Shown here piece after piece: positions 1-64,000 of a DNA stretch of 64,000 nucleotides (position 1 is its first letter; every line of letters starts with the position of its first letter). The translations under genes were made by a program, and so were the position numbers. The stretch comes from Brevundimonas halotolerans (GTDB taxonomy: Bacteria; Pseudomonadota; Alphaproteobacteria; Caulobacterales; Caulobacteraceae). The stretch is from the NCBI RefSeq assembly GCF_003730275.1, contig NZ_QTTA01000016.1, positions 165,001 through 229,000 on the forward strand, in the 5' to 3' direction. The notes under the pieces were generated by a model. The model was not told the DNA's origin and did not search any database. It was given only the letters and a program-made list of their open reading frames with translations.

Positions 1-105
1 GTCGTCCAGGGCAACTGGAACACCGTCATCGTCAACTCGACCCAGACCAATACGGGCAACATCAACGCCGGTACGGCGCTGAACGGAACGATTGACCTGC
101 CATGA
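1..105 (+). CDS. hfaA: HfaA C-terminal fragment, holdfast attachment protein
   Basis: Only the last 34 codons are present; the gene begins before the window. The tail (GNWNTVIVNSTQTN and on to GTIDLP) is rich in Asn, Thr and Gly, as expected of the small curli-like HfaA anchor protein that helps hold the Caulobacter holdfast to the cell surface. The TGA stop overlaps the ATG of the next gene by four bases (ATGA), so the two are probably translationally coupled. The call rests mainly on position directly before hfaB and hfaD and on composition. Confidence 0.75.
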   Translation, partial: VVQGNWNTVIVNSTQTNTGNINAGTALNGTIDLP

Positions 106-1118
106 GCCCCTCCCCGATCTCTCGCTGGCTGAAACCGGGCGCTGCAGCCTGCGCCGCCGCCGCCATGCTGTCCGGCTGTATTGCCCCTGTCGCCAGCAAT
201 GCCGGTCTCTATGCCACGCCGATCGGCAATGCGCCCGTGACGGCCAACCCGACCCCCTATTCCACCGCCCTGTTCTGTCTGGCGGATTATGCTCGCACCT
301 ATGGCCTGCCCTCGCCGCGCATCGCCGTGGGTCAGATCGCCGACTATACAGGCACCATCTCGCCGGATGGCGGCCGCCAGATCACCGGCGGCGCCTCGCT
401 GATGGCCACCTCGGCCTTGGCCAAGTCGGGCGCGATCATGGTCGAGCGGTTCGACACCTCGGTGTCCGAGCTGGAACTACGCTACGCCAACAACAAGCTG
501 ATCGGCGACGAAGGCACGGGCGACCTCGCTGACCCCGGCTACCGCCGCATCATCGCCGGCCAGGTCCCGGGCTCGGACTTCTATATCGTCGGTGGCATCA
601 CCGAGGTGAACTACAACATCCGCTCAGCGGGCTGGGACTTTGGCGGCGGACAGGCCGATACCGAAACTCCGTTTTCCGGCGTCTTCCAGGGCCGCATGTA
701 TGTGATGAACGTCGCCCTGGACCTGCGTCTGGTGCAGACGACCTCGCTCGAGATCGTCGATGTGGTCTCGTATCAGAAGCAGATCATCGGTCGGGAAATC
801 TCGGCCGGGGTGTTCGACTTCCTGAACGGCAACATCTTTGACATCTCCGCCGGCGAAGGCGGGTTCGAGCCGGTCCAGCTGGCCGTTCGCTCGCTGGTCG
901 AGCGCGCCGTCATCGAATTCATGGCAAATCTGTACGGCGCTCCCGGCCCGGAAATCTGCCTCGATACGCAGAACGAGTTGCTGCGCGACACCTATGGCCC
1001 GACCGGCAACTATTACCCCGCCTATCCCAATACGGAGACGAACAATGGCCAGACTCGTGCCGATCCGTCTCGCTGGCATGATCGCCGCGACGGTGATGTG
1101 CGCCGCAGTCGCTACTGA
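102..1118 (+). CDS. hfaB: HfaB, CsgG-family outer-membrane lipoprotein for holdfast anchoring
   Basis: 338 aa. The N-terminus is a lipoprotein signal with lipobox LSGC (Cys about residue 26). The body resembles CsgG, the curli secretion channel, with the motif FDTSVSELELRYANN and a conserved IVGGITEVNYN segment. In Caulobacter, HfaB is needed for HfaA and HfaD to reach the surface as the holdfast anchor. The start shares four bases with the hfaA stop. The 3' end overlaps the start of hfaD by 74 nt in another frame, so the last 25 residues, which are Arg/Asp-rich, are read from the DNA that also encodes the HfaD signal peptide. Confidence 0.9.
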   Translation: MSPSPISRWLKPGAAACAAAAMLSGCIAPVASNAGLYATPIGNAPVTANPTPYSTALFCLADYARTYGLPSPRIAVGQIADYTGTISPDGGRQITGGASLMATSALAKSGAIMVERFDTSVSELELRYANNKLIGDEGTGDLADPGYRRIIAGQVPGSDFYIVGGITEVNYNIRSAGWDFGGGQADTETPFSGVFQGRMYVMNVALDLRLVQTTSLEIVDVVSYQKQIIGREISAGVFDFLNGNIFDISAGEGGFEPVQLAVRSLVERAVIEFMANLYGAPGPEICLDTQNELLRDTYGPTGNYYPAYPNTETNNGQTRADPSRWHDRRDGDVRRSRY

Positions 1119-2295
1119 GGCTGCCGCGCAGGATCAGGACCCGTCGATTGTCCTGAACGAACAGATGCAGTTCGGCGACGTATTCGCCGAGCAGACGCTG
1201 GACGTGGTCGATTCGTCGGAGCAGGTGACCGTCAGCAATTCCGCGACCGGCAACAGCCTGGCGGGCGGCGTTGAGGGCGGCGACATGACTGTCACCTCGA
1301 CCCAGTCGATGCAGGGCAACGTGCGCGCCGACACCACCTTTGTACTGGGCGGCGACACCGAGGGCGTGGTCAGCGGTGTCACCCAGGCCAATGGCAACTA
1401 TCTGGGCCTCAGCGCTTCTGACGCCAATCTGACGGTCGATTCGGCCCAGACGGTCAGCGACGTCGAGATCGTCGCCACTTCGACGATGGCCGAAGGCAAT
1501 GAGCGCCTGCTGGGCGGGGCCTATATCGACGCCTCGGCCATTGGCAACACCGTGGCCCTCGGCGGCGAACGCAGCTATTTCGAGGGCACCGCCGTGCAGT
1601 GGTCGGACGCCAACATCCGCGCCTCCAACTATGCCGCGACCCAGTATATCCCGGCGGAGGCCGAGTTCACGGCCCAGGCTGTCGCCAATGTGGTGTCCGT
1701 CACCGGCACCTCTGTCACCGGTCAGAACATGACCATCGACCAGCGCTCGACCGGCGGCATCATCGATTCCGGCGTCAGCGCCAATGCGGGCAATTCCTGG
1801 GATCTGGCCGGCCGCGCCAATGCCGGGGCCAATCGCGTGGTCCTGTCCAATCAGGGCGGATCGGTGGTCGCCACCACCCGTCAGGACAATTCCAGCCAGA
1901 TCCAGTCCCAGTCCATCGTCACCTCCTACGATTACGGCGCGGTCAATTCCTATGCGCGCGGCGTGGCCAATGAGGTCTCGGTCGGCAACAACGACATCTA
2001 TGTCGAGATCGACAACACCCAGATCAACACGGGCGGCGTGGCGGTCAACGCCCAGGTCTCGGGCACCCAGGGCTATGACGCCTATGTCGGGGCCGATGCG
2101 GCGGGCAATGTCGTGACCGGCTTCGCCTGTGCCGACTGCGCGGGCTACATCGACGCCACGAACAATCAGGCCAACAGCGGCAATGTCAGCGCCACGGCCC
2201 AGACCACGATCAACGGCACGAACCGCGCCGTGATCACCGGCACCAATGCCGTCGGCAATGCCGCGACCTTCTATGTGTCGCGCAGCGGAAATTAA
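1045..2295 (+). CDS. hfaD: HfaD, holdfast attachment protein
   Basis: 416 aa. The ATG at 1045 was chosen because GGAG lies about 7 nt upstream and it gives a clean signal peptide (MARLVPIRLAGMIAATV, ending AAAQ). The mature part is a long, Asn/Thr/Ser/Gly-rich, Cys-poor sequence with repeating hydrophobic/polar alternation and recurring A-x-G-N-x-V turns, consistent with a secreted beta-rich adhesin. HfaD is the large surface component of the hfaABD anchor in Caulobacter. It is the last gene of the operon here. Only one CADC pair of cysteines is seen late in the protein. Confidence 0.88.
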   Translation: MARLVPIRLAGMIAATVMCAAVATEAAAQDQDPSIVLNEQMQFGDVFAEQTLDVVDSSEQVTVSNSATGNSLAGGVEGGDMTVTSTQSMQGNVRADTTFVLGGDTEGVVSGVTQANGNYLGLSASDANLTVDSAQTVSDVEIVATSTMAEGNERLLGGAYIDASAIGNTVALGGERSYFEGTAVQWSDANIRASNYAATQYIPAEAEFTAQAVANVVSVTGTSVTGQNMTIDQRSTGGIIDSGVSANAGNSWDLAGRANAGANRVVLSNQGGSVVATTRQDNSSQIQSQSIVTSYDYGAVNSYARGVANEVSVGNNDIYVEIDNTQINTGGVAVNAQVSGTQGYDAYVGADAAGNVVTGFACADCAGYIDATNNQANSGNVSATAQTTINGTNRAVITGTNAVGNAATFYVSRSGN

Positions 2296-2360
2296 CTCGC
2301 GTTAATAAACGCGCTGCGGTCGTTCAAACCGCCGCTTCCCTCCGCTAGGGTGGTCCGGAC

Positions 2361-2380
2361 GGCCCGATCTTCGGGCCTTT
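2361..2380 (+). terminator. Short hairpin after hfaD
   Basis: A perfect 7-bp stem GGCCCGA / TCGGGCC with a 3-nt loop (2361-2377), followed by TTT. It lies between hfaD and the M16 protease gene and could end hfaABD transcription. The T-run is short, so it is a weak call. Confidence 0.45.
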
Positions 2381-2438
2381 CGATCCCGCACGTCCGGTGT
2401 CCGTCAGGACGCCGCGCGCGCCCAACGGAGTTGTCCCG

Positions 2439-5339
2439 ATGCGTTCTCCCCGCCGCCTTCTGCTTGTTGCCGCCTCCAGCCTGGCGGTGATCGCCGGCGC
2501 CGGCCTGCCGTCCCTGGTCCAGGCCCAGGACGCCGCCGCCGTCTCGGCCAACGCCATGCGCCCCTCCGATCCGTGGGCCCATGAGATCAGCGACATCCCG
2601 GCCGATAGCGCCGTCCGCTTCGGCCAGCTGCCCAACGGCCTGCGCTATGCCATCGTGCGCAACACCACCCCGCCGGGACAGGCCTCTCTGCGCGTCCGCA
2701 TCGACGCCGGCTCGCTGATGGAGAATGACGACCAGCTGGGTCTGGCCCACTTCATCGAGCACATGGCCTTCAACGGCTCGACCAACATCCCCGAGGGCGA
2801 GCTGACCCGGACCCTCGAGCGTCTGGGTCTGGCGTTCGGCGCCGACACCAACGCGTCCACCGGCTTTGACGAGACCGTCTACAAGCTGGACCTGCCCCAG
2901 ACCGACGAGGAAACCGTCGACACCTCGCTGATGATCCTGCGTGACATGCTCGGCAATGCCACCCTGTCGGCCGACGCCATCGACCGGGAGCGTGGCATCG
3001 TCCTGTCGGAAGAGCGCACGCGCGCCGGACCGGGCCTGCGCTCGGTCATCGCCCAGCTCGACTTCTTCCTGAAGGACCAGCTGGTCCCCGACCGTCTGCC
3101 AATCGGCTCGACCTCGGTGCTGGCCAACGCGCCGCGAGAGCGTTTCGTCGAGTTCTACAGCGCCTATTACCGCCCGTCGCGCGCCACCGTCATCGCCGTC
3201 GGTGACTTCGACGTCGACGTCATGGAAGCCAAGATCATCGCCACCTTCGGCGACTGGCAGAATCCTGCGGCCGACGGCGCCGAACCCGACCTCGGCACGG
3301 TCAAGCCGCGCGGCCTGGAGGCGGGCTCCTATATCGAGGCCGGCGTCCAGCCCTCGATCCAGATCACCTGGGTCAATCCGCCCGACACCCGCCCCGACAC
3401 CATGGCCGTCCAGCGTGAGGGTCTGGTCGAGGGCCTTGGCCTGCGCGTGCTGAACCGCCGCCTGCAGCGCCTGGCCCGGGGTGAGAACCCTCCCTTCATC
3501 GGCGCCTCGGGCAGCCGTTCGAACCTGTTCGGCTCGGCCGAGGTGGCCACGGTCTCGGCCGTCTACCAGGACGGCAACTGGGACGGCGCGCTTGCCGCCA
3601 TCGACCAGGAGCAGCGCCGGATCGTCGAGTTCGGCATCACCCAGGAAGAGCTGGACCGCGAGATCACCGAGATCCGCACCGCGCTTGAGGAAAATGTCGC
3701 CGGGGCCGCCACGCGCCGCACGCCCAATCTGGCCAACAGCCTCGCCGCCTCGGTCAACAACGATGAGGTCTTCACCGCCCCCGAGACTGACCTGGCCATG
3801 TTCGAGGCCATTGTCGCCGATCTGACGCTGGACGAGGTCAATGACGTTCTGAACGGGACCTTCACCGGTCAGGGCCCGCTGATCTTCGTCACCGGCCCGG
3901 ATGCCATCGAGGGCGGCGACGCGGCCATCCTCGCCGCTTATGAAGCCTCGCAGCAGACCGAGGTCGCAGCCCTTGAGGCCGAGGCCCGGGTCGACTGGCC
4001 CTATACCGAGTTCGGCACCCCCGGCACGGTCGCCTCGACCGAGGTCGTCGAGGACATCGGCACCACCTTTGTCACCTTCGACAACGGCGTGCGCCTGACC
4101 ATCAAGCCGACCGACTTCACTGACGATCAGGTGCTGGTCTCGATCCGCACCGGGACGGGCTTCCTGTCCCTGCCGACCGACGAGCCGACGGCGGCGCTGG
4201 CGCTGGGCCAGACCTTCGGTGAGGGCGGCCTTGGCCAGCTGACGGCCGAGCAGCTCGAAACCGTCCTGTCGGGCAAGGTGTATGGTGTCTCCTTGTCGGC
4301 GGACGAAGAGTCCTATCGCCTGTCCGGCACGACCCGGACCGAGGATCTGGACCTGCAGATGCAGGTGCTGACCGCCTATCTGACCGATGCCGGCTGGCGT
4401 CCCGAGCCGTTCGAGCGCGCCCGCGGCCAGTTCCGTCTGGTCCTGCCGCAACTGGATGCGACCACCGGCGGCGTGTTCGCGCGCGACGGATCGGGCCTGC
4501 TGCGCTCGGGCGACGCTCGCTGGACCATTCCGACGCTGGAACAGATCGCCGAATGGTCGATCGATGACCTGCGCAATCTGGTCAGCAGCGACCTGTCGCA
4601 GGGTCCTATCGAGGTCATCATCGTCGGCGACGTCGATGTCGATGCGGCCATTCAGTCCGTCGCGGCAACCGTCGGAAGCCTGCCCGCACGCGGCCCCGCC
4701 GCCACGCCGACCGCCGAGGCCCGCACCTCGTCCTTCCCGGATGGTGTGGCCCAGCCGGTCGAGCTGAAGCACGGCGGCCGTCCTGATCAGGCCCTCGGCT
4801 TCGTCGCCTGGCCGACCGGTGACAACTTCAGCGACCCGCGCGAGGCCCGCATGGTCCGCCTGCTGGCCGATGTGCTGCGCCTGCGCCTGATCGACGAACT
4901 GCGCGAGGGCCAGGCGGTGACCTATTCCCCGCAGGTCAGTGCCACCGCGTCGGGCACCTTCGAAGGCTACGGCTATATGTCGGCGGCCATCGAGGCCCCG
5001 CCCGAGAAGCTGGAAGGCTTCTTCGCCGACGTCGACCAGATCGCCGCCGATCTGGTCGCCAGCCCGGTCACCGAGGACGAGTTGGAACGCGCCCGTCGCC
5101 CGCGCGTCGAGGCCCTGCGCCGCAGCCAGAACACCAACGGCTTCTGGATGTCCGAGCTTCAGGACGCCCAGACCGATCCGGAGCGCCTGCCGACCCTGCG
5201 TTCGGCGCTGAGCGACATGGAGTCGGCCACTCCGGCTGACCTCCAGGCCGTGGCGCGGAAATATCTGGTGCCCTCTGAGGCCTACCGCATCCAGGTGACC
5301 CCGCGCGCCCAGGCCGAAGCCGAAGCCTCCACCGAGTAA
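2439..5339 (+). CDS. Secreted M16 family zinc metalloprotease (pitrilysin/insulinase type)
   Basis: 966 aa from the ATG at 2439; an in-frame GTG at 2397 is less likely because ACGGAG sits 8 nt before the ATG and the ATG yields a good signal peptide cleaved near AQA-QD. The inverted zinc motif HFIEH is at residues 104-108, with the distal acidic segment ERGIVLSEE about 80 residues later, so the N-terminal half is an active M16 domain. The C-terminal half repeats the fold without the motif, the usual two-half architecture of the periplasmic single-chain enzymes of about 950 aa (PqqL-like). It probably degrades peptides or misfolded proteins in the periplasm. It is monocistronic, closed by the terminator at 5347. 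Confidence 0.9.
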   Translation: MRSPRRLLLVAASSLAVIAGAGLPSLVQAQDAAAVSANAMRPSDPWAHEISDIPADSAVRFGQLPNGLRYAIVRNTTPPGQASLRVRIDAGSLMENDDQLGLAHFIEHMAFNGSTNIPEGELTRTLERLGLAFGADTNASTGFDETVYKLDLPQTDEETVDTSLMILRDMLGNATLSADAIDRERGIVLSEERTRAGPGLRSVIAQLDFFLKDQLVPDRLPIGSTSVLANAPRERFVEFYSAYYRPSRATVIAVGDFDVDVMEAKIIATFGDWQNPAADGAEPDLGTVKPRGLEAGSYIEAGVQPSIQITWVNPPDTRPDTMAVQREGLVEGLGLRVLNRRLQRLARGENPPFIGASGSRSNLFGSAEVATVSAVYQDGNWDGALAAIDQEQRRIVEFGITQEELDREITEIRTALEENVAGAATRRTPNLANSLAASVNNDEVFTAPETDLAMFEAIVADLTLDEVNDVLNGTFTGQGPLIFVTGPDAIEGGDAAILAAYEASQQTEVAALEAEARVDWPYTEFGTPGTVASTEVVEDIGTTFVTFDNGVRLTIKPTDFTDDQVLVSIRTGTGFLSLPTDEPTAALALGQTFGEGGLGQLTAEQLETVLSGKVYGVSLSADEESYRLSGTTRTEDLDLQMQVLTAYLTDAGWRPEPFERARGQFRLVLPQLDATTGGVFARDGSGLLRSGDARWTIPTLEQIAEWSIDDLRNLVSSDLSQGPIEVIIVGDVDVDAAIQSVAATVGSLPARGPAATPTAEARTSSFPDGVAQPVELKHGGRPDQALGFVAWPTGDNFSDPREARMVRLLADVLRLRLIDELREGQAVTYSPQVSATASGTFEGYGYMSAAIEAPPEKLEGFFADVDQIAADLVASPVTEDELERARRPRVEALRRSQNTNGFWMSELQDAQTDPERLPTLRSALSDMESATPADLQAVARKYLVPSEAYRIQVTPRAQAEAEASTE

Positions 5340-5346
5340 GAAAAAA

Positions 5347-5372
5347 GGCCCCGGAGATCGCTCTCCGGGGCC
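5347..5372. terminator. Bidirectional intrinsic terminator
   Basis: An 11-bp perfect GC-rich stem (GGCCCCGGAGA / TCTCCGGGGCC) with a TCGC loop, between two convergent genes. On the minus strand the stem is followed by six T; on the plus strand by a mixed T-rich stretch. It can serve both the M16 protease gene and the proline-rich gene that ends at 5467. Confidence 0.88.
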
Positions 5373-5466
5373 AGTTTCTCTCAGGAGGACCGACAGAGAA
5401 GCCAGTCGCCTGTAGTCTGCGATCTCGCACGTGAAGGGGGGCTGAACCCGCCCTTCAGGCTGGCGA

Positions 5467-6346
5467 TCAATAGCCGCGAGACCCGACGCCGCCGTCCAGC
5501 ATCAGGAACGAGCCCGATATAGCCAGACCTTCGCGCTCGACGATCTCTTCCCGGTATTCGGTATAGGTTTCCTCGCGGTAGAGGGTCAGGATCTTCACCC
5601 CTGCGCCATAGCGGCGCAGCAGCGAGCGCTCGTTACAGTCGCGCTCCGGGCGCTGCGGACGGCATTCCATCCGGCTTTCGCGTCCGCCGTACCACAGGGC
5701 CTCGCCCTTGCGGCAGACGATGGTCTCGCCGTGGTCGGACCGGGTCTCGCCCTCATATTCGGACATGGTGACCTGCAGCCAGCTGCCGGCGAGGCAGCGG
5801 TACAGTTCGCCCTCGTAGTCCTCGAAGATCTCGCGATCGCCGCGCACCTGTGAGGCCGGATGGGGCACATTGCGGTCGTCGATACAGACCGCCTGGATCA
5901 CCACCCGCTTCCGGAACCGGCGCACCTCCGTATAGGGCACGCGAATCGTCTCGCGGATCAGTCCGCCCTCGACATTCAGGCCCTGGATGGTGGTCGGATA
6001 GCGCGGCGTCGAGCTGAAATAGGCGCCACCTCCGCCACCGACGACCACGGTCGAGCCGCCCCGGGCGTTGATGCGCGCCGAGGCCGAGGCATTGGCGTTC
6101 GCATTGACGTTGATGTTCACATTCACATTGCCGCCTCCGCCGCAGCACGGCGGGGCGGGCGGTTGCTCGCAGCACGGATTGGGCGGCGGCGGGGGGGGCG
6201 GCGGCGGCGGGGGGGGGCTCACAGCACGGAGGCGGGGGCGGCGGGTGACAGCCCGAACCACATTGCGCCTGGGCCGTATCGGCAGCAGCCATAACGGCAA
6301 AAAAGCCCGCCATCGCCACCAGTCCCTGGATAATCCGCACCCGCAT
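5467..6346 (-). pseudogene. Secreted Pro/Cys-rich protein, frameshifted in a poly-G tract
   Basis: The natural start is ATG at 6346, with AAGGAGA just upstream and a signal peptide (MRVRIIQGLVAMAGF, ending AQAQ). This frame runs into CGSGCHPPPPPP CCEPPP and then loses sense. From 5467 to about 6210 a different frame encodes a coherent protein: a long proline run, CCEQPPAPPCC, a glycine run, alternating NVNVNINVNANA, and a cysteine-containing C-terminal domain with YEGELYRC and an EETYTEYREEIVE segment. The two frames join perfectly (12 Pro, then NPCCEQ) if one G is removed from the nine-G tract at 6209-6217; an eight-G tract lies at 6191-6198. This is a sequencing error, a genuine mutation or a switchable gene. 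I do not recognise the family. Confidence 0.72.
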
Positions 6347-6491
6347 GCGCAGGTCTCCTTCAGTGGTCAGTCGCCGCGAGTCCAGCAAGAACCGGGCCGT
6401 TCACCCTCAAGGATGCGGGCCAAACCCTTTCGTTTCCGTTGCGCTTTGCCGTGGCCCCCGCCTTGCGACGCCTCCGTCAGGAGCGTTCGGG

Positions 6492-7019
6492 ATGTTTCAT
6501 ACTGAGACAACACGGCTGATCGAGACCTGGAGCGCGCTTCCGGGCGCCTCGCGTATTCCCGACCGGCGGGACCTCGACGCCCTGTCGCTGGGGCCGCTGG
6601 TGACCCGGCTGTTTCTGCTGGACTATCGCCCGCAAGCCAGCCGCATCCGTCTGGCCGGCGACTGGATCGAGGCGCTGCACGGGCGCCCGCTCAGCGGCCA
6701 TGCCTGGCGCGACCTGTGGGACCACGCGTCGCTGCCGCTGGTCGAATCGGCTCTGGCCCAATGCCTGCAGGAGATTCGGCCAGTGATCCTGACCGGAGAC
6801 TGCCCGCGCCTGCCCGGCGGCATCGAAATGCCTCTGGTCCCCCTGAGAGGGCCCAGCAGTCGCGCCGACCGGATCGTTGGCCTGTACCGCCCGCGCGGCT
6901 TTGGCCAGCCCGTCAGCCGACCGCCCACGCGCCTGTCGGCCCACGCCAGTCTGGCCGTCGGCGAACCGCCCCGCGCCCGGCCCCAGCTGATCGCGCTGCA
7001 GGGCCGGCGCGTCGCCTAA
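6492..7019 (+). CDS. PAS_5-type (single PAS-like domain) protein
   Basis: 175 aa from the ATG at 6492 (AGGAG 7 nt upstream); the in-frame extension to 6345 has no ribosome site. The sequence matches the alphaproteobacterial PAS_5 pattern: [13 protein letters not shown], then L[12 protein letters not shown], [20 protein letters not shown], and a late VGLYRP segment. In Caulobacterales such single-domain proteins occur in several copies and their ligand and partner are mostly unknown. There is no attached output domain. It is divergent from the frameshifted gene and ends 4 nt into the convergent gamma-carbonic-anhydrase-like gene. Confidence 0.75.
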
Positions 7020-7543
7020 CCTTCAGACAAGTCTGACGCGTAGCGTTTCCAGTTGGCGACATAGTGGGCGGCCGAGGCCTTCAGCGCCTCGATCTGGCCC
7101 GGCTCCAGCGTCCGCACCACCTTGCCCGGCTGGCCCATCACCAGCGAATTGTCCGGGATCTCCTTGCCCTCGGTGATCAGGGTGTTGGCCCCGATCAGGC
7201 AGTTCTTGCCGATCTTTGCCCGGCCCAGCACCACCGCCCCGATGCCGATCAGGCTGTTGTCGCCGATTTCACAGCTGTGCAGCATCACCATATGGCCGAC
7301 CGTCACCCCATCGCCGATGGTCAGCGGCTCGCCGGGGTCGGAGTGCAGCACGCTGCCGTCCTGGATGTTGGTGTCGCGCCCGATGGTGATTGGATCATTG
7401 TCGCCCCGCACCACAGCCCCGAACCAGACACTGGCCCCCGGCTTCAGAATCACGTCACCAATGACGGTGGCGTTCGGCGCGATCCAGTATTCCCCCTCGG
7501 GAGGAAGCTGAGGTTTCTTGTCGCCCAAGGTGTGAACACTCAT
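7016..7543 (-). CDS. Gamma-class carbonic anhydrase-like hexapeptide protein (YrdA type)
   Basis: 175 aa. Left-handed beta-helix repeats run through residues 20-150 (for example [25 protein letters not shown], given here only in part). The three metal-ligand histidines of the gamma-carbonic anhydrase family are present at His67, His84 and His89 ([14 protein letters not shown]). The length fits the YrdA/CaiE-like group rather than longer archaeal Cam enzymes, so catalysis cannot be assumed. The start is ATG at 7543. It overlaps the 3' end of the convergent PAS gene by 4 nt. Confidence 0.88.
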
Positions 7544-7873
7544 CCGAACCCGTCCCTATATTCAGCAGATAGTGGCTTTAACACTCCTTAAACCACGTTA
7601 GCATCAGGATGTTGAGGCGATTCGAGATCAGACCAATCTTGGCCTCGCCGTCGGGTTTTCCGCCCGGCGCAGTCGCTTTCGGAGGTGGCGCATGGTGTGC
7701 CGGGCTCGACGGGGTCACCCGTTGAACGACATCCCTCTCAAAGACAGGGCCGCCTCCCGCGGCTTTCGTCCCGACCCCGGTCGTTGCGTCGCCATCGGCG
7801 ATGAATTCCTCCCCCAAGCCCTGTCAGGCGGTGCCGTTTCGGTATCGCCTTTTTTCATGCCCTGGAGTCGTCC
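7544..7873 (+). ncRNA. Gap upstream of phoH: candidate leader RNA or small RNA ending in a terminator
   Basis: 330 bases without a convincing protein gene. The stretch ends in a strong intrinsic terminator (7827-7855) only 18 nt before the phoH ATG, so something transcribed rightwards from within the gap stops there. A TTGAGGCG element near 7611 with GACCAATC about 11 nt downstream weakly resembles a Caulobacter housekeeping promoter. A possible 61-aa reading frame from 7692 spans the terminator hairpin and overlaps phoH, so I do not believe it. I checked for tmRNA, SRP RNA and RNase P RNA hallmarks and saw none. It may be an attenuated phoH leader or an independent small RNA. Confidence 0.35.
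7827..7855 (+). terminator. Intrinsic terminator just before phoH
   Basis: A 10-bp stem GGCGGTGCCG / CGGTATCGCC with two G-U wobbles and a TTT loop, followed immediately by six T (7850-7855). It is the clearest plus-strand intrinsic terminator in the window, and it lies directly upstream of a start codon, which is unusual unless it is an attenuator or ends a small RNA. Confidence 0.85.
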
Positions 7874-8692
7874 ATGACCAAGCGCTCAGCCCTCAAGCGT
7901 CAGACCCGCGAAGCCGCCCGCGAGTTCGGTGTCCTCGATACGCCTGAATTCATTCAGGAGGCCAAGGTCCGGCGTCTTCCGCCGCATGTGGGTCAGGGTC
8001 GGCCGCGACGGGGTGAACAGGGCGGTGGCGGCTGGTCGCCCTATCCGTCCAATGACGACCGGGATCAGGCCTATCTGAAGACGCTCAAGCCCAAATCGGA
8101 GGGCCAGGCCGAGCTGATGGAGGCCATCGACGCGCACAATATGGTTCTGGCGCTCGGGCCGGCCGGCACCGGCAAGACCTATCTGGCCGTCGCCAAGGCG
8201 GTCGAGGCGCTCGAGGCCGGCAAGGTCGGTCGCATCGTCCTCAGCCGCCCGGCGGTCGAGGCCGGCGAATCGATCGGCTTCCTGCCCGGAGACATGGAGG
8301 ACAAGCTGGCCCCCTATCTGCGCCCCCTCTACGACGCCCTGTCTGACCGGCTCAGCATGAAGCGGGTCAAGGCCCTGATGGCCGAGGGTCTGATCGAGAT
8401 CGCCCCCATCGGCTATATGCGCGGCCGCACGCTGAACAACGCCTTCGTGGTCGTCGACGAGGCCCAGAACTGCACCTACGTCCAGCTCAAGATGCTGCTG
8501 ACCCGGCTGGGCTGGCATTCGACCATGGTGGTCACCGGCGATCCGCAACAGTCCGACCTGCTGCCCGGCATCTCGGGCCTGTCCGACGTCGCCGAGCGCC
8601 TGAAGGCCGTGCCCGACATCGCCGTCGTCAAACTGGCCGAGCGCGACATCGTCCGCCACCCGCTGGTTGCCTCCATGATCGGGGTGCTGTGA
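7874..8692 (+). CDS. phoH: PhoH-family P-loop ATPase
   Basis: 272 aa. Walker A is GPAGTGKT at residues 95-102 and Walker B is VVVDEAQN around 193-199, followed by the sensor segment VVTGDPQQSDL typical of PhoH proteins. The N-terminus (MTKRSALKRQTREAAREFG, about 60 residues) is basic and carries no recognised domain, so this is the stand-alone PhoH class rather than the PIN-PhoH fusion. The family is linked to RNA metabolism and phosphate response, with biochemistry poorly settled. CTGGAG precedes the ATG by 6 nt. It sits downstream of the terminator-ended gap described above, which may control it. Confidence 0.88.
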   Translation: MTKRSALKRQTREAAREFGVLDTPEFIQEAKVRRLPPHVGQGRPRRGEQGGGGWSPYPSNDDRDQAYLKTLKPKSEGQAELMEAIDAHNMVLALGPAGTGKTYLAVAKAVEALEAGKVGRIVLSRPAVEAGESIGFLPGDMEDKLAPYLRPLYDALSDRLSMKRVKALMAEGLIEIAPIGYMRGRTLNNAFVVVDEAQNCTYVQLKMLLTRLGWHSTMVVTGDPQQSDLLPGISGLSDVAERLKAVPDIAVVKLAERDIVRHPLVASMIGVL

Positions 8693-8700
8693 TCAGTTGC

Positions 8701-8770
8701 TCCTCCCCCGTTCACGGGGGAGGGGGACCATCGGAGATGGTGGAGGGGGCGGCCGCGCGTGCCGCCCCTC
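8701..8770. repeat. REP-like palindromic element (copy A)
   Basis: Consecutive inverted repeats: a CTCCCCCGTTCACGGGGGAG hairpin followed by a second palindrome around CCATCGGAGATGG and a third GGCGGC/GCCGCC pair. The overall plan (GC-rich hairpin plus a second stem) matches the other elements noted at 11.9, 12.3, 13.4, 13.9, 34.7 and 35.2 kb, though this is the most divergent copy. It lies between phoH and a convergent small membrane-protein gene and could act as a terminator. Confidence 0.6.
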
Positions 8771-8796
8771 TTCCTGTCGGCGACGGTCATCTGTGG

Positions 8797-9075
8797 TCAG
8801 CGGCTCAGGATATCGCCCACCCCTGCGAGCATCAGCCAGAGGGCCAAGGCGCCGCCCATGCTGACGGCGAACCACTTGAACCGGGCCGTGCCGGACCCTC
8901 TTGCCAGCAAGCCCAGACCGACCGCCGCAAGCACAGAAGCCAGCGCTCCCCACGCAAGGCCACCGACCGCCTGCTCGGCATTGTCGCCCACGCGCAGGCT
9001 TTCCAGCCAGAAGCCGACGAACGGGCCCGCGAGCACCAGAAGGCCGAGGATCAGCCGAGCCCCGGTCCTGACCAT
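8797..9075 (-). CDS. Small membrane protein, unknown function
   Basis: 92 aa with about three hydrophobic segments (residues 8-24, 38-57 and 70-86), so probably an inner-membrane protein. Its ATG lies 2 nt after the ppdK stop on the same strand, suggesting the two are co-transcribed and perhaps translationally coupled. I do not recognise a family. The 3' end runs up to REP-like element A. Confidence 0.7.
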   Translation of the reverse strand: MVRTGARLILGLLVLAGPFVGFWLESLRVGDNAEQAVGGLAWGALASVLAAVGLGLLARGSGTARFKWFAVSMGGALALWLMLAGVGDILSR

Positions 9076-9077
9076 TG

Positions 9078-11768
9078 TCAGCGGTCCTTCTCACGCTCCG
9101 TCCCGGACCGTGCATCAAGAGCAGCTTGCGCTGCGGCAAGGCGGGCGATCGGCACGCGGTAGGGCGAGCAGCTGACATAATCCAGCCCGGCGCCCTCGCA
9201 GAAGGCGATCGAGGACGGATCGCCCCCGTGTTCGCCGCAGATGCCCAGTTTGACGTCGGCGCGCACGGCCCGGCCGCGCTCGGCCGCGATGCGGATCAGG
9301 TCGCCGACGCCTTCCTGATCCAGCCGGACGAAGGGATCGGTCTCGAAGATGCCCTTGTCCATATAGGCCTGCAGGAACCGGCCCGAATCGTCGCGCGAAA
9401 TGCCGAAGGTGGTCTGGGTCAGGTCGTTGGTGCCGAAGCTGAAGAACTGCGCATGTTCGGCCAGGTCGCCGGCGCGCAGGGCGGCGCGGGGCAGCTCGAT
9501 CATGGTGCCGACCAGATAGGCGATCGACTGGCCGGTCTCCTCGAACACCGCCTTCGCCGTCCGGTCGGTCAGCTCGCGCAGATATTTCATCTCCAGACCG
9601 AGCGCGACCAGCGGGTGCATGATCTCGGGCAGGGGCGCCTCGCCCGAGGTGGCCTGTACTTCCAGCGCCGCCTCGATGATCGCCCGCACCTGCATCTCGT
9701 AGATTTCGGGATAGGCGACCCCCAGCCGGCAACCCCGGTGGCCCAGCATGGGATTGGTTTCGTGCAGCTCCTTGGCGCGGCGCTTCAGCTTGGCGGCGTC
9801 CAGCCCCTGGGTTGTGGCCAGGGCATCGATCTCGGCCTCGGTGTGGGGAATGAACTCATGCAGCGGCGGATCCAGCAGACGGATGGTGACCGGCAGGCCC
9901 GCCATGATCTGGAACAGCTCGACAAAGTCCGACTTCTGGAACGGCGCGATCTTCGACAGCGCCGCGCGGCGACCCGCCTCGTCATCGGCCAGGATCATCT
10001 CGCGCACGGCGGCGATGCGGGTGTCGTCAAAGAACATGTGCTCGGTCCGGCACAGACCGATGCCCTCGGCGCCGAACCCGCGCGCGGTCTTCGCATCCAG
10101 CGGCGTCTCGGCATTGGCCCGCACGCGCAGGCGGCGCACCTTGTCGGCCCAGGCCATCAGCGTCTGGAAATCGCCGGTCAGCTCCGGCTCGATCATCGGC
10201 ACGGCCCCGTCCAGAACCTCGCCCTTCGAGCCGTCGATGGTGATGATCTCCCCGGCCTTGAAGGTCCGGCCCCGGGCGGTGAAGGTCCCGGCCTTTTCAT
10301 CGATATGAATTTCCCCGGCACCGGAGACACAAGGGCGTCCCATGCCGCGGGCCACCACCGCCGCGTGGCTGGTCATGCCGCCGCGCGCCGTGACGATGCC
10401 GCGTGCCGCATGCATGCCGTGGATGTCCTCGGGCGAGGTCTCCTCACGCACCAGAATGACCGCGTCGCCCAGTTGGCCCATCCGCTCGGCCTCGTCGGAA
10501 TTGAACACGACCTTGCCGGTCGCGGCCCCGGGGCTAGCCGGCAGGCCCGCCGCCACCACACGCCGCTCGGCCTTGGGATCAAGCGTCGGGTGCAGCAGCT
10601 GATCCAGCGCCGAGGGCTCGACGCGGCTGACCGCCTCCTCCTCCGAGATCACGCCTTCGGAGGCCAGATCGACCGCAATCTTCAGCGCCGACTTGGCCGT
10701 GCGCTTGCCGTTGCGGGTCTGCAGCATCCACAGCCGGCCCTGCTCGACCGTGAACTCGATGTCCTGCATGTCGCGGTAGTGGGTCTCCAGACGCCCGACG
10801 ACCTCGACAAACTGCCCGAACACCTCGGGCATGGCCTCTTCCATCGACGGCGCCGTCTCGCCCATCTCCTCGCGGCCGGCCCGGGTCAGCGACTGGGGCG
10901 TGCGGATGCCCGCGACCACATCCTCGCCCTGGGCATTGATCAGGAACTCGCCATACAGCTTGGCCTCACCGGTCGAGGGGTTGCGCGTGAACGCCACCCC
11001 GGTCGCCGAGGTCTGGCCCATATTGCCGAACACCATCGACTGGATATTGACCGCCGTACCCCAGCTTTCGGGGATGTCGTGCATACGGCGATAGAATTTC
11101 GCCCGGTCGTTCATCCAGCTGTCGAACACGGCGCCGATCGCGCCCCACAGCTGGGCGTGCGGATCCTGCGGAAAGGGCTGGCCCAGCCGGTCCTCGACCA
11201 CGGCCAGATAGTCGGCGATCACCGCCTGCCAGTGGTCGGCATCCAGATCGGTGTCGATGGTGACGCCCAGACGGTCCTTATGATCGTCCAGCACCTCCTC
11301 GAAGTCGTCGTGGCTGAGGCCGAGGACGACGTTGGAATACATGGTGATGAAGCGGCGATAGCTGTCCAGGGCGAACCGCCGGTCCCCCGACAGGGCCGCC
11401 AGACCCTCGACCGTCTGGTCGTTCAGGCCCAGGTTCAGCACCGTGTCCATCATGCCGGGCATCGACGCCCGCGCGCCCGACCGCACCGAGACCAGCAGCG
11501 GATTCTTGACGTCGCCAAAGGTCTTGCCGGTGATCGCCTCGACCTTCTCCAGACCGGCCTTCACCTGATCGGCCAGGGCGTCGGGATAGCTCTGCCCGTT
11601 CGAGAAATAGTGGACGCAGGCCTCGGTGGTGATGGTGAAGCCCGGCGGCACCGGCAGGCCCAGCGACGACATCTCGGCCAGATTGGCCCCCTTGCCGCCC
11701 AGCAGGTTCTTCATCGACGACTCACCGTCCGCCGATCCCCCGCCAAAGCCATACACCCACTGAGTCAT
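9078..11768 (-). CDS. ppdK: Pyruvate, phosphate dikinase
   Basis: 896 aa, the usual PPDK length, starting at ATG 11768 (MTQWVYGFGGG); the longer frame upstream has no family similarity. It interconverts pyruvate, ATP and phosphate with PEP, AMP and pyrophosphate. The N-terminal ATP-grasp domain contains KNLLGGKGANLAEM. The swivelling phosphohistidine domain carries GGMTSHAAVVARGMG with the catalytic His at residue 468. The C-terminal PEP-binding barrel contains LCRTEHMFF, NPMLGHRGCRLG and CGEHGGDP with the active-site Cys. It allows PEP formation for gluconeogenesis. Confidence 0.97.
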   Translation of the reverse strand: MTQWVYGFGGGSADGESSMKNLLGGKGANLAEMSSLGLPVPPGFTITTEACVHYFSNGQSYPDALADQVKAGLEKVEAITGKTFGDVKNPLLVSVRSGARASMPGMMDTVLNLGLNDQTVEGLAALSGDRRFALDSYRRFITMYSNVVLGLSHDDFEEVLDDHKDRLGVTIDTDLDADHWQAVIADYLAVVEDRLGQPFPQDPHAQLWGAIGAVFDSWMNDRAKFYRRMHDIPESWGTAVNIQSMVFGNMGQTSATGVAFTRNPSTGEAKLYGEFLINAQGEDVVAGIRTPQSLTRAGREEMGETAPSMEEAMPEVFGQFVEVVGRLETHYRDMQDIEFTVEQGRLWMLQTRNGKRTAKSALKIAVDLASEGVISEEEAVSRVEPSALDQLLHPTLDPKAERRVVAAGLPASPGAATGKVVFNSDEAERMGQLGDAVILVREETSPEDIHGMHAARGIVTARGGMTSHAAVVARGMGRPCVSGAGEIHIDEKAGTFTARGRTFKAGEIITIDGSKGEVLDGAVPMIEPELTGDFQTLMAWADKVRRLRVRANAETPLDAKTARGFGAEGIGLCRTEHMFFDDTRIAAVREMILADDEAGRRAALSKIAPFQKSDFVELFQIMAGLPVTIRLLDPPLHEFIPHTEAEIDALATTQGLDAAKLKRRAKELHETNPMLGHRGCRLGVAYPEIYEMQVRAIIEAALEVQATSGEAPLPEIMHPLVALGLEMKYLRELTDRTAKAVFEETGQSIAYLVGTMIELPRAALRAGDLAEHAQFFSFGTNDLTQTTFGISRDDSGRFLQAYMDKGIFETDPFVRLDQEGVGDLIRIAAERGRAVRADVKLGICGEHGGDPSSIAFCEGAGLDYVSCSPYRVPIARLAAAQAALDARSGTEREKDR

Positions 11769-11872
11769 CGTGCCCGTCCTCGCCTCACTGCTCCAGTTCT
11801 GACTAGCGCGCCGCACCCGCGAAGGCGAGGCCGCAGCCGTAACAATCCGTGAGCGCCTGTGACGTTGCGAAT

Positions 11873-11930
11873 ACCCTCTCCCCTCGGGGGAGAAGGTGTC
11901 AGGCAAAGCCTGACGGATGAGGGGGCCGTT
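11873..11930. repeat. REP-like palindromic element (copy B)
   Basis: CCCTCTCCCCTCGGGGGAGAA hairpin followed by GTCAGGCAAAGCCTGAC and GGATGAGGGGG. This is the same plan and orientation as copy C, on the other side of the DUF559 gene. It lies between the start of ppdK and the 3' end of the DUF559 gene; the last codons of the latter (PPHPSGFA) are read from the element. Confidence 0.85.
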
Positions 11931-12279
11931 TCCCCATCTGCTCCGCCTGTCGCCGGATCGCTGCGATCAGCGTGTTCGGATTGCTCAGAAAGGCCTCATT
12001 GCCGACGCGGATTACATCAAAGCCCGCCGCCCGCAGCCGCTCGTCGCGCGCGGCGTCCTCGGCCTCGCGCAGGCGATGCACACCCCCGTCCAGTTCGATG
12101 ACCAGCTTCAGCTCGGCGCAATAGAAGTCGACGGTCAGCCCAGCGAGTGGCGCCTGTCGCCGGAACTTCAGCCCCTCCAGCTTGCGATCCCGCACCATCT
12201 GCCAGAAGCGCGTCTCGGCCAGCGACATGTCGGATCGCAGACGCCGCGCCCGGCGGGTTTTGTCCGGTGACTGATGCAT
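11899..12279 (-). CDS. DUF559 (Vsr/MutH-like fold) endonuclease-related protein
   Basis: 126 aa. It contains the DUF559 signature: S-x-AETRFWQMVRDRKLEG, LKFRRQAPLAGLTVDFYCAE, LKLVIELDGGVH and then GFDVIRVGNEAF. The D-x(n)-E-x-D arrangement (VDFYC ... VIELDGG) is the PD-(D/E)XK-like core of the Vsr-type nuclease fold. No substrate is known for these small stand-alone proteins. The gene is flanked on both sides by direct-oriented REP-like elements (B and C); its C-terminus is encoded by B and its start is a few bases from C. Confidence 0.88.
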   Translation of the reverse strand: MHQSPDKTRRARRLRSDMSLAETRFWQMVRDRKLEGLKFRRQAPLAGLTVDFYCAELKLVIELDGGVHRLREAEDAARDERLRAAGFDVIRVGNEAFLSNPNTLIAAIRRQAEQMGKRPPHPSGFA

Positions 12280-12281
12280 CG

Positions 12282-12341
12282 CCCCTCCCCTTCTCCCCTC
12301 GGGGGAGAAGGTGTCGGCTGGAGGCCGACGGATGAGGGGGA
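12282..12341. repeat. REP-like palindromic element (copy C)
   Basis: CTTCTCCCCTCGGGGGAGAAG hairpin, then GTGTCGGCTGGAGGCCGAC and GGATGAGGGGG. It is near-identical in layout to copy B, 400 bp away, and lies immediately upstream of the DUF559 start codon. Confidence 0.88.
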
Positions 12342-12382
12342 CGGTAGCGAAGAATCGACGACCGGACGAGTCGGGTTCAATC

Positions 12383-12435
12383 GCCCCCTCATCCGTCTCG
12401 CTCCGCGAGCCACCTTCTCCCCCGAGGGGAGAAGG
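12383..12435. repeat. REP-like palindromic element (copy D, inverted)
   Basis: CCCCCTCATCCGTCTCGCTCC, then GCGAGCCACC and TTCTCCCCCGAGGGGAGAAG. This is the reverse orientation of copy C, so C and D together form a large inverted repeat around a 40-bp spacer. The 3' end of glyS runs into it, giving GlyS the tail FSPRGRRWLAERDG. Confidence 0.88.
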
Positions 12436-14797
12436 CCCTACCCCCCACCTTCCCGAAGTCCGCGACGCGGCCCATGACGGTGCGGACCTGGCCCAGCAGT
12501 TTCAGGCGGGTGTCGCGCTCGGCGGGAACGTCGGAGTTGACCATCACGGCGGTGAAGAAGGCATCGACCGGCGCGCGCAGGTGGCTGAGCGCGGTCATGG
12601 CGGCGGCAAAGTCCTCGGTGGCCAGCGCCGCATCGACCTCGGTTCCGGCCTTCGACACGGCGGCGATCAGGGCGGTTTCCTCGGGCGGCGCGCCGTCCAG
12701 CGCGACGGGTTCGCCCTCGGGCAGCGGGCCCTTCTTGGCCTCGGCCCGCAGGATGTTGGACGCCCGCTTGTAGCCCGCCAGCAGGTTCTCGCCGTCCTCG
12801 GTCTCGAGGAAGGCCCCCAGCGCCTCGACCCGCCGCACGATGCGCACCAGATCGTCGTCGCCCAGCGCAAACACCGCATCCACCAGATCGTGCCGCTGCC
12901 CCTGATCGCGGAGCAGGACCTTCAGCCGGTCGGCGAAGAAGGCGAGGAGGTCGGCGACTACATTTTGGACCTGAACCACTGCTGCGTAGTGCGCGCTGCC
13001 CCCGTCATCCGGATAAGGATTCCAACCTTTAAGAACCTTCTCCAATCTGCCAGCCAAGTTCGTCCGAACGGAGCCATGCAGATCAGCCATTATGCGTACC
13101 CACTGGTCGTCTGACCTAGCAAGGCGATCTGCCGCTTCAGCGGCTCGGCTGGTGGCGTATATCGACACGCTTCCCATTGGCGCCCTCACCCCGTTCTCCA
13201 GCACCAGCCGGATCACGCCCAGCGCCGCGCGTCTCAGCGCGAACGGGTCCTTCGAGCCCGTGGGTTTTTCGTCAATGGCAAAGAAGCCGACCAGCGTATC
13301 CAGCTTGTCGGCCAGGGCGACGGCCACGGTCAGGGGCGCGGTCGGCACGGCATCGTTCGGCCCTTGCGGCTTGTAGTGGTCGCGGATGGCGTCGGCGACG
13401 GCGTCCCCCCACCCGTCCGCTTCGCGGCCACCCTCCCCATCAAGGGGAGGGAGATCGGCGCCGTCTCCCTCCCCCTTGTGGGGAGGGTCCGCCTGAAGGG
13501 CGGGGGTGGGGGCAAGGCGCGCATAATACCCGCCCATGACGCCCTGAAGCTCGGGGAACTCGCCCACCATGCCGCTGGCCAGATCGGCCTTGGCCAGACG
13601 CGCGGCCTGTTCGGCCTGATCGGCGTCGGCGCCGACCAGCGGGGCGATCTCGCGAGCCAGGGCGGCGATGCGCTCGACCCGTTCAGCCAGGGTGCCCAGT
13701 TTGGCGTGGAAGGTCACGCCCTCCAGCTTCTTCGCCCAGACGTCGAAGCCGACCTTGCGATCCTCGTCCCAGAAGAAGCGGGCGTCGTTCAGGCGGGCCG
13801 ACAGCACCCGGGCATTGCCGGCGGCCAGCGCCGTGCCACCATCGCTGGCGGCGACATTGGCCACCACGACGAAGTTGGGGGCGAGTCGCTGCGCGCGTCC
13901 GCCCCCCTCCCCGCCTTCGGCGGTACTCCCCCCGCTTTGCGAGGGGAGAGAAACAGCGAAATACTTCTGGTGCACCTTCATCGACAGGCGCACCACCTCG
14001 GGCGGCAGGTCGAGGAAGGCGGGGTCCATCTCGCCCAGGATCGGCGTCGGCCATTCGGCCAGGCCGGCGACCTCGTCCAGCAGGCCGTCGTCATCGACCA
14101 GTTCCAGCCCGCGCGCCTGACACACGGCCCGCGCCGCCTCCAGAATCTTCAGCCGCCGGTCGCTGGCGTCCAGCAGCACATGGTCGCGCTCCAGCTTGGC
14201 GCGATAGTCGGCGAAATCCTTGACCGCAAACGGCTGGCCCGAGCCCATGAAGCGGTGGCCCTCGGTCATATCCCCGCTCGCAATGCCGTCGATGTCGAAC
14301 GGCACCACGGCCCCGTCGAACAGGCAGACGATCCGCTTCAGCGGCCGCACCCAGCGCAGCGATCCCGAATCTGGCGACCTTGGGCCCCAGCGCATCGACT
14401 TGGGCCAGGGGAAGTCGCGCACGATCCGCTCGACCATCTCGGGGATCAGGGTCGCGGTCGCCCGCCCCTTTTCCGAGACCACGGCGAACAGCACGCCGTC
14501 GCGCTCGACCAGCTGCTCGCGGGCGAGACCCGTCTTGCGCAGGAAGCCCTCCAGCGCCTGTTCGGGCGCGCTGGTCTTCGGACCCTTGATCTCTTCCTCG
14601 CGGTCGGGCGTCGCCGCCGGCAGCCCCTCGACCACCAGCGTCAGCCGTCGCGGCCCGGCAAAGGTCGTCAGCGCCTCGAACGTCAGGCCCGCCGCCTTGA
14701 GCCGCTCGGTCGCCATCCGCTCCAGATCACGCGCCGCCCCGGCCTGCATCCGCGCCGGGATCTCTTCGGAAAACAGTTCAAGAAGGAGTTGGGGCAT
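12389..14797 (-). CDS. glyS: Glycyl-tRNA synthetase beta subunit, with three apparent insertions
   Basis: 802 aa from ATG 14797 ([17 protein letters not shown]). The beta subunit works with GlyQ in the alpha2-beta2 enzyme. Family landmarks are intact: LSMKVHQKYFAV, LAPNFVVVAN, FHAKLGTLAERVERI, DPFALRRAALGVIRL, LRDQGQRHDLVDAVFALG and an anticodon-binding C-terminal region. Three stretches do not fit the family: about residues 283-300 (Ser/Gly-rich, from REP-like copy F), about 429-465 (DPPHKGEGDGADLPP, from copy E), and about 549-616, where base composition drops and the spacing between VLENGVR and ADLLAFFADRL is longer than usual. All keep the reading frame. The C-terminus extends into copy D. 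GlyQ lies directly upstream with a 3-nt stop/start overlap. Confidence 0.95.
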   Translation of the reverse strand: MPQLLLELFSEEIPARMQAGAARDLERMATERLKAAGLTFEALTTFAGPRRLTLVVEGLPAATPDREEEIKGPKTSAPEQALEGFLRKTGLAREQLVERDGVLFAVVSEKGRATATLIPEMVERIVRDFPWPKSMRWGPRSPDSGSLRWVRPLKRIVCLFDGAVVPFDIDGIASGDMTEGHRFMGSGQPFAVKDFADYRAKLERDHVLLDASDRRLKILEAARAVCQARGLELVDDDGLLDEVAGLAEWPTPILGEMDPAFLDLPPEVVRLSMKVHQKYFAVSLPSQSGGSTAEGGEGGGRAQRLAPNFVVVANVAASDGGTALAAGNARVLSARLNDARFFWDEDRKVGFDVWAKKLEGVTFHAKLGTLAERVERIAALAREIAPLVGADADQAEQAARLAKADLASGMVGEFPELQGVMGGYYARLAPTPALQADPPHKGEGDGADLPPLDGEGGREADGWGDAVADAIRDHYKPQGPNDAVPTAPLTVAVALADKLDTLVGFFAIDEKPTGSKDPFALRRAALGVIRLVLENGVRAPMGSVSIYATSRAAEAADRLARSDDQWVRIMADLHGSVRTNLAGRLEKVLKGWNPYPDDGGSAHYAAVVQVQNVVADLLAFFADRLKVLLRDQGQRHDLVDAVFALGDDDLVRIVRRVEALGAFLETEDGENLLAGYKRASNILRAEAKKGPLPEGEPVALDGAPPEETALIAAVSKAGTEVDAALATEDFAAAMTALSHLRAPVDAFFTAVMVNSDVPAERDTRLKLLGQVRTVMGRVADFGKVGGRAFSPRGRRWLAERDG
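13404..13513. repeat. REP-like element E, in frame inside glyS
   Basis: CCCACCCGTCCGCTTCGCGG, CCACCCTCCCC, then a CTCCCTCCCCCTTGTGGGGAG hairpin and CGGGGGTGGGGG. It has the same hairpin plus ATCCGTC/GTGGGGG boundary plan as the intergenic copies, but lies within coding sequence and adds roughly 35 residues to GlyS without changing frame. Confidence 0.8.
13899..13951. repeat. REP-like element F, in frame inside glyS
   Basis: CCGCCCCCCTCCCCGCCTTCGG, then CGGTACTCCCC and CCGCTTTGCGAGGGGAG. It encodes a Ser/Gly-rich run (SLPSQSGGSTAEGGEGGG) between the conserved KVHQKYFAV and LAPNFVVVAN blocks of GlyS. Confidence 0.7.
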
Positions 14798-15693
14798 TAC
14801 GCACGTCCCCTTTCCTGCTCGACCCATTCGGTGGCGCAGGCCTTACACAGGTCGCGGATGCGGCCGATATAGCTTTGCCGTTCGGCAACCGCGATCGCCC
14901 CGCGCGCATCCATGAGATTGAACAGGTGCGAGGCCTTCAGCACCTGGTCATAGGCGGGCAGGACCAAGGCCTGACCCTGCGGGCCGGTCATCGCCAGGAA
15001 CCGTTCGACCTCGGCCACCATGTCCTCGAACCGGCGCTTCAGTCCATCGACGTCATAGCCGTGGAAATTGGCCTCGGACTGCTGGCGCTCGTTCTCGAGG
15101 AAGACCTCGCCATAGGTCAGGCCGTCCTTGTTGAAGCGAAGGTCGTAAACATTATCAACGCCCTGCACATACATGGCCAGCCGCTCCAGCCCATAGGTCA
15201 GCTCGCCCGAGACCACATCGACCTCGATCCCGCCGACGCCCTGAAAATAGGTGAACTGCGTCACCTCCATGCCGTCGCACCAGACCTCCCAGCCCAGCCC
15301 CCAGGCCCCGACCGTCGGGTTCTCCCAGTCGTCCTCGACAAAGCGGATGTCGTGCAGTTTTGGATCGATCCCGATCGCCTCCAGCGACCCCAGATAGAGC
15401 GCCTGCAGGTCCTCCGGATTGGGCTTCAGGATCACTTGATACTGGTAATAGTGCTGTAATCTATTGGGATTTTCGCCATAGCGGCCATCGCCGGGCCGGC
15501 GGCTGGGCTGCACATAGGCGGCCTTCCACGGGCGCGGCCCCAGCGCGCGCAGCACGGTCGCGGGGTGCAGGGTGCCGGCCCCGACCTCGATGTCATAGGG
15601 CTGCAGGATCGCGCACCCCTGATCGCCCCAGTATTTGTGGAGGGTCAGGATCAGGTCCTGAAACGAGAGAGGTTCGGTGGTCACGTCAGGCAT
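14797..15693 (-). CDS. glyQ: Glycyl-tRNA synthetase alpha subunit
   Basis: 298 aa, the usual size. This is the catalytic class II subunit: [68 protein letters not shown] and the family motif [12 protein letters not shown] are all present. Start ATG 15693. The TAA stop overlaps the glyS ATG by 3 nt (TAATG-type junction), giving a glyQ-glyS operon. No T-box or other leader is evident upstream. Confidence 0.97.
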
Positions 15694-15790
15694 TTCGTCC
15701 GGGGAAGAAGGCGGCGGACCCTAGACGCGCCGGGCCGTGGCGACAAGGCGACTGCACCGTTCCTTAAGCGTCGGCGGGCAGGATGGCGCC

Positions 15791-16552
15791 ATGAGACAGC
15801 TGGACCAATTTCGCAGGCGCGCCGCCCGCCATCTGGAGATCGAGGCCGTAACCGTGGCCCCCGCGCGCGGCCTGTTCAGCCTCAGCTTTGACGACTTTCC
15901 CGAGAGCGCCTGGAGCGTCGCCGGACCGATCCTGGCCGACCACGGTGTTCTGGCGTCCTATTACGTCTGCGGCGGGCTGGAGCGCGGCACCAATCTGGAC
16001 CTGCCCCAGTTCACGACCGAACAGCTTCAGGCACTGCATGCGGCGGGCCACGAGATCGGATGTCATACCTTCGGCCACGACAGCGTGCTGCGGCTGGCCG
16101 GCCCGGCGCTGATCGACAGTCTGGACCGCAACGCCCGCTGGGTGGCCGAGCGGCTGGACGGCTATCGGATGCAGACCTTTGCCTATCCGTTCGGGGATGC
16201 CTCCCTCAGTGCGAAACGCGTGCTGCGCGACCGGTTCGATCTGGCCCGCGGCGTGCGTGAAGGGCTGAACCTCGGCCGCGAGGACCGCATGCTGATCAAG
16301 AGCTTCGGCATGGAGAGCCGCCGCCTGCCCGGCTATGACCTTCCGGCCATGATGGCCGAGGCGGCGGACAAGGCCGGCTGGCTGACCGCCTATGCCCACG
16401 ACGTCTCCGACAACCCCACCCCCTATGGCTGCACCCCCGCCGACCTCGACCACGTGCTGACGCTGGCGAAACAGGCGGGGCTGGCGATCCTGCCTGTCGC
16501 CGGGGCTTGGGGGGAATGTGTGCGGCGCCAGTTCGTCCGCAGCGCCGCCTGA
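15791..16552 (+). CDS. Polysaccharide deacetylase (NodB-homology) family protein
   Basis: 253 aa from ATG 15791 (AGGATG about 8 nt upstream). NodB motif 1 is SFDD at residues 32-35 (catalytic base and metal Asp) and motif 2 is HTFGH at residues 92-96 (two metal histidines). A later YPFGDA matches motif 3. There is no signal peptide, so it is predicted cytoplasmic or acts on a lipid-linked or capsular precursor; the substrate is not predictable. It is divergent from glyQ. Confidence 0.88.
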   Translation: MRQLDQFRRRAARHLEIEAVTVAPARGLFSLSFDDFPESAWSVAGPILADHGVLASYYVCGGLERGTNLDLPQFTTEQLQALHAAGHEIGCHTFGHDSVLRLAGPALIDSLDRNARWVAERLDGYRMQTFAYPFGDASLSAKRVLRDRFDLARGVREGLNLGREDRMLIKSFGMESRRLPGYDLPAMMAEAADKAGWLTAYAHDVSDNPTPYGCTPADLDHVLTLAKQAGLAILPVAGAWGECVRRQFVRSAA

Positions 16553-16560
16553 ATACGACC

Positions 16561-16652
16561 CGTCATCCTCGGACTTGATCCGAGGATCGGTCCGGGCAGA
16601 CCTTCCGACGTTCACGCCGACACCGATCTTCGGGTCAAGCCCGAAGATGACG
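16561..16652. repeat. Large composite inverted repeat
   Basis: Two hairpins, CCTCGGACTTGATCCGAGG (16567-16585) and CTTCGGGTCAAGCCCGAAG (16628-16646), sit inside outer arms CGTCATC...GATGACG. Each inner hairpin shares the CGG-x-CTTGA-x-CCG core, in opposite orientation, so the 92-bp block is a paired inverted repeat. It lies between two convergent genes. It is a different family from the REP-like elements A-J and resembles the GTCATCCTCGGACTTG repeats common in alphaproteobacteria. Confidence 0.8.
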
Positions 16653-16661
16653 ATCTATGAC

Positions 16662-17585
16662 TTACGCCGCCTTCACGTCTGGCGAAGCCTTCCGCGCTTC
16701 GGCCCAGCGGATCAGGGCGGCGCGGGGCCAGGCGACGATCCATGAGCGGGCCGAGTATTGGCCCTCCTCGATCAGGGCCTTGCGGGTCGGCGAACTGGTG
16801 GCGGCGCGCTCGGTGTGGATTTCGCCCGGGCCCTGATGGACCATGAAGGCGCCGTGCTTCAGCGGATTGAGCCGCAGATAGGCCAGCCGCGGACTGATCT
16901 GCTCCAGCGGCGGGTCATAGAACCAGCTGGAGCCCAGCATCCCCGCCATCTCCGGACGGGTCTTCAGAATCTCGGCGGCCGTGGCCCAGGCCCGGTCCCA
17001 GCCGGCCTCGTTGAAATCGGACAGCTCGCGGCTCTCGGTGTGCACCTCCAGCCAGGGCTTCCACGCCTGGGCGGCGGCATAGGCCGGGATGACCGACCAG
17101 CCCCAGCCCTCGCGCGCATGGCGCAGCACCTGACCGGGCCCCATGGGCGAGCTGAGGTCGATCATCTGGGTGCGCGCGCCCGGCACGCTCAGCGCCAGCG
17201 ACAGCCGCACATCCTTGGCCCAGAAATCGCGCTCATAGGGGTTGGCGGCCTCAGTCAAAAAGTCCGCCATACGCCCGATCCACTCGGGATAGAGCTCCAG
17301 ACTGGCCTGCGGCAGACGCTCAGCCGCAATCCGCGCGGGCAGGTCCAGCGCATAGTGGGCGATCATGGCCCGGCGGTGATCGTCGCTCAGCCGAGTGCCG
17401 AAGGCGGCACAGAGCGCCTCTTCCACCCGGTGGCCGGGCTGGTCGAAATCCCAGTGCGGGGCCGAGGCGGCGGCCGCAGCGGCGGCGTCATCCGCAAGGG
17501 CGGCCAGAAGGGCGCGATCCGCCTCCGACACGCGGGCACGGACGGCGTCGAAGCGGGCGATCAGGTCGGGGATGAGCGTTTTCAT
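16662..17585 (-). CDS. Conserved-looking protein of unknown function
   Basis: 307 aa from ATG 17585 (TAAGG about 7 nt upstream; an in-frame TTG 6 nt earlier is possible). It is soluble, without signal peptide or membrane segment, and has an N-terminal helical Ala-rich region followed by segments rich in Trp, Tyr and Pro (EGWGWSVIPAYAAAQAWKPW, SSWFYDPPLEQISPRLAYLR). I do not recognise the family. It follows ispE on the same strand with a 35-nt gap and ends at the composite inverted repeat. Confidence 0.82.
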   Translation of the reverse strand: MKTLIPDLIARFDAVRARVSEADRALLAALADDAAAAAAASAPHWDFDQPGHRVEEALCAAFGTRLSDDHRRAMIAHYALDLPARIAAERLPQASLELYPEWIGRMADFLTEAANPYERDFWAKDVRLSLALSVPGARTQMIDLSSPMGPGQVLRHAREGWGWSVIPAYAAAQAWKPWLEVHTESRELSDFNEAGWDRAWATAAEILKTRPEMAGMLGSSWFYDPPLEQISPRLAYLRLNPLKHGAFMVHQGPGEIHTERAATSSPTRKALIEEGQYSARSWIVAWPRAALIRWAEARKASPDVKAA

Positions 17586-17620
17586 GGTCAAACCTTACGG
17601 GATCACCGGTTTGCGGGCCG

Positions 17621-18511
17621 TTAAGCGTCACTGCCACCGACCAACGGGGCCTGCCGCACCCACCAGTCGGGATGAGTCCCCTCCAGCGCGTCAGCCGCCC
17701 GGGCTGCTGCGGCTGCATCGTCGTACAGACCGAACACTGTGGCGCCCGAGCCTGACATCCGCACCAGCCGCGCCTGACCCTCGGCCCGCACAGCGTCCAG
17801 TGCCGTGCCAATTGCGGGGGTGTTCAACAGGGCAGGCGCCTCAAGGTCGTTTCTCTGAGCGGCCAGCCAGCCGATCACGGCCTCGGCGTCCCAACTGGCC
17901 GGGCCTGCCGGACGGTCGGCGCCCCCCACGCCCAGCCTGTCATAGGCCCCGTAGACGGCACCCGTCGGCGACGGCACGCCCGGATTGACCAACACAGCAT
18001 GAAGCGTCGGCAGGCGCGGCTCGGGCGTCAGAACCTCGCCCTTCCCCTCGGCCCAGGCGGGAGTAGATGCCAGACACATGAGCCCGTCCGCCCCCAGCCC
18101 ACTGGCCACCTGGACCAGCACCGGATCCTCAAGGTCCGGCGCCAGATACCGCCGCGCCAGTCTCAGCGCCGCCCCTGCATCGGCCGAGCCCCCGCCCACC
18201 CCGGCGGCCACGGGCAACCGCTTGTCCAGCGTCAACGACAGGGAGGAGGTCTCAAGACCGGTGGCCGCGCCCAGTCCGGCAAGCGCCCGGAGCACCAGAT
18301 TGCCCGCCTGCCCGGCCGGGTCCCTGATCAAGGCATCCGCAAACGGTCCGACCACCGACAGACCCGGTGGCCCGTCCGGGTCGAGGATCAGCATGTCCCC
18401 GACGTCGGCGAACGCCACCAGACTGCTTAAGGGGTGATAGCCGTCAGCCTCGACCGGCCCGACATGCAGGAACAGATTGATCTTGGCCGGAGCCGCCTCG
18501 ACCCACTGCAT
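17621..18511 (-). CDS. ispE: 4-diphosphocytidyl-2-C-methyl-D-erythritol kinase
   Basis: 296 aa. This GHMP kinase phosphorylates CDP-ME in the MEP isoprenoid pathway. The N-terminus APAKINLFLHV has the family's catalytic Lys10; DGYHPL follows at 23-28; the ATP-binding glycine loop PVAAGVGGGSADAG is at 100-113 with the catalytic Asp111; the third motif MSGSGATVFGLY is near 260. The start ATG lies 5 nt after the TPR gene's stop, so they form an operon. Confidence 0.95.
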   Translation of the reverse strand: MQWVEAAPAKINLFLHVGPVEADGYHPLSSLVAFADVGDMLILDPDGPPGLSVVGPFADALIRDPAGQAGNLVLRALAGLGAATGLETSSLSLTLDKRLPVAAGVGGGSADAGAALRLARRYLAPDLEDPVLVQVASGLGADGLMCLASTPAWAEGKGEVLTPEPRLPTLHAVLVNPGVPSPTGAVYGAYDRLGVGGADRPAGPASWDAEAVIGWLAAQRNDLEAPALLNTPAIGTALDAVRAEGQARLVRMSGSGATVFGLYDDAAAAARAADALEGTHPDWWVRQAPLVGGSDA

Positions 18512-18516
18512 GGGGC

Positions 18517-20292
18517 TCAGGACGCCCCGTTGGCCGAACCGGTCGGAGAGGCGGGCAGGCCCGACTCCAGCTTCTGCTCCACGGCGGTCCGCAGCTCGGC
18601 GTCCGGCTCAAGCGTCAGCACCCGGTTCCACTGGAACACCGCCTCGCGCTGCCGACCGACCTGCCAGTAGGCATCGCCCAGATGGTCATTGATCACGGCA
18701 TTGGCGGGTTCACCGTCGACCGCGCCTTCCAGAATGCCGACCGCCTGCTCGTAGCGGCCCTGCTGGTAACGCGCCCAGCCCAGCGAGTCCTGGATATTGG
18801 CATTGCCCGGATCGATCTCGGCCGCCCGGGCGATCAGTTCGGCGCCCTGATCGACGCGGCGGCCGCTGTCGACCCAGATATAGCCCAGATAGTTCAGGAT
18901 GTTGGGATCATCGGGCCGCGCCTGCAGGGCGGCCCACAGCTCGGCCTCGGCCTCATCCAGCCGGCCGAGGGCGTCATAGAGTCCCGCCCGGAGGAAACGC
19001 ACGGAGAAATCCTGATCCGCCGTGTTCAGCAGCGGCCCTTCGGCCAGTTCCAGCGCCTCCTCATAGCGTTCCAGATCGGCCAGCTGCCCGGCCAGCAGAT
19101 AGGCGACCCGCGAATCCTCGGGATTGGCAGCGAAGGCCCGGTTCAGCTCGGCGAGGGCGTCCTCTGGCCGGTCCTCCTCCTGATAGCTGAGCGCCGACTG
19201 AATCCGCGCCTCGACATAATAGGGACCGGCGTCCGGGCCGATGCGCGCAAACGTATTGCGGGCCGCCACCTCCAGATTGCCTTCGGCCAGGCTGACCCCG
19301 ACGTTCAGCAGGGTCTCCGGATTGGGCACCAGCGCATAGGCCAGCCGCAGATAGACGGCGGAGAACTCGTGCGCGCCCTCGATACTGGACTGCAGGGCCG
19401 CATTCTCCAGCGCCATGGCCGTGCCTTCGCGCAGGGTCGGCAGGACTGGCGGACGACCCCGCCCCGCAGCGCGCGCCCGCGCGGCCTGAAGCGACGGATC
19501 GTCCCCCACCTCGGCCTGGGTTACGTCGTAAAGTTCCACGGCATCGGCCCGGCGACCGCGACGCTCCAGAAACTCGCCGTAAGCCAGAGTGAACAGCTGG
19601 CGTCCGCCCCGGCTGGCGATCAGCCGCTGATACTCGGCCTCGGCCTCGGCATGGTCGCCCCGGAGTTCGAGCAGGTGCGCCCGGTGCGACCGCTGGAACA
19701 GGCTGTTGATGTCATTGGGCCTGCCCTGCACAGGCGCCAGCGCCCGCTCCCAATCGCCAGCCGACGCCGCGATAAAAGGAGTGACATAGGTCCCGGGCCG
19801 CGCATGGGGGCGTCCGATCGGCTGGGTGGCGACCACCGCATAGGCAGCCGCCGCGTCACCGCGCACCAGATGCTGCACCGCCTCGACCAGCCTCCCGGCC
19901 TCGGCCAGCACCGGCGGCACCGTCTCGCCCTCGGGCGCCAGACGACCCGCATAGGCCAGATCGCCGCCGATCAGCGATGAGGTAAAGGCCTGAAGCTGCA
20001 AGGTTTCGATATCCGGCGCCAGCACCTGGGCCCGGCGCAAATAGTCGGCCCCGATGCCCGCCTCGCCCTCGGTCGCCGCCAGCCGTCCGACCAGGAACAG
20101 GCCATAGACCGACCGCCCCTCGTCATCGACCGGCACCGCCTCCCAGATCTCGGGCATGCGCGAGGGCGGCGGCAGCTCCACCGACCGCCCGCTCGGAAGC
20201 GGCGGGGCCTCCTGCGCCAAGGCAGGAGCGGACATCAAACCCAACCCGAGGGCAAGGACAGAACAGGCGGCGAGGGGGGAGAGACGCTTCAT
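18517..20292 (-). CDS. Secreted tetratricopeptide-repeat protein
   Basis: 591 aa. Signal peptide at residues 1-26 (MKRLSPLAACSVLALGLGL, cut after ALA). The rest is a chain of TPR-like helical pairs, clearest in the C-terminal half (EDALAELNRAFAANPEDSRVAY, LDEAEAELWAALQARPDDPNILNYLGY in part, ANIQDSLGWARYQQGRYEQAVGILE in part). The LNYLGY...DSLGWA pattern is common in alphaproteobacterial periplasmic TPR proteins tied to envelope assembly. A scaffold role is inferred. It sits between the ETF-QO gene and ispE. Confidence 0.88.
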   Translation of the reverse strand: MKRLSPLAACSVLALGLGLMSAPALAQEAPPLPSGRSVELPPPSRMPEIWEAVPVDDEGRSVYGLFLVGRLAATEGEAGIGADYLRRAQVLAPDIETLQLQAFTSSLIGGDLAYAGRLAPEGETVPPVLAEAGRLVEAVQHLVRGDAAAAYAVVATQPIGRPHARPGTYVTPFIAASAGDWERALAPVQGRPNDINSLFQRSHRAHLLELRGDHAEAEAEYQRLIASRGGRQLFTLAYGEFLERRGRRADAVELYDVTQAEVGDDPSLQAARARAAGRGRPPVLPTLREGTAMALENAALQSSIEGAHEFSAVYLRLAYALVPNPETLLNVGVSLAEGNLEVAARNTFARIGPDAGPYYVEARIQSALSYQEEDRPEDALAELNRAFAANPEDSRVAYLLAGQLADLERYEEALELAEGPLLNTADQDFSVRFLRAGLYDALGRLDEAEAELWAALQARPDDPNILNYLGYIWVDSGRRVDQGAELIARAAEIDPGNANIQDSLGWARYQQGRYEQAVGILEGAVDGEPANAVINDHLGDAYWQVGRQREAVFQWNRVLTLEPDAELRTAVEQKLESGLPASPTGSANGAS

Positions 20293-20352
20293 ACCATCAA
20301 GCCTTCACGGTTTACCGACGGTCCGCAAGAGCCCCCTCGCCCCGCGCGAATC

Positions 20353-22110
20353 CTACATGTTCGGATAGTTCGGGCCGCCGCCCCCCTGCGGCGTCGTCCA
20401 GACGATGTTCTGCGACGGGTCCTTGATATCGCAGGTTTTGCAGTGGACGCAGTTCTGGGCGTTGATCTGGAAGCGCGGATTGGACTTGCCGTCCTCGTCG
20501 TACAGCACCTCATAGACCCCGGCCGGACAGTACAGCCGCGCAGGCTCGCCATATTTCGGCAGGTTCACCTGGATCGGCACCGACGGCTCCAGCAGCTTCA
20601 GGTGCGCCGGCTGGTCCTCGTCGTGGTTGGTGTTCGAGACGAACACCGAGCTCAGCTTGTCAAAGCTCAACTTCCCGTCCGGCTTCGGATAGGCGATCGG
20701 CTTGTGCTTCGACGCCGGTTCGGTCGAGGCCGCATCCGTCTTGCCGTGGCCCAGCGTCCCGAACGGAGACCATCCCCGGAACAGGCTGGTGATCTGCATG
20801 TCGATCCCGCCCAGCAGGGTGCCGAAGAAGGCGCCGTATTTGGACAGCAGCGGCTTGACGTTCCGCACCAGCTTCAACTCACGCGCAATGTCCGAGGCCT
20901 CATAGGCGGTCTGGTATTCGACCAGCTCATCGCCCGACCGCCCGGCCTTCAGCGCGTCAAAGGCCGCATCGGCGGCGAGAATGCCGGACCGCACCGCATT
21001 GTGGCTGCCCTTGATGCGCGGCACGTTCACAAAGCCCGCCGAACAGCCGATCAGCACCCCGCCCGGGAAGGCCAGCTTCGGCACCGACTGATAGCCGCCC
21101 TCGGTGATGGCCCGCGCGCCGTACGAAATGCGCTCGCCGCCTTCCAGATGGTCGGCGATGGCCGGGTGGTGCTTGAAGCGCTGGAACTCGTCGAACGGCG
21201 ACAGGAACGGGTTCTTGTAGTTCAGGTGCACCACAAACCCGACCGACACATAGCGATCGCCAAAGTGGTACAGGAATGACCCGCCGCCGGTCTTGTCGTC
21301 CAGCGGCCAGCCAAGCGTGTGCTGCACCAGGCCGGGTTGGTGTTTCTCGGCCGGCACCTGCCACAGCTCCTTGATGCCGATGCCGTATTTCTGCGGCTCG
21401 GCCGTGTCGCACAGATTGTGGCGGGCCATGATGGTCTTGGCCAGCGAGCCACGCACGCCCTCGCCAATGAAGACATATTTGCCGCGCACCTCGATACCGG
21501 GCTCGAAGTCGTCGGTCGGTTTGCCCTCGCGGTCCAGTCCGAACACGCCAGCGACCACGCCCGCGACCCGGCCTGACGGCTCGTCCCAGACGACGTGGCT
21601 GGCGGCCATTCCGGGATAGACCTCGACGCCCAGCGCCTCGGCCTGTTCACCCAGCCAGCGGGTCAGATTGGCCAGCGAGCCGACATAGCAGCCGTGGTTT
21701 TTCATATAGGCCGGCTGCGGCAGCAGGGTGATGTCCAGCTGCCCCTGCGGACCCAGCACCAGGAACCTGTCCTTGGTCACAGGCGTGTCCAGCGGCGCGC
21801 CCTTTTCCTTCCAGTCGGGGAACAGTTCGCTCAGACCCGCCGGGTCGATAACCGCGCCCGACAGAATATGCGCCCCGACTTCCGAGCCCTTCTCCAGCAC
21901 GGCGACCGAGACCTCGTGCCCGTCTGAGGCAGCGTTCTGCTTCAGACGGATGGCGGCGGCCAGACCGGCCGGACCAGCCCCGACGATGACGACGTCGTAT
22001 TCCATGGCCTCGCGCTCGGCCCCGGTCAGGGCCTCCACCGCGGGCAGTCGGTCGATGACGGCGTCCTGCCAGGCGTTCTTTGCTCCGCCTTCGGTGGCAT
22101 CCTTGGCCAT
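20353..22110 (-). CDS. Electron transfer flavoprotein-ubiquinone oxidoreductase
   Basis: 585 aa, a typical ETF-QO length. It passes electrons from reduced ETF to ubiquinone during fatty-acid and amino-acid oxidation, as a peripheral inner-membrane protein. The FAD dinucleotide motif VIVGAGPAGLAAAIRLK is near residue 40. The C-terminal 4Fe-4S cluster is held by Cys528 and Cys554-x2-Cys557-x2-Cys560 (CVHCKTC). The segment LIGCSAGFVNVPRIKGSHNA is characteristic. It is divergent from the uracil-DNA glycosylase gene. Confidence 0.96.
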   Translation of the reverse strand: MAKDATEGGAKNAWQDAVIDRLPAVEALTGAEREAMEYDVVIVGAGPAGLAAAIRLKQNAASDGHEVSVAVLEKGSEVGAHILSGAVIDPAGLSELFPDWKEKGAPLDTPVTKDRFLVLGPQGQLDITLLPQPAYMKNHGCYVGSLANLTRWLGEQAEALGVEVYPGMAASHVVWDEPSGRVAGVVAGVFGLDREGKPTDDFEPGIEVRGKYVFIGEGVRGSLAKTIMARHNLCDTAEPQKYGIGIKELWQVPAEKHQPGLVQHTLGWPLDDKTGGGSFLYHFGDRYVSVGFVVHLNYKNPFLSPFDEFQRFKHHPAIADHLEGGERISYGARAITEGGYQSVPKLAFPGGVLIGCSAGFVNVPRIKGSHNAVRSGILAADAAFDALKAGRSGDELVEYQTAYEASDIARELKLVRNVKPLLSKYGAFFGTLLGGIDMQITSLFRGWSPFGTLGHGKTDAASTEPASKHKPIAYPKPDGKLSFDKLSSVFVSNTNHDEDQPAHLKLLEPSVPIQVNLPKYGEPARLYCPAGVYEVLYDEDGKSNPRFQINAQNCVHCKTCDIKDPSQNIVWTTPQGGGGPNYPNM

Positions 22111-22235
22111 GTGGTCGGCTCCCCTTGCAATGTCTGTCCGAACCCGGTCGGTTCGCTGTTGATCCCTTATCAGAAGGTGACGTGGGGGTGGTCAAGGCTT
22201 ACACCCCCAATCATCAACCCTGTGACCCGGCCTGC

Positions 22236-23099
22236 ATGAACGCTTCACCCGCCGCTTCGGATGCCCTGACCGCGCTTCTGGCCTTCTGGCACGATGCGGG
22301 CGTCGAGGACTGTTTCGGCGATGCGCCGGTGGATCGGACGCGCGAAACCGCCCCGCCGCCGCCCGCCAAGGCGACCCGCGCCCCGGCCGCCGCCCAGACC
22401 GGCACCGTCACCCCGCTCCGTGCTCCTGTCGCTTCGGCCAGGGTCTCGACCGACACGGTCGCCGAAGCCGTGGCCCTCGCCCGAACCGCAGCAAAAGCGG
22501 CGGATTCTCTGGAATCCCTGACCGAGGCGATTCGCGGGTTCGAGGCCTGTCCCCTCAGCGGCATGGGCGCACGGCAAGCCGTCGTCTGGCGCGGCGAGGC
22601 CACCGCCCCCGTCATGATCGTCGGCGAAGGCCCCGGCGCCGAGGAAGACGCCCAGGGTCTGCCCTTTGTCGGCAAGGCCGGGCGTCTGCTGGACCGCATG
22701 CTCAAGGCCGCGCAGCTTGAGGGCCGGGTGGTTATCACCAACACCGTCTTCTGGCGTCCCCCCGGCAACCGCACCCCCTCGCCCGAGGAACAGGCGATCT
22801 GCGCCCCGTTCGTTGCGCGGGCGCTCGAACTGGTGAAGCCGAAGCTGGTGCTGACCGTCGGCGCCGCCGCCGCCCGCGCCATCCTGCACACCAATGAGGG
22901 CATCACCCGCCTGCGCGGCACCTGGGGGGAATGGCACCTGCCCGAGGGCGGCACCTCTGCCCCCGTCATGCCGACGCTCCACCCCGCCTTCCTGCTGCGC
23001 CAGCCACAGGCCAAGGCCATGGTCTGGGCCGATCTGCTGGCCGTTGCCGCCCGTCTTGACGGTTCGTCTCAGACGACTGACTCAAAAACGCCCCATTGA
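22236..23099 (+). CDS. Uracil-DNA glycosylase, family 4/5-like
   Basis: 287 aa from ATG 22236. The first 90 residues are a Pro/Ala-rich linker-like extension. The glycosylase domain has GEGPGAEEDAQGLPFVGKAG (uracil-binding motif 1), NTVFWRPPGNRTPSP, and the distal motif MPTLHPAFLLR. The usual CxxC that opens family-4 enzymes is reduced to a single Cys in FEACPLSG, as in an alphaproteobacterial branch, so an intact 4Fe-4S site is uncertain. It removes uracil from deaminated DNA. Confidence 0.9.
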   Translation: MNASPAASDALTALLAFWHDAGVEDCFGDAPVDRTRETAPPPPAKATRAPAAAQTGTVTPLRAPVASARVSTDTVAEAVALARTAAKAADSLESLTEAIRGFEACPLSGMGARQAVVWRGEATAPVMIVGEGPGAEEDAQGLPFVGKAGRLLDRMLKAAQLEGRVVITNTVFWRPPGNRTPSPEEQAICAPFVARALELVKPKLVLTVGAAAARAILHTNEGITRLRGTWGEWHLPEGGTSAPVMPTLHPAFLLRQPQAKAMVWADLLAVAARLDGSSQTTDSKTPH

Positions 23100-23111
23100 G
23101 GCGACAGCTTT

Positions 23112-23133
23112 TGCCCCCGTCTAGGGGGCATTA
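23112..23133 (+). terminator. Weak hairpin after the uracil-DNA glycosylase gene
   Basis: TGCCCCC / GGGGGCA stem of 7 bp with a 5-nt loop (23112-23130), followed by TTA only. It may terminate the glycosylase transcript, but the T-run is poor. Confidence 0.35.
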
Positions 23134-23226
23134 CGGGCTGGCATCGCCCTTGCCCCTTCGTCGATATCCGGCGGGCAGCTGACCGGATACGGGACACGGG
23201 GAGTGAGCACGATTCAAAGGGGCGGC

Positions 23227-24879
23227 ATGATCACGGGCACAGTCACACGGCCATTGCGGACGCTTCTGGCAGCCCTGCTGCTGGTGTGCGGCCTTGCCCT
23301 GCCCGGCCTGGCCATGGCCCAGCCTCGCGTGCTCAGCAACTCTGACCGGCTCAGCTACACCAATGCCTATGACGCCCTCAGGCGTGGCGACCTCGAGACC
23401 GCCCGCGCCTCGGCCCGCCAGGCCGACGACCGTGTCCTGCTGGGTCAGGTCGAGTTCGAACGCCTGTTCCACCCGGACTACGTCTCCAGCTTCGAAGAAC
23501 TCAGCGCTTGGCTGGAGGACTATGCCGACCTGCCCGAGGCCCCGCGCGTCTATGCCCTGGCCCTCCGCCGACGCCCTGACGGCGCGCCCGAGCCGCGTCG
23601 CCCGCGCCGGGTCGATGGCCGCACCTGGGAAAGCCTGACCGAGTCCGAAGGGTCAAAGGCCGCCCGCATCGCCCTCAATGCCGACAACCTCGCCGACGCC
23701 CGGGCCACCGGCATGGCCATCGGCGACTGGTGGGTGGTGGGTCTGGCGTCCTGGCGGATGGGGGATTTCCCCGCCGCCTTCACCGCTTTCGAGCGCGTCG
23801 CCTGGGACCCGACCGAGGATGCCTGGGTGCGGGCCGGCGCCGCCTTCTGGGCCGCGCGGTCTGCCGCCCATTCGGGCCAGCTGGAGCAGATCGAGACCCT
23901 GCTGCGCCTGTCCGCCTCCTGGCCCGCGACCTTCTATGGCCAGATCGCTCTCTATCAGCTCGACATCGAGCCGACTCTCCGGAACTGGGGGCCTCAGGCC
24001 TATTCGGCGACCGAAGACGAGGGCCTGCGCGCCATCGCCTTCACCCCCGACATCCGCATCGACGACGACAGCCTGATCGCCTTCATCGACCGTGATCCCC
24101 AGGCCCGCCGCGTCGTCGCCTGGATCGAGGTGGGCCGGCTGGACGATGCCCGCGACCAGTTCCGCACCGGCCTGCGCGCGGCGACCACCGAAGAGGACCG
24201 CAAGCTGTGGTCCGCGCTGGGCCGGGCCTTTTCCCGCCAGCTGACGCCCCGCGCCCGCGACGCCGAGATCATAGACGCGGCCCGCTATCCGATGCCGCTG
24301 CTAGAGCCCGAGGGCGGCTTCGTCATCGAACAATCGCTGGTCTATGCCATCGCCCGCAAGGAGACCGACTTCAACCCGCGCGTCCGCTCCGGCGCCGGCG
24401 CCTATGGCCTGATGCAGGTCATGCCGACCACCGCCGCAGAACTCAGCGGCGATCGCGGCTACGTCTCGGACCCCGAACGCCTCTATCAGCCCGGCGTGAA
24501 CATGCGTCTGGGCCAAGCCTATGTGATCAAGATGTTGGGCCTGTCGGCCTTCAACGGCGACGTCCTGCGGACCGTGGCCTCCTACAATGCCGGACCCGGC
24601 CCAATGCTGGGCGCCCTGCGCAAGCTGGGGCCAGACCCCGACCCCCTTTTGCTGATCGAGACCATCGATGTCCCCCAGGCCCGCGACTATGTCGAAAAGG
24701 TCATGGCCGCCTACTGGATCTACCAGCGTCTGCAGGGCCGACCGCTGAACACGCTCAAGGCCCTGGCCACGGGCCAATCGGCGATTTCCATCTATCTGGA
24801 TTACGTGCCGCCGCCGCCGCCCGCCCCTGAAGGTCAGGCTCCCGAAGCTGCCGCGTCAGATCAGGCTGCTGAGCAGTAG
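23227..24879 (+). CDS. Soluble lytic murein transglycosylase (Slt70-like)
   Basis: 550 aa from ATG 23227; AAAGGGG lies about 8 nt upstream, whereas the in-frame GTG at 23203 has no spaced ribosome site. Signal peptide residues 1-31 end AMA-QP. A long alpha-helical superhelical region is followed by the C-terminal SLT domain: ARKETDFNPRVRSGAGAYG carries the catalytic Glu379, then LMQVMPTTA and SYNAGPGPM. It cleaves peptidoglycan glycan strands in the periplasm. A Pro-rich tail follows the enzyme domain. Confidence 0.94.
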   Translation: MITGTVTRPLRTLLAALLLVCGLALPGLAMAQPRVLSNSDRLSYTNAYDALRRGDLETARASARQADDRVLLGQVEFERLFHPDYVSSFEELSAWLEDYADLPEAPRVYALALRRRPDGAPEPRRPRRVDGRTWESLTESEGSKAARIALNADNLADARATGMAIGDWWVVGLASWRMGDFPAAFTAFERVAWDPTEDAWVRAGAAFWAARSAAHSGQLEQIETLLRLSASWPATFYGQIALYQLDIEPTLRNWGPQAYSATEDEGLRAIAFTPDIRIDDDSLIAFIDRDPQARRVVAWIEVGRLDDARDQFRTGLRAATTEEDRKLWSALGRAFSRQLTPRARDAEIIDAARYPMPLLEPEGGFVIEQSLVYAIARKETDFNPRVRSGAGAYGLMQVMPTTAAELSGDRGYVSDPERLYQPGVNMRLGQAYVIKMLGLSAFNGDVLRTVASYNAGPGPMLGALRKLGPDPDPLLLIETIDVPQARDYVEKVMAAYWIYQRLQGRPLNTLKALATGQSAISIYLDYVPPPPPAPEGQAPEAAASDQAAEQ

Positions 24880-24975
24880 CGCGCACAGGCTGCAGGCCAC
24901 CACAATACTGACCACCACGGTGACCCAGCCGGGCTGGGCGGTGCTGACGGGTCCGGGGGCGACGGGCGAGGACAT
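24856..24975 (-). CDS. Possible 39-aa single-pass membrane protein
   Basis: A short frame MSSPVAPGPVSTAQPGW followed by a strong hydrophobic helix (VTVVVSIVVACSLCALLLSS). It overlaps the 3' end of the lytic transglycosylase gene by 24 nt, convergently. No good ribosome-binding site is visible, so it could be chance, but a proline-rich head followed by a transmembrane helix is a common small-protein design. Confidence 0.35.
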   Translation of the reverse strand: MSSPVAPGPVSTAQPGWVTVVVSIVVACSLCALLLSSLI

Positions 24976-25061
24976 GGGAGCTCGGGGGTTGAAAGCGGCG
25001 TTGTTCGTTGAACGTGCCTGACCCTGCCACTGTTCCCCTAAAAAGCGGTGTTTGGTGACGG

Positions 25062-25715
25062 TTAACCGATCTCTTTCAAACCGGCTTCGCTCCACTCCAG
25101 AAAATCCGGCTGGGACAGCAGGGTCCGACAGTATTCCGTCGCCGTCCCGTCGTCGCCATAGGCTGCCAGATCGATACGGAAATGGCGGAAACGCGCCGCC
25201 ACCGGCGTGAAGAAGGCATCGGCGATCGACCAGTCGCCGAACAGATAGGGCCCGGCCTCGCCAAACCGGCCCTTCGCGTCCTTCCACATTCCGACCATGC
25301 GGCGGATGTCGGCGGACAGGGCGTCGGACGGCACATGCGCCTCGCCCGGATCGCCCACCATCGGATGACCCGGCCCCATGCCCAGATCATTGCGCAGGGT
25401 CCCGAACGCCGAATGCATCTCGCAGACCACCGACCGTGCCACCCAGCGCGCAGGCGGATCGACGGGCCACAGCCGCGCGTGGGGATAGTGTTCCTCGGCC
25501 CACAGGGCGATGGCCAGACTGTCCCAGACGGTCACCCCCTCCACCTCCAGCGCCGGTACCTTGCCCGCCGGCGCATGGCGGGCGATCTGATCGGCCGTAT
25601 CGGGACGGTTCAGGGCGATCATCACCTCCTCGAACTCGGCCCCGCAGCGCTTCAGGATCAGCCACGGCCTCAGCGACCACGTGGAATAGGCCTTGTCTCC
25701 GAGGATCAGCTTCAT
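25062..25715 (-). CDS. Glutathione S-transferase family protein
   Basis: 217 aa from ATG 25715 (AAGGGAG upstream). The N-terminal thioredoxin-like domain contains GDKAYSTWSLRPWLILK with the Ser/Tyr region near the active site, APAGKVPALEVEG with the cis-Pro, and WDSLAIALWAEE (the glutathione-binding Asp-Ser). The C-terminal helical domain contains GPYLFGDWSIADAFFTPV, the GST capping motif. The substrate is unknown. It is divergent from purB. Confidence 0.92.
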   Translation of the reverse strand: MKLILGDKAYSTWSLRPWLILKRCGAEFEEVMIALNRPDTADQIARHAPAGKVPALEVEGVTVWDSLAIALWAEEHYPHARLWPVDPPARWVARSVVCEMHSAFGTLRNDLGMGPGHPMVGDPGEAHVPSDALSADIRRMVGMWKDAKGRFGEAGPYLFGDWSIADAFFTPVAARFRHFRIDLAAYGDDGTATEYCRTLLSQPDFLEWSEAGLKEIG

Positions 25716-25807
25716 GATGGGCTCCCTTGCTCTCGGCGACTGAATGGACCCGGTCCGGATTCGCCGCAACCTTGACTCCCCCGGCCCGGCAACCCAAACG
25801 CCAGCCC

Positions 25808-27106
25808 ATGATCACGCGCTATTCCCGCCCCGCCGCCACAGACATCTGGTCGCAAGAGACCAAATACCGGATCTGGTTCGAGATCGAGGCCCATGCCGCC
25901 ACGAAGATGGCCGAGCTGGGTACCATCCCGGCCAGCGCCGCCGAAGCCATCTGGGCCAAGGGCAAGGACGTCACCTTCGATGCCGACCGCATCGATGAGA
26001 TCGAGCGCACCACCAAGCACGACGTCATCGCCTTCCTGACCCATGTGTCAGAGATCGTGGGCGACGAGGCCCGCTTCCTGCATCAGGGCATGACCTCATC
26101 CGACGTGCTGGACACCTGTTTCTCGGTCCAGCTGACGCGCGCCTCTGACCTGCTGATCGAGGGTGTCGACCGGGTGCTGGCGGCGCTGGAAACCCGAGCC
26201 AGGGAGCACAAATTCACCCCCTGCGTCGGCCGCAGCCACGGCATCCATGCCGAGCCGGTCACTTTCGGCCTCAAGCTGGCCGGCTATCATGCCGAGTTCC
26301 AGCGCGCCCGCCGCCGTCTGGTCACGGCCCGCGAAGAGATTGCCACCTGCGCCATCTCGGGCGCCGTCGGCACCTTCGCCAATGTCGACCCGGCGGTGGA
26401 GGCCTATGTGGCGGAGAAGATGGGTCTGGCCGTCGAGCCGGTCTCGACCCAGGTGATCCCGCGCGACCGCCACGCGGCCTTCTTTGCCGCCCTTGGCGTG
26501 GTCGCCAGCTCCGTCGAGCGTCTGGCTGTGGAGATCCGCCACCTGCAGCGCACCGAGGTGCTGGAGGCCGAGGAATTCTTCGACAAGGGGCAGAAGGGCT
26601 CTTCGGCCATGCCGCACAAGCGCAACCCGATCCTGACCGAGAACCTGACCGGCCTCGCCCGGCTGGTCCGCTCAGCCGTGACCCCGGCCATGGAAAACGT
26701 CGCCCTCTGGCACGAGCGCGACATCAGCCACTCGTCGGTCGAGCGCGGCATCGGCCCGGACGCGACGATCCATCTGGACTTTGCCCTGCACCGGCTGGCA
26801 GGCGTGGTCGAGCGGCTGAACGTCTATCCCGCCAATATGGAAAAGAACCTCAACCTGCTGGGCGGCCTGGTGCACAGCCAGCGGGTCATGCTGGCCCTGA
26901 CGCAGGCGGGCGTGTCGCGCGAGGACGCCTATGCCGCGGTGCAGGAAAACGCCATGAAGGTCTGGCGCGGCGAGGGGGTCTTCCTCGACTTCCTGAAAGC
27001 CGATGACCGGGTCATCCTGCCCGAGGCCGATCTCGAAGCCCTGTTCGACATCGGCTATCACACCAAGCACGTGGACACAGTGTTCGCCCGGGTGTTCGGC
27101 GCCTGA
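25808..27106 (+). CDS. purB: Adenylosuccinate lyase
   Basis: 432 aa. It cleaves SAICAR and adenylosuccinate, releasing fumarate, in purine synthesis. The fumarase-superfamily signature SSAMPHKRNP is at residues 265-274. MTSSDVLDTCFSVQL and GRSHGIHAEPVTFGLK carry the other active-site elements (the His of SHGIHAE). Start ATG 25808. It is the first of five purine genes dispersed over the next 9 kb on the same strand. Confidence 0.97.
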   Translation: MITRYSRPAATDIWSQETKYRIWFEIEAHAATKMAELGTIPASAAEAIWAKGKDVTFDADRIDEIERTTKHDVIAFLTHVSEIVGDEARFLHQGMTSSDVLDTCFSVQLTRASDLLIEGVDRVLAALETRAREHKFTPCVGRSHGIHAEPVTFGLKLAGYHAEFQRARRRLVTAREEIATCAISGAVGTFANVDPAVEAYVAEKMGLAVEPVSTQVIPRDRHAAFFAALGVVASSVERLAVEIRHLQRTEVLEAEEFFDKGQKGSSAMPHKRNPILTENLTGLARLVRSAVTPAMENVALWHERDISHSSVERGIGPDATIHLDFALHRLAGVVERLNVYPANMEKNLNLLGGLVHSQRVMLALTQAGVSREDAYAAVQENAMKVWRGEGVFLDFLKADDRVILPEADLEALFDIGYHTKHVDTVFARVFGA

Positions 27107-27259
27107 AGTGGCTTCGGGGGCAGATGCATCCCCGATCACGAAAAAGACAGGTGCGGTCACATGTCGCGCCGGAAAACGTGATCGCGACGCATCCTTTCGG
27201 CGGCTGAGCAGTAATTCTCCCGGTACCGCAATCCGCGGTTCGCCTCAGGAGAAGCGAAA

Positions 27260-27847
27260 ATGAAGTTCACCCGCACCCGCGTCATGACTGCCGTATCGGC
27301 CGTCGCCATCCTCGGCCTGGCCGCCTGCAACAGCGAGCCGGAAGCCCCCGCCACCGACGCCATGGAACCGGCCGCGACCGACACCATGGCTCCTGCTGCT
27401 GACGGCACCGTTGTCGCCGTCGCTCAGAGCAACCCCGACTTCTCGACCCTGGTCAGCGCTGTCCAGGCGGCCGAACTGGTCGACACCCTGAACGGTGCCG
27501 GCCCCTTCACCGTCTTCGCCCCGACCAATGCCGCCTTCGAAAAGATTCCGGCCGACACCCTGAACGGCCTGCTGCAGCCGGAACAGCGTGACGCCCTGAC
27601 CGGCGTGCTGACCTATCACGTCGTTCCCGGCCAGGTGGATGCTGCGGCGCTGACCCAGCAGATCGAAGAGGGCGGCGGTTCGGCCACCCTGACGACTGTC
27701 CAGGGCGGCACCCTGACCGCCTCCATCGTGGACGGTTCGGTCACCCTGACGGACGAAGCCGGCAACACCTCGCGCGTCGTCACTGCTGACGTCGCCGCCT
27801 CGAACGGCATCATCCACGCCATCGACACCGTGGTTATGCCCAACTGA
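27260..27847 (+). CDS. Fasciclin-domain lipoprotein
   Basis: 195 aa. Lipobox LAAC gives lipid-modified Cys23, followed by a low-complexity Ala/Pro/Thr linker. A single fasciclin (FAS1) domain covers about residues 50-195: NPDFSTLVSAVQAAELVDTL, GPFTVFAPTNAAFEKIP (H1 motif), LTYHVVPG, and the C-terminal NGIIHAIDTVVMP (H2 motif). It is presumably a surface or periplasmic adhesion-type protein. CAGGAGAA lies 5 nt before the ATG. It is monocistronic with its own terminator. Confidence 0.93.
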   Translation: MKFTRTRVMTAVSAVAILGLAACNSEPEAPATDAMEPAATDTMAPAADGTVVAVAQSNPDFSTLVSAVQAAELVDTLNGAGPFTVFAPTNAAFEKIPADTLNGLLQPEQRDALTGVLTYHVVPGQVDAAALTQQIEEGGGSATLTTVQGGTLTASIVDGSVTLTDEAGNTSRVVTADVAASNGIIHAIDTVVMPN

Positions 27848-27929
27848 TCGAGCGACCCTCGTTCCCGCGCGGCCCCATCCTTCGTCGCGCGGGACCGAAC
27901 CGGGTGATCCATGAAGTCACCCAAACGAA

Positions 27930-27959
27930 AATGGCCGCGTCCTCACGGGCGCGGCCATT
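27930..27959. terminator. Bidirectional intrinsic terminator
   Basis: A 10-bp stem AATGGCCGCG / CGCGGCCATT with a 10-nt loop, flanked by T-rich sequence on the plus side (GTCTTGTCC) and TTTTCGTTTG when read on the minus strand. It separates the convergent fasciclin and ATPase-inhibitor genes. A second GC-rich stem at 27864-27893 without a T-run lies just upstream. Confidence 0.75.
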
Positions 27960-27989
27960 GTCTTGTCCAGAGACTGAACTGGCAGGCGA

Positions 27990-28313
27990 TCAGGCCTCGT
28001 TGCGGACCTGATCGCGGGCGATGGAGGACAGTTCGTCCATCTTGCTTCGGATTTCGCCTTCCGAAGCGGTCAGGCCGGCGCCCTTGAAGTCGCCGGCGAT
28101 CTTGCGGAACACGTCTTCCTCGCCCGGCTGCTCAAAGTCGGCGCGGACCACGGCGGCGGCATATTGCTCGGCGCTTTCGGCGGACAGGCCCATCTTCTCG
28201 GCCGCCCACAGACCCAGCAGCTTGTTGCGCCGGGCCATGACCTTGAACTCCTGCTCCTGATCGAGGGCGTATTTGGACTCGAACCCTTTTTCCCGATCGT
28301 CGAAGGTGGTCAT
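27990..28313 (-). CDS. F1F0-ATPase inhibitor zeta subunit (DUF1476)
   Basis: 107 aa from ATG 28313. [19 protein letters not shown] is the conserved N-terminus of the alphaproteobacterial zeta inhibitor, which inserts into F1 to block ATP hydrolysis (characterised in Paracoccus). The rest is a four-helix body: [51 protein letters not shown]. It is divergent from purC, with about 280 nt between the starts. Confidence 0.92.
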
Positions 28314-28594
28314 GGGCGTCAAATGCTCCTGTCGCGAGCCCCGTATTGGCGCGCAGGGCGGTCTATACCCCGCCCGTGACCGAACGCAACAAAAGTCGTT
28401 GTCGCAGGCAGGCTGATCGACGCCTGTCCAAGGTTTGTCACCCGCCCCGGCTTCCGCTAAGGAGGGCCACCATCCCTTCCCCCTCAACGGCTGGCCTTGC
28501 CCTTTGTGTTTCGCCCCGGATTGTCCCGGTCCGAACGGCAATTCCAGCCCGCGAGATCCTTCGTCCCGCCGGTGATCCGGCCTTCGGAATGCAC

Positions 28595-29353
28595 ATGAAC
28601 GCCAAGCGCAAGAAGCTCTATGAAGGCAAGGCCAAGATCCTCTACGAGGGGCCCGAGCCCGGCACCCTGATCCAGTATTTCAAGGACGACGCCACCGCCT
28701 TCAACGGCGAGAAGAAGGCCCAGCTTGAGGGAAAGGGCGTCCTCAACAACCGCATCAGCGAATTCGTCATGTCGCGCCTGAACGGCATCGGTGTGACCAA
28801 CCATTTCATCAAGCGGCTGAACCTGCGCGAGCAGCTGATCCGCGAGGTCGAGATCATCCCGCTCGAGGTCGTGTGCCGCAACGTCGTGGCCGGCTCGATG
28901 AGCCAGCGCCTCGGCATCGAGGAAGGCACCCCCCTGCCCCGCTCGATCATCGAATTCTACTACAAGAAGGATGAGCTCAACGACCCGATGGTCACCGAAG
29001 AGCACATCACTGCCTTCAACTGGGCCACCACCCAGGAGCTGGACGACATCCTGGCCATGACCGTCCGCGTGAATGACTATCTGTCGGGCATGTTCGGCGC
29101 GGTCGGCATCACCCTGATCGACTTCAAGATCGAGTTCGGCCGCATCTGGGAAAACGACTTCAGCCGCGTGATTCTCGCCGACGAGATCAGCCCCGACAGC
29201 TGCCGCCTGTGGGATTCCACCACCGGCGAAAAGCTGGACAAGGACCGCTTCCGCCGCGATCTGGGCAATGTCATCGAAAGCTATACCGAGGTGGCCCGCC
29301 GCCTCGGCATCATGAAGGATATGCCGACCGTGATTCAGGGGGGACTGCACTGA
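28595..29353 (+). CDS. purC: Phosphoribosylaminoimidazole-succinocarboxamide synthase
   Basis: 252 aa. It condenses CAIR with aspartate, using ATP, in purine synthesis. Family blocks are present: [47 protein letters not shown] and [17 protein letters not shown] 28595 is preferred over ATG 28589 because TCGGA lies 6 nt before it. The stop codon shares one base with the purS start. The leader upstream is about 280 nt and shows no purine riboswitch core that I can see. Confidence 0.96.
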
Positions 29354-29586
29354 TGGCGAAAGTAAAGGTTCACATCTTCCTGAAACCCGGCGTGCTGGAC
29401 GTGCAGGGCAAGGCCGTCGAGGGCGCCTTGAACGGTCTCGGCTGGACCGGCGTCAGCGAGGCCCGCGTCGGCAAGCTGATCCAGTTCGACTACGCCGGCG
29501 ACGACGTGGAGGCCGAGGTCAAAAAGATGTGCGACACCCTGCTCGCCAACACCGTGATCGAAAGCTACCGCATCGAGGTGGAGTAG
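29353..29586 (+). CDS. purS: Phosphoribosylformylglycinamidine synthase subunit PurS
   Basis: 77 aa, the normal size. PurS bridges PurL and PurQ in the three-part FGAM synthetase. The conserved start KVKVHIFLKPGVLDVQGKAV is followed by VGKLIQFDY and the C-terminal NTVIESYRIEVE. The start overlaps the purC stop by one base, so they are coupled. purQ is about 1 kb further on, separated by two unrelated genes. Confidence 0.95.
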   Translation: MAKVKVHIFLKPGVLDVQGKAVEGALNGLGWTGVSEARVGKLIQFDYAGDDVEAEVKKMCDTLLANTVIESYRIEVE

Positions 29587-29650
29587 GCGTTCGGGAACCC
29601 CGCTGCCTTCCCTCCCCTTTTCAATGGGACCCGTAGCGACAGGAGCCTCC

Positions 29651-30115
29651 ATGACCTTCACCCTCACCTCCACCGACATCACCGATGGCGGCGTCCTGCC
29701 CGACGCCCAGGTCCAGGCGAAGGGAAATACCTCGCCGCATCTGAAATGGTCCGGCGCGCCCGAGGGCACCAAGTCGTTCGCCATCACCTGCTATGACCCG
29801 GATGCCCCGACCGGCTCGGGCTTCTGGCACTGGACGGTCGCCAACATCCCCGCCGACGTCACTGAGATCCCGACGGGCGGTCCCGTGCCCTCCGGCGCGG
29901 TCGAGGGCCGCACCGATTTCGGCGAGCCAGGCTTCGGCGGTGCCGCCCCGCCCCCCGGCCATGGCCCGCACCGTTACATCTTCACCGTCTTCGCCGTCGA
30001 CACCGCCCGGCTGGACGTCACGCCCGACAACTCAGGCGCCGTATTCGGCTTCAACCTGCATTTCCACACCCTGGCCAAGGCGTCGATCACCGCGACCTAC
30101 GAAAACGCGGGCTAA
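29651..30115 (+). CDS. YbhB/YbcL (PEBP-like) family protein
   Basis: 154 aa. Phosphatidylethanolamine-binding-protein fold: SPHLKWSGAPEGTKSFAI, CYDPDAPTGSGFWHWTVANIP (DPDAP and W-H ligand-site residues) and GPHRYIFTVFAVD are the family's conserved blocks. There is no signal peptide. The function of bacterial members is unclear. AGGAG lies 6 nt before the ATG. It is inserted between purS and purQ and is convergent with the next gene. Confidence 0.92.
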   Translation: MTFTLTSTDITDGGVLPDAQVQAKGNTSPHLKWSGAPEGTKSFAITCYDPDAPTGSGFWHWTVANIPADVTEIPTGGPVPSGAVEGRTDFGEPGFGGAAPPPGHGPHRYIFTVFAVDTARLDVTPDNSGAVFGFNLHFHTLAKASITATYENAG

Positions 30116-30122
30116 ACAGGCG

Positions 30123-30491
30123 TCAGCGGCAGGGGTAGCGTTCGACCATCCAGCTGCGCACAGCCTGGTTGAGGGTCTGGCTCTGCCGCGCTGCCGGAAC
30201 CGCCTGCATGCGCGCCACGATTTCGTCCGGCGACAGGCGAATCCGTTCGGGCATGCAATAGGGCGGCGTGCGACCGGCCCGCCGGGCGGCGGCCTCCTCG
30301 GCCCGCGCCGCTTCGAAAGCGCCCTGCACGGCGTTGGCGGCGCGCCGGACGGACGGCCGCAGCAAGGCCGACGGATCCCGGGGCGCATTGGCGGCGATCT
30401 GATTGAATTCGCGGACCGTCATCTGCGCCTGGGCCACCGCCCCGCCGACGAACATCAGGGTCAGAACACCGATCAGGGCAAGAAGGCGCAT
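30123..30491 (-). CDS. Secreted Rap1a/Tai-like domain protein
   Basis: 122 aa from ATG 30491. Signal peptide MRLLALIGVLTLMFVGGAV, ending AQA. The mature region ends in a compact domain YCMPERIRLSPDEIVARM ... SWMVERYPC, whose first and last cysteines and the spacing between them match the Rap1a/Tai family: immunity proteins of type VI secretion peptidoglycan amidase effectors, and related periplasmic proteins. No effector or T6SS gene is in the window, so an immunity role is not supported by context. It lies on the opposite strand between purine genes. Confidence 0.72.
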   Translation of the reverse strand: MRLLALIGVLTLMFVGGAVAQAQMTVREFNQIAANAPRDPSALLRPSVRRAANAVQGAFEAARAEEAAARRAGRTPPYCMPERIRLSPDEIVARMQAVPAARQSQTLNQAVRSWMVERYPCR

Positions 30492-30634
30492 GGGAGGCTC
30501 GGAGGGAGTGAAAGGGGCAGACCGGGATAGAAGCAGGCTTCCGGCGCGTCCGCCACGGCTTTTCTGCATCGGCCTGTCGCCCGCCCCGGCTCGGCTCCTG
30601 ACAACACCCGCGAACCCTGCTACACGCCCGCGCC

Positions 30635-31297
30635 ATGAGCGCAGCCGTCATCGTCTTTCCCGGGTCCAACTGTGATCGCGACTGCAAGGTCGCCGTCGAG
30701 CGATCAACCGGCGCGCGCGTCGACATGGTCTGGCATCAGGACACCACCCTGCCCGAGGGGCTCGACCTGATCGTCCTGCCGGGCGGGTTCTCCTACGGCG
30801 ACTATCTGCGCTGCGGCGCCATGGCGGCCCAGTCGCCGATCATGCAGGCGGTCAAGAAGGCCGCCGACGACGGCGTGGCCGTGGTCGGCATCTGCAATGG
30901 CTTCCAGATCCTCTGCGAGGCCGGCATGCTGCCCGGCGCCCTGCTCAGGAACGCCGGCCTGAAATACGTCTGCAAGCTCGTCTCGCTCGAGGTCGCCAAC
31001 CCCAACACCCGCTTCACCGCCGGCTATCAGGACCAGACTGAGGTCATCATGACCCAAGGCAATGGCGACGGAAACTTCTTCGCCGATGCCGAGACGCTCG
31101 CGCGTCTCGAGGGCGAGGGTCAGGTCGTCTTCCGCTATGTCGACAACCCCAATGGCTCGGTCAATTCGATCGCGGGCATCCAGAACGCGCGCGGCAATGT
31201 GCTGGGCATGATGCCCCACCCCGACCGTGCCTTCGAGGCCGAGCTCGGCTCCGCCGACGGCGCCACCCTGTTCCGCAGCGTTCTGGACGCGGCATAG
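30635..31297 (+). CDS. purQ: Phosphoribosylformylglycinamidine synthase subunit PurQ
   Basis: 220 aa. This is the glutaminase subunit of FGAM synthetase (class I amidotransferase). The nucleophile is Cys87 in GICNGFQ, preceded by the [10 protein letters not shown] oxyanion-region motif, and the catalytic His-Asp pair is in [10 protein letters not shown] near the C-terminus. It works with PurS and PurL encoded nearby. Confidence 0.97.
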
Positions 31298-31341
31298 CGC
31301 CCCCCTATTGAACCTTTGCCGTTCCGGTGCGTAATGCCGTC

Positions 31342-32151
31342 ATGCAAACGCCCGACGCTCTCTCGACCGCCCTCATCCGCCGGCTGATCCTGCTGTCGGC
31401 GGTGATCTTCGCCATTGCCATCGGCTATTCCCAGACCGCCATCGGCTGGGGCCAGAGCCCGGCGGAGTTCTCGGCTGACAGCGACGAGACGCTCAAGATC
31501 GCCAGCTATGCCTTTGCCATCTGGGGCCTGATCTATCTCGGCCTGTTCGCCCATGCGGTCTTTCAGCTCCTGCCTCAGGGGCGAAACCGCCCCCTGACCG
31601 AAGCCCTGGGCTGGCCCGCCGTCGGCGCCCTGCTGGGCATCGGCTGGTGGGTTGTCGCGGCGGCGCTGGATGCCGAGACCACCACCATCATCCTGATCTT
31701 CGCCTCCCTACTGGTGATCCTGATCCCCCTGCTGCTCAAGGCGCGCCAGATCCGCGCCATGGGTCGAAAGGATCCGGAGCTGTGGCTGACCGCCTGGCCG
31801 CTGATGATGCTGGCCGGCTGGCTGACCGTCGCCGCCCCGGTCAATCTGCTCACCGTCGTGACCGGCAATCAGGCCCTTCCCGACGTCCTGCCGCCGACGC
31901 TGTGGGCCATTATCGCCGTCGTCGTCGTCAGCGTGACTGCCCTCGCGGTCACCGCCCGCCTGCGCCAGATCGCCTATGCCCTGCCCATAGCCTGGGGCCT
32001 GCTGGCGGTGTTCGTGGCCGAGCAGCCGCGCAATGACTTGCTGGCCTATGTCGCCCTGACCGCGGCCGTCGCCGTGCTGGTCGCTGCCGTCATCCTCAGC
32101 TTCCGCCTCCAGCCTGCCAGAAATACGCCGCCGGCCGATCCCCAAGGCTGA
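31342..32151 (+). CDS. Multi-pass membrane protein, possibly TspO-related
   Basis: 269 aa from ATG 31342 (an in-frame GTG at 31327 is possible). Seven or eight hydrophobic helices. The segment YAFAIWGLIYLGLFAHAVFQ near residue 60 resembles the core of longer TspO/MBR-like proteins, but the tryptophan-rich ligand motif of classical TspO is incomplete. Inner membrane; function unknown. It lies between purQ and purL on the same strand. Confidence 0.75.
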   Translation: MQTPDALSTALIRRLILLSAVIFAIAIGYSQTAIGWGQSPAEFSADSDETLKIASYAFAIWGLIYLGLFAHAVFQLLPQGRNRPLTEALGWPAVGALLGIGWWVVAAALDAETTTIILIFASLLVILIPLLLKARQIRAMGRKDPELWLTAWPLMMLAGWLTVAAPVNLLTVVTGNQALPDVLPPTLWAIIAVVVVSVTALAVTARLRQIAYALPIAWGLLAVFVAEQPRNDLLAYVALTAAVAVLVAAVILSFRLQPARNTPPADPQG

Positions 32152-32184
32152 CTCCGGCCAAGAACCTCGCTAGAAGCGCCAGCC

Positions 32185-34380
32185 ATGAGCGCATCGAAAT
32201 CCATGGCCGAACTGGCCGCCGAATACGGCCTGTCCCCCGCCGAGTATCAGGTGGTCCTCGACCGTCTGGGGCGCGAGCCCAATGACGTCGAACTGGGCGT
32301 CTTCTCGGTCATGTGGTCCGAGCACTGCTCCTACAAATCCTCGAAGGTCCACCTCGGCAAATTCCCGACCAAGGGCCCCCGCGTCATCTGCGGTCCGGGC
32401 GAGAACGCCGGCGTCATCGACATCGATGACGGCGATGCCTGCATCTTCAAGATGGAAAGCCATAACCACCCCTCCTACATCGAACCCTATCAAGGCGCGG
32501 CGACGGGCGTGGGCGGCATCATGCGCGACGTCTTCACCATGGGCGCGCGGCCCGTGGCCCTGCTCAACGCCCTGCGCTTCGGCGATCCCGAGCATGAAAA
32601 GACCCGGCGTCTGGTGACCGGCGTCGTCTCCGGCATCGGCGGCTATGGCAATTGCGTGGGCGTGCCGACCGTGGCAGGCGAGACCAATTTCCACCGGGGC
32701 TACAACGGCAACATCCTCGTCAACGCCATGTGCGTGGGCCTGGCCAGGGCCGACAGCATCTTCTACTCCGCTGCCCCCGGGCCCGGCCTGTCGGTCGTCT
32801 ATTTCGGGTCCAAGACCGGCCGCGACGGCATCCACGGCGCGACCATGTCCTCGGCCGAGTTCGACGATGAGTCCGAGTCGAAGCGCCCGACCGTCCAGGT
32901 CGGCGACCCCTTTGCCGAAAAGCTTCTGATCGAGGCGACCCTGGAACTGATGGCCTCCGGCGCCGTCGCCGCCATCCAGGACATGGGCGCCGCCGGCCTG
33001 ACCTCCTCCTCGGTCGAGATGGCCGGCAAGGGCGGCGTCGGCATCGAGCTCGACATGGACGCCGTGCCCCAGCGCGAGACCGGCATGACCGCCTATGAGA
33101 TGATGCTGTCCGAAAGCCAGGAGCGCATGCTGGCCGTGCTCAAGCCGGGCCGCGAGGAAGACGGCTACCGCATCTTCAAGAAGTGGGGCCTCGACGCCGC
33201 CGTCATCGGCCGCACCACCGACACCGGCCGTCTGGTCCTGAACCATCACGGCAAGGTCGTTTGCGACGTGCCACTGGCGCCCCTGTTCGACGACGCCCCC
33301 CTTTATGACCGGCCCTGGGTCCAGCCCGAGCTGCATCCCCGGATCGATCCCAAGGACGTGCCCGCCCCCGACAGCTGGCCCGACGCCGTGCTGAACGTGG
33401 TCTGCTGCCCCGACATGGCCTCCAAGCGCTGGCTGTGGGAGCAGTACGACCGCCACGTCATGGCCGACACCCTGCACGACTCGGCCACCGGCGCCGACGC
33501 GGGCGTAGTCCGCGTCCACGGCACGGACAAGGGGCTGGCCGTGACCAGCGACTGCACCCCCCGCTATGTCCAGAACGACCCCTACGAAGGCGGCAAACAG
33601 TGCGTGGCCGAGGCCTGGCGCAACCTGACCGCCGTGGGCAGCCGCCCGATCGCCATCACCGACAACCTCAACTTCGGCAATCCGCAGCGGCCCGAGATCA
33701 TGGGCCAGATCGTCCGTGCCATCGACGGCATGGCCGAGGCCTGCCGCGTGCTCGACTTCCCGGTCGTGAGCGGCAATGTCAGCCTCTATAACGAGACCAA
33801 TGGCGTCGCCATTCCGCCGACCCCGACCGTCGGCGCGGTCGGCCTGCTGCCCAACTATGACGTCACCGTCGGCTTTGGCGGCATGGCCGAGGGCGAGACC
33901 CTGGTCCTGATCGGCGAGACCCGCGGCGAGCTGGGCGCCTCCCTCTATCTCCGCGAAGTGCTGGGCCGCGAGGACGGCGCCCCCCCGCCCGTCGATCTGG
34001 CGCTGGAGCGCAAAACTGGCGACTTCGTGCGGGAGCGCATCGAGGCCGGCGCCCTGACCTGCGTCCACGACCTCTCCGACGGCGGCCTGATCGGCGCGGC
34101 GGCCGACATCGCGCTCGCCTCCGACTGCGGTATCGAGCTGGACGCCACCTCGGCCGAGCACGCCCACATCCTGCTGTTTGCCGAGGATCAGGCCCGCTAT
34201 CTGGTCGCCGTCGCCGATCCCTCGACCCTGATTGCCGAAGCCCAGGCCGCCGGCCTGCACGCCTCGGTCGTCGGCCGCGCCAGGGGCCGCGACTTCATGT
34301 CCGGCGACCTGTTCCGCATTCCGCTCGACCACCTGCGCGAAATGCACGAAGGCTGGATGCCCAACTTGATTCAAGGATAG
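32185..34380 (+). CDS. purL: Phosphoribosylformylglycinamidine synthase subunit PurL
   Basis: 731 aa, the small (PurL without fused amidotransferase) type that needs PurS and PurQ. Recognisable blocks: [26 protein letters not shown]-type motif ([11 protein letters not shown]), [38 protein letters not shown] and [13 protein letters not shown]. It is the ATP-dependent FGAM synthetase core. The 3' end is 4 nt from the next gene, a lipoprotein. Confidence 0.97.
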
Positions 34381-34384
34381 TCCG

Positions 34385-34738
34385 ATGCGTCTGGCCCTGA
34401 TCGCCCTCCCCGCCCTCGCCCTGGCCCTCTCCGCCTGCGACGGCGGCGGCGATCCGGTCCAGCAGGCCCTGCGCGACGCCTCGGCCGAACGGCACGCGGC
34501 GGCGCTCAAGACCACCGAGGAACAGCAGCGCCAGACCCCGGCCCCGGCCCCCGTCGCGCCCTCTGCCGACCTGGCCCTCGCCTCGGCCCTGATCGCCGAC
34601 CACGAAGCGGCCATCGCCACGGCCCGCAGTGTCCTCGATCAGTCGCAGGATCCGGACCTTCGCCGCCTCGCCCAGACCACCCTCGACACCCACACCACGG
34701 AACTCGCCGAGCTGCGCGCCTGGCAGGCGGGGCGGTAG
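34385..34738 (+). CDS. Small lipoprotein with a DUF305-like C-terminus
   Basis: 117 aa. Lipobox LSAC gives Cys18. A charged, Pro-rich linker is followed by a helical segment DHEAAIATARSVLDQSQDPDLRRLAQ and TTELAELRAW, which resembles the last helices of DUF305 (ferritin-like) proteins, but the domain is too short to be complete. It begins 4 nt after purL stops. Function unknown. Confidence 0.72.
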   Translation: MRLALIALPALALALSACDGGGDPVQQALRDASAERHAAALKTTEEQQRQTPAPAPVAPSADLALASALIADHEAAIATARSVLDQSQDPDLRRLAQTTLDTHTTELAELRAWQAGR

Positions 34739-34749
34739 GCAGCCCTCGT

Positions 34750-34803
34750 GCCCTTCTCCCCTTGTGGGAGAAGGTGCCCCCTGAGAAGGGGGCGGATGAG
34801 GGG
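34750..34803. repeat. REP-like palindromic element (copy G)
   Basis: CCCTTCTCCCCTTGTGGGAGAA hairpin region (shown in part), then GGTGCCCCCTGAGAAGGGGGC and GGATGAGGGG. It has the same ending, GGATGAGGGG, as copies B and C. Confidence 0.85.
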
Positions 34804-34867
34804 TCACATTGCGGTCGGCCCCTCACAGCGCCGGGCAATGCAATCAAATCGCCAACCCTCTGAGAAA

Positions 34868-34920
34868 CCCCTCATCCGAGCCGCTCACGCGGCCCACCTT
34901 CTCCCGCAAGGGGAGAAGGG
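34868..34920. repeat. REP-like palindromic element (copy H)
   Basis: CCCCTCATCCGAGCCGCTCAC, then GCGGCCCACC and TTCTCCCGCAAGGGGAGAAG. It is inverted relative to copy G, with the CTCATCCG boundary leading. Confidence 0.85.
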
Positions 34921-35089
34921 CCGGGAATGCTGGGCTCGGGCGTTCAACTATAAGGCCCGCCCCCGAATTCCCCCGCTCTTTCAACACCCCCACCGCCTCC
35001 CGCACCGTTCTGCGCGCCCTGGTCCCGAGGTCACCCATACTGTCCGGTTGCCATAGACCGGTCGACGGAGGCGCAGCCATTCCAGACCA

Positions 35090-35152
35090 TTCAGACGGTT
35101 CAGACGGTTCAGACGGTTCAGACGGTTCAGACGGTTCAGACGGTTCAGACGG
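35090..35152. repeat. Tandem repeat, 7 exact copies of TTCAGACGG
   Basis: Seven uninterrupted copies of the 9-mer TTCAGACGG, preceded by a degenerate unit (TTCCAGACCA) and followed by TGTTTCTT. A three-unit version with the same leading and trailing sequence (TTCAGACCC, TTCAGACCA, TTCAGACGG, then TGTTTTTCC) is at 35340-35366. The comparison indicates that this array grew by slippage from a short precursor. Confidence 0.95.
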
Positions 35153-35160
35153 TGTTTCTT

Positions 35161-35200
35161 ACCCCCTCTCCGTCGGGAGAGGGGGTAGGGGGTGAGGGGT
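35161..35200. repeat. Hairpin repeat (copy I, divergent)
   Basis: ACCCCCTCTCCGTCGGGAGAG followed by GGGGTAGGGGGTGAGGGG. A strong hairpin, 9 nt downstream of the tandem array, that keeps the TGAGGGG end of the REP-like family but lacks the second stem. Confidence 0.65.
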
Positions 35201-35266
35201 TCACCGTGTCCTTCGGCGTGAGCCGTCGCACTGGTCCTGCCACGGCGTTCGCCGACGGACAGCGCC

Positions 35267-35314
35267 ACCCCTCATCCGGCGCTCACGCGCCACCTTCTCC
35301 CATCGGGAGAAGGA
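35267..35314. repeat. REP-like palindromic element (copy J)
   Basis: CACCCCTCATCCGGCGCTCAC, then GCGCCACC and TTCTCCCATCGGGAGAAGG. It has the orientation of copies D and H. Confidence 0.82.
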
Positions 35315-35339
35315 AAAACACCCGACCCGCTTCCCCAGT

Positions 35340-35366
35340 TTCAGACCCTTCAGACCATTCAGACGG
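35340..35366. repeat. Short precursor version of the 9-bp array
   Basis: Three units TTCAGACCC, TTCAGACCA and TTCAGACGG, followed by TGTTTTTCC. The last two units and the trailing TGTTT match the ends of the expanded array at 35090-35152. Confidence 0.8.
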
Positions 35367-35480
35367 TGTTTTTCCCCACCTTCCACCGTCTGAATTCCCG
35401 CCCTCCCCCTCCCCTCACCCCGCATCAGCCGTCACAATCGGGCTCTAGCCTGACCGCCCTGCCCTTCCGGAGCCTTACCC

Positions 35481-37049
35481 ATGCGCCTGCCCGCCCTGTC
35501 CCGTCGTCAGATGATGCTGTCCCTCGGCATGGGGGGGATGGCGCTGTCGGGGGCCCGGCAGGCGGTCGCCGATCCGATCTTCATCGACTATCCGTTCCAG
35601 CTGGGCGTCGCCTCAGGCGACCCGCTGCCCGACGGCTTCGTCATCTGGACGCGGCTGGCACCCAACCCGCTCGAGATCGGGCACGGCATGCCCTCGGCCG
35701 CTGTGCCGGTGAAGTGGGAGGTCTCCACCGACACCGGCTTCTCCAGCCCGGTCCGCTCGGGCGAAGCCATGGCCCGGCCCGAGCTGGGCCATGCCGTCCA
35801 TGTCGAGGTCGAGGGTCTTGAGCCCGGCCGTCCCTATTTCTACCGTTTCGTCGCGGGGCGTGAGCGCAGCGCCATCGGCCGCGCCGTGACCGCCCCTGCC
35901 GCCGGCGCCACCATCGACCGCGCCCGGTTCGGTGTGCTGGGCTGTCAGGCCTATGAGCAGGGCTTCTACACCGCCCACCGCAAGGCCGCCGACGAGCGGT
36001 TCGACTTCATCTATTGCTACGGCGACTACATCTATGAGGGTCGAGGCAGCCGCCTCTACAACGGCTCGGGCGGCACCTTCGAGAACCCGCGCCAGCATCT
36101 GGGCGGAGAGGTCTACAGCCTCGACGACTACCGGCGCCGCTATGCCCAGTACAAGATGGACGCCGACCTTCAGGCCAGCCACGCCTCGACCGCCTGGTTC
36201 TGCACCTGGGACGACCACGAGATCGACAACAACTGGGTCTCGGCCCTCGATCAGGACGGCACCCCGCCCGAGGTCTTCATGCTGCGCCAGCAGGCCGCCA
36301 TGCAGGCCTGGTACGAGAATATGCCGGTGCGCCGCTCGGCCTTCCCCAAGGGCTCCTCGCTGCAGCTCTATCGTCAGGCCGGCTGGGGCAATCTGCTGGA
36401 CCTCAATCTGCTGGACACGCGCCAGTACCGCTCGGACCAGCCCTGCGACGACAGTTGGGCGAACAGCTGCGCCGGGGTCAGCGACCGCAACGCCCAGGTG
36501 CTGGGTGAGGCCCAGGAACAGTGGCTGTACCGCAACCTCGACCGCTCACAGGCCCGCTGGAAGGTGCTGGCCCAGCAGATCATGGTCATGGACCTAGACC
36601 GCAAGGAAGGCCCCGATCTGGGCTTCAACCTGGACACCTGGGCCGGCTATGCCATCCCGCGCCGCCGCCTGCTGGAGCGCGTGCGCGACCGGCGTATCGA
36701 CAACCTCGTCGTCCTGACCGGCGACGAGCATCAGAACTATGCCGGCGAGTTGCACATCGACGGCCGCGATCCGTCCGGGGCCCCGGTGGCCAGCGAGTTC
36801 GTCACCACATCGATCAGCTCCTCGGGCGACGGCACCGACCAGCGCGCCGACGGCCGCCGCTATCTGGAGGACAACCCCTTCCTCAAGTTCAACAATGCCC
36901 AGCGGGGCTACGCCGTCTGCGACGTGACCGCCGAGCGTTGGCAGACCGAGTTCAAGGTGCTGGACAAGGTGTCGGACCGGTCGGGCACGCTGTCGACCCG
37001 GGCGACCTTCGCCGTCGCGTCGGGCGATCCGCGCGTGGTGCCGGCTTAA
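35481..37049 (+). CDS. phoD: PhoD-type alkaline phosphatase/phosphodiesterase
   Basis: 522 aa. The N-terminus MRLPALSRRQMMLSLGMGG has a twin-arginine motif (SRRQMML), so it is predicted to be exported folded by Tat; ADP or AVA cleavage follows near residue 30. A PhoD N-terminal beta domain (FQLGVASGDPLPDGFVIWTRL) precedes the metallophosphatase domain: LGCQAYEQGF, YCYGDYIYEG, TWDDHEIDNNW (metal ligands) and LTGDEHQNYAG. It releases phosphate from phosphodiesters or monoesters outside the cytoplasm. No Pho-box search was possible by eye. Confidence 0.94.
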   Translation: MRLPALSRRQMMLSLGMGGMALSGARQAVADPIFIDYPFQLGVASGDPLPDGFVIWTRLAPNPLEIGHGMPSAAVPVKWEVSTDTGFSSPVRSGEAMARPELGHAVHVEVEGLEPGRPYFYRFVAGRERSAIGRAVTAPAAGATIDRARFGVLGCQAYEQGFYTAHRKAADERFDFIYCYGDYIYEGRGSRLYNGSGGTFENPRQHLGGEVYSLDDYRRRYAQYKMDADLQASHASTAWFCTWDDHEIDNNWVSALDQDGTPPEVFMLRQQAAMQAWYENMPVRRSAFPKGSSLQLYRQAGWGNLLDLNLLDTRQYRSDQPCDDSWANSCAGVSDRNAQVLGEAQEQWLYRNLDRSQARWKVLAQQIMVMDLDRKEGPDLGFNLDTWAGYAIPRRRLLERVRDRRIDNLVVLTGDEHQNYAGELHIDGRDPSGAPVASEFVTTSISSSGDGTDQRADGRRYLEDNPFLKFNNAQRGYAVCDVTAERWQTEFKVLDKVSDRSGTLSTRATFAVASGDPRVVPA

Positions 37050-37059
37050 GGGATCAGGC

Positions 37060-37968
37060 CTAGGCCTTCGCCGCTCCGGCGCGAAGGCCGCGCTCGGCCA
37101 GGGCGACGATCGCCACTCCGCCCATGGTCAGGGCCGCCCCGGTCAGGATCTGGGGCGTCAGCACATCGCCCATCAGGCCCCAGCCGATCAGGATCGACAC
37201 CACCGGCGTCGCCAGCAGATAGGGGGTCACGCGCCCGGCCTCGCGCCGCTGGACCAGCCAGAAGACCAGGGTGGTGGCCACGACAGACGAGGCCAGCCCG
37301 CCCCACAGCACCGAGGCCCAAGCGATCGGCGGGGCACTCATGGCCGCCGCCATCTGGTCCCGCTCAAAGGCGAACGAGGCCAGCGCCAGCACCGGCATGG
37401 TCACCGCGGCCAGCAGGCCCTGCATCTTCAGCGGCGGGATCGAGGTCGTGCGCCGCGCGATCACCGTCGTCAGGGCCCAGGCCGCCGCCGCGCCGATGCC
37501 GACCAGGATGGCGTCCCAGTCCTGCAGCACATGGGGGTCGGCCGACATCCACACCACGCCGACGAAGGCCACCGCCAGCCCTGCCAGCGCCGGCCGCTTC
37601 AGCCGCTCGCCCAGCAGGAGGAAGGCGAACAGGGCCGTGAACGGGATCCACAGCTGGGCCGCCACCGACACCGGACTGACGTCATCCGCCAGCCAGAAGG
37701 CCACATAGATCAAGCCGTAATGCAGCGGCCCGCCCACCCCCACGATCAGCAGCAGGCTCTTCCAGTTCGGAAACGGCGGGCGGATGAAGGCGGTCAGGCA
37801 CAGGGCCGTCAGGGCGAACCGCATCGACCCCGTCATCAGCGGCGGCAGGGAGTCGGTCGCCACCTTGGCCGCGGCGTTGTTCACGCCCCAGATGACGATC
37901 ACGGCGACGATGGCCGCGATCTCCAGCAGGCTCAGATTGTGGGGAATCAGGGGGCGGGTCTGGGTCAC
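37060..37968 (-). CDS. EamA-family (DMT superfamily) transporter
   Basis: 302 aa with about ten hydrophobic helices in two EamA repeats. The first repeat begins near IVAVIVIWGVNNAAAKVATD and the second near GIGAAAAWALTTVIARR; LLGERLKRPALAGLAVAFVGV marks the end of the first. It is an inner-membrane exporter or permease of small metabolites; substrate not predictable. It is convergent with phoD, 10 nt apart. Confidence 0.92.
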   Translation of the reverse strand: MTQTRPLIPHNLSLLEIAAIVAVIVIWGVNNAAAKVATDSLPPLMTGSMRFALTALCLTAFIRPPFPNWKSLLLIVGVGGPLHYGLIYVAFWLADDVSPVSVAAQLWIPFTALFAFLLLGERLKRPALAGLAVAFVGVVWMSADPHVLQDWDAILVGIGAAAAWALTTVIARRTTSIPPLKMQGLLAAVTMPVLALASFAFERDQMAAAMSAPPIAWASVLWGGLASSVVATTLVFWLVQRREAGRVTPYLLATPVVSILIGWGLMGDVLTPQILTGAALTMGGVAIVALAERGLRAGAAKA

Positions 37969-38040
37969 GCGCCGCTCTTGGCACAGTTCCGCCCCGTCCG
38001 CCCGTCAACAGCGGTGACGGACGGTTTCAGGGCCTGTGAC

Positions 38041-38532
38041 CTAGAAGGGGATGTCGTCGTTGAGGTCGTAGTTCTCCTTCGGACCCGACGGGCGCGACTG
38101 GCCCCCCGAGGAGAATCCCGAGCCGTAGTCATCGTCCCCGCGACCGCCGCCGCCGCCGCCGCCCGAACCGCCGCCGTCACCGCGACCGCCCAGCATGGTC
38201 AGATTGCCGGTGAAGCGCTGGATCACGACCTCGGTCGTATACTTCTCGATGCCCTGCTGGTCGGTGTACTTGCGGGTCGTCAGCGCGCCCTCAATGTACA
38301 CGGTCGAGCCCTTCTTCAGGTAGTTCTCGGCCACCTTGACGATGTTCTCGTTGAAGATGACCACCTGGTGCCACTCGGTCTTCTCCTTGCGCTCGCCAGA
38401 GGTCTTGTCGCGCCAGGACTCGGACGTCGCGATCCGCAGATTGCAGACCCGGTCGCCGCTGTTGAGGGTGCGGATCTCGGGGTCCTTGCCCAGATTGCCG
38501 ATCAGAATGACCTTGTTGACGCTGCCCGCCAT
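38041..38532 (-). CDS. ssb: Single-stranded DNA-binding protein
   Basis: 163 aa. The OB-fold N-terminal half ([44 protein letters not shown] in part, [18 protein letters not shown]) is followed by a Gly-rich flexible linker and the acidic C-terminal tip DLNDDIPF, which recruits replication and repair partners. It is essential for replication. The Gly-rich linker is encoded by a run of GGC/CCG codons. Confidence 0.97.
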
Positions 38533-38622
38533 CTTCCAACTCCGTTTCTCGGACCCTCTCGCGGGCCATTTGTTCTGTTAATGTTCTCGCCTGCCAGGCG
38601 GCTGGCGTCAAGCCACGCGGGA

Positions 38623-39066
38623 CTATTGGGCCGGGGCGGCCGGCGGATTTTCGGCCACCGCCACGGGGCGCCCGTCCTCGTCGCGCACGATGGCGCCCGG
38701 AACGGCCAGCCGCCCGTCGCCGGTGCGGGCCAGGGCGAAGAAGCGCGCCCCGGTCAGGGTCTTGCCGAACTTCACGCCCTGCGGGTCGATGAAGATGAAC
38801 TGCCCCTGATAGGCCCCGATGATCTCGCGGTTCGTGCCGCCCATCCGCAGGAACCGGACCCGCATCTCCTCGAGCCGCGCGGCGCACAGTTCGATCTGGG
38901 GCTGGTCGCGCGCCACGACATTCAACTTGGGGGCCTCGCCCTCGGTCTCGCCGGGGACGACATAGTAGCAGACCCCCGCGTCATAGGGCGCCTCGAACGC
39001 ATTGGTGCAGGCCGCCAGACCGGCCGTCGCCGCACCCAGGATCATCGTTGAAAGAAGCGCTCTCAT
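38623..39066 (-). CDS. Lipoprotein of unknown function
   Basis: 147 aa. Lipobox LAAC gives Cys20. The mature protein has CYYVVPGE, a conserved-looking central stretch EIIGAYQGQFIFIDPQG and a Pro/Ala-rich tail. I do not recognise the family. Its ATG overlaps the stop of the upstream gene by 4 nt, so it is coupled to that membrane protein. Confidence 0.8.
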   Translation of the reverse strand: MRALLSTMILGAATAGLAACTNAFEAPYDAGVCYYVVPGETEGEAPKLNVVARDQPQIELCAARLEEMRVRFLRMGGTNREIIGAYQGQFIFIDPQGVKFGKTLTGARFFALARTGDGRLAVPGAIVRDEDGRPVAVAENPPAAPAQ

Positions 39067-39728
39067 CCGCCCATCCCCGGGAAGGTGCAGGTCCTGCGGT
39101 CCTGCTCGGCCAGGGTGCGGAAGTTGGCGTTGTCCGAGGACTGTTCCACCCGCCCGGGCACCAGCCGCAGGGTCAGGTCACCCCACCGCCCGTACCGCGC
39201 CTCACCGGGGCGCACACAGGTGCCCGAATACAGAAGCTGCACACAGGCCTCCCGGCCCATGGAACTGGACAGCGAGCGCCAGTCCGATCCCGTGTGGCGC
39301 AGACAGGCCGCCGTCGGGCCCGAGGGGGCTTCGGCGCGCTCAACCGGCGTCTCGACGATCGGCGGGACGTCCTCGACCTCGATCGGGGGCAGGGTCGGCG
39401 GCGGCGCCAGCGACGCGGTCGGGGCCGCAACCAAGGCACCGGTTTCGTCGAGGCCGACATCCAGGGCCTCGGTCGCCAGACCATTGCGCTGGGCGCATTG
39501 ATCCAGCGTCAGCATGCCGACGAACTGCCCCTCGACGAAGCAGCGCAGTTCGCGCGTCGGCTCCAGCGATTGAGGCTCGGCCACGTCGACCTGAAGGTTG
39601 CCCCTGGGGCCCTCCGGCGCCTCTTCGCCGCCGCCGCGTGTGAAGATCAGCGCCAGCACAATGGCCGCGATCACGGCCAGACCGGCACCGATCGCCAGGA
39701 TGATACGGTTATCAGGAGGGGTGGCCAT
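39063..39728 (-). CDS. Membrane-anchored protein of unknown function
   Basis: 221 aa from ATG 39728. One N-terminal transmembrane helix (residues 9-29, IILAIGAGLAVIAAIVLALIF in part), then a periplasmic region with a Pro-rich middle and six cysteines grouped as C-x(n)-C (RELRCFVEG/LDQCAQR; AACLRHTG/EACVQLL; GTCVRPG/RRTCTFPG), suggesting disulfides. No family recognised. It forms a two-gene operon with the lipoprotein downstream. Confidence 0.82.
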   Translation of the reverse strand: MATPPDNRIILAIGAGLAVIAAIVLALIFTRGGGEEAPEGPRGNLQVDVAEPQSLEPTRELRCFVEGQFVGMLTLDQCAQRNGLATEALDVGLDETGALVAAPTASLAPPPTLPPIEVEDVPPIVETPVERAEAPSGPTAACLRHTGSDWRSLSSSMGREACVQLLYSGTCVRPGEARYGRWGDLTLRLVPGRVEQSSDNANFRTLAEQDRRTCTFPGMGG

Positions 39729-39816
39729 GCGGCGGGGCTCGACAGGAACTAGCGAAGGCAACCAATAACCCCGACCGGCCCTCTGGCGTCAACCGCCTTC
39801 GGCCCGATCCACCGTC

Positions 39817-42540
39817 TTAGCCACCCAGTCGGGCCAAGGCCGCCTGATAGTTTGCCAACTGAGCCGTAAGATAGGCAGGAACCGGCCCGGAGGTCGCATT
39901 GCTGGTCGATGCGGGGGCCAGCGACCGATAGGCGTCGCGGACCGCCTTCATTGCGGCCTGCAGGCGCTCTCCTGATGCGGTGCGGGCCTCCTCGGTCAGC
40001 AGGCTCAGCGCCTGGGGCAGATCCAGCCCGAAGGTCCTGGGACCATCCTTGGTCGCCGTCGGTCCGATGAAGCCTGCGGAAAGGCCCAGACCGGCAAGGG
40101 CATCGCGCCCTGGCTCACCCGACACCAGAACCGCGCCCTCGCGGCCATCGCGGGCAGTGATCGACAGACGCTGCACCCCCGCCAGCACCGCATTCAGCCC
40201 CTCGCGGGCATTCTCCGCCGGAGCACTCTCCGAGGCGACCGTGACCTTGAGGCGAGCGCCGGATGCCAGCTCGATCTTGCGCGCCAGGGTCTGAAGGGTA
40301 TCGCGAGCATCAATGGTCACCGCCACCGCCCGTCCGCCCGAGGCCGGCACCACCGAGAACCGGTCACCCACGCGCAGCGCGGTGGCATCGACCAGCTTCT
40401 TGGACTCGCTCTGCACAATCTCTCCGGAGGGCAGGCCCAGTCGGTCCAGCACACTGCTGGCCCCGCTGGCGACCGCCAGGGTGAGCGGCGCCGCCTGCTC
40501 ATTCTGTCCGGCCCAGCTGCGGCTCCACTCGACGACCCCGGTCAGCGGATCAACGCGACTGAGATAGCCCTGCACGGGATCGTCGTCCTCGGCCGTCACC
40601 GAGCGGGCAGACGTCCCGGTCATCCACAGCTTGCCGTCCAGCAGCTTGACGTCCGAGACCGCATCCTCATTCTCGGTGCCGATATAGGTCAGCCGCTCGG
40701 CGCCGGATGCCGTCAGATCCTCCGACAGCACGGCGACAAAGGCATCGAGCCCGCCGTTGTGCGCCTGATTGACGGTTCCGACGTCCAGCGCCGCATTGCG
40801 GGTGACACCCGCGACGATCACCTGCCCCTGATCGACCTGCAGACCCTTGACCGAACCGTTCATGACCCCGAGGTCGCGCGTTGACAGTAGCTGCGGCTCG
40901 CCCCCGGCTGTCAGCTGGAAACGGCGCACGATCAGACGTCCGTCTTCCTCCCCGGCGGTATAGAGGCTGTTGCCGTTGACCGCCGTCGCCTGGACGGCAT
41001 CATCGCCCGTACTGCCGAACTGGACGGTCCCGTCGACCGTCGCGGTCCAGGCTGCGGTCGGATAGGGCTGGCTGCTGGTGAAGGCCTGCACATAGGAGTC
41101 CCAGCCCCCGATCCCGGCCGCGCCCGGCATGGCCGACTTCGCACGGCCCGTGACGATCACCTGGCCATCCGCGCTGAATTTCACTCCAGTGGCCTCGTCC
41201 GCGGCCCGTGCGCCGCGACGCTGGGTCCAGAGTTCCTGACCATTGGCGTCGTACATTGTGACGAAGCTGTCGAGCTCCCCGGCCACATCGCCGCTCTGGC
41301 CAGGTATAAGGGAGCCGGTCACCGAGCCCGCGACGGCGACCCGTCCCGCATCGTCGACCGCCAGCGCATAGCCGGACGCCTGATCGGCAGCGCCCAGTGC
41401 CCGGGTGCTGACCACGCGGCCTGCGGAGTCCAGCTTGATCAGGGCGACATCGGACTGGCCCTTGATCGGCAGATTGCCCGGGCCTTCCTCCATATCGGCC
41501 ACCAGCCACAGGGCGCCGTCCGGCCCGGTCGCGCTGGCCCGGACGGTCTTGATGCCCTCGGGCAGCGGCGTCTGGGACACGCGCCCGTCGATCCATTGCG
41601 TCTCGCCGATACGGGCGCTGGCCGGCGTCGCGGCGGTCGCCGTATCGGCCTGGAACTTCAGCACCTCATGGGCCCCGCCGGTCCCCGTTCCCTGCACCAC
41701 ATAGACGGCGTCCGACGGATCTGGCGCCGAGAAGGACACAGCCTCAGTCGACACCCCGCGTATGGCCAGCGACCACAGGTCCGGGCCCGCCGGCAGGGTC
41801 ACGGTGCGGCCGCCGACCTGCAGGGTGCGGACCTCCGCCGCCTGCCGCTCTCGCCCGATCCGTGTCTCCAGACCGGCAGCCTGAAGCTTGTCGTTGATAT
41901 GGGCCGTCACCGCCCCCAGGGTGCGCGGCGCGGTGCCCATCTCGGACAGGTCGATCCGGACTGTATGGGTGTCATTCAGCCGTTTGACGTTGATGTCGAA
42001 GACGACCGCGCCCTCGAACGCCGTCACCGGGCTCGCGACATCGCCCTCGTGGATGGGCGAAGTGATCGAGATGGCAGAGTCCCGCCGTACACCGGCACTG
42101 GTCTTGCTGAGCGACTCGGTGACCCCGGCGACCAGCCGCACGTCCTGGAGCGGGGCCGAGGCGACATAGCTGCTGATTTCCTTGAGGCCCTGATCAAACC
42201 GCTTGGTGATCAGCGACAGCTCCGTGCTGCTGACGCCCTTGACCCCGGCCCGGTTGGCGAGGGCGTTCAGGCTTTCCAGCCCCTGATAGAGGGCGAACAG
42301 ACGGCGGTAATCCTCGGACGCCGAGGTCACATCCAGCTTGGCCGCATTCTCATCAATCAGGCGTCGACCGCCCAGCGCCGAGCGGACCAGCGTATCCGCC
42401 TCAGGGACGACGGCACCGGACGACCAGGGCGGTGTCGGCTGGGCCTTTTTCGGGGCGAGCGCGGACGCGCCAAGCGCTCCTCCAGAGGAGAAGGTCGAAG
42501 TGCCTCCGAACAGGCCCAGAAGATAGCTGTTGTCGATCAT
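39817..42540 (-). CDS. FlaEY-like flagellin-associated regulatory protein
   Basis: 907 aa from ATG 42540. The N-terminal 130 residues are helical (RRLFALYQGLESLNALANRAG, TELSLITKRFDQGLKEISSY), like the ends of flagellar filament proteins. The middle carries repeated beta-propeller-like units (DVALIKLDSAGRVVSTRALG, YALAVDDAGRVAVAGSVTG, DSFVTMYDANGQELWTQRRG). The C-terminus is again helical and Ser/Ala-rich. This layout, directly beside two flagellin genes, matches Caulobacter proteins annotated FlaEY, linked genetically to flagellin expression. The biochemical role is not known. There is no signal peptide, so any export would be by the flagellar route, which is inference. Confidence 0.68.
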   Translation of the reverse strand: MIDNSYLLGLFGGTSTFSSGGALGASALAPKKAQPTPPWSSGAVVPEADTLVRSALGGRRLIDENAAKLDVTSASEDYRRLFALYQGLESLNALANRAGVKGVSSTELSLITKRFDQGLKEISSYVASAPLQDVRLVAGVTESLSKTSAGVRRDSAISITSPIHEGDVASPVTAFEGAVVFDINVKRLNDTHTVRIDLSEMGTAPRTLGAVTAHINDKLQAAGLETRIGRERQAAEVRTLQVGGRTVTLPAGPDLWSLAIRGVSTEAVSFSAPDPSDAVYVVQGTGTGGAHEVLKFQADTATAATPASARIGETQWIDGRVSQTPLPEGIKTVRASATGPDGALWLVADMEEGPGNLPIKGQSDVALIKLDSAGRVVSTRALGAADQASGYALAVDDAGRVAVAGSVTGSLIPGQSGDVAGELDSFVTMYDANGQELWTQRRGARAADEATGVKFSADGQVIVTGRAKSAMPGAAGIGGWDSYVQAFTSSQPYPTAAWTATVDGTVQFGSTGDDAVQATAVNGNSLYTAGEEDGRLIVRRFQLTAGGEPQLLSTRDLGVMNGSVKGLQVDQGQVIVAGVTRNAALDVGTVNQAHNGGLDAFVAVLSEDLTASGAERLTYIGTENEDAVSDVKLLDGKLWMTGTSARSVTAEDDDPVQGYLSRVDPLTGVVEWSRSWAGQNEQAAPLTLAVASGASSVLDRLGLPSGEIVQSESKKLVDATALRVGDRFSVVPASGGRAVAVTIDARDTLQTLARKIELASGARLKVTVASESAPAENAREGLNAVLAGVQRLSITARDGREGAVLVSGEPGRDALAGLGLSAGFIGPTATKDGPRTFGLDLPQALSLLTEEARTASGERLQAAMKAVRDAYRSLAPASTSNATSGPVPAYLTAQLANYQAALARLGG

Positions 42541-42807
42541 GGCGTGCTCTTCGCCACCCTGACGGCTGCGTCGCAATGAAGCGTTAACGTCCGTCCACGG
42601 AACCCCGAATCGTCCTAAGGGTTAATGGCACGTTCGCTGAAACGGCCCGATGGAGCTTACGTCCATGGTTGTGTTGAGTAGGCTGCTGTATTCATTCCTG
42701 TCCCTGTACGGCTTCACCAGCCGGACCGAGCGTCGGAGCCGACCGGCCCCGATTCTGATCGGACGCTCCGGCCTGCCCTGACAAGGGTAATCAGCGGGGC
42801 AGATGCC

Positions 42808-43641
42808 CTAGCTGCGGAACAGCGACAAGATGACCTGCGGCGCCTGGTTGGCGATCGACAGGGCTTGGGCTCCCAGCTGCTGCTGGACCTGAAGGGCCTG
42901 AAGCCGGGCGCTCTCCTTGGCCAGATCGGCATCGACCAGATTGCCGACACCCGACTCCAGCGTATCGACCAACTTGGTTACGAAGGTGTTGTGCGCCTCG
43001 ATCTGCTTGGCCTGCGCCCCGATCTCACCCAGCGCCGAGTTCAGCGCGGTGATCGAGCTGTCCAGAGCCGTCAGGGCGTTGGTCGCCCCGGTCAGGGTCA
43101 GCAGCGAATCCGACAGCGACAGACTGATGATCGAGCCGCTCAGGCTCAGATCCTTGCTGGACAGGGTGATCGATGAGCTGGCGTCGGCATTGGCCAGGAA
43201 TTTGATGCCGTTGGACAGGCTGCCGTTCAGGATGTTGCCGCCATCGAAGCTGGCGTTCTGAACCGAGGACTGAAGCGCGCGCAGCAGGGCCTTGAAGTCG
43301 GCATCCAGAAGCTTGCGGGACTGGGTGCCCAGCGACTCATCCTTGGCCGCGACGACCTTTTCCTTGAGCTGGTTCAGCAGGTCGGAAACGGACTCACCGG
43401 CCGACAGGGCGACATCCGCGATCGAGGTCGCGCGATCCAGGCTCTGCTTGACGGCCGAGAGGGCGCCGATGTCGGCGCGCTGCCCCTGGGCGATGGCCCA
43501 GATGGCGGCATTGTCCTTGGCGCCCTGAACCTTCAGCCCGGTGCTGATCCGGCCCTGGACATCGCTCAACCGATTGTTGGTCGTGGTCAGGTTCTGCAGG
43601 GCGATTGCCGCTGACGTATTGGTGTGGACGCTGTTCGTCAT
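42808..43641 (-). CDS. Flagellin
   Basis: 277 aa, the short Caulobacter-type flagellin. The N-terminal D0/D1 domain (SVHTNTSAAIALQNLTTTNNRL, AKDNAAIWAIAQGQRADIGAL in part) and C-terminal D1/D0 domain (GVGNLVDADLAKESARLQALQ, QQLGAQALSIANQAPQ) are intact, with a small variable middle. It differs from the neighbouring flagellin at many positions, so they are old paralogues. A weak ribosome site (GAGAGG, 12 nt) precedes the ATG. I found no sigma-54 promoter match upstream, only an inverted GGTTA/TAACC pair at 43699-43716. Confidence 0.95.
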   Translation of the reverse strand: MTNSVHTNTSAAIALQNLTTTNNRLSDVQGRISTGLKVQGAKDNAAIWAIAQGQRADIGALSAVKQSLDRATSIADVALSAGESVSDLLNQLKEKVVAAKDESLGTQSRKLLDADFKALLRALQSSVQNASFDGGNILNGSLSNGIKFLANADASSSITLSSKDLSLSGSIISLSLSDSLLTLTGATNALTALDSSITALNSALGEIGAQAKQIEAHNTFVTKLVDTLESGVGNLVDADLAKESARLQALQVQQQLGAQALSIANQAPQVILSLFRS

Positions 43642-43775
43642 CCGAATCGGGCCTCTCGCTGATATGACGACAGGCTAGGGATGATTTCATTTGCACATGG
43701 TTAACGCGCGATAACCACGACGTTTAACCACGCTGGGCACCCCCTGCGTGGCCTGAGAACTGAAATGCTGACCCC

Positions 43776-44057
43776 TCAGGCGGTGGTGTCGATCACCGCG
43801 CCGGCCGCATAGCCGTTCTGGTCCTTCAACCGGATTACCTCTTCCCGGGGCAGCTGGCGCACCACTTCACCGGTCTCACGGTCGAGCACCTTGTAGATAA
43901 AGACGCCTTTGCGGGCGCCTTGCTCGATAACCAGTTTGTAGCGGGCCGCCCTGTCTGCCTCTTGAGAGGCGCGGGACTGGTTGAAATCACCCCCGGCGGC
44001 AGAACCCGCGGGGGCAACGGTCGCGTTGATGGGCCTTATCTTCGCATGTGTATCCAT
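43776..44057 (-). CDS. flaG: FlaG family protein
   Basis: 93 aa. The C-terminal half carries the FlaG pattern: YKLVIEQGARKGVFIYKVLDR, ETGEVVRQLPREEVIRL. FlaG proteins affect filament length in other bacteria. The N-terminus is low complexity. AGGGAGAC precedes the ATG closely. It lies 92 nt downstream of the second flagellin on the same strand and may be read from that promoter past the hairpin at 44110. Confidence 0.9.
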   Translation of the reverse strand: MDTHAKIRPINATVAPAGSAAGGDFNQSRASQEADRAARYKLVIEQGARKGVFIYKVLDRETGEVVRQLPREEVIRLKDQNGYAAGAVIDTTA

Positions 44058-44109
44058 GTCTCCCTGCGTCGGGATTGAGCCGACGTCTCCGGTTCAAGGC
44101 TCGGACGAC

Positions 44110-44137
44110 GGGGCGGGGACGCGAACGCCCCCGCCCC
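44110..44137 (-). terminator. GC-rich hairpin between flagellin and flaG
   Basis: A 9-bp stem GGGGCGGGG / CCCCGCCCC with a 10-nt loop. There is no T-run on the minus strand after it, so it is more likely an mRNA-stabilising or partial-termination hairpin at the end of the flagellin message than a full stop. Confidence 0.5.
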
Positions 44138-44149
44138 TGAGATCGCTCC

Positions 44150-44980
44150 TTAGCGGAACAGTCCGAGCAGGATGGAGGTCGAGGAGTTGGCGATCGACAG
44201 AGCCTGCACACCCAGCTGTTGCTTGGTTTGCAGCGCTTGCAGTCGGGCGCTTTCCTTGGCCAGATCGGCATCGACCAGGTTGCCCACGCCGGTTTCCAGG
44301 CTGTCCTGCAGCTTGCTCACGAACTTCAGGTGAGTGCTGAGGGAGTTGGAACCCGTGCCCAGACGCGCGAGAGCGCCGGAGACATTGTCGATCGAGGTGT
44401 TGATCACACCCAGAGCCGTGGCTGCGAGGGTCGAGGTGCCGATGGTTGCCGTGGCGGACAGGGTCACATTGGCGCCACCCAGGGACAGGTTTTCATCCTG
44501 CACCGTGATGGTCGACCCGGTCGCATTCGACAGAGCCTTGAAGCCCGCCGTCATCGAGTTGTCCAGCAGGTTGACGCCGTTGAACTTGGCATTCGAGACG
44601 ACGGTCGTGATCTGGTCACGGATCGACTTGAAGTCTTCGTTCAGGGCGCTGCGGGCGGAGGTCGTCAGCGAGGTGTCGCTGGCCGCCAGAGCCTTTTCCT
44701 TCAGCTGGATCAGTAGCTCGGAGACCGACTCGCCGGCGGCAATGCCGACGTCAACGGCGGATTGGCCGCGTTGCAGGCTGTCCTTGACGGCGTTCAGGGC
44801 ACCGATTTCCGAACGCTGGCCCTGGGCGATGGCCCAGATGGCGCCGTTGTCCTTGGCGTTCGACACCTTCTTGCCGGTGTTGATGCGCGACTGGACCACA
44901 CCGAGTTCGGCATTGGTGGATTGCAGGTTCTGCAGGGCGATCATGGCGCCCGTGTTCGTGTTGACGCTGTTCAGCGGCAT
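44150..44980 (-). CDS. Flagellin
   Basis: 276 aa. Short flagellin with intact conserved ends (NSVNTNTGAMIALQNLQSTN at the start, GVGNLVDADLAKESARLQAL and QQLGVQALSIANSSTSIL at the end). The variable middle is about 60 residues. A good ribosome site AAGGAA lies 9 nt before the ATG. It is preceded by a well-matched sigma-54 promoter (45053-45068) and by three palindromes at 45140-45207, so it is probably the more strongly controlled of the two flagellins. Confidence 0.96.
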   Translation of the reverse strand: MPLNSVNTNTGAMIALQNLQSTNAELGVVQSRINTGKKVSNAKDNGAIWAIAQGQRSEIGALNAVKDSLQRGQSAVDVGIAAGESVSELLIQLKEKALAASDTSLTTSARSALNEDFKSIRDQITTVVSNAKFNGVNLLDNSMTAGFKALSNATGSTITVQDENLSLGGANVTLSATATIGTSTLAATALGVINTSIDNVSGALARLGTGSNSLSTHLKFVSKLQDSLETGVGNLVDADLAKESARLQALQTKQQLGVQALSIANSSTSILLGLFR

Positions 44981-45052
44981 ACCGATATTCCTTGTTTCAA
45001 GGTGTCCGACGCCATTTTGGCTGCCGGGAGCATTTTGCTCGGTTCACTGACA

Positions 45053-45068
45053 AGCAAGACCAGCGCCA
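45053..45068 (-). promoter_or_regulatory. Sigma-54 promoter of the second flagellin gene
   Basis: On the minus strand the sequence is TGGCGCTGGTCTTGCT. The GG and GC doublets are separated by exactly 10 bases, and TGGC at -24 and TTGC at -12 both match the consensus TGGCAC-N5-TTGC. Transcription would start near 45041, giving a leader of about 60 nt to the flagellin ATG at 44980. Confidence 0.85.
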
Positions 45069-45139
45069 CCGCCGCCTTTCGGGGCCAAATCCCAAGTCAT
45101 TGTATTATATACGTTAGGTTGCCTTAACCACGCCTCTGA

Positions 45140-45207
45140 CCCGGCAGTTTCTGCCGGGCTCGACCAAAAAACGGCAGAAACTGCCGGGCTCACGGCAATT
45201 TTTGCCG
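45140..45207. promoter_or_regulatory. Three GC-rich palindromes, probable enhancer-binding sites (FlbD ftr-like)
   Basis: CCCGGCAG-TTT-CTGCCGGG (45140-45158), CGGCAG-AAA-CTGCCG (45172-45186) and CGGCAA-TTT-TTGCCG (45193-45207) share the core CGGCA-N5-TGCCG, all with a 3-bp A/T centre. They lie 72-155 bp upstream of the sigma-54 promoter, the usual distance for activator sites of sigma-54. By position and shape they resemble the ftr sites bound by FlbD in Caulobacter flagellar promoters; the match to the published consensus is from memory. The third site overlaps the last codons of the Rz1-like gene. Confidence 0.75.
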
Positions 45208-45504
45208 GTTCGAGCCTTCGGCCACGGCCTGTGCCGCCCGTTCGGCCATCAGGGTCGCGACCGCCAGTCGACGCGCCGCATCACAGGCCACCAGAGCCTC
45301 ACCGCGCGCCATATAGGCCGTCTCCAGATCCGCGAGCGTGGGCGATGGTCCCAGCGTGACGAGGCGGCAGGGCCGCGTCGCCTCGACCGGCAGGGTCAGG
45401 CGTACCGGCTCCGGCACAGAGGGCGGGCGCGTGCCGGCACAGCTCGCGGTCATGGTCATCAAGACGGCGCACCCGATCGGGCGCCAGGGGAACGTCGGCA
45501 TCAT
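45190..45504 (-). CDS. Rz1-like outer-membrane spanin lipoprotein
   Basis: 104 aa. Lipobox TASC gives Cys22, followed by AGTRPPSVPEPVRLTLP, a Pro-rich stretch typical of Rz1 (o-spanin) proteins. The remaining part is helical. It starts inside the coding region of the Rz-like gene in another frame, with 206 nt of overlap, the classic nested Rz/Rz1 arrangement of phage lysis cassettes. With the i-spanin it would fuse inner and outer membranes at the end of lysis. It is the last gene of the cassette. Confidence 0.75.
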   Translation of the reverse strand: MMPTFPWRPIGCAVLMTMTASCAGTRPPSVPEPVRLTLPVEATRPCRLVTLGPSPTLADLETAYMARGEALVACDAARRLAVATLMAERAAQAVAEGSNRQKLP

Positions 45505-45793
45505 CGGCCTCTCTTGCTTGCTGGATGGCCGTGGCGGTCACGCGCCCGACCTCGATTTCGGTTTGACGGACAGTTTCGGTCTCGCGGCTGACCATGCGGT
45601 CGCCGTCCCGCTCGGCCCGACGGGCATGGGCGTCAGCCTCAGCTGCGACCGCCCGGGACCGGGCCGCCTCCAGCCTGCGCCCCTGCAGATCGAACGGGTC
45701 CCAGCGCAGGCCCAGCCCACGCCCCGCTGCCAGCACCAGCCCGACAGCGACCAGGCCGACGATGACCCAGCTCCACGACCGCAGCGCCCTCAT
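45299..45793 (-). CDS. Rz-like inner-membrane spanin
   Basis: 164 aa from ATG 45793. An N-terminal signal-anchor helix (MRALRSWSWVIVGLVAVGLV) is followed by an Arg/Glu/Ala-rich coiled-coil region (EAARSRAVAAEADAHARRAE, RETETVRQTEIEVGRVTATA) and a C-terminus with DHDRELCRH, which fits i-spanins of the Rz type. The start overlaps the endolysin stop by 4 nt. The last third is shared, in another frame, with the Rz1-like gene. Confidence 0.78.
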   Translation of the reverse strand: MRALRSWSWVIVGLVAVGLVLAAGRGLGLRWDPFDLQGRRLEAARSRAVAAEADAHARRAERDGDRMVSRETETVRQTEIEVGRVTATAIQQAREADDADVPLAPDRVRRLDDHDRELCRHAPALCAGAGTPDPAGRGDAALPPRHAGTIAHARGSGDGLYGAR

Positions 45794-46176
45794 GCTGGAT
45801 AGACCTTCCGGTCCAGCTCGAAATGCGGACCGTCGCGCAGGCGCGGCCAGTCTCCACCCCAGACGATCTTCACGCCGCGCTCGCGCGCGGCCTGTTTGAA
45901 GGCGGCGGCAATCCGGGGATACAGCGGCCAGTCCCACCGCACCTGTCCATCAATGACCGCCGCGACGTCCACCGCGTGCCCGGTCAGATGGCGCGAGTTG
46001 AGCGTCCGGCTGGCCCCGGCCTTGACCAGTGCCGCCTGTCGCGCCGGGGACCGCAGGCCCTCGGTCACCATGAAGTCGACAGGCGACAGCGCCAGGGCCG
46101 CCCCGGCCACGGCAACCAGATCGGGGTGAACCCCCGCCAGCGCGCGGCGCGAGCGGGCGGAAAAGCGAAAGCTCAT
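45790..46176 (-). CDS. M15-family peptidase, endolysin-like
   Basis: 128 aa. Zinc-peptidase motifs of the VanY/phage L-alanyl-D-glutamate type: SRHLTGHAVDVA (His-x6-Asp pattern), TEGLRSPARQAAL with the substrate Arg, and GGDWPRLRDGPHFEL with the Asp and final His. It would cut peptide cross-links in peptidoglycan. No signal peptide, so export through the neighbouring holin-like protein is expected. Both ends overlap neighbours by 4 nt. Confidence 0.88.
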   Translation of the reverse strand: MSFRFSARSRRALAGVHPDLVAVAGAALALSPVDFMVTEGLRSPARQAALVKAGASRTLNSRHLTGHAVDVAAVIDGQVRWDWPLYPRIAAAFKQAARERGVKIVWGGDWPRLRDGPHFELDRKVYPA

Positions 46177-46448
46177 GGCCGACCTCCCGCCCCGATCCGG
46201 AATCGCACGCTCAGCGCCACCAGCTGCTGGGCGGTCGGCGCCACCAGATACAGCAGGGTGATCAGGGCGATCAGCATCAACAGCCGTTCGACAATGTCGG
46301 GCAGGGCCTCAACCGGCGCCCGCTCGACCGCCCGGTGCACCAGCGCCCACAGCGCCAGACTGGTCAGAAAGACGAACAGCCGCCGCCACAGCCAACGTCC
46401 TTCGGCCAGCGATGCGTCCTGTGTGTTCAGGGTCGGGGTATCGTTCAA
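46173..46448 (-). CDS. Holin-like small membrane protein
   Basis: 91 aa, starting at TTG 46448, which overlaps the previous stop (TTGA). Two hydrophobic helices (about residues 22-40, LWRRLFVFLTSLALWALVH, and 55-78, RLLMLIALITLLYLVAPTA) with a charged N-terminus. Size, topology and position immediately before an endolysin-like gene suggest a holin; no family signature is recognised. The TTG start would limit its translation, as expected for a lysis timer. Confidence 0.72.
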   Translation of the reverse strand: MNDTPTLNTQDASLAEGRWLWRRLFVFLTSLALWALVHRAVERAPVEALPDIVERLLMLIALITLLYLVAPTAQQLVALSVRFRIGAGGRP

Positions 46449-46609
46449 AGCTCGTCCTCCCTTTCTCTACGCTCCGGGCCACCCAACTCGCCGGCGATCT
46501 CGTCCAGACAGTCTTCCAGTGTCAGGTGGGCCGGGGCCTCCCACATCTCGGCATCCAGCAGGGGCAGGCCCCGATCCTGCGGTGCCCGGGTGTTCACGCG
46601 CCGGGTCAT
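46445..46609 (-). CDS. 54-aa acidic protein in the lysis cassette
   Basis: A short frame from ATG 46609: MTRRVNTRAPQDRGLPLLDA, then EMWEAPAHLTLEDCLDEIAG and an Arg/Glu-rich end. Its ATG overlaps the DUF2793 stop by 4 nt (ATGA) and its own stop overlaps the holin TTG, so it fills the gap exactly and is very likely translated. No family is recognised. Confidence 0.7.
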   Translation of the reverse strand: MTRRVNTRAPQDRGLPLLDAEMWEAPAHLTLEDCLDEIAGELGGPERREREDEL

Positions 46610-48000
46610 CCGACCGCCACCAGAACGATCAGGCCATCCGCCCCCGCCCCGCCCGTGCCGCCCGCCGTCACACCAGCGCCACCGCCTCCCCCGCCTGCGC
46701 CATAAAGACCGCCTGCACCGCCCGCATGGCCGACAGTCAGCGAGGCGTCGCCCCCGCCCCCACCGCCGCCACCTGGACCGTAAACCGGCTCGCTGACCGA
46801 TGTGCCTGAACTGCCGGGAGCGTCACTTCCGCCCGCACCGCCCTCGGCCGGGCGCAGCAGGGCTGATCCCGCGTCTCCGTCGTCGGCCGCCGAGATGACA
46901 TCGGCTGCGCTCAAGGCGCCTCCCGCGCCCCCGGAACCGCCCGAGACGCCGAACCAGAGACCGCCACCTGTCGCCCCGGCTTCGCCTCCCGCGCTCCCGG
47001 GCGCTCCGCCCTGACCGCCCCCGGCGGCGAGCAATTGCACCCCGTCTGACAGGATGCGGGAGAGTCCGCCGTCCATACCGGCGGCACCCCCGACCCCCAC
47101 CGTCAGGTACAGCGCACCCGGCAGGCTGTCGGTGGCCCAGACCGTGTGGCTCACGCCCCCGCCGCCGCCGCCACCACCGCCCGGTCGCTCGGTCCCGCTC
47201 GCCCCCCAGCCACCGGCACCTCCGCCACCGCCGGCCGCCACGACCGTCGCCTCGATCCAGCGCGCCCACTCCGGCGGGGACCAGCTGGCATCCTCGGTGA
47301 CCACCGTCGCCTCGCGTCGGGTCGCGCCTCGCGGAAAACTGACCCGGCCCGTCCCCGGATCGACCTTCATCGCCTCGGTCCAGGCCGAGCCGTCGGCGCT
47401 GACCTTCAGGCCAAAGGCATCCTCGCCGATCAGGCCCAGCTCGGCCCGCCCCGACCAACCGCTCTGCAGGATCAGCGACAGCACCTCGGCCGGACCGGCC
47501 TTGTTCAGCACCAGCCTCAGGTCACCCGTGCCACCGTCGCCGGTCTCGCGAGCCGTCCACAGCGCCGAGTTCAGCTTTGCCAGAAAGGGATTGGCCGCAT
47601 CCGCTGTGGCACCGATGCCCAGCCGCTCAAGGTTCTGAAGTTCGCCGAGAAAGGCCGCGAGCGGCGTCCAGTCCGCCGCGTGCCGGACCACGATCTCGCC
47701 CGTATCGACGATCACGGCGATCAGCCCGGCTGGAGCGGTCACCCGGATCCAGCCGTCGCCTTCCCTCCGCATCAGACTGCCCGCTGGATGCAGCGACCAC
47801 GCCGCCCCCTCGGCCCCGTCCGGCAGGATGTAGAGGGCGCCATCCGCGGGCTCGGTCGGCTGGGTCACCAGACTGCGGCTCGTGACGCAGCACTGCACCA
47901 GACCATCCAGCCGGGTCAGCGCCTCGTTCAGGGTCACATGTTTCTGCATCTGCCCGGCCGCCAGATAGGGCAGGCCCAGCCGTGCGCTCGTATCGCTCAT
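46606..48000 (-). CDS. DUF2793 protein with a long glycine-rich C-terminus (tail-fibre-like)
   Basis: 464 aa from ATG 48000 (GGGAGA about 7 nt upstream; TTG and GTG in-frame alternatives lie 3-6 nt earlier). The N-terminal DUF2793 domain is recognised from LGLPYLAAGQMQKHVTLNEAL and LDGLVQC. DUF2793 occurs in alphaproteobacterial prophages and gene transfer agents. The last 200 residues are a glycine-rich, beta-like region (GGGGGAGGWGASGTERPGGG, GGAGGLYGAGGGGGG), like glycine-rich adhesin tips of phage receptor-binding proteins. It is the first gene of the lysis cassette. Confidence 0.88.
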   Translation of the reverse strand: MSDTSARLGLPYLAAGQMQKHVTLNEALTRLDGLVQCCVTSRSLVTQPTEPADGALYILPDGAEGAAWSLHPAGSLMRREGDGWIRVTAPAGLIAVIVDTGEIVVRHAADWTPLAAFLGELQNLERLGIGATADAANPFLAKLNSALWTARETGDGGTGDLRLVLNKAGPAEVLSLILQSGWSGRAELGLIGEDAFGLKVSADGSAWTEAMKVDPGTGRVSFPRGATRREATVVTEDASWSPPEWARWIEATVVAAGGGGGAGGWGASGTERPGGGGGGGGGVSHTVWATDSLPGALYLTVGVGGAAGMDGGLSRILSDGVQLLAAGGGQGGAPGSAGGEAGATGGGLWFGVSGGSGGAGGALSAADVISAADDGDAGSALLRPAEGGAGGSDAPGSSGTSVSEPVYGPGGGGGGGGDASLTVGHAGGAGGLYGAGGGGGGAGVTAGGTGGAGADGLIVLVAVG

Positions 48001-48256
48001 CACCAATCTCCCGAAAAATCCTCGGAAGCAGTGTGATCAACCTGGCGACCCGGTCGGGAAGATCGCTGCGCCAAAAGACGAGCGCGTTGTTTTGGTGAAA
48101 TGTCTGGAGCGCAGCACGCACATTCAACCGTCCCGGGGCAGCGGGGAGGCATTGGAAGGGACGGGCGCCTCCCCGCTGGACGACAGTCAAACAAAGGAGG
48201 CCATGCCCGTCTGTCGTCACCCACAGCTACGGCGATCCGCCGCGGACGGATGCGAT

Positions 48257-48973
48257 CTACAGCGGCTGGAACTCGCCTTCGGCAACCACCGGGCCATCGG
48301 GACGATCCGGATTGGGCGTATGACCCGGCTCTTCCATGGACACGGCGACCGCAATGGCCTCTGTGGCCTGACCCACGATCACGCCCTCGAGATTGTGCCG
48401 CGAGGTGTCATGACCGTCGATGGCGCCGACCAGTTGCACGCCGCCCTCGTTCGGCAGGACCAGCCACAGGTGCGGGATCCGCGTGTCGCCTTCCATCTCG
48501 CGCGTCGGGGCCAGATACAGCTCACCCGTGGCGCTGTCATAAGCCAGGGTCAGGGCGGTGACGCCGTTGTCCAGCTTGAGCGTTGCGACCCGCGTAATCG
48601 ACCCGGCGACCGGCGTGGTGGCCGGATCGGGCGCAGGCGCAGGCGTGGCGATCATGATGGCGACGGCCGCCAGACTGGCGGCCAGCAGGCCTGTCGAGCC
48701 GATGGCCCAGCGGCGCCAGAAGGTGACAGCATTGTCGTTCGCCGCCCCGCCCGTCGCCGCGAGGATGCGCGGCCACAGGCTTGCCGACGGTTGCACCGGG
48801 GCAATACCGTCCGCCATATGGCTCAGCTGGTCATTCCAGCGGTCTACTTCGGCCCCAAATACGGGGTCCCGCGCAGCCTCGGCGCGCGCTGCGGCCTCCT
48901 CCGCCGGGCTCAGAACCCGCAGGGCATATTCGCCGGCCCGCGCGATGCGATCGTCGTCGTTCGAAGCGGTCAT
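48257..48973 (-). CDS. RskA-type anti-sigma factor
   Basis: 238 aa. The N-terminal cytoplasmic sigma-binding part (RIARAGEYALRVLSPAEEAAAR, RWNDQLSHMADGI) is followed by one transmembrane helix (WAIGSTGLLAASLAAVAIMI) and a periplasmic anti-sigma-K domain with YDSATGELYLAP and GQATEAIAVAVSMEEPG. It lacks the HxxxCxxC zinc motif, so it is of the RskA rather than ChrR/ZAS type. It overlaps the sigma gene stop by 4 nt. Confidence 0.92.
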   Translation of the reverse strand: MTASNDDDRIARAGEYALRVLSPAEEAAARAEAARDPVFGAEVDRWNDQLSHMADGIAPVQPSASLWPRILAATGGAANDNAVTFWRRWAIGSTGLLAASLAAVAIMIATPAPAPDPATTPVAGSITRVATLKLDNGVTALTLAYDSATGELYLAPTREMEGDTRIPHLWLVLPNEGGVQLVGAIDGHDTSRHNLEGVIVGQATEAIAVAVSMEEPGHTPNPDRPDGPVVAEGEFQPL

Positions 48974-49527
48974 TGTTCCAGACAGCTCCTCAGTTTCAGC
49001 AGCCCCCTGCGAATCCAGCTTTTCATCGTGCCGAGCGGCGTCTCTTCGCGCTGGGCCAGAACCTCATAGGTGACGCCCTCGAAAAAGGCGGTGCGGATAA
49101 CGCGGCTGACCTTTTCGTCGAGTTCATCGAGGCATACGCCCAGACGCCCGGCGTCATCCGCCAGTTCGATGTGGTCCAGGGCCGAGGGCGCGCCATCGGC
49201 CAGGTCATAGGCCGCATCCACCGGCACGCTGTTGCGCGCGATGGCCCCCGAGCGCAGCCGGTCGATCGACCGGTTCCGTGCGATCGTCACCAGCCACGTG
49301 ATGGGACTGGCGCGGCCGGGGTCAAAACTGGCGGCCTTGTTCCACACGGTCAGATAAATCTCCTGCATCACGTCCTCGGCCAACTGCCGGTCAGACAAGA
49401 TACGCAGGCATACGCCCATCAGCTTCGCAGAGGTCGCTTCATACACACGGCGAAACGCCGCACGGTCCCCCTGACCGGTCTGTCCGAGCGCTTCGGACAG
49501 GGCATCACGATCGAATACAGCGGTCAT
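48970..49527 (-). CDS. ECF RNA polymerase sigma factor (SigK-like)
   Basis: 185 aa from ATG 49527 (CAGGAGA upstream). Region 2 is KLMGVCLRILSDRQLAEDVMQ-EIYLTVWNKAA (given in part) and region 4 is DEKVSRVIRTAFFEGVTYEV plus GTMKSWIRRGLLKLR. The pairing with an RskA-type anti-sigma downstream identifies a membrane-stress or redox-type ECF module. The regulon is unknown; an autoregulated promoter upstream was not obvious. Confidence 0.95.
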   Translation of the reverse strand: MTAVFDRDALSEALGQTGQGDRAAFRRVYEATSAKLMGVCLRILSDRQLAEDVMQEIYLTVWNKAASFDPGRASPITWLVTIARNRSIDRLRSGAIARNSVPVDAAYDLADGAPSALDHIELADDAGRLGVCLDELDEKVSRVIRTAFFEGVTYEVLAQREETPLGTMKSWIRRGLLKLRSCLEQ

Positions 49528-49608
49528 TCGGTCTCCTGCCGACCCCAAGGGCGCCAATAGGCGGAGGGGAGCCTGCTTCGTCAATCCCTTCGGGCGGCAA
49601 AGCCGGTC

Positions 49609-50067
49609 TCAGTCGCCCAGATAAACGACCCGCTTCAGCTTGCGGTCCTGCTTCATTTCCTCGCGGTGGGTGTCAAAGACCCCCTGATCCCTGGCCTCGC
49701 GTTCCGACATCTCGACCCAGTGAGTCGATTCAATGTGCTTTTGCAGAGCTTTGGCCGCCAGCAGGTGACCCGGGAACAGGGCGTCGATGGCATCGCCCGC
49801 AATCGGCACGGTCCCGGTCACCGTATCGACGGTCAGATAGCCCAGCATGCGGGCAAGGGTCCCGGGCCCTGCCTTGACCCGCAGGCCCAGGATGATCAGC
49901 CAACCGCCCGCCCCGACGGTGTAGATGGTGCCCAGACCCGGGATCCATGTCAGAAGCGCGTCCAGCCCCAGACCGAACGGTCCGATACCGATCACCCGGT
50001 CGGAAATCTTCTTGATGCGCTCAACACTGAGCCAGACGTTCTCGACGTCAGCGACCGATTTGACCAT
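49609..50067 (-). CDS. DUF4112 membrane protein
   Basis: 152 aa from ATG 50067 (CAGGAGGG 5 nt upstream). DUF4112 signature: ISDRVIGIGPFGLGLDALLT, WIPGLGTIYTVGAGGWLI, GTVPIAGDAIDALF. Two short membrane-associated hydrophobic segments; a charged C-terminus. Function unknown. It is divergent from the endonuclease-family gene. Confidence 0.9.
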   Translation of the reverse strand: MVKSVADVENVWLSVERIKKISDRVIGIGPFGLGLDALLTWIPGLGTIYTVGAGGWLIILGLRVKAGPGTLARMLGYLTVDTVTGTVPIAGDAIDALFPGHLLAAKALQKHIESTHWVEMSEREARDQGVFDTHREEMKQDRKLKRVVYLGD

Positions 50068-50118
50068 GGTGCCCTCCTGCCCCGCTCCCCCAACGCACCA
50101 CGGAGACCGACGTTCATC

Positions 50119-51096
50119 ATGATGGCAAGACTCAAGGCCATATTTCTTTCGGTGTGGCCGGTTCTGGTCTGCCTTGCCCTGATCGGGCCGTGGTTGATCC
50201 CGGCGCTGGCGCATTTCAGCGGCAACGGACACCGCTGGGTCGACATCATCGCCCAGTTCACGGCCCCCGCCATGGTGGGGTGTGTCGCCGCTGTCGTTCT
50301 GGTGGCCTTCCTCAAGCGCCCGCCGCTCATGCTGGTGGCCCTCGCAGGGCTGTTGATCTGCGTCGCTGCCGTCCTGCCCCAGGCCGAACCGCGCCACGGC
50401 CAGCCTGACCGGGCTGCCCCCGTCCTCACCGTTTACTCGGCCAATCTGAATGCGGACAACAGCGACGTGGAGGCGATAGCCGCCAGCGTGCGACAGGCCC
50501 GGGCCGACATCGTCATCCTGATCGAGGTCAGCCCCGCCGCCTTCGCGGCCCGTGACCTCATCCTCGCGGACCACCCCCACCAAAGGGCTTCGGAGACTGT
50601 GGTCCCCCCGGGCGCGCGGGGCAGCGTCATCATCGCCTCGCGCTATCCCCTGTCGCCCGTCCAAATGCCTCGCGACCAGCTTTCGGCCCTGCACGCACGG
50701 GCCGAAACCCCGCTGGGGCCGCTGCATCTGGTGGGCGTGCACCTGACCCGGCCCTGGCCGTTCCAGTATCAATGGGGACAGATAATTCAGGCCGAACTAC
50801 TTGCGGATCGCCTCGAGGGTGTGACCGACTCCATTCTTGTCGCGGGGGACTTCAACACCGTCTCCAGCGCCCGCATCGGTCGCCAGATCAAGGCGCAGAC
50901 CGGCCTGACACCCGCCGGCGCCTGGCCCGGCACCTGGCCGACGGAACTGCCCTCGTGGCTGGGGATCGGAATCGATCACCAGTGGCGATCCGACGATCTG
51001 GTCTTCCTGTCACGTCGCATTGGCAAGCGGATGGGCTCGGATCACTACCCCGTCGTCACCCGCATCACCCGGGCCCGCCCTCAGCCCTCCCGCTGA
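50119..51096 (+). CDS. Membrane-anchored endonuclease/exonuclease/phosphatase family protein
   Basis: 325 aa. Two or three N-terminal transmembrane helices (residues about 7-30, 45-67, 70-88) precede a periplasmic EEP domain: LTVYSANLNADN, IVILIEVSP (catalytic Glu), GVHLTRPWPF, VAGDFNTVSSA and SDHYPVVTRI. This is the layout of YafD-like proteins. Substrate unknown. The 3' end overlaps the convergent cca gene by 16 nt. Confidence 0.9.
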   Translation: MMARLKAIFLSVWPVLVCLALIGPWLIPALAHFSGNGHRWVDIIAQFTAPAMVGCVAAVVLVAFLKRPPLMLVALAGLLICVAAVLPQAEPRHGQPDRAAPVLTVYSANLNADNSDVEAIAASVRQARADIVILIEVSPAAFAARDLILADHPHQRASETVVPPGARGSVIIASRYPLSPVQMPRDQLSALHARAETPLGPLHLVGVHLTRPWPFQYQWGQIIQAELLADRLEGVTDSILVAGDFNTVSSARIGRQIKAQTGLTPAGAWPGTWPTELPSWLGIGIDHQWRSDDLVFLSRRIGKRMGSDHYPVVTRITRARPQPSR

Positions 51097-52301
51097 TCCC
51101 GCAGGGCCTTCAGCCGCTCGACATGGCCCGTTTCCGGGAAGTCCTCGGCGACCCAGTCGGCCTCGAACGCCTTCAGCAGGGCGCCGGTTTCGGGACCCGG
51201 CGCCACGCCCAGCGCCGCGACCTCGCGCCCCCCCACGGGCAGGCGCGGCACCGACCATGTCTGGACCAGATCGACCAGCGCGTCATAGCGGCCTCTCTGC
51301 TCCGGCTTTCGCGAGAGTGCCTGAACCAGCCGATCGCCCGCCGCCTGCCGCCCCTCCCCATAGACCAGCGCCCGTACCTGCCGGTCCGCCAAGGTCTCCA
51401 GATCCAGCTTTGGCCCGATCAGGCCCTGCAGCCGCGCCATCTCGCGATTGGACAGGCGCAGGCCTCTCGCCGCGGCGTCCAGCGCCTCTGCCGAAGCCGG
51501 CAGCAGGGACGACAGGCGCAGCAAGGGATCGCCGGTCACCGCCGCCATGGCCCGGAACGCCTCCAGCGTCCTGGCCTCGAGCAACAGGTGCGCGAGGATG
51601 CCTGTATGCGCCATCACCTCGACCGTCGGCACGGGGTCGGATGCTGCCAGTAGTTTCAGCAACTCCTTCGACACCCGCTCGGCCGACAGTTCGCTCAGCC
51701 CACCCGCCTCTTCGACACAGGCCGCCAGACCGGCCGCATCCGGATCACCAGCGCCATACCAGGCATGAAACCGGAAAAAGCGCAGAATCCGCAGCCGATC
51801 CTCGCGGATCCGGCGTCCGGCATCCCCGACAAAGGCCACGCGCCGGGCGGCTATGTCGGCCAGCCCCCGTCCGGTCGGATCGAACACCCGTCCTTCGCCA
51901 TCGGCATAGAGGGCGTTGATGTGGAAATCCCGGCGCCCGGCATCCTCGGCCCAGTCTGGGATGAAGGCGACCGTGGCCCGCCGTCCGTCGGTCGTCACAT
52001 CGCGCCGCAGGGTGGTGATCTCGAACGGCTGGCTGTCGGCCACAGCCGTCACCGTGCCGTGGTCCAGCCCCGTCGGCACCGCCTTCAGTCCCGCAGCCTT
52101 CAGCGCCGCCATCACCGCCTCGGGCTGCAGCCGCGTGGCGATGTCCACATCATCGACCGGTCGCCCCATCAGGCTGTTCCGAACACAGCCGCCGACGAAG
52201 CGCGCCACATCGGGCCCGCCTTCAGCTTCCAGCGCGGCTATGACCTTGCGGGTGGCTGCCGCCGTCAGCCAGGGCGCATCAGCCAGCGAGGGGGCACTCA
52301 T
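51081..52301 (-). CDS. cca: CCA tRNA nucleotidyltransferase
   Basis: 406 aa. Class II nucleotidyltransferase that adds or repairs tRNA 3'-CCA. The catalytic head RFVGGCVRNSLMGRPVDDVDI has the G-S/N and D-x-D metal site; RRDFHINALYADGEGRVFDP and IREDRLRILRFFRFHAWYG complete the poly(A)-polymerase/CCA motifs. It is the third gene of a DUF1285-NUDIX-cca operon, each junction overlapping by 4 nt. Confidence 0.95.
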   Translation of the reverse strand: MSAPSLADAPWLTAAATRKVIAALEAEGGPDVARFVGGCVRNSLMGRPVDDVDIATRLQPEAVMAALKAAGLKAVPTGLDHGTVTAVADSQPFEITTLRRDVTTDGRRATVAFIPDWAEDAGRRDFHINALYADGEGRVFDPTGRGLADIAARRVAFVGDAGRRIREDRLRILRFFRFHAWYGAGDPDAAGLAACVEEAGGLSELSAERVSKELLKLLAASDPVPTVEVMAHTGILAHLLLEARTLEAFRAMAAVTGDPLLRLSSLLPASAEALDAAARGLRLSNREMARLQGLIGPKLDLETLADRQVRALVYGEGRQAAGDRLVQALSRKPEQRGRYDALVDLVQTWSVPRLPVGGREVAALGVAPGPETGALLKAFEADWVAEDFPETGHVERLKALRDQREG

Positions 52302-52939
52302 GCCGCCGCCTCGTCTTTCCCGCCATCCAGCCGGTCGTGCAGGGCCCTCAGAATGCCCGCCGTCACGCCCCAGATGTAGCGTTCGCCATAGGGCATGGCC
52401 CAGAAATAGCGGCGCGGCTGTCCCTCCAGCTCATAGTGATCCTGCCGGTGATTGGCGGAGTCCATCAGGAAGGCCCACGGCACTTCGAACACCTCGGCCA
52501 CCTCCTCAGGATTTGGCTCGGTCCGGGGCGCGGCCGTCACCCAGGCGACCACCGGCGTGACCAGAAACCCCGTCCCGGTTTCATAGCGGTCGGCCAGCCC
52601 CAGAACCTCGATACCCTCTAACGACAGTGCGACTTCCTCGCGCGCCTCGCGGAGCGCCGCCTCGACCACCGTCTCGCCGGGGTCCAGCCGACCGCCGGGA
52701 AAGGCGATCTGGCCGGTATGGCTGGCCAGACTGTCCGACCGCCGGGTCATCAGTACGCGCGGCTCCTCCCCCTCTGCGATGATCAGGATCAGCACCGCCG
52801 CCGGGCGCAGCTGTCGTGCCGGGCGCTCGGCCCCCGGGTTGAGATCAAAGTCGGACCGCGCAGCCACCTCGGCACCGGCCCCTCCCGCGGGGTCCAGCGC
52901 CTTCACCAGACGGGCCTTCAATCTCGCCGCGTCCGTCAT
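52298..52939 (-). CDS. NUDIX hydrolase (CoA pyrophosphatase/NudL-like)
   Basis: 213 aa. The Nudix box is GGRLDPGETVVEAALREAREEV, matching GX5EX7REUXEEXGU (given in part here). The upstream RRSDSLASHTGQIAFPGG and downstream GLADRYETGTGFLVTPVVA are typical of the CoA-pyrophosphatase subgroup, which cleaves CoA and derivatives. ATGA junctions with both neighbours indicate translational coupling. Confidence 0.93.
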   Translation of the reverse strand: MTDAARLKARLVKALDPAGGAGAEVAARSDFDLNPGAERPARQLRPAAVLILIIAEGEEPRVLMTRRSDSLASHTGQIAFPGGRLDPGETVVEAALREAREEVALSLEGIEVLGLADRYETGTGFLVTPVVAWVTAAPRTEPNPEEVAEVFEVPWAFLMDSANHRQDHYELEGQPRRYFWAMPYGERYIWGVTAGILRALHDRLDGGKDEAAA

Positions 52940-53496
52940 TCCACCCCCGCCCCGACGGGTCCCAGCGCAAACACCGCCTCGCCGGACCGCACCGACAGCC
53001 GCCCCTCGACCGGGCGGGCGCGCTCGACCAGCTCATAGAACAGCGACCGGCTGATCCGCGCCCACAGGTCCGCCCGCACATGCAGGCGCGGCGCGGGCTC
53101 CTCGGTCGCCGGATCGGTCTCGACCACAATCGGATGCTCCGCCCCGGCGATCACCGTGTCGCCCTGATCGGTGTCGAACACCAGATGCCCCTCGACGTCC
53201 TTCAGCGTGATCGCCCGGAACGGCAGGTCCTCGACCGTGATCTTCAGCTTTTCGACCGGCGTGACCAGATGATAGCCGTCCGGGTCCTTCCTCAGCACCG
53301 TCGAGAACAGCCGCGTCAGTTCGGGCCGGCCGATGGGCGTGCCCTCATGCATCCAGATGCCATCGGCCTGGATGACAATGTCGATGTCACCGCAATGCTC
53401 GGGATGCCACAGATGCACCGGCGGCAGGCCACGACCGCCCTGTTCCTTGGCCAGCTGAGCCAGCGCGTCCAGACCCTTTGTCTTCTTGTCTGTCAT
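52936..53496 (-). CDS. DUF1285 protein
   Basis: 186 aa. DUF1285 pattern: PPVHLWHPEHCGDIDIVIQA, DGIWMHEGTPIGRPELTRLF, GYHLVTPVEKLKITVEDLPF. Structural members are beta-rich proteins of unknown role. It is first in the operon with the NUDIX hydrolase and cca, an arrangement found in other alphaproteobacteria. Confidence 0.92.
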   Translation of the reverse strand: MTDKKTKGLDALAQLAKEQGGRGLPPVHLWHPEHCGDIDIVIQADGIWMHEGTPIGRPELTRLFSTVLRKDPDGYHLVTPVEKLKITVEDLPFRAITLKDVEGHLVFDTDQGDTVIAGAEHPIVVETDPATEEPAPRLHVRADLWARISRSLFYELVERARPVEGRLSVRSGEAVFALGPVGAGVE

Positions 53497-53537
53497 CCCC
53501 CAGACTTAGGACCTGCGACGCCGGTCGCAAAGTCGCT

Positions 53538-54050
53538 TCAGCCGATCGTCACCGAACCGGCGACTGTCTCGGCCATCACCGGCAACCACAACAGCCGCGC
53601 CGGATCGACCGGTCCGGGCATGGTCACCCCCCCGGTCCGGGCAAAGCCGAACCGCCCGAAATAGGGCGCATCCCCGACCAGCAATATGCCCGCTGACCCG
53701 CCGGCCCGGGCCTGATCGATGCAGGCCTGCACCAGCGCCGCGCCCAGCCCCTCGCTGCGCTCTGACCGCTGAACGGCGATGGGCCCCAGAAACAGACAGG
53801 GCGTCTCCCCTACCCGGATCCGCCACAGCCGCACACTGCCGACCACCCGCCCGTCCAGACAGGCGACGAAGCCGGCTTCGATCCCGGCGCCTTCGCGCAG
53901 ACGCTCGGCTGTCTTGGCGAACCGTCCGGGGCCAAAGGCCTCCAGCACGATCCGGTCGATGATCCCGGCATCTCCGGCCTGCTCGGCGCGCACGACCGCA
54001 GCCCCCGAAAGGGGCGCGTCATCCGGGATCAGGGTGCGGGGCTCGGCCAT
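53538..54050 (-). CDS. GNAT-family N-acetyltransferase
   Basis: 170 aa. Acetyl-CoA-binding core FLGPIAVQRSERSEGLGAAL (motif A) and the following GSAGILLVGDAPYFGRFGF, typical of the YhbS-like group of GNATs. No substrate can be assigned. It sits alone between the DUF1285 operon and an enoyl-CoA hydratase gene on the same strand. Confidence 0.9.
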   Translation of the reverse strand: MAEPRTLIPDDAPLSGAAVVRAEQAGDAGIIDRIVLEAFGPGRFAKTAERLREGAGIEAGFVACLDGRVVGSVRLWRIRVGETPCLFLGPIAVQRSERSEGLGAALVQACIDQARAGGSAGILLVGDAPYFGRFGFARTGGVTMPGPVDPARLLWLPVMAETVAGSVTIG

Positions 54051-54101
54051 AGGCGCGCGCTGCTACAGGGCACAGGCCACGGACGCAATCGCCGATTTAT
54101 G

Positions 54102-54866
54102 TCAGCCGAAATTCGGGGCGCGCTTTTGCGTAAAGGCCATGAAGGCCTCCATGGCCTCGGGGCTTTTCATCTGGCTGCCAAAGGCCTCGCCCTCGCGCTG
54201 CATCAGCGACCACATATCCTCCGCATCGCGCATCAGGGCCTTTGTCTTGCGGATCGAATTGGGCGCCCGCGTCGCCAGCTGGCGAGCCAGATCCCGCGCC
54301 GTCTCGTCCACGGCATCGGCAGCAACGGCACGGTTGGCCAGCCCCCAGGCCAGGGCCGTGCGTCCATCGACCGGCTGGCCCAGCGCGAACATCTCGAAGG
54401 CCCTCTGGTGACCGATCACACGGGGCAGCAGCAGGCTGGACGCCGCCTCGGGCGCCAGCGCCAGATTGATGAAGGGCACCGACAGCAGGGCATCCTCGGC
54501 CACCACCACCATGTCACAGTGCAGCAGCAGGGTGGTGCCGATGCCGACCGCCCGGCCCTTGACCGCCGCGACCAGCGGCTTGTCCAGATCGGCCAGCGCC
54601 TTCAGGAAGCGGAACACCGCCATGTCCGACGGCGAAGACGCCTGCGAGCCCAGGGCGATGAAGTCGGCAATGTCATTGCCCGCCGAAAAGCTGTCGCCCT
54701 CGGCCCGGATCAACATCACCCGGACTGCGTCGTCAGTGCGGCAGCGCTCGGTCGCCGCGGCCAGCGCCTCATACATGGCCTGGGTGATCGCGTTCTTCTT
54801 TTCCGGACGGTTCAGCGTGACCGTCAGGACACCGTCGGACAGGTCTGTTTGGATGCTCTCGGACAC
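54102..54866 (-). CDS. Enoyl-CoA hydratase/isomerase family protein
   Basis: 254 aa. Crotonase fold: VTLNRPEKKNAITQAMYEAL, SAGNDIADFI (oxyanion-hole region), KPLVAAVKGRAVGIGTTLLL and DMVVVAEDALLSVPFINLAL. Some catalytic Glu positions of true hydratases are replaced, so it may be an isomerase or a non-hydratase member. It could serve beta-oxidation, as does the ETF-QO at 20 kb. Six bases from the MBL-fold gene upstream. Confidence 0.93.
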   Translation of the reverse strand: MSESIQTDLSDGVLTVTLNRPEKKNAITQAMYEALAAATERCRTDDAVRVMLIRAEGDSFSAGNDIADFIALGSQASSPSDMAVFRFLKALADLDKPLVAAVKGRAVGIGTTLLLHCDMVVVAEDALLSVPFINLALAPEAASSLLLPRVIGHQRAFEMFALGQPVDGRTALAWGLANRAVAADAVDETARDLARQLATRAPNSIRKTKALMRDAEDMWSLMQREGEAFGSQMKSPEAMEAFMAFTQKRAPNFG

Positions 54867-54871
54867 GACGC

Positions 54872-56026
54872 TTATTCTCCGTTGTCGTCATTCGTTTCTG
54901 AAACCGGGGTGCCCATGGCCTGCCACCAGTCGACGCCGTCGGCATCGCGCTGGCGGGTCGTCCGGCCCTGGCGCTCCAGATAGTTCAGATGCGCCACGGC
55001 CTCGCCGGTCGCCATTCCGCGCAGGCCGTCGCCCACGGGACGGGCAAACAGGCTGGCAAAGGTGTCGACCGCCCGCATCGGGGTCTCGAGCCGGCGCTCC
55101 AGCCGCGCCAGCGCCTGACCATGACCTCGCTTGAGGGCCGCCAGCCGCGTCTGCACGCCTCGGAACGGTTCGCCATGTGACGGCAGCACCAGCAGATCCT
55201 CGGGCAGCAGCTCCGCCAGCCGGTCAAGCGAGGCCATCCAGTCGCCCAGCGGGTCCGACAGGGGCTCGGTCGGCCACACCGACACGTTCGAGGAAATCTT
55301 CGGCAGGATCTGGTCACCGCCGAGAAAAACACCGTCCGACCTGCGCCATAGACAGACATGCTCCGGGCTGTGGCCCTGACCGACAACCACCTCCCAGTCA
55401 TCCCCGCCAATGGACAGCACATCGCCCTCGGTCAGGCGGTGATAGGCGTCGGGCATGGGGCTGACCACCCGCCCGAACGAGCCATAGTCCCGGCCCCATC
55501 CGGCCAGTTGCTCCTCGGTCCAGCCCGCCGCGCGATAGAAGGTCCGCCCCGATTCCGGCGCCGGTCGGCCGGTGTCCGCGACCAGCATTCGTGCCGTCAC
55601 ATACTCCAGCCGCGACATCAGCAGGGGGACCTGAAACCGCTCGCACAGCCAGCCGGCCATGCCGATGTGGTCCGGGTGCATGTGGGTGCAGATCACGCGC
55701 TTGATCGGTCGGCCCCGCAGCGCCCCGGTCAGCAGACCGTCCCAGATCTCGACCGAAGCGGGGGTGAACAGGCCGGTGTCGACCAGCGTCCAGCCGTCTC
55801 CGTCCTCGAGGGCGTAGAGATTGATGTGGTTGAGCGCCATCGGCAGCGGCAGGCGGAACCACACCACGCCTGGAGCGACCTCGATCCCCTCGCCCGCCTC
55901 CGGCACACGCGCAAACGGATAGGTCAGGCCCCGAGCCCCGTCAGCCCGGGCTGCGTCCCCTTCCGCATCGTCGCGTCTCACGCCGTCGGCCAAGTGCGTC
56001 TCCAATCGAAACCTTCGATAGACCAT
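54872..56026 (-). CDS. MBL-fold metallo-hydrolase
   Basis: 384 aa. Metal motif THMHPDHIG (HxHxDH), with later His in GHSPEHVCLW, Asp in FLGGDQILP and His in LPSHGEPF, completing the two-metal site. The C-terminal domain with LNYLERQG is like that of the LACTB2-type group. A basic, Ala-rich N-terminal 40 residues precede the domain and could be a mis-set start. It is co-oriented with the enoyl-CoA hydratase gene downstream. Confidence 0.9.
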   Translation of the reverse strand: MVYRRFRLETHLADGVRRDDAEGDAARADGARGLTYPFARVPEAGEGIEVAPGVVWFRLPLPMALNHINLYALEDGDGWTLVDTGLFTPASVEIWDGLLTGALRGRPIKRVICTHMHPDHIGMAGWLCERFQVPLLMSRLEYVTARMLVADTGRPAPESGRTFYRAAGWTEEQLAGWGRDYGSFGRVVSPMPDAYHRLTEGDVLSIGGDDWEVVVGQGHSPEHVCLWRRSDGVFLGGDQILPKISSNVSVWPTEPLSDPLGDWMASLDRLAELLPEDLLVLPSHGEPFRGVQTRLAALKRGHGQALARLERRLETPMRAVDTFASLFARPVGDGLRGMATGEAVAHLNYLERQGRTTRQRDADGVDWWQAMGTPVSETNDDNGE

Positions 56027-56135
56027 TTTCCGCGCACGCGTCCACCGGCAGCGGACTGCCCTGATCCTGCCTTGACCCTGTCACATCTGCACGCCAAGGA
56101 TTGCCCAAGTTCAAGTTGTTTCAGGAGCCTCCTCC

Positions 56136-57119
56136 GTGTCCCACGCCAAAATCGCCACCCTCGCGGGGTCGGCCCTCGCCCTCGCCTTTCTGACCGCCAC
56201 CCCGGCCCTGGCCCAGGACAATCGCGGCAATGACCGCAGCGAGGAGTCCTCCGAGGCCTCCGGCCAGGTCACGGGTGAGGTCGTCCTGCCGGGTCGCATC
56301 GGCGGCGGGCGTCAGGACCGTGAGCAGCAGCGTCAGCGCGGTCGCCAGCCCGCGCCGCCTTCCGCCGAGGAAGTTCAGGCCGCTGCCAGCGCCGTCGCGG
56401 CTGTTGCCGTGCCGACCTGTCAGGTGACCGAATCCTCGCTGCTCGGCATGCGCGAGGGCGGAGCCAAGCTGTACGAAGTGGCGTGCGCCACCGGTCCCGG
56501 CTATATCCTTGAGGCCGTCGAGGGCGCCCCGACCGCCGCCGACTGCGTGCTGCAGTCCAGCCTCGCCTGGCAGCTGCGTCGGGAGAATCCCGAGGCCGAG
56601 GTCGGCCTGCAGTGTGCCCTGCCCGGCAACCAGAACCGCGTCGAAGTGATCAGCGGCTATGCCCAGCAGGCCGGTGTGTCGTGCAATGCCGACGAAGCCA
56701 TCGCCTGGAACACCCGCGTCTATGAACTGGGCTGCGCCGGCACCGACGGCTACCGTCTGGAGAAATCCGAAGCGGGTGCCTGGAGCGCCACGCCCTGCTG
56801 GCGCTACGCCCTGATCTCGACCGGCACCTGCCAGCTGACCACGGCTGAGGAGACCCGCACCGAATGGCCGAAACTGGTCGCCAATACCGAGATCGCCGCC
56901 TGTAACGTCGAGGACGTATCCTGGATGGGGGACAACCCCCAGCGCGGCGCCTTCTATGAGCTGAAATGCTCCACGGGCGAGGGCGTCATCGTCCGCTTCC
57001 ACGAAGGCGCGACCCAACAGGTCTATTCCTGCGTCGACGCCGTGCAGATCTTCAGCAAGCCCTGCGAGCTGACGGCTGCCCCCGCCTCGACCGAGCCGGA
57101 GGCCTCCCCGGCCGAGTAA
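56136..57119 (+). CDS. Secreted protein with three internal cysteine repeats
   Basis: 327 aa. Signal peptide residues 1-26, ending ALA-QD. A Gln/Arg-rich, Pro-containing linker (about 27-92) is followed by three imperfect repeats, each containing a Cys, then (L/V/F)YE-(V/L)-(A/G/K)C, a Gly-rich turn and a further Cys: KLYEVACATGPGY, RVYELGCAGTDGY and AFYELKCSTGEGV. The repeats probably fold as disulfide-bonded modules. No family recognised. Confidence 0.82.
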   Translation: MSHAKIATLAGSALALAFLTATPALAQDNRGNDRSEESSEASGQVTGEVVLPGRIGGGRQDREQQRQRGRQPAPPSAEEVQAAASAVAAVAVPTCQVTESSLLGMREGGAKLYEVACATGPGYILEAVEGAPTAADCVLQSSLAWQLRRENPEAEVGLQCALPGNQNRVEVISGYAQQAGVSCNADEAIAWNTRVYELGCAGTDGYRLEKSEAGAWSATPCWRYALISTGTCQLTTAEETRTEWPKLVANTEIAACNVEDVSWMGDNPQRGAFYELKCSTGEGVIVRFHEGATQQVYSCVDAVQIFSKPCELTAAPASTEPEASPAE

Positions 57120-57222
57120 TCGTCCGGTCCTTTCCGATCCCGGCCCGGGGTGCCTTGCGGCGCACCGGGCCGCTTCGTTTGTGGCCCTCGCCTCGCGTGG
57201 AAAATCGCTTTAGCGTCGTGCC

Positions 57223-58002
57223 ATGCGCATCGCCACCTGGAACATCAATTCCGTCAACGCCCGCTTGGAAACCGTGCTCGCCTGGCTGGGCGAGCATCAG
57301 CCCGACGTCGCCTGCTTCCAGGAGATCAAATGCGTCGACGAGAAATTCCCGCGCGAGCCGTTCGAGTCGCTCGGCTACAATGTCGAGACCCACGGCCAGA
57401 AGAGCTACAACGGCGTCGCCCTGCTCTCGAAACTGCCGATCTCGGATGTCCGCAAGGGCCTGCCGGGCGATCCGTCCGACGAACAGGCCCGCTATATCGA
57501 GGCGGTGATCGAGGCGCCTCGCCCCGTCCGCGTCGGCGGCCTGTACCTGCCCAACGGCAATCCACTCGGCACCGAGAAGTTCGCCTACAAGCTCGGCTGG
57601 TTCGACCGCCTGAACGCCCATGCGCGCGACCTGCTGGCGCTGGAAGAAGCCTTCGTCCTGTGCGGCGACTACAATGTCATCCCGACACCCGACGACGCCC
57701 GGGACCCGTCGGCCTGGGTTGATGACGCCCTGTTCCAGCCGGAGAGCCGCGCCGCCTTCCGCGCCCTGTGCAACCTCGGCCTTTCCGACAGCCACGCACT
57801 GGGTCACGAGCCCGCCGGCACCTATACCTTCTGGGACTATCAAGCCGGGGCCTGGCAGCGCGACCACGGCATCCGCATCGATTTTCACCTGCTGTCGCCC
57901 CAGGCCGCCGACCGCTTTGGCGGCATCCAGACCCATCGTCAGGCGCGCGAGATGGACAAGCCCAGCGATCACGTTCCCGTGGTCGTGACGCTGGAGGACT
58001 GA
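57223..58002 (+). CDS. xthA: Exodeoxyribonuclease III
   Basis: 259 aa. AP endonuclease/3'-exonuclease of base-excision repair. All EEP motifs are present: ATWNINSVNARL, CFQEIKCVDE (metal Glu), GLYLPNGNP, LCGDYNVIPTPDD (Asp/Asn), FTFWDYQ-like TFWDYQAGAWQ and PSDHVPVVV (final Asp-His). It precedes the next gene by 2 nt, an operon. Confidence 0.96.
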   Translation: MRIATWNINSVNARLETVLAWLGEHQPDVACFQEIKCVDEKFPREPFESLGYNVETHGQKSYNGVALLSKLPISDVRKGLPGDPSDEQARYIEAVIEAPRPVRVGGLYLPNGNPLGTEKFAYKLGWFDRLNAHARDLLALEEAFVLCGDYNVIPTPDDARDPSAWVDDALFQPESRAAFRALCNLGLSDSHALGHEPAGTYTFWDYQAGAWQRDHGIRIDFHLLSPQAADRFGGIQTHRQAREMDKPSDHVPVVVTLED

Positions 58003-58004
58003 GG

Positions 58005-58520
58005 GTGAGCGAGGCCGTGCGGTTCCTGCTGCTGGTCGCCCTCGCCGCTGCGGCCCTCACCACCCTCATGCTGGCGCTTGCCTGGTGGATGGAGAGCGAA
58101 CGCCGCCTCCGGCGCACCATGCTCAAGACGCTGGGCGTCGCCCCGGAGGTCGAGGCCTTCTCCCCCGCCGAGGGCAAGGCTGCCGGCCTCGACTTCGACG
58201 AGGGCCAGATCGCCGTCCTCTGGGCCCGGGGCGGCCATGGTCTGGTCTATGGCTTTGAGGAGATCGAGGGGGCCGAGATCATCGTTGACGGCCACGTGGT
58301 CGCCCGCGTGCGGCGGGGCGAACCCCGCAAGGCCCTCGACATCCTCGCGCCCGAGGCCGAACTGGTGGTGCTGCGCCTGATGTTCATGGACGCCCGCTAT
58401 CCAGAGTTCGAGCTGAACCTGTGGAATGCCACGGCCCCCACGCTCGAAGGCTCTCCGTCCGAGGCGCTGCGTCTGGGGCGCCGCTGGCTGTCGCATCTGG
58501 ACGCCCTGCTGCGCGCGTGA
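58005..58520 (+). CDS. Membrane-anchored protein of unknown function
   Basis: 171 aa from GTG 58005 (CTGGAGGA 8 nt upstream, inside the end of xthA). One N-terminal transmembrane helix (FLLLVALAAAALTTLMLALA) followed by a soluble domain with GQIAVLWARGGHG, GFEEIEGAEIIVDGHVVARV and FELNLWNA. I do not recognise the family. It is coupled to xthA with a 2-nt gap. Confidence 0.85.
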   Translation: MSEAVRFLLLVALAAAALTTLMLALAWWMESERRLRRTMLKTLGVAPEVEAFSPAEGKAAGLDFDEGQIAVLWARGGHGLVYGFEEIEGAEIIVDGHVVARVRRGEPRKALDILAPEAELVVLRLMFMDARYPEFELNLWNATAPTLEGSPSEALRLGRRWLSHLDALLRA

Positions 58521-58620
58521 CGCCTCGGGCCTGAACCGCGCCTTTGGGCTTTGCGTTCCGTCCCTGCGGGTCTAGAAGCCCGCCCATTCCTGTTTCGCCT
58601 TTCTCCGGGGAGTGCCCGCC

Positions 58621-59544
58621 GTGGCCCGCCTGTTTGACGCCTATCTGATCGCCGACTGGACCGCCGCCGAGACGCGCAAGCTGGGCGACCAGTCCCTGTG
58701 GGTCGGCGTAGCCAAGCGCGACGTGCGTTTCCGCCTCTATACCGAGACCCACAATGTCGCCTCGCGGGCCGAGGGTGAGGCCCTGATCGCCTCCCTGCTG
58801 GCTGACCACAGGAAGCGCGGCGACCGGGTGCTGGTCGGCTTCGACTTCAACCTCGGCTATCCGGCGGGCACCGGCCAGCGTCTGGGTCTTAAGGACACCA
58901 GCTGGCGCGGTCTGTGGGATTTCATTGCCTCGAACGTCGTCGACAAGGCCGACAACACCAACAACCGCTATCAGGTCGCAGCCAAGATGAACCGGCTGAT
59001 GACCGATCAGGCCTGGCCGTTCTGGGGCGCGCCCGCCAAACAGACCCAGCGCTGGCTGACCGCGACCAAGCCGCCGGAGGGCGCCGGCGCCGACATCCCC
59101 GAGTTCCGGGCCACCGAACGCGCCGCCCGCGAAGGCCGCCTTCAGCCGAAAAGCGTATGGCAGATGCATGGCGCCGGCGCCGTCGGGGGCCAGACGCTGG
59201 TCGGCATCGCTGCCGTCAATCGCCTGCTGAAAAAGCTCGACCCGTCGGCCGCCGTCTGGCCGTTCGGCACCGGCTGGCGTGCGCTGGACCCCTCTGACAT
59301 CGAGCCCCTGTCGGCCCTCGTCGTCGAGGTCTGGCCGTCGCTGTTCAACGCCCAGCCGAAAGAAGGCGAGTTCAAGGATCAGGCCCAGGTCCGCGTCACT
59401 GCCGAGACTTTCGCCAATATGGACGAGCGTGGCGAACTCGCCGCGGCCTTTGCCCCGCCCAAGGGCGCCTCCGACGACCTGATTCGTCAGGTCGAGACCG
59501 AGGAAGGCTGGGTCCTCGGCGTGACCCGCTTGCCGCCGGCCTAG
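58621..59544 (+). CDS. Conserved alphaproteobacterial protein, DUF429-like RNase H fold suspected
   Basis: 307 aa; GTG 58621 is preferred to GTG 58612 because GGGGAG lies 9 nt before it. Contains FDAYLIADWTAAETRK, LVGFDFNLGYPAG, a conserved NNRYQVAAKMNRL and GGQTLVGIAAVNRL. Relatives in other alphaproteobacteria are often annotated as CbiG or molybdopterin proteins by fusion-based transfer, which I do not accept here. The acidic residues in ADW and GFDFN fit an RNase H-like fold. Function unknown. Confidence 0.85.
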   Translation: MARLFDAYLIADWTAAETRKLGDQSLWVGVAKRDVRFRLYTETHNVASRAEGEALIASLLADHRKRGDRVLVGFDFNLGYPAGTGQRLGLKDTSWRGLWDFIASNVVDKADNTNNRYQVAAKMNRLMTDQAWPFWGAPAKQTQRWLTATKPPEGAGADIPEFRATERAAREGRLQPKSVWQMHGAGAVGGQTLVGIAAVNRLLKKLDPSAAVWPFGTGWRALDPSDIEPLSALVVEVWPSLFNAQPKEGEFKDQAQVRVTAETFANMDERGELAAAFAPPKGASDDLIRQVETEEGWVLGVTRLPPA

Positions 59545-60236
59545 GCGTCGCGCTCGCCGACGAAATCCTGCGCGAACTCGGGGGCGTCCTCGGGGTCCAG
59601 CAGGTCCAGCTCGTCGTCACCGTCCGAGGCCCGGCCCGGGTCCGGCACCTCGAAGCCGCTGGGCATGGACATGTCCAGCAGGCCCGCCGCCTTCATCTCC
59701 TGCACGCCCGGCATGTCGCTCAGGCTGGCGAGTCCGAAATGCTCGAGGAACCGGTCCGCGGTGCCATAGGTCACCGGGCGCCCCGGCGTCCGCCGCCGCC
59801 CGCGCAGCCGCACGAACCCCATCTCCAGCAGCTGGTCCAGCGTACCCTTCGACAGCGACACACCCCGCACGCTCTCGATCTCGGCCCGGGTGACCGGCTG
59901 GTGATAGGCGACGATGGCCAGAGTCTCCAGCGCGGCCTTTGACAGGCGGCGCGGCTCCTCGCGCTCCTCGGTCATCAGGAAGCCGAGGTCCGGCGCCGTG
60001 CGGAAGCTCCACCGGTCGGCGACCACCTGCAGGGTCACCCCCCGGTCGCGGTAGCGCTCGACCAGTCGCGACAATGCCCGCCCCACATCGGCATCTTCCG
60101 GCAGGCGCCGCGCGATGTCCGCCGCTGATAGCGGCCCCGCCGCCGCGAACAGCAGGGCCTCGACCCGCCGTTCGATCTCGGTGTCGTCGGGGCGGAAGGC
60201 CAGTCCCGCCTTGGACCCTGTCGGCTCATCGCTCAT
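59541..60236 (-). CDS. scpB: Segregation and condensation protein B
   Basis: 231 aa. ScpB winged-helix pattern: RRVEALLFAAAGPLSAADIA, LGFLMTEEREEPRRLSKAAL, LETLAIVAYHQPVTRAEIES-VRGV (in part) and GRRRTPGRPVTYGTADRFLE. It forms the kleisin-associated dimer with ScpA in the SMC condensin complex. It overlaps the scpA stop by 4 nt. An Asp-rich C-terminal tail is unusual but common in this order. Confidence 0.95.
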   Translation of the reverse strand: MSDEPTGSKAGLAFRPDDTEIERRVEALLFAAAGPLSAADIARRLPEDADVGRALSRLVERYRDRGVTLQVVADRWSFRTAPDLGFLMTEEREEPRRLSKAALETLAIVAYHQPVTRAEIESVRGVSLSKGTLDQLLEMGFVRLRGRRRTPGRPVTYGTADRFLEHFGLASLSDMPGVQEMKAAGLLDMSMPSGFEVPDPGRASDGDDELDLLDPEDAPEFAQDFVGERDA

Positions 60237-61081
60237 GGCGTCAGCTCCAGCGGCTGGCCGTGCGCGCGCCGCCGCAAATAGACATCGGCAAAGGCCTCGG
60301 CCTGGGTCACGTCCAGCGCCCCTTCCTTGACCAGTTCCAGACTGGCTGACAGGGTCGAGGCGACATAGCTGGCCGGGCTGGGGCCCTCGCGCTCGCCCGT
60401 CTCACTGACCGCCTCGGCCCGCGGCGCGATCTCGTCCAGCGCTGTCCACGCGTCCATCCCGGGCAGGCGATCGCGCAGCCAGTCGCGCGCCGCCTCCAGC
60501 GGAAAGGCCTCGACCCGCAGGCCGGGATTATAGGCCCGCCGCTCGGCCCGCCGCCGCTGGTTCACATAGGCCGTCATCAGCTCATACAGGCTGGCATCAA
60601 TCTGGTCAGACGGCACGATCACCGTCGCCTCGGGGTCGCCCCGGGTGAACACGTCGCGCTTCAGAATCGGCTGGCGCATCAGGGCCTCGCCCGCCGTGCG
60701 CATCGCCTCCAGCTTGCGCAGCCGAAACGCCAGTGCCGCCGCCATCTCCTCGGCCGGAATCTCGGCATCGGGCGCCGCTTCCGTGCGGGGCAACAGCAGG
60801 CGCGACTTCAGATAGGCCAGCCACGACGCCATCACGAGATAGTCCGCCGCCAGCGCAAAATTCCGCCGCCGCGCCTCATGCACAAAGGCCAGATACTGTT
60901 CCGCCAGCCGCGTGATCGACAGGGTCAGCAGATCGACCTTCTGGTTCCGCGCCAGCGCCAGAAGCACATGCAGCGGCCCCTCATAGCCGTCCAGATCGAC
61001 GACGAATGCCTCCTCCGGCTCGACCGCCTCGACCGCCTCGACCGCGGCAAAGTTCAGATTGGGCTGAAAGGCGCGGCTCAC
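60233..61081 (-). CDS. scpA: Segregation and condensation protein A (kleisin)
   Basis: 282 aa. ScpA features: DLDGYEGPLHVLLALARNQK, DLLTLSITRLAEQYLAFV, ADYLVMASWLAYLKSRLLLP and a C-terminal winged helix with FADVYLRRRA. It links the SMC heads in the condensin complex. Overlaps nagZ stop and scpB start by 4 nt each. The N-terminal 20 residues (VEAVEAVEPEE) are a low-complexity acidic repeat. Confidence 0.95.
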   Translation of the reverse strand: MSRAFQPNLNFAAVEAVEAVEPEEAFVVDLDGYEGPLHVLLALARNQKVDLLTLSITRLAEQYLAFVHEARRRNFALAADYLVMASWLAYLKSRLLLPRTEAAPDAEIPAEEMAAALAFRLRKLEAMRTAGEALMRQPILKRDVFTRGDPEATVIVPSDQIDASLYELMTAYVNQRRRAERRAYNPGLRVEAFPLEAARDWLRDRLPGMDAWTALDEIAPRAEAVSETGEREGPSPASYVASTLSASLELVKEGALDVTQAEAFADVYLRRRAHGQPLELTP

Positions 61082-62124
61082 CCCTGCGCCTCCCCGACAT
61101 CCGGTCCGGCCTTCGCCTCCAGATACGGCGTCATCAGCCGGTCAAACCGCGCGCGGGCTTCCACCACATCAAGCGGCTCGGCCAGACGCACCCGCCGCGC
61201 CATCGCCGCCTCGGCGCGCTTGCGCCGCTTGCCCTTCAGCGCCTTCGATCCGGCCAGCACGGCCTGCATCTCGGCCATGTCGCCATTGCAGTGCAGGACC
61301 ACGTCGCAGCCCGCCTTCAGCGCCCGCTTGGCTCGCTGTTCCAGATCGCCCTTCAGCGCCTTCATCGACAGGTCGTCCGAGACGATCAGTCCCTGATAGC
61401 CCAGCTCGTCGCGAACCATGTCCAGCACAATGCGCGAGGTCGTGGCGGGCTCTTCGGGGTCCAGCGCCGTGTAAACGACGTGAGCCGTCATCGCGATCGG
61501 CATATCCGAAAGCGCCTTGAACGGCATGAAGTCCCAGGCCTCCAGATGGGCCCGGTCGGCATTGACCACCGGCAGGTCGTGGTGGCTGTCGGCCAGCGCC
61601 CGCCCGTGCCCGGGAATATGCTTGATCACCGGCAGAACCCCGCCCGCCATCAGCCCCTCGGCCGCCGCCCGGCCCAGCACGGCGACCTGTTCCGGATCGG
61701 CCGCATAGGCCCGGTCGCCGATGATGTCGTGCGCCCCCGGTATCGGCACATCCAGCACCGGCAGGCAGTCGACGTCGATCCCCACGGCGTGCAGGTCGTG
61801 CGCCATCAGTCGCGCTCCCAGCCTCGCCGTCTCGCGCGCGCCCGCCAGATCGTTGCTGGACTTCAGATAGGCCGCGCCCGGCGGATAGCGGGTCCAGTGC
61901 GGCGGGATCATCCGCTGCACCCGCCCGCCTTCCTGATCGATCAGCACCGGCGCCTCGTGCTCGACACAGGCCCTGAGCGACGCCACCAGCTCAGCCAGTT
62001 GCGCCGGGTCCTCGACGTTTCGCCGGAACAGGATGAAGCCGAACGGCTGCGCTTCGGCAAAGAAGTCTGCCTCCGCCTGCGTCAACCGGGGGCCGGAACA
62101 GCCCAGGATGATGGCCCGCGTCAC
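61078..62124 (-). CDS. nagZ: Beta-N-acetylhexosaminidase
   Basis: 348 aa, glycoside hydrolase family 3. It removes GlcNAc from anhydro-muropeptides in cell-wall recycling. The signature KHIPGHG at residues 168-174, followed by ADSHHDLP, holds the catalytic His-Asp pair; the nucleophile Asp is in LIVSDDLSMKAL. No signal peptide, in keeping with its cytoplasmic role. It sits 6 nt after the SPOR gene and overlaps scpA. Confidence 0.95.
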   Translation of the reverse strand: MTRAIILGCSGPRLTQAEADFFAEAQPFGFILFRRNVEDPAQLAELVASLRACVEHEAPVLIDQEGGRVQRMIPPHWTRYPPGAAYLKSSNDLAGARETARLGARLMAHDLHAVGIDVDCLPVLDVPIPGAHDIIGDRAYAADPEQVAVLGRAAAEGLMAGGVLPVIKHIPGHGRALADSHHDLPVVNADRAHLEAWDFMPFKALSDMPIAMTAHVVYTALDPEEPATTSRIVLDMVRDELGYQGLIVSDDLSMKALKGDLEQRAKRALKAGCDVVLHCNGDMAEMQAVLAGSKALKGKRRKRAEAAMARRVRLAEPLDVVEARARFDRLMTPYLEAKAGPDVGEAQG

Positions 62125-62130
62125 GTCAGG

Positions 62131-62841
62131 TCAGCGCACGATACAGTCGCCGCCCGAGGCCTTGATGGCGTCGCACAGCCCCTGGGCCTGCTCGCGGCTC
62201 AGGCCCGAGACCATGGTCCGGTACAGGGTCGATCCGCTGGACGAGGTCACCTCCTGCACCCGCTTGACCGCACCCTGGGTGTACTGGCTGTAGCGTCCGA
62301 CCACCCGGCTGTATTCGCTGTCGGCCAGACCTGGCGTCGAAAAGGCCCCGATCTGCACTGCCGAATTGCCGCCTGCCGCGACCGTCGGGCGTTCGGCAGG
62401 CCTTGTCGGAGCGGGTGCGGGAGTTGTCGCTTCCGCTGGCCGCGCATTGGGCTGGATCGCCTCGGGCGGCGGCACATAGGTCGGCGCGGTGACGATCGGC
62501 GCGGCCTCGTCATAGACGTCGATTCCCGCCGCCGGATCGATCGGCTGGGCATCCTCGGCCGCCTCGACCTTCAGCTCACCCACAGGCGTGCCGATGGCCG
62601 GCGGCGCATCCTCGGACCCACGGGCCCCGGCCCGGTAATAGATGACCACCACGACGATCAGCAGCAGCAGAACGGCGGCACTGATGATCAGGGTGACCGG
62701 CGGGCCGCCGACGCCACTGCGGCGGGCGTCATACCCACCCCCGCCCCGGCGGAACGGCAATTCCTCGTCGGTCGGCGGCGTATAGGCACCCCGGTCACGA
62801 CCGGCGCCCGGATCCTGGCGATAGGGGTCTTCGTGCGACAT
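62131..62841 (-). CDS. SPOR-domain membrane protein
   Basis: 236 aa from ATG 62841. A Gly/Arg-rich cytoplasmic head, one transmembrane helix (VTLIISAAVLLLLIVVVVIY), a long Pro/Ala/Thr-rich periplasmic spacer and a C-terminal SPOR domain (AVQIGAFSTPGLADSEYSRV, GSTLYRTMVSGLSREQAQGL). SPOR domains bind denuded peptidoglycan at the division septum. The adjacent nagZ and scpAB genes tie it to division and wall recycling. Confidence 0.93.
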   Translation of the reverse strand: MSHEDPYRQDPGAGRDRGAYTPPTDEELPFRRGGGGYDARRSGVGGPPVTLIISAAVLLLLIVVVVIYYRAGARGSEDAPPAIGTPVGELKVEAAEDAQPIDPAAGIDVYDEAAPIVTAPTYVPPPEAIQPNARPAEATTPAPAPTRPAERPTVAAGGNSAVQIGAFSTPGLADSEYSRVVGRYSQYTQGAVKRVQEVTSSSGSTLYRTMVSGLSREQAQGLCDAIKASGGDCIVR

Positions 62842-62919
62842 GGAGGGCCTCAATGCATGTGCGTCCGCGAATCGCGCGGCTGAGCGCCTATCCTAGCGCT
62901 CCCGGTGTCTGCATTCGAA

Positions 62920-64000
62920 TCACAGATCCAGCGCCAGATCGAGTGTAAACAGCTTTCTGTGTTCCTCGATCGCATAACGGTCGGTCATCCCGGCGATATA
63001 GTCACAAACGGCCCGGGCCCGGCGGGCCGGATCGCCGCTTGAGGCCCGCTCCGCCCATTCGGGGGGCAGGATGTCCGGTTCGGCCAGGAACAGCTGGAAC
63101 ATTTCCGACAGGATGCGCCGCGCCTGGCTGCGAGTGCGGTTGACCCGATAGTGGCGATACATGCGCGTGAACAGGAACCGCCGCAGCGCCCCCAGGTCGG
63201 CCAGCATGTCGGGCGAAAAGGCGACCAGCATCCGCTTCGCCGTCCGCACATCCTCGACCGTTTCGATCCCGTCCGCCTTCAGGCGGCGCCCGGTCTCGGC
63301 CAACACGTCCTCGATCATGGCGCCGATCATGCGCCGCACGGCTTCCAGCCGGATCATCCGGGCATCCAGATCAGGCCAGTCGTCGCGCGTCCCCTTCAGG
63401 ATCGGCCCGATCAGCGGCACCTCCATCAGGTCCTCCAGGGTGAACAGGCCCGCCTGCACCCCGTCGTCCACATCGTGATTGTTGTAGGCAATGTCGTCGG
63501 CAATGGCCGCGACCTGCGCCTCCAGCGAGGCGAAACTGTCCAGCCTCAGGTCCCAGTCCTTCGAGAACTCCGCCACCGGCTTCCACGAGGGGCGATCCAG
63601 CATGCCGTCGACCGGGCCATTGTGCTTGATGACGGCTTCCAGCGTCTCCCAGCTCAGATTCAGGCCGAGAAAGTCCGGATAGCGTTCCTCCAGCCGGGTG
63701 ATCACGCGAAACGTCTGGACGTTGTGATCAAACCCGCCCCACGGCGCCATACAGGCCTGCAGTTCGTCCTCGCCCGCATGGCCGAACGGCGGATGGCCCA
63801 GGTCATGGGCCAGCGCCACGGCCTCGGCCAGATCGGTATCCAGCCGCAGCGCATGCGCCAGCGACCGGGCGATCTGGGCCACTTCCAGACTGTGGGTCAG
63901 GCGGGTGCGATAGTGGTCGCCCTCATGCGCCACAAACACCTGGGTCTTTTCCTTCAGCCGGCGAAAGGCCGTCGAATGGATGATGCGGTCGCGGTCGCGG
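62920..64000 (-). CDS. dgt: Deoxyguanosinetriphosphate triphosphohydrolase-like protein, 5' end outside the window
   Basis: At least 360 codons; the frame runs off the right edge, reading back through [20 protein letters not shown], so the first residues are missing. HD-domain signature: [37 protein letters not shown] and [14 protein letters not shown]. These enzymes hydrolyse dNTPs to deoxynucleosides and triphosphate. It lies 79 nt upstream of the SPOR gene on the same strand. Confidence 0.95.

Follow-up and report, generated by a model that had tools for sequence, protein, structure and literature searches.

A predicted tail-fibre and lysis operon beside the flagellin genes of Brevundimonas as a probable auxiliary operon of its gene transfer agent

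Release of gene transfer agents and related lysis systems

Several described systems bear on the release of gene transfer agents (GTAs). RcGTA particles are released through holin–endolysin lysis under the control of GafA. The lysis genes of RcGTA form a separate rcc00555/rcc00556 locus, which encodes a GH108-type enzyme. The RcGTA tail-fibre domain is DUF2793, carried by rcc00171 and reported to co-evolve with GTA genes (PMC8265664, PMC10883770). In Caulobacter crescentus, GafY, IHF and GafZ are reported to regulate the promoters of the GTA cluster and of accessory genes, with the GafY site and the core promoter lying on either side of IHF. A homologue of the RcGTA tail-fibre gene in this organism is reported to be GafYZ-induced. 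Holin and endolysin homologues are reportedly absent from C. crescentus, whose lysis is attributed to the CARD-NLR-like (immune-like) LypABC system. A complete lypABC set is present in just four of 11 GTA-encoding Caulobacter species.

The Brevundimonas operon described here shares features with each of these systems and differs from each. As in RcGTA, a DUF2793 tail fibre is encoded outside the structural cluster. Unlike in RcGTA, the predicted tail fibre, holin, M15 endolysin and spanins share a single operon. A Pfam search of this genome for GH108 gave no match, the controls being equally silent. Brevundimonas belongs to the same family as C. crescentus and has a GTA cluster related to CcGTA. 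Since C. crescentus reportedly uses LypABC, without holin or endolysin, the predicted holin–endolysin–spanin cassette of Brevundimonas would be a different release route. The Serratia ChiWXYZ system likewise comprises a holin, a peptidoglycan endopeptidase and two spanins, whereas the Brevundimonas operon is led by a predicted GTA tail fibre, has a GTA-type promoter and carries no chitinase or toxin cargo. Gene order and the nested Rz1 are those of phage holin–endolysin–Rz/Rz1 cassettes. In contrast to those cassettes, the Brevundimonas locus is fixed in the chromosome, and the tail fibre is the sole phage structural gene beside it. No report of the operon was found in the openly licensed full-text literature.

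Layout and components of the operon

The window, meaning the whole 64-kb stretch of DNA analysed, contains the operon on its minus strand. The genes occupy positions 45190–48000, and the promoter and leader (approx. 48001–48141) lie outside the coordinates first given. The features, in order of transcription, are as follows.

48030..48141, minus strand: promoter aligning in register with that of this genome's GTA structural cluster (own-promoter scan, alignment)
48008..48028, minus strand: 5' leader hairpin, a CUCC-type sequence paired with the GGAG Shine–Dalgarno sequence that immediately precedes the tail-fibre ATG
46606..48000, minus strand: DUF2793 protein with a Gly-rich C-terminus, predicted GTA tail fibre (Pfam PF10983, 1.3e-21)
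46445..46609, minus strand: 54-aa protein with the conserved motif L-D-x-E-x-W-E-x-P and a conserved position
46173..46448, minus strand: holin-like protein with two hydrophobic segments (hydropathy, alignment)
45790..46176, minus strand: M15 endolysin of the L-Ala-D-Glu peptidase type (phrog_465 'endolysin', 6.4e-61; Pfam M15_4, 8.5e-12)
45299..45793, minus strand: Rz-like i-spanin with an N-terminal TM segment (phrog_214, 1.5e-4, weak; hydropathy)
45190..45504, minus strand: Rz1-like o-spanin lipoprotein, inside Rz in another frame (phrog_456, 3.4e-4, weak; LysC, 0.0043)

Open reading frames and profile matches bear out the gene content, order and coordinates given by the first-pass annotation, including the 4-nt overlaps at the four successive junctions DUF2793/54-aa/holin/endolysin/Rz. 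Most of the compared genomes have the 54-aa frame between the DUF2793 and holin genes, as a rule overlapping them by 4 nt; it received no family name from Pfam or PHROGs. The holin-like protein has no family match above chance in Pfam, PHROGs or NCBIfam. The endolysin has no apparent signal sequence. Its zinc-site motifs, SRHxxGHA and GPHFEL, are conserved among aligned relatives, its closest solved relative is ChiX (structure 5opz, 2.9e-43), and phage proteins match it at up to 68% identity. The lipobox cysteine of Rz1 is present in all 18 aligned Rz1 sequences. A two-TM holin, a zinc-motif endolysin and an i-/o-spanin pair with a lipobox are thus predicted, as expected of a holin–endolysin–spanin cassette; the holin is assigned by topology, and the spanins by topology together with weak family matches.

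Two neighbouring loci can be recorded here. Genes for an ECF sigma factor and an RskA-type anti-sigma factor lie directly upstream of the operon (48257–49584). Downstream of the flagellin genes, a 919-aa open reading frame (39817–42576) has only weak Pfam matches.

The DUF2793 gene of the operon is the sole DUF2793 match in this genome. Across the family, 75 of 149 genomes are positive for DUF2793, each with a single copy. The protein is predicted to be the counterpart of RcGTA rcc00171, a GTA tail fibre. Because DUF2793 is the RcGTA tail-fibre domain and its only copy in the genome is located here, the cassette is tied to the GTA. The locus had been suggested to be a captured lysis device. 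The lysis set itself stands, but the operon is more than that, since a predicted GTA component is encoded together with it.

GTA cluster and candidate activator

A GTA cluster is present on another contig (C6) of the same genome, encoding terminase, portal, capsid, a tape-measure-like protein, DUF2460, baseplate hub, an NlpC-like protein and GTA_TIM (gp15). GTA_TIM, terminase, capsid and DUF2460 each have one match in the genome, all on C6. Searches for these four proteins gave zero matches within the window, as follows for terminase, capsid and DUF2460 from the confinement of their matches to C6. The reported absence of capsid and terminase from the window is therefore upheld. Terminase genes approximately 50–60% identical to the GTA terminase occur additionally in several Brevundimonas genomes. 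Terminase matches located away from the GTA cluster, as seen in several genomes, were not taken as its first gene. The GTA_TIM match is split in two in G066, G147 and G171, and the capsid match is split also in G171 and G066. These split matches suggest decaying GTAs.

Approximately 20 kb beyond the GTA cluster, a DnaA-C-like (gafY-like) gene overlaps a DUF6456 gene and is divergent from a ctrA-like response regulator gene. The pair would correspond to gafYZ, an assignment made from domains and the published description rather than by alignment to CcGTA sequences. A gafY-like match is present in all 24 genus members searched. The upstream regions of gafY (L113–L136) share a recurring TAGGA-N6-TTCCTA-like palindrome, a possible repressor site. 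Both the structural genes and the GafA/GafYZ-type activator that the first-pass annotation had proposed to look for thus have counterparts in the genome.

Promoter and leader

The predicted operon promoter comprises an upstream GafY-site-like block, an IHF-like region at approximately -57, a shared block at approximately -20 and a -10-like element at 48030–48035. When the GTA-cluster promoter of the same genome (-105 to -12) is scanned along both strands of the window, the operon promoter ranks first of 127,816 positions (51/93 identity, z 6.4). The same own-promoter scan was applied to 14 other genomes, covering 3–8 kb around the operon. The operon promoter ranks first in eight of these, second in one and 21st–25th in three; the scan fails in two, G112 (rank 1248) and G049 (rank 4666). 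In a -10-anchored alignment of 15 genomes, all-pair identity between GTA and operon promoters is 0.395 at one offset, and 0.23–0.31 at all other offsets from -12 to +12. Identity within a genome is 0.479, versus 0.408 with genomes permuted (p=6e-5). The -10 anchors were picked by eye; the rank test needs no anchors, and a free-offset comparison is noisier than the anchored version. IHF-like sites (8/9 or better) are found in five of 16 GTA promoters (0.6 expected) and in seven of 22 operon promoters (0.9 expected), several of them near -56/-57.

A promoter of one architecture thus appears to be common to the structural cluster and the operon, with two of the 15 genomes (G049 and G112) not showing it. 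This predicted promoter is the strongest evidence for the GTA link. In the leader, a CUCC...GGAG inverted repeat is present in 21 aligned Brevundimonas sequences, and the 19 that were folded yield -8.6 to -16.5 kcal/mol. That the hairpin gates translation is a guess.

Conservation and genomes without the GTA marker

Conservation of the cassette at this place, raised as a check by the earlier reading, is seen across the Brevundimonas genomes compared. The holin has a match in 116 of the 131 genomes of the genus. DUF2793 is adjoined by the endolysin in 19 of 24 genomes, and in three more the pieces of DUF2793 and endolysin are found at contig ends. Where the locus was checked, the cassette lies between cca or the ECF/anti-sigma genes and the flagellin genes, in many species. 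The reading frames are mostly intact, and pairwise dN/dS values of 0.07–0.55 indicate purifying selection. With the same order recurring across the genus and these dN/dS values, the arrangement of genes is not a product of chance. A search of IMG/VR viral_contigs records for holin relatives returned 13 pattern matches, none of them a relative. No spanins were identified in G049, G066, G112 and G127, nor in G229, G203 and G197. G078 and G087, genus members with GTA genes, carry DUF2793 with no adjoining cassette. In G016, from another genus, a different lysis-type gene encoding an M15_3 peptidase directly follows DUF2793 (L226, 4283–4714).

Contrary to expectation, the holin is kept in 19 of the 22 Brevundimonas genomes without GTA_TIM. 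Synteny with G147 reveals that most of the GTA cluster has been deleted from G254, yet the cassette there is intact. Within the G254/G147 clade, dN/dS is about equal in the GTA-negative and GTA-positive genomes compared. Damage to a core gene (DUF2793, holin or endolysin) affects three of nine assessable TIM-negative genomes versus none of 19 marker-positive genomes, three of the latter having a split GTA_TIM match. The cases are G193 (endolysin not found), G253 (frame break in the tail fibre) and G164 (frame break in the endolysin). Fisher's test, calculated by hand, gives p ~0.026 for a comparison that was chosen post hoc and in which draft-assembly errors are possible. Recent loss of the GTA would account for both the kept holin and the excess damage in TIM-negative genomes. 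A second function of the cassette besides GTA release is possible.

Alternative explanations

The main rival reading is a type 10 secretion-like system, in which a domesticated holin–hydrolase–spanin cassette exports particular proteins rather than GTA particles. ChiX, the nearest relative of the endolysin with a solved structure, belongs to Serratia chiWXYZ, a set of holin, hydrolase and spanins; the cassette is often retained where GTA_TIM is missing; and flagellin genes adjoin it. Against export of such proteins, the co-operonic gene encodes a predicted GTA tail fibre and neither a chitinase nor a toxin, the operon promoter matches that of the GTA cluster, and M15 endolysins of the same type are common among phages, with 1,235 matching phage records. 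Among the operon genes examined, only the tail-fibre gene and the 54-aa frame accompany the cassette, and no type 10 cargo is found. A secretion function of this kind is considered quite unlikely. The operon might instead serve another phage-like particle, such as a resident prophage or tailocin, and share no more than a promoter type with the GTA. The extra terminases described above and the persistence of the cassette beyond GTA_TIM in some genomes would fit such a particle. However, the one terminase match and the one capsid match in the genome of the window fall within the GTA cluster. Service to another particle is very improbable.

The first-pass annotation had offered two readings of the locus, service to a GTA encoded elsewhere or a remnant. 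That a decayed prophage has left a remnant persisting by accident is hardly credible. Phage-type genes with no capsid, terminase or portal nearby are what a remnant would leave, but the same locus recurs in many species between the same neighbours, its frames are mostly intact and under purifying selection, its promoter is of GTA type, and its holin family was not found in viral_contigs. Service to a GTA gains support from the cluster elsewhere in the genome, the gafY/gafZ-like pair, the DUF2793 tail-fibre domain and the GTA-like promoter.

Proposed role and implications

The operon is very probably an auxiliary operon of the Brevundimonas GTA, devoted to its tail fibre and lytic release. The following course of events is proposed. 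(i) A GafY-type activator with IHF, and perhaps GafZ, would switch on the structural cluster and the operon together, the two loci being coupled by promoters of the same architecture. (ii) The hairpin over the ribosome-binding site may time translation. (iii) The holin would give the signal-less endolysin access to the cell wall. (iv) The Rz/Rz1 spanins would then fuse the membranes, rupturing the outer membrane. (v) Lysis of the producing cell would release particles carrying the DUF2793 tail fibre.

A more specific proposal is favoured on balance, with less assurance. A genus-specific holin–endolysin–spanin module, wired into the tail-fibre operon under a GTA promoter, would release the Brevundimonas GTA, so that receptor-binding protein and lysis proteins are co-produced. 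Lysis genes may have arrived at the tail-fibre locus more than once, for which the M15_3 gene after DUF2793 in G016 is cited.

How GTAs leave cells outside Rhodobacter has been an open question, to which the operon offers a candidate answer for an entire sister genus. The sequence-based GTA promoter signature could serve to locate further GTA genes. If the proposal is correct, a single family would contain GTA lineages released by no fewer than two unrelated machines, with LypABC and the Brevundimonas cassette as the examples.
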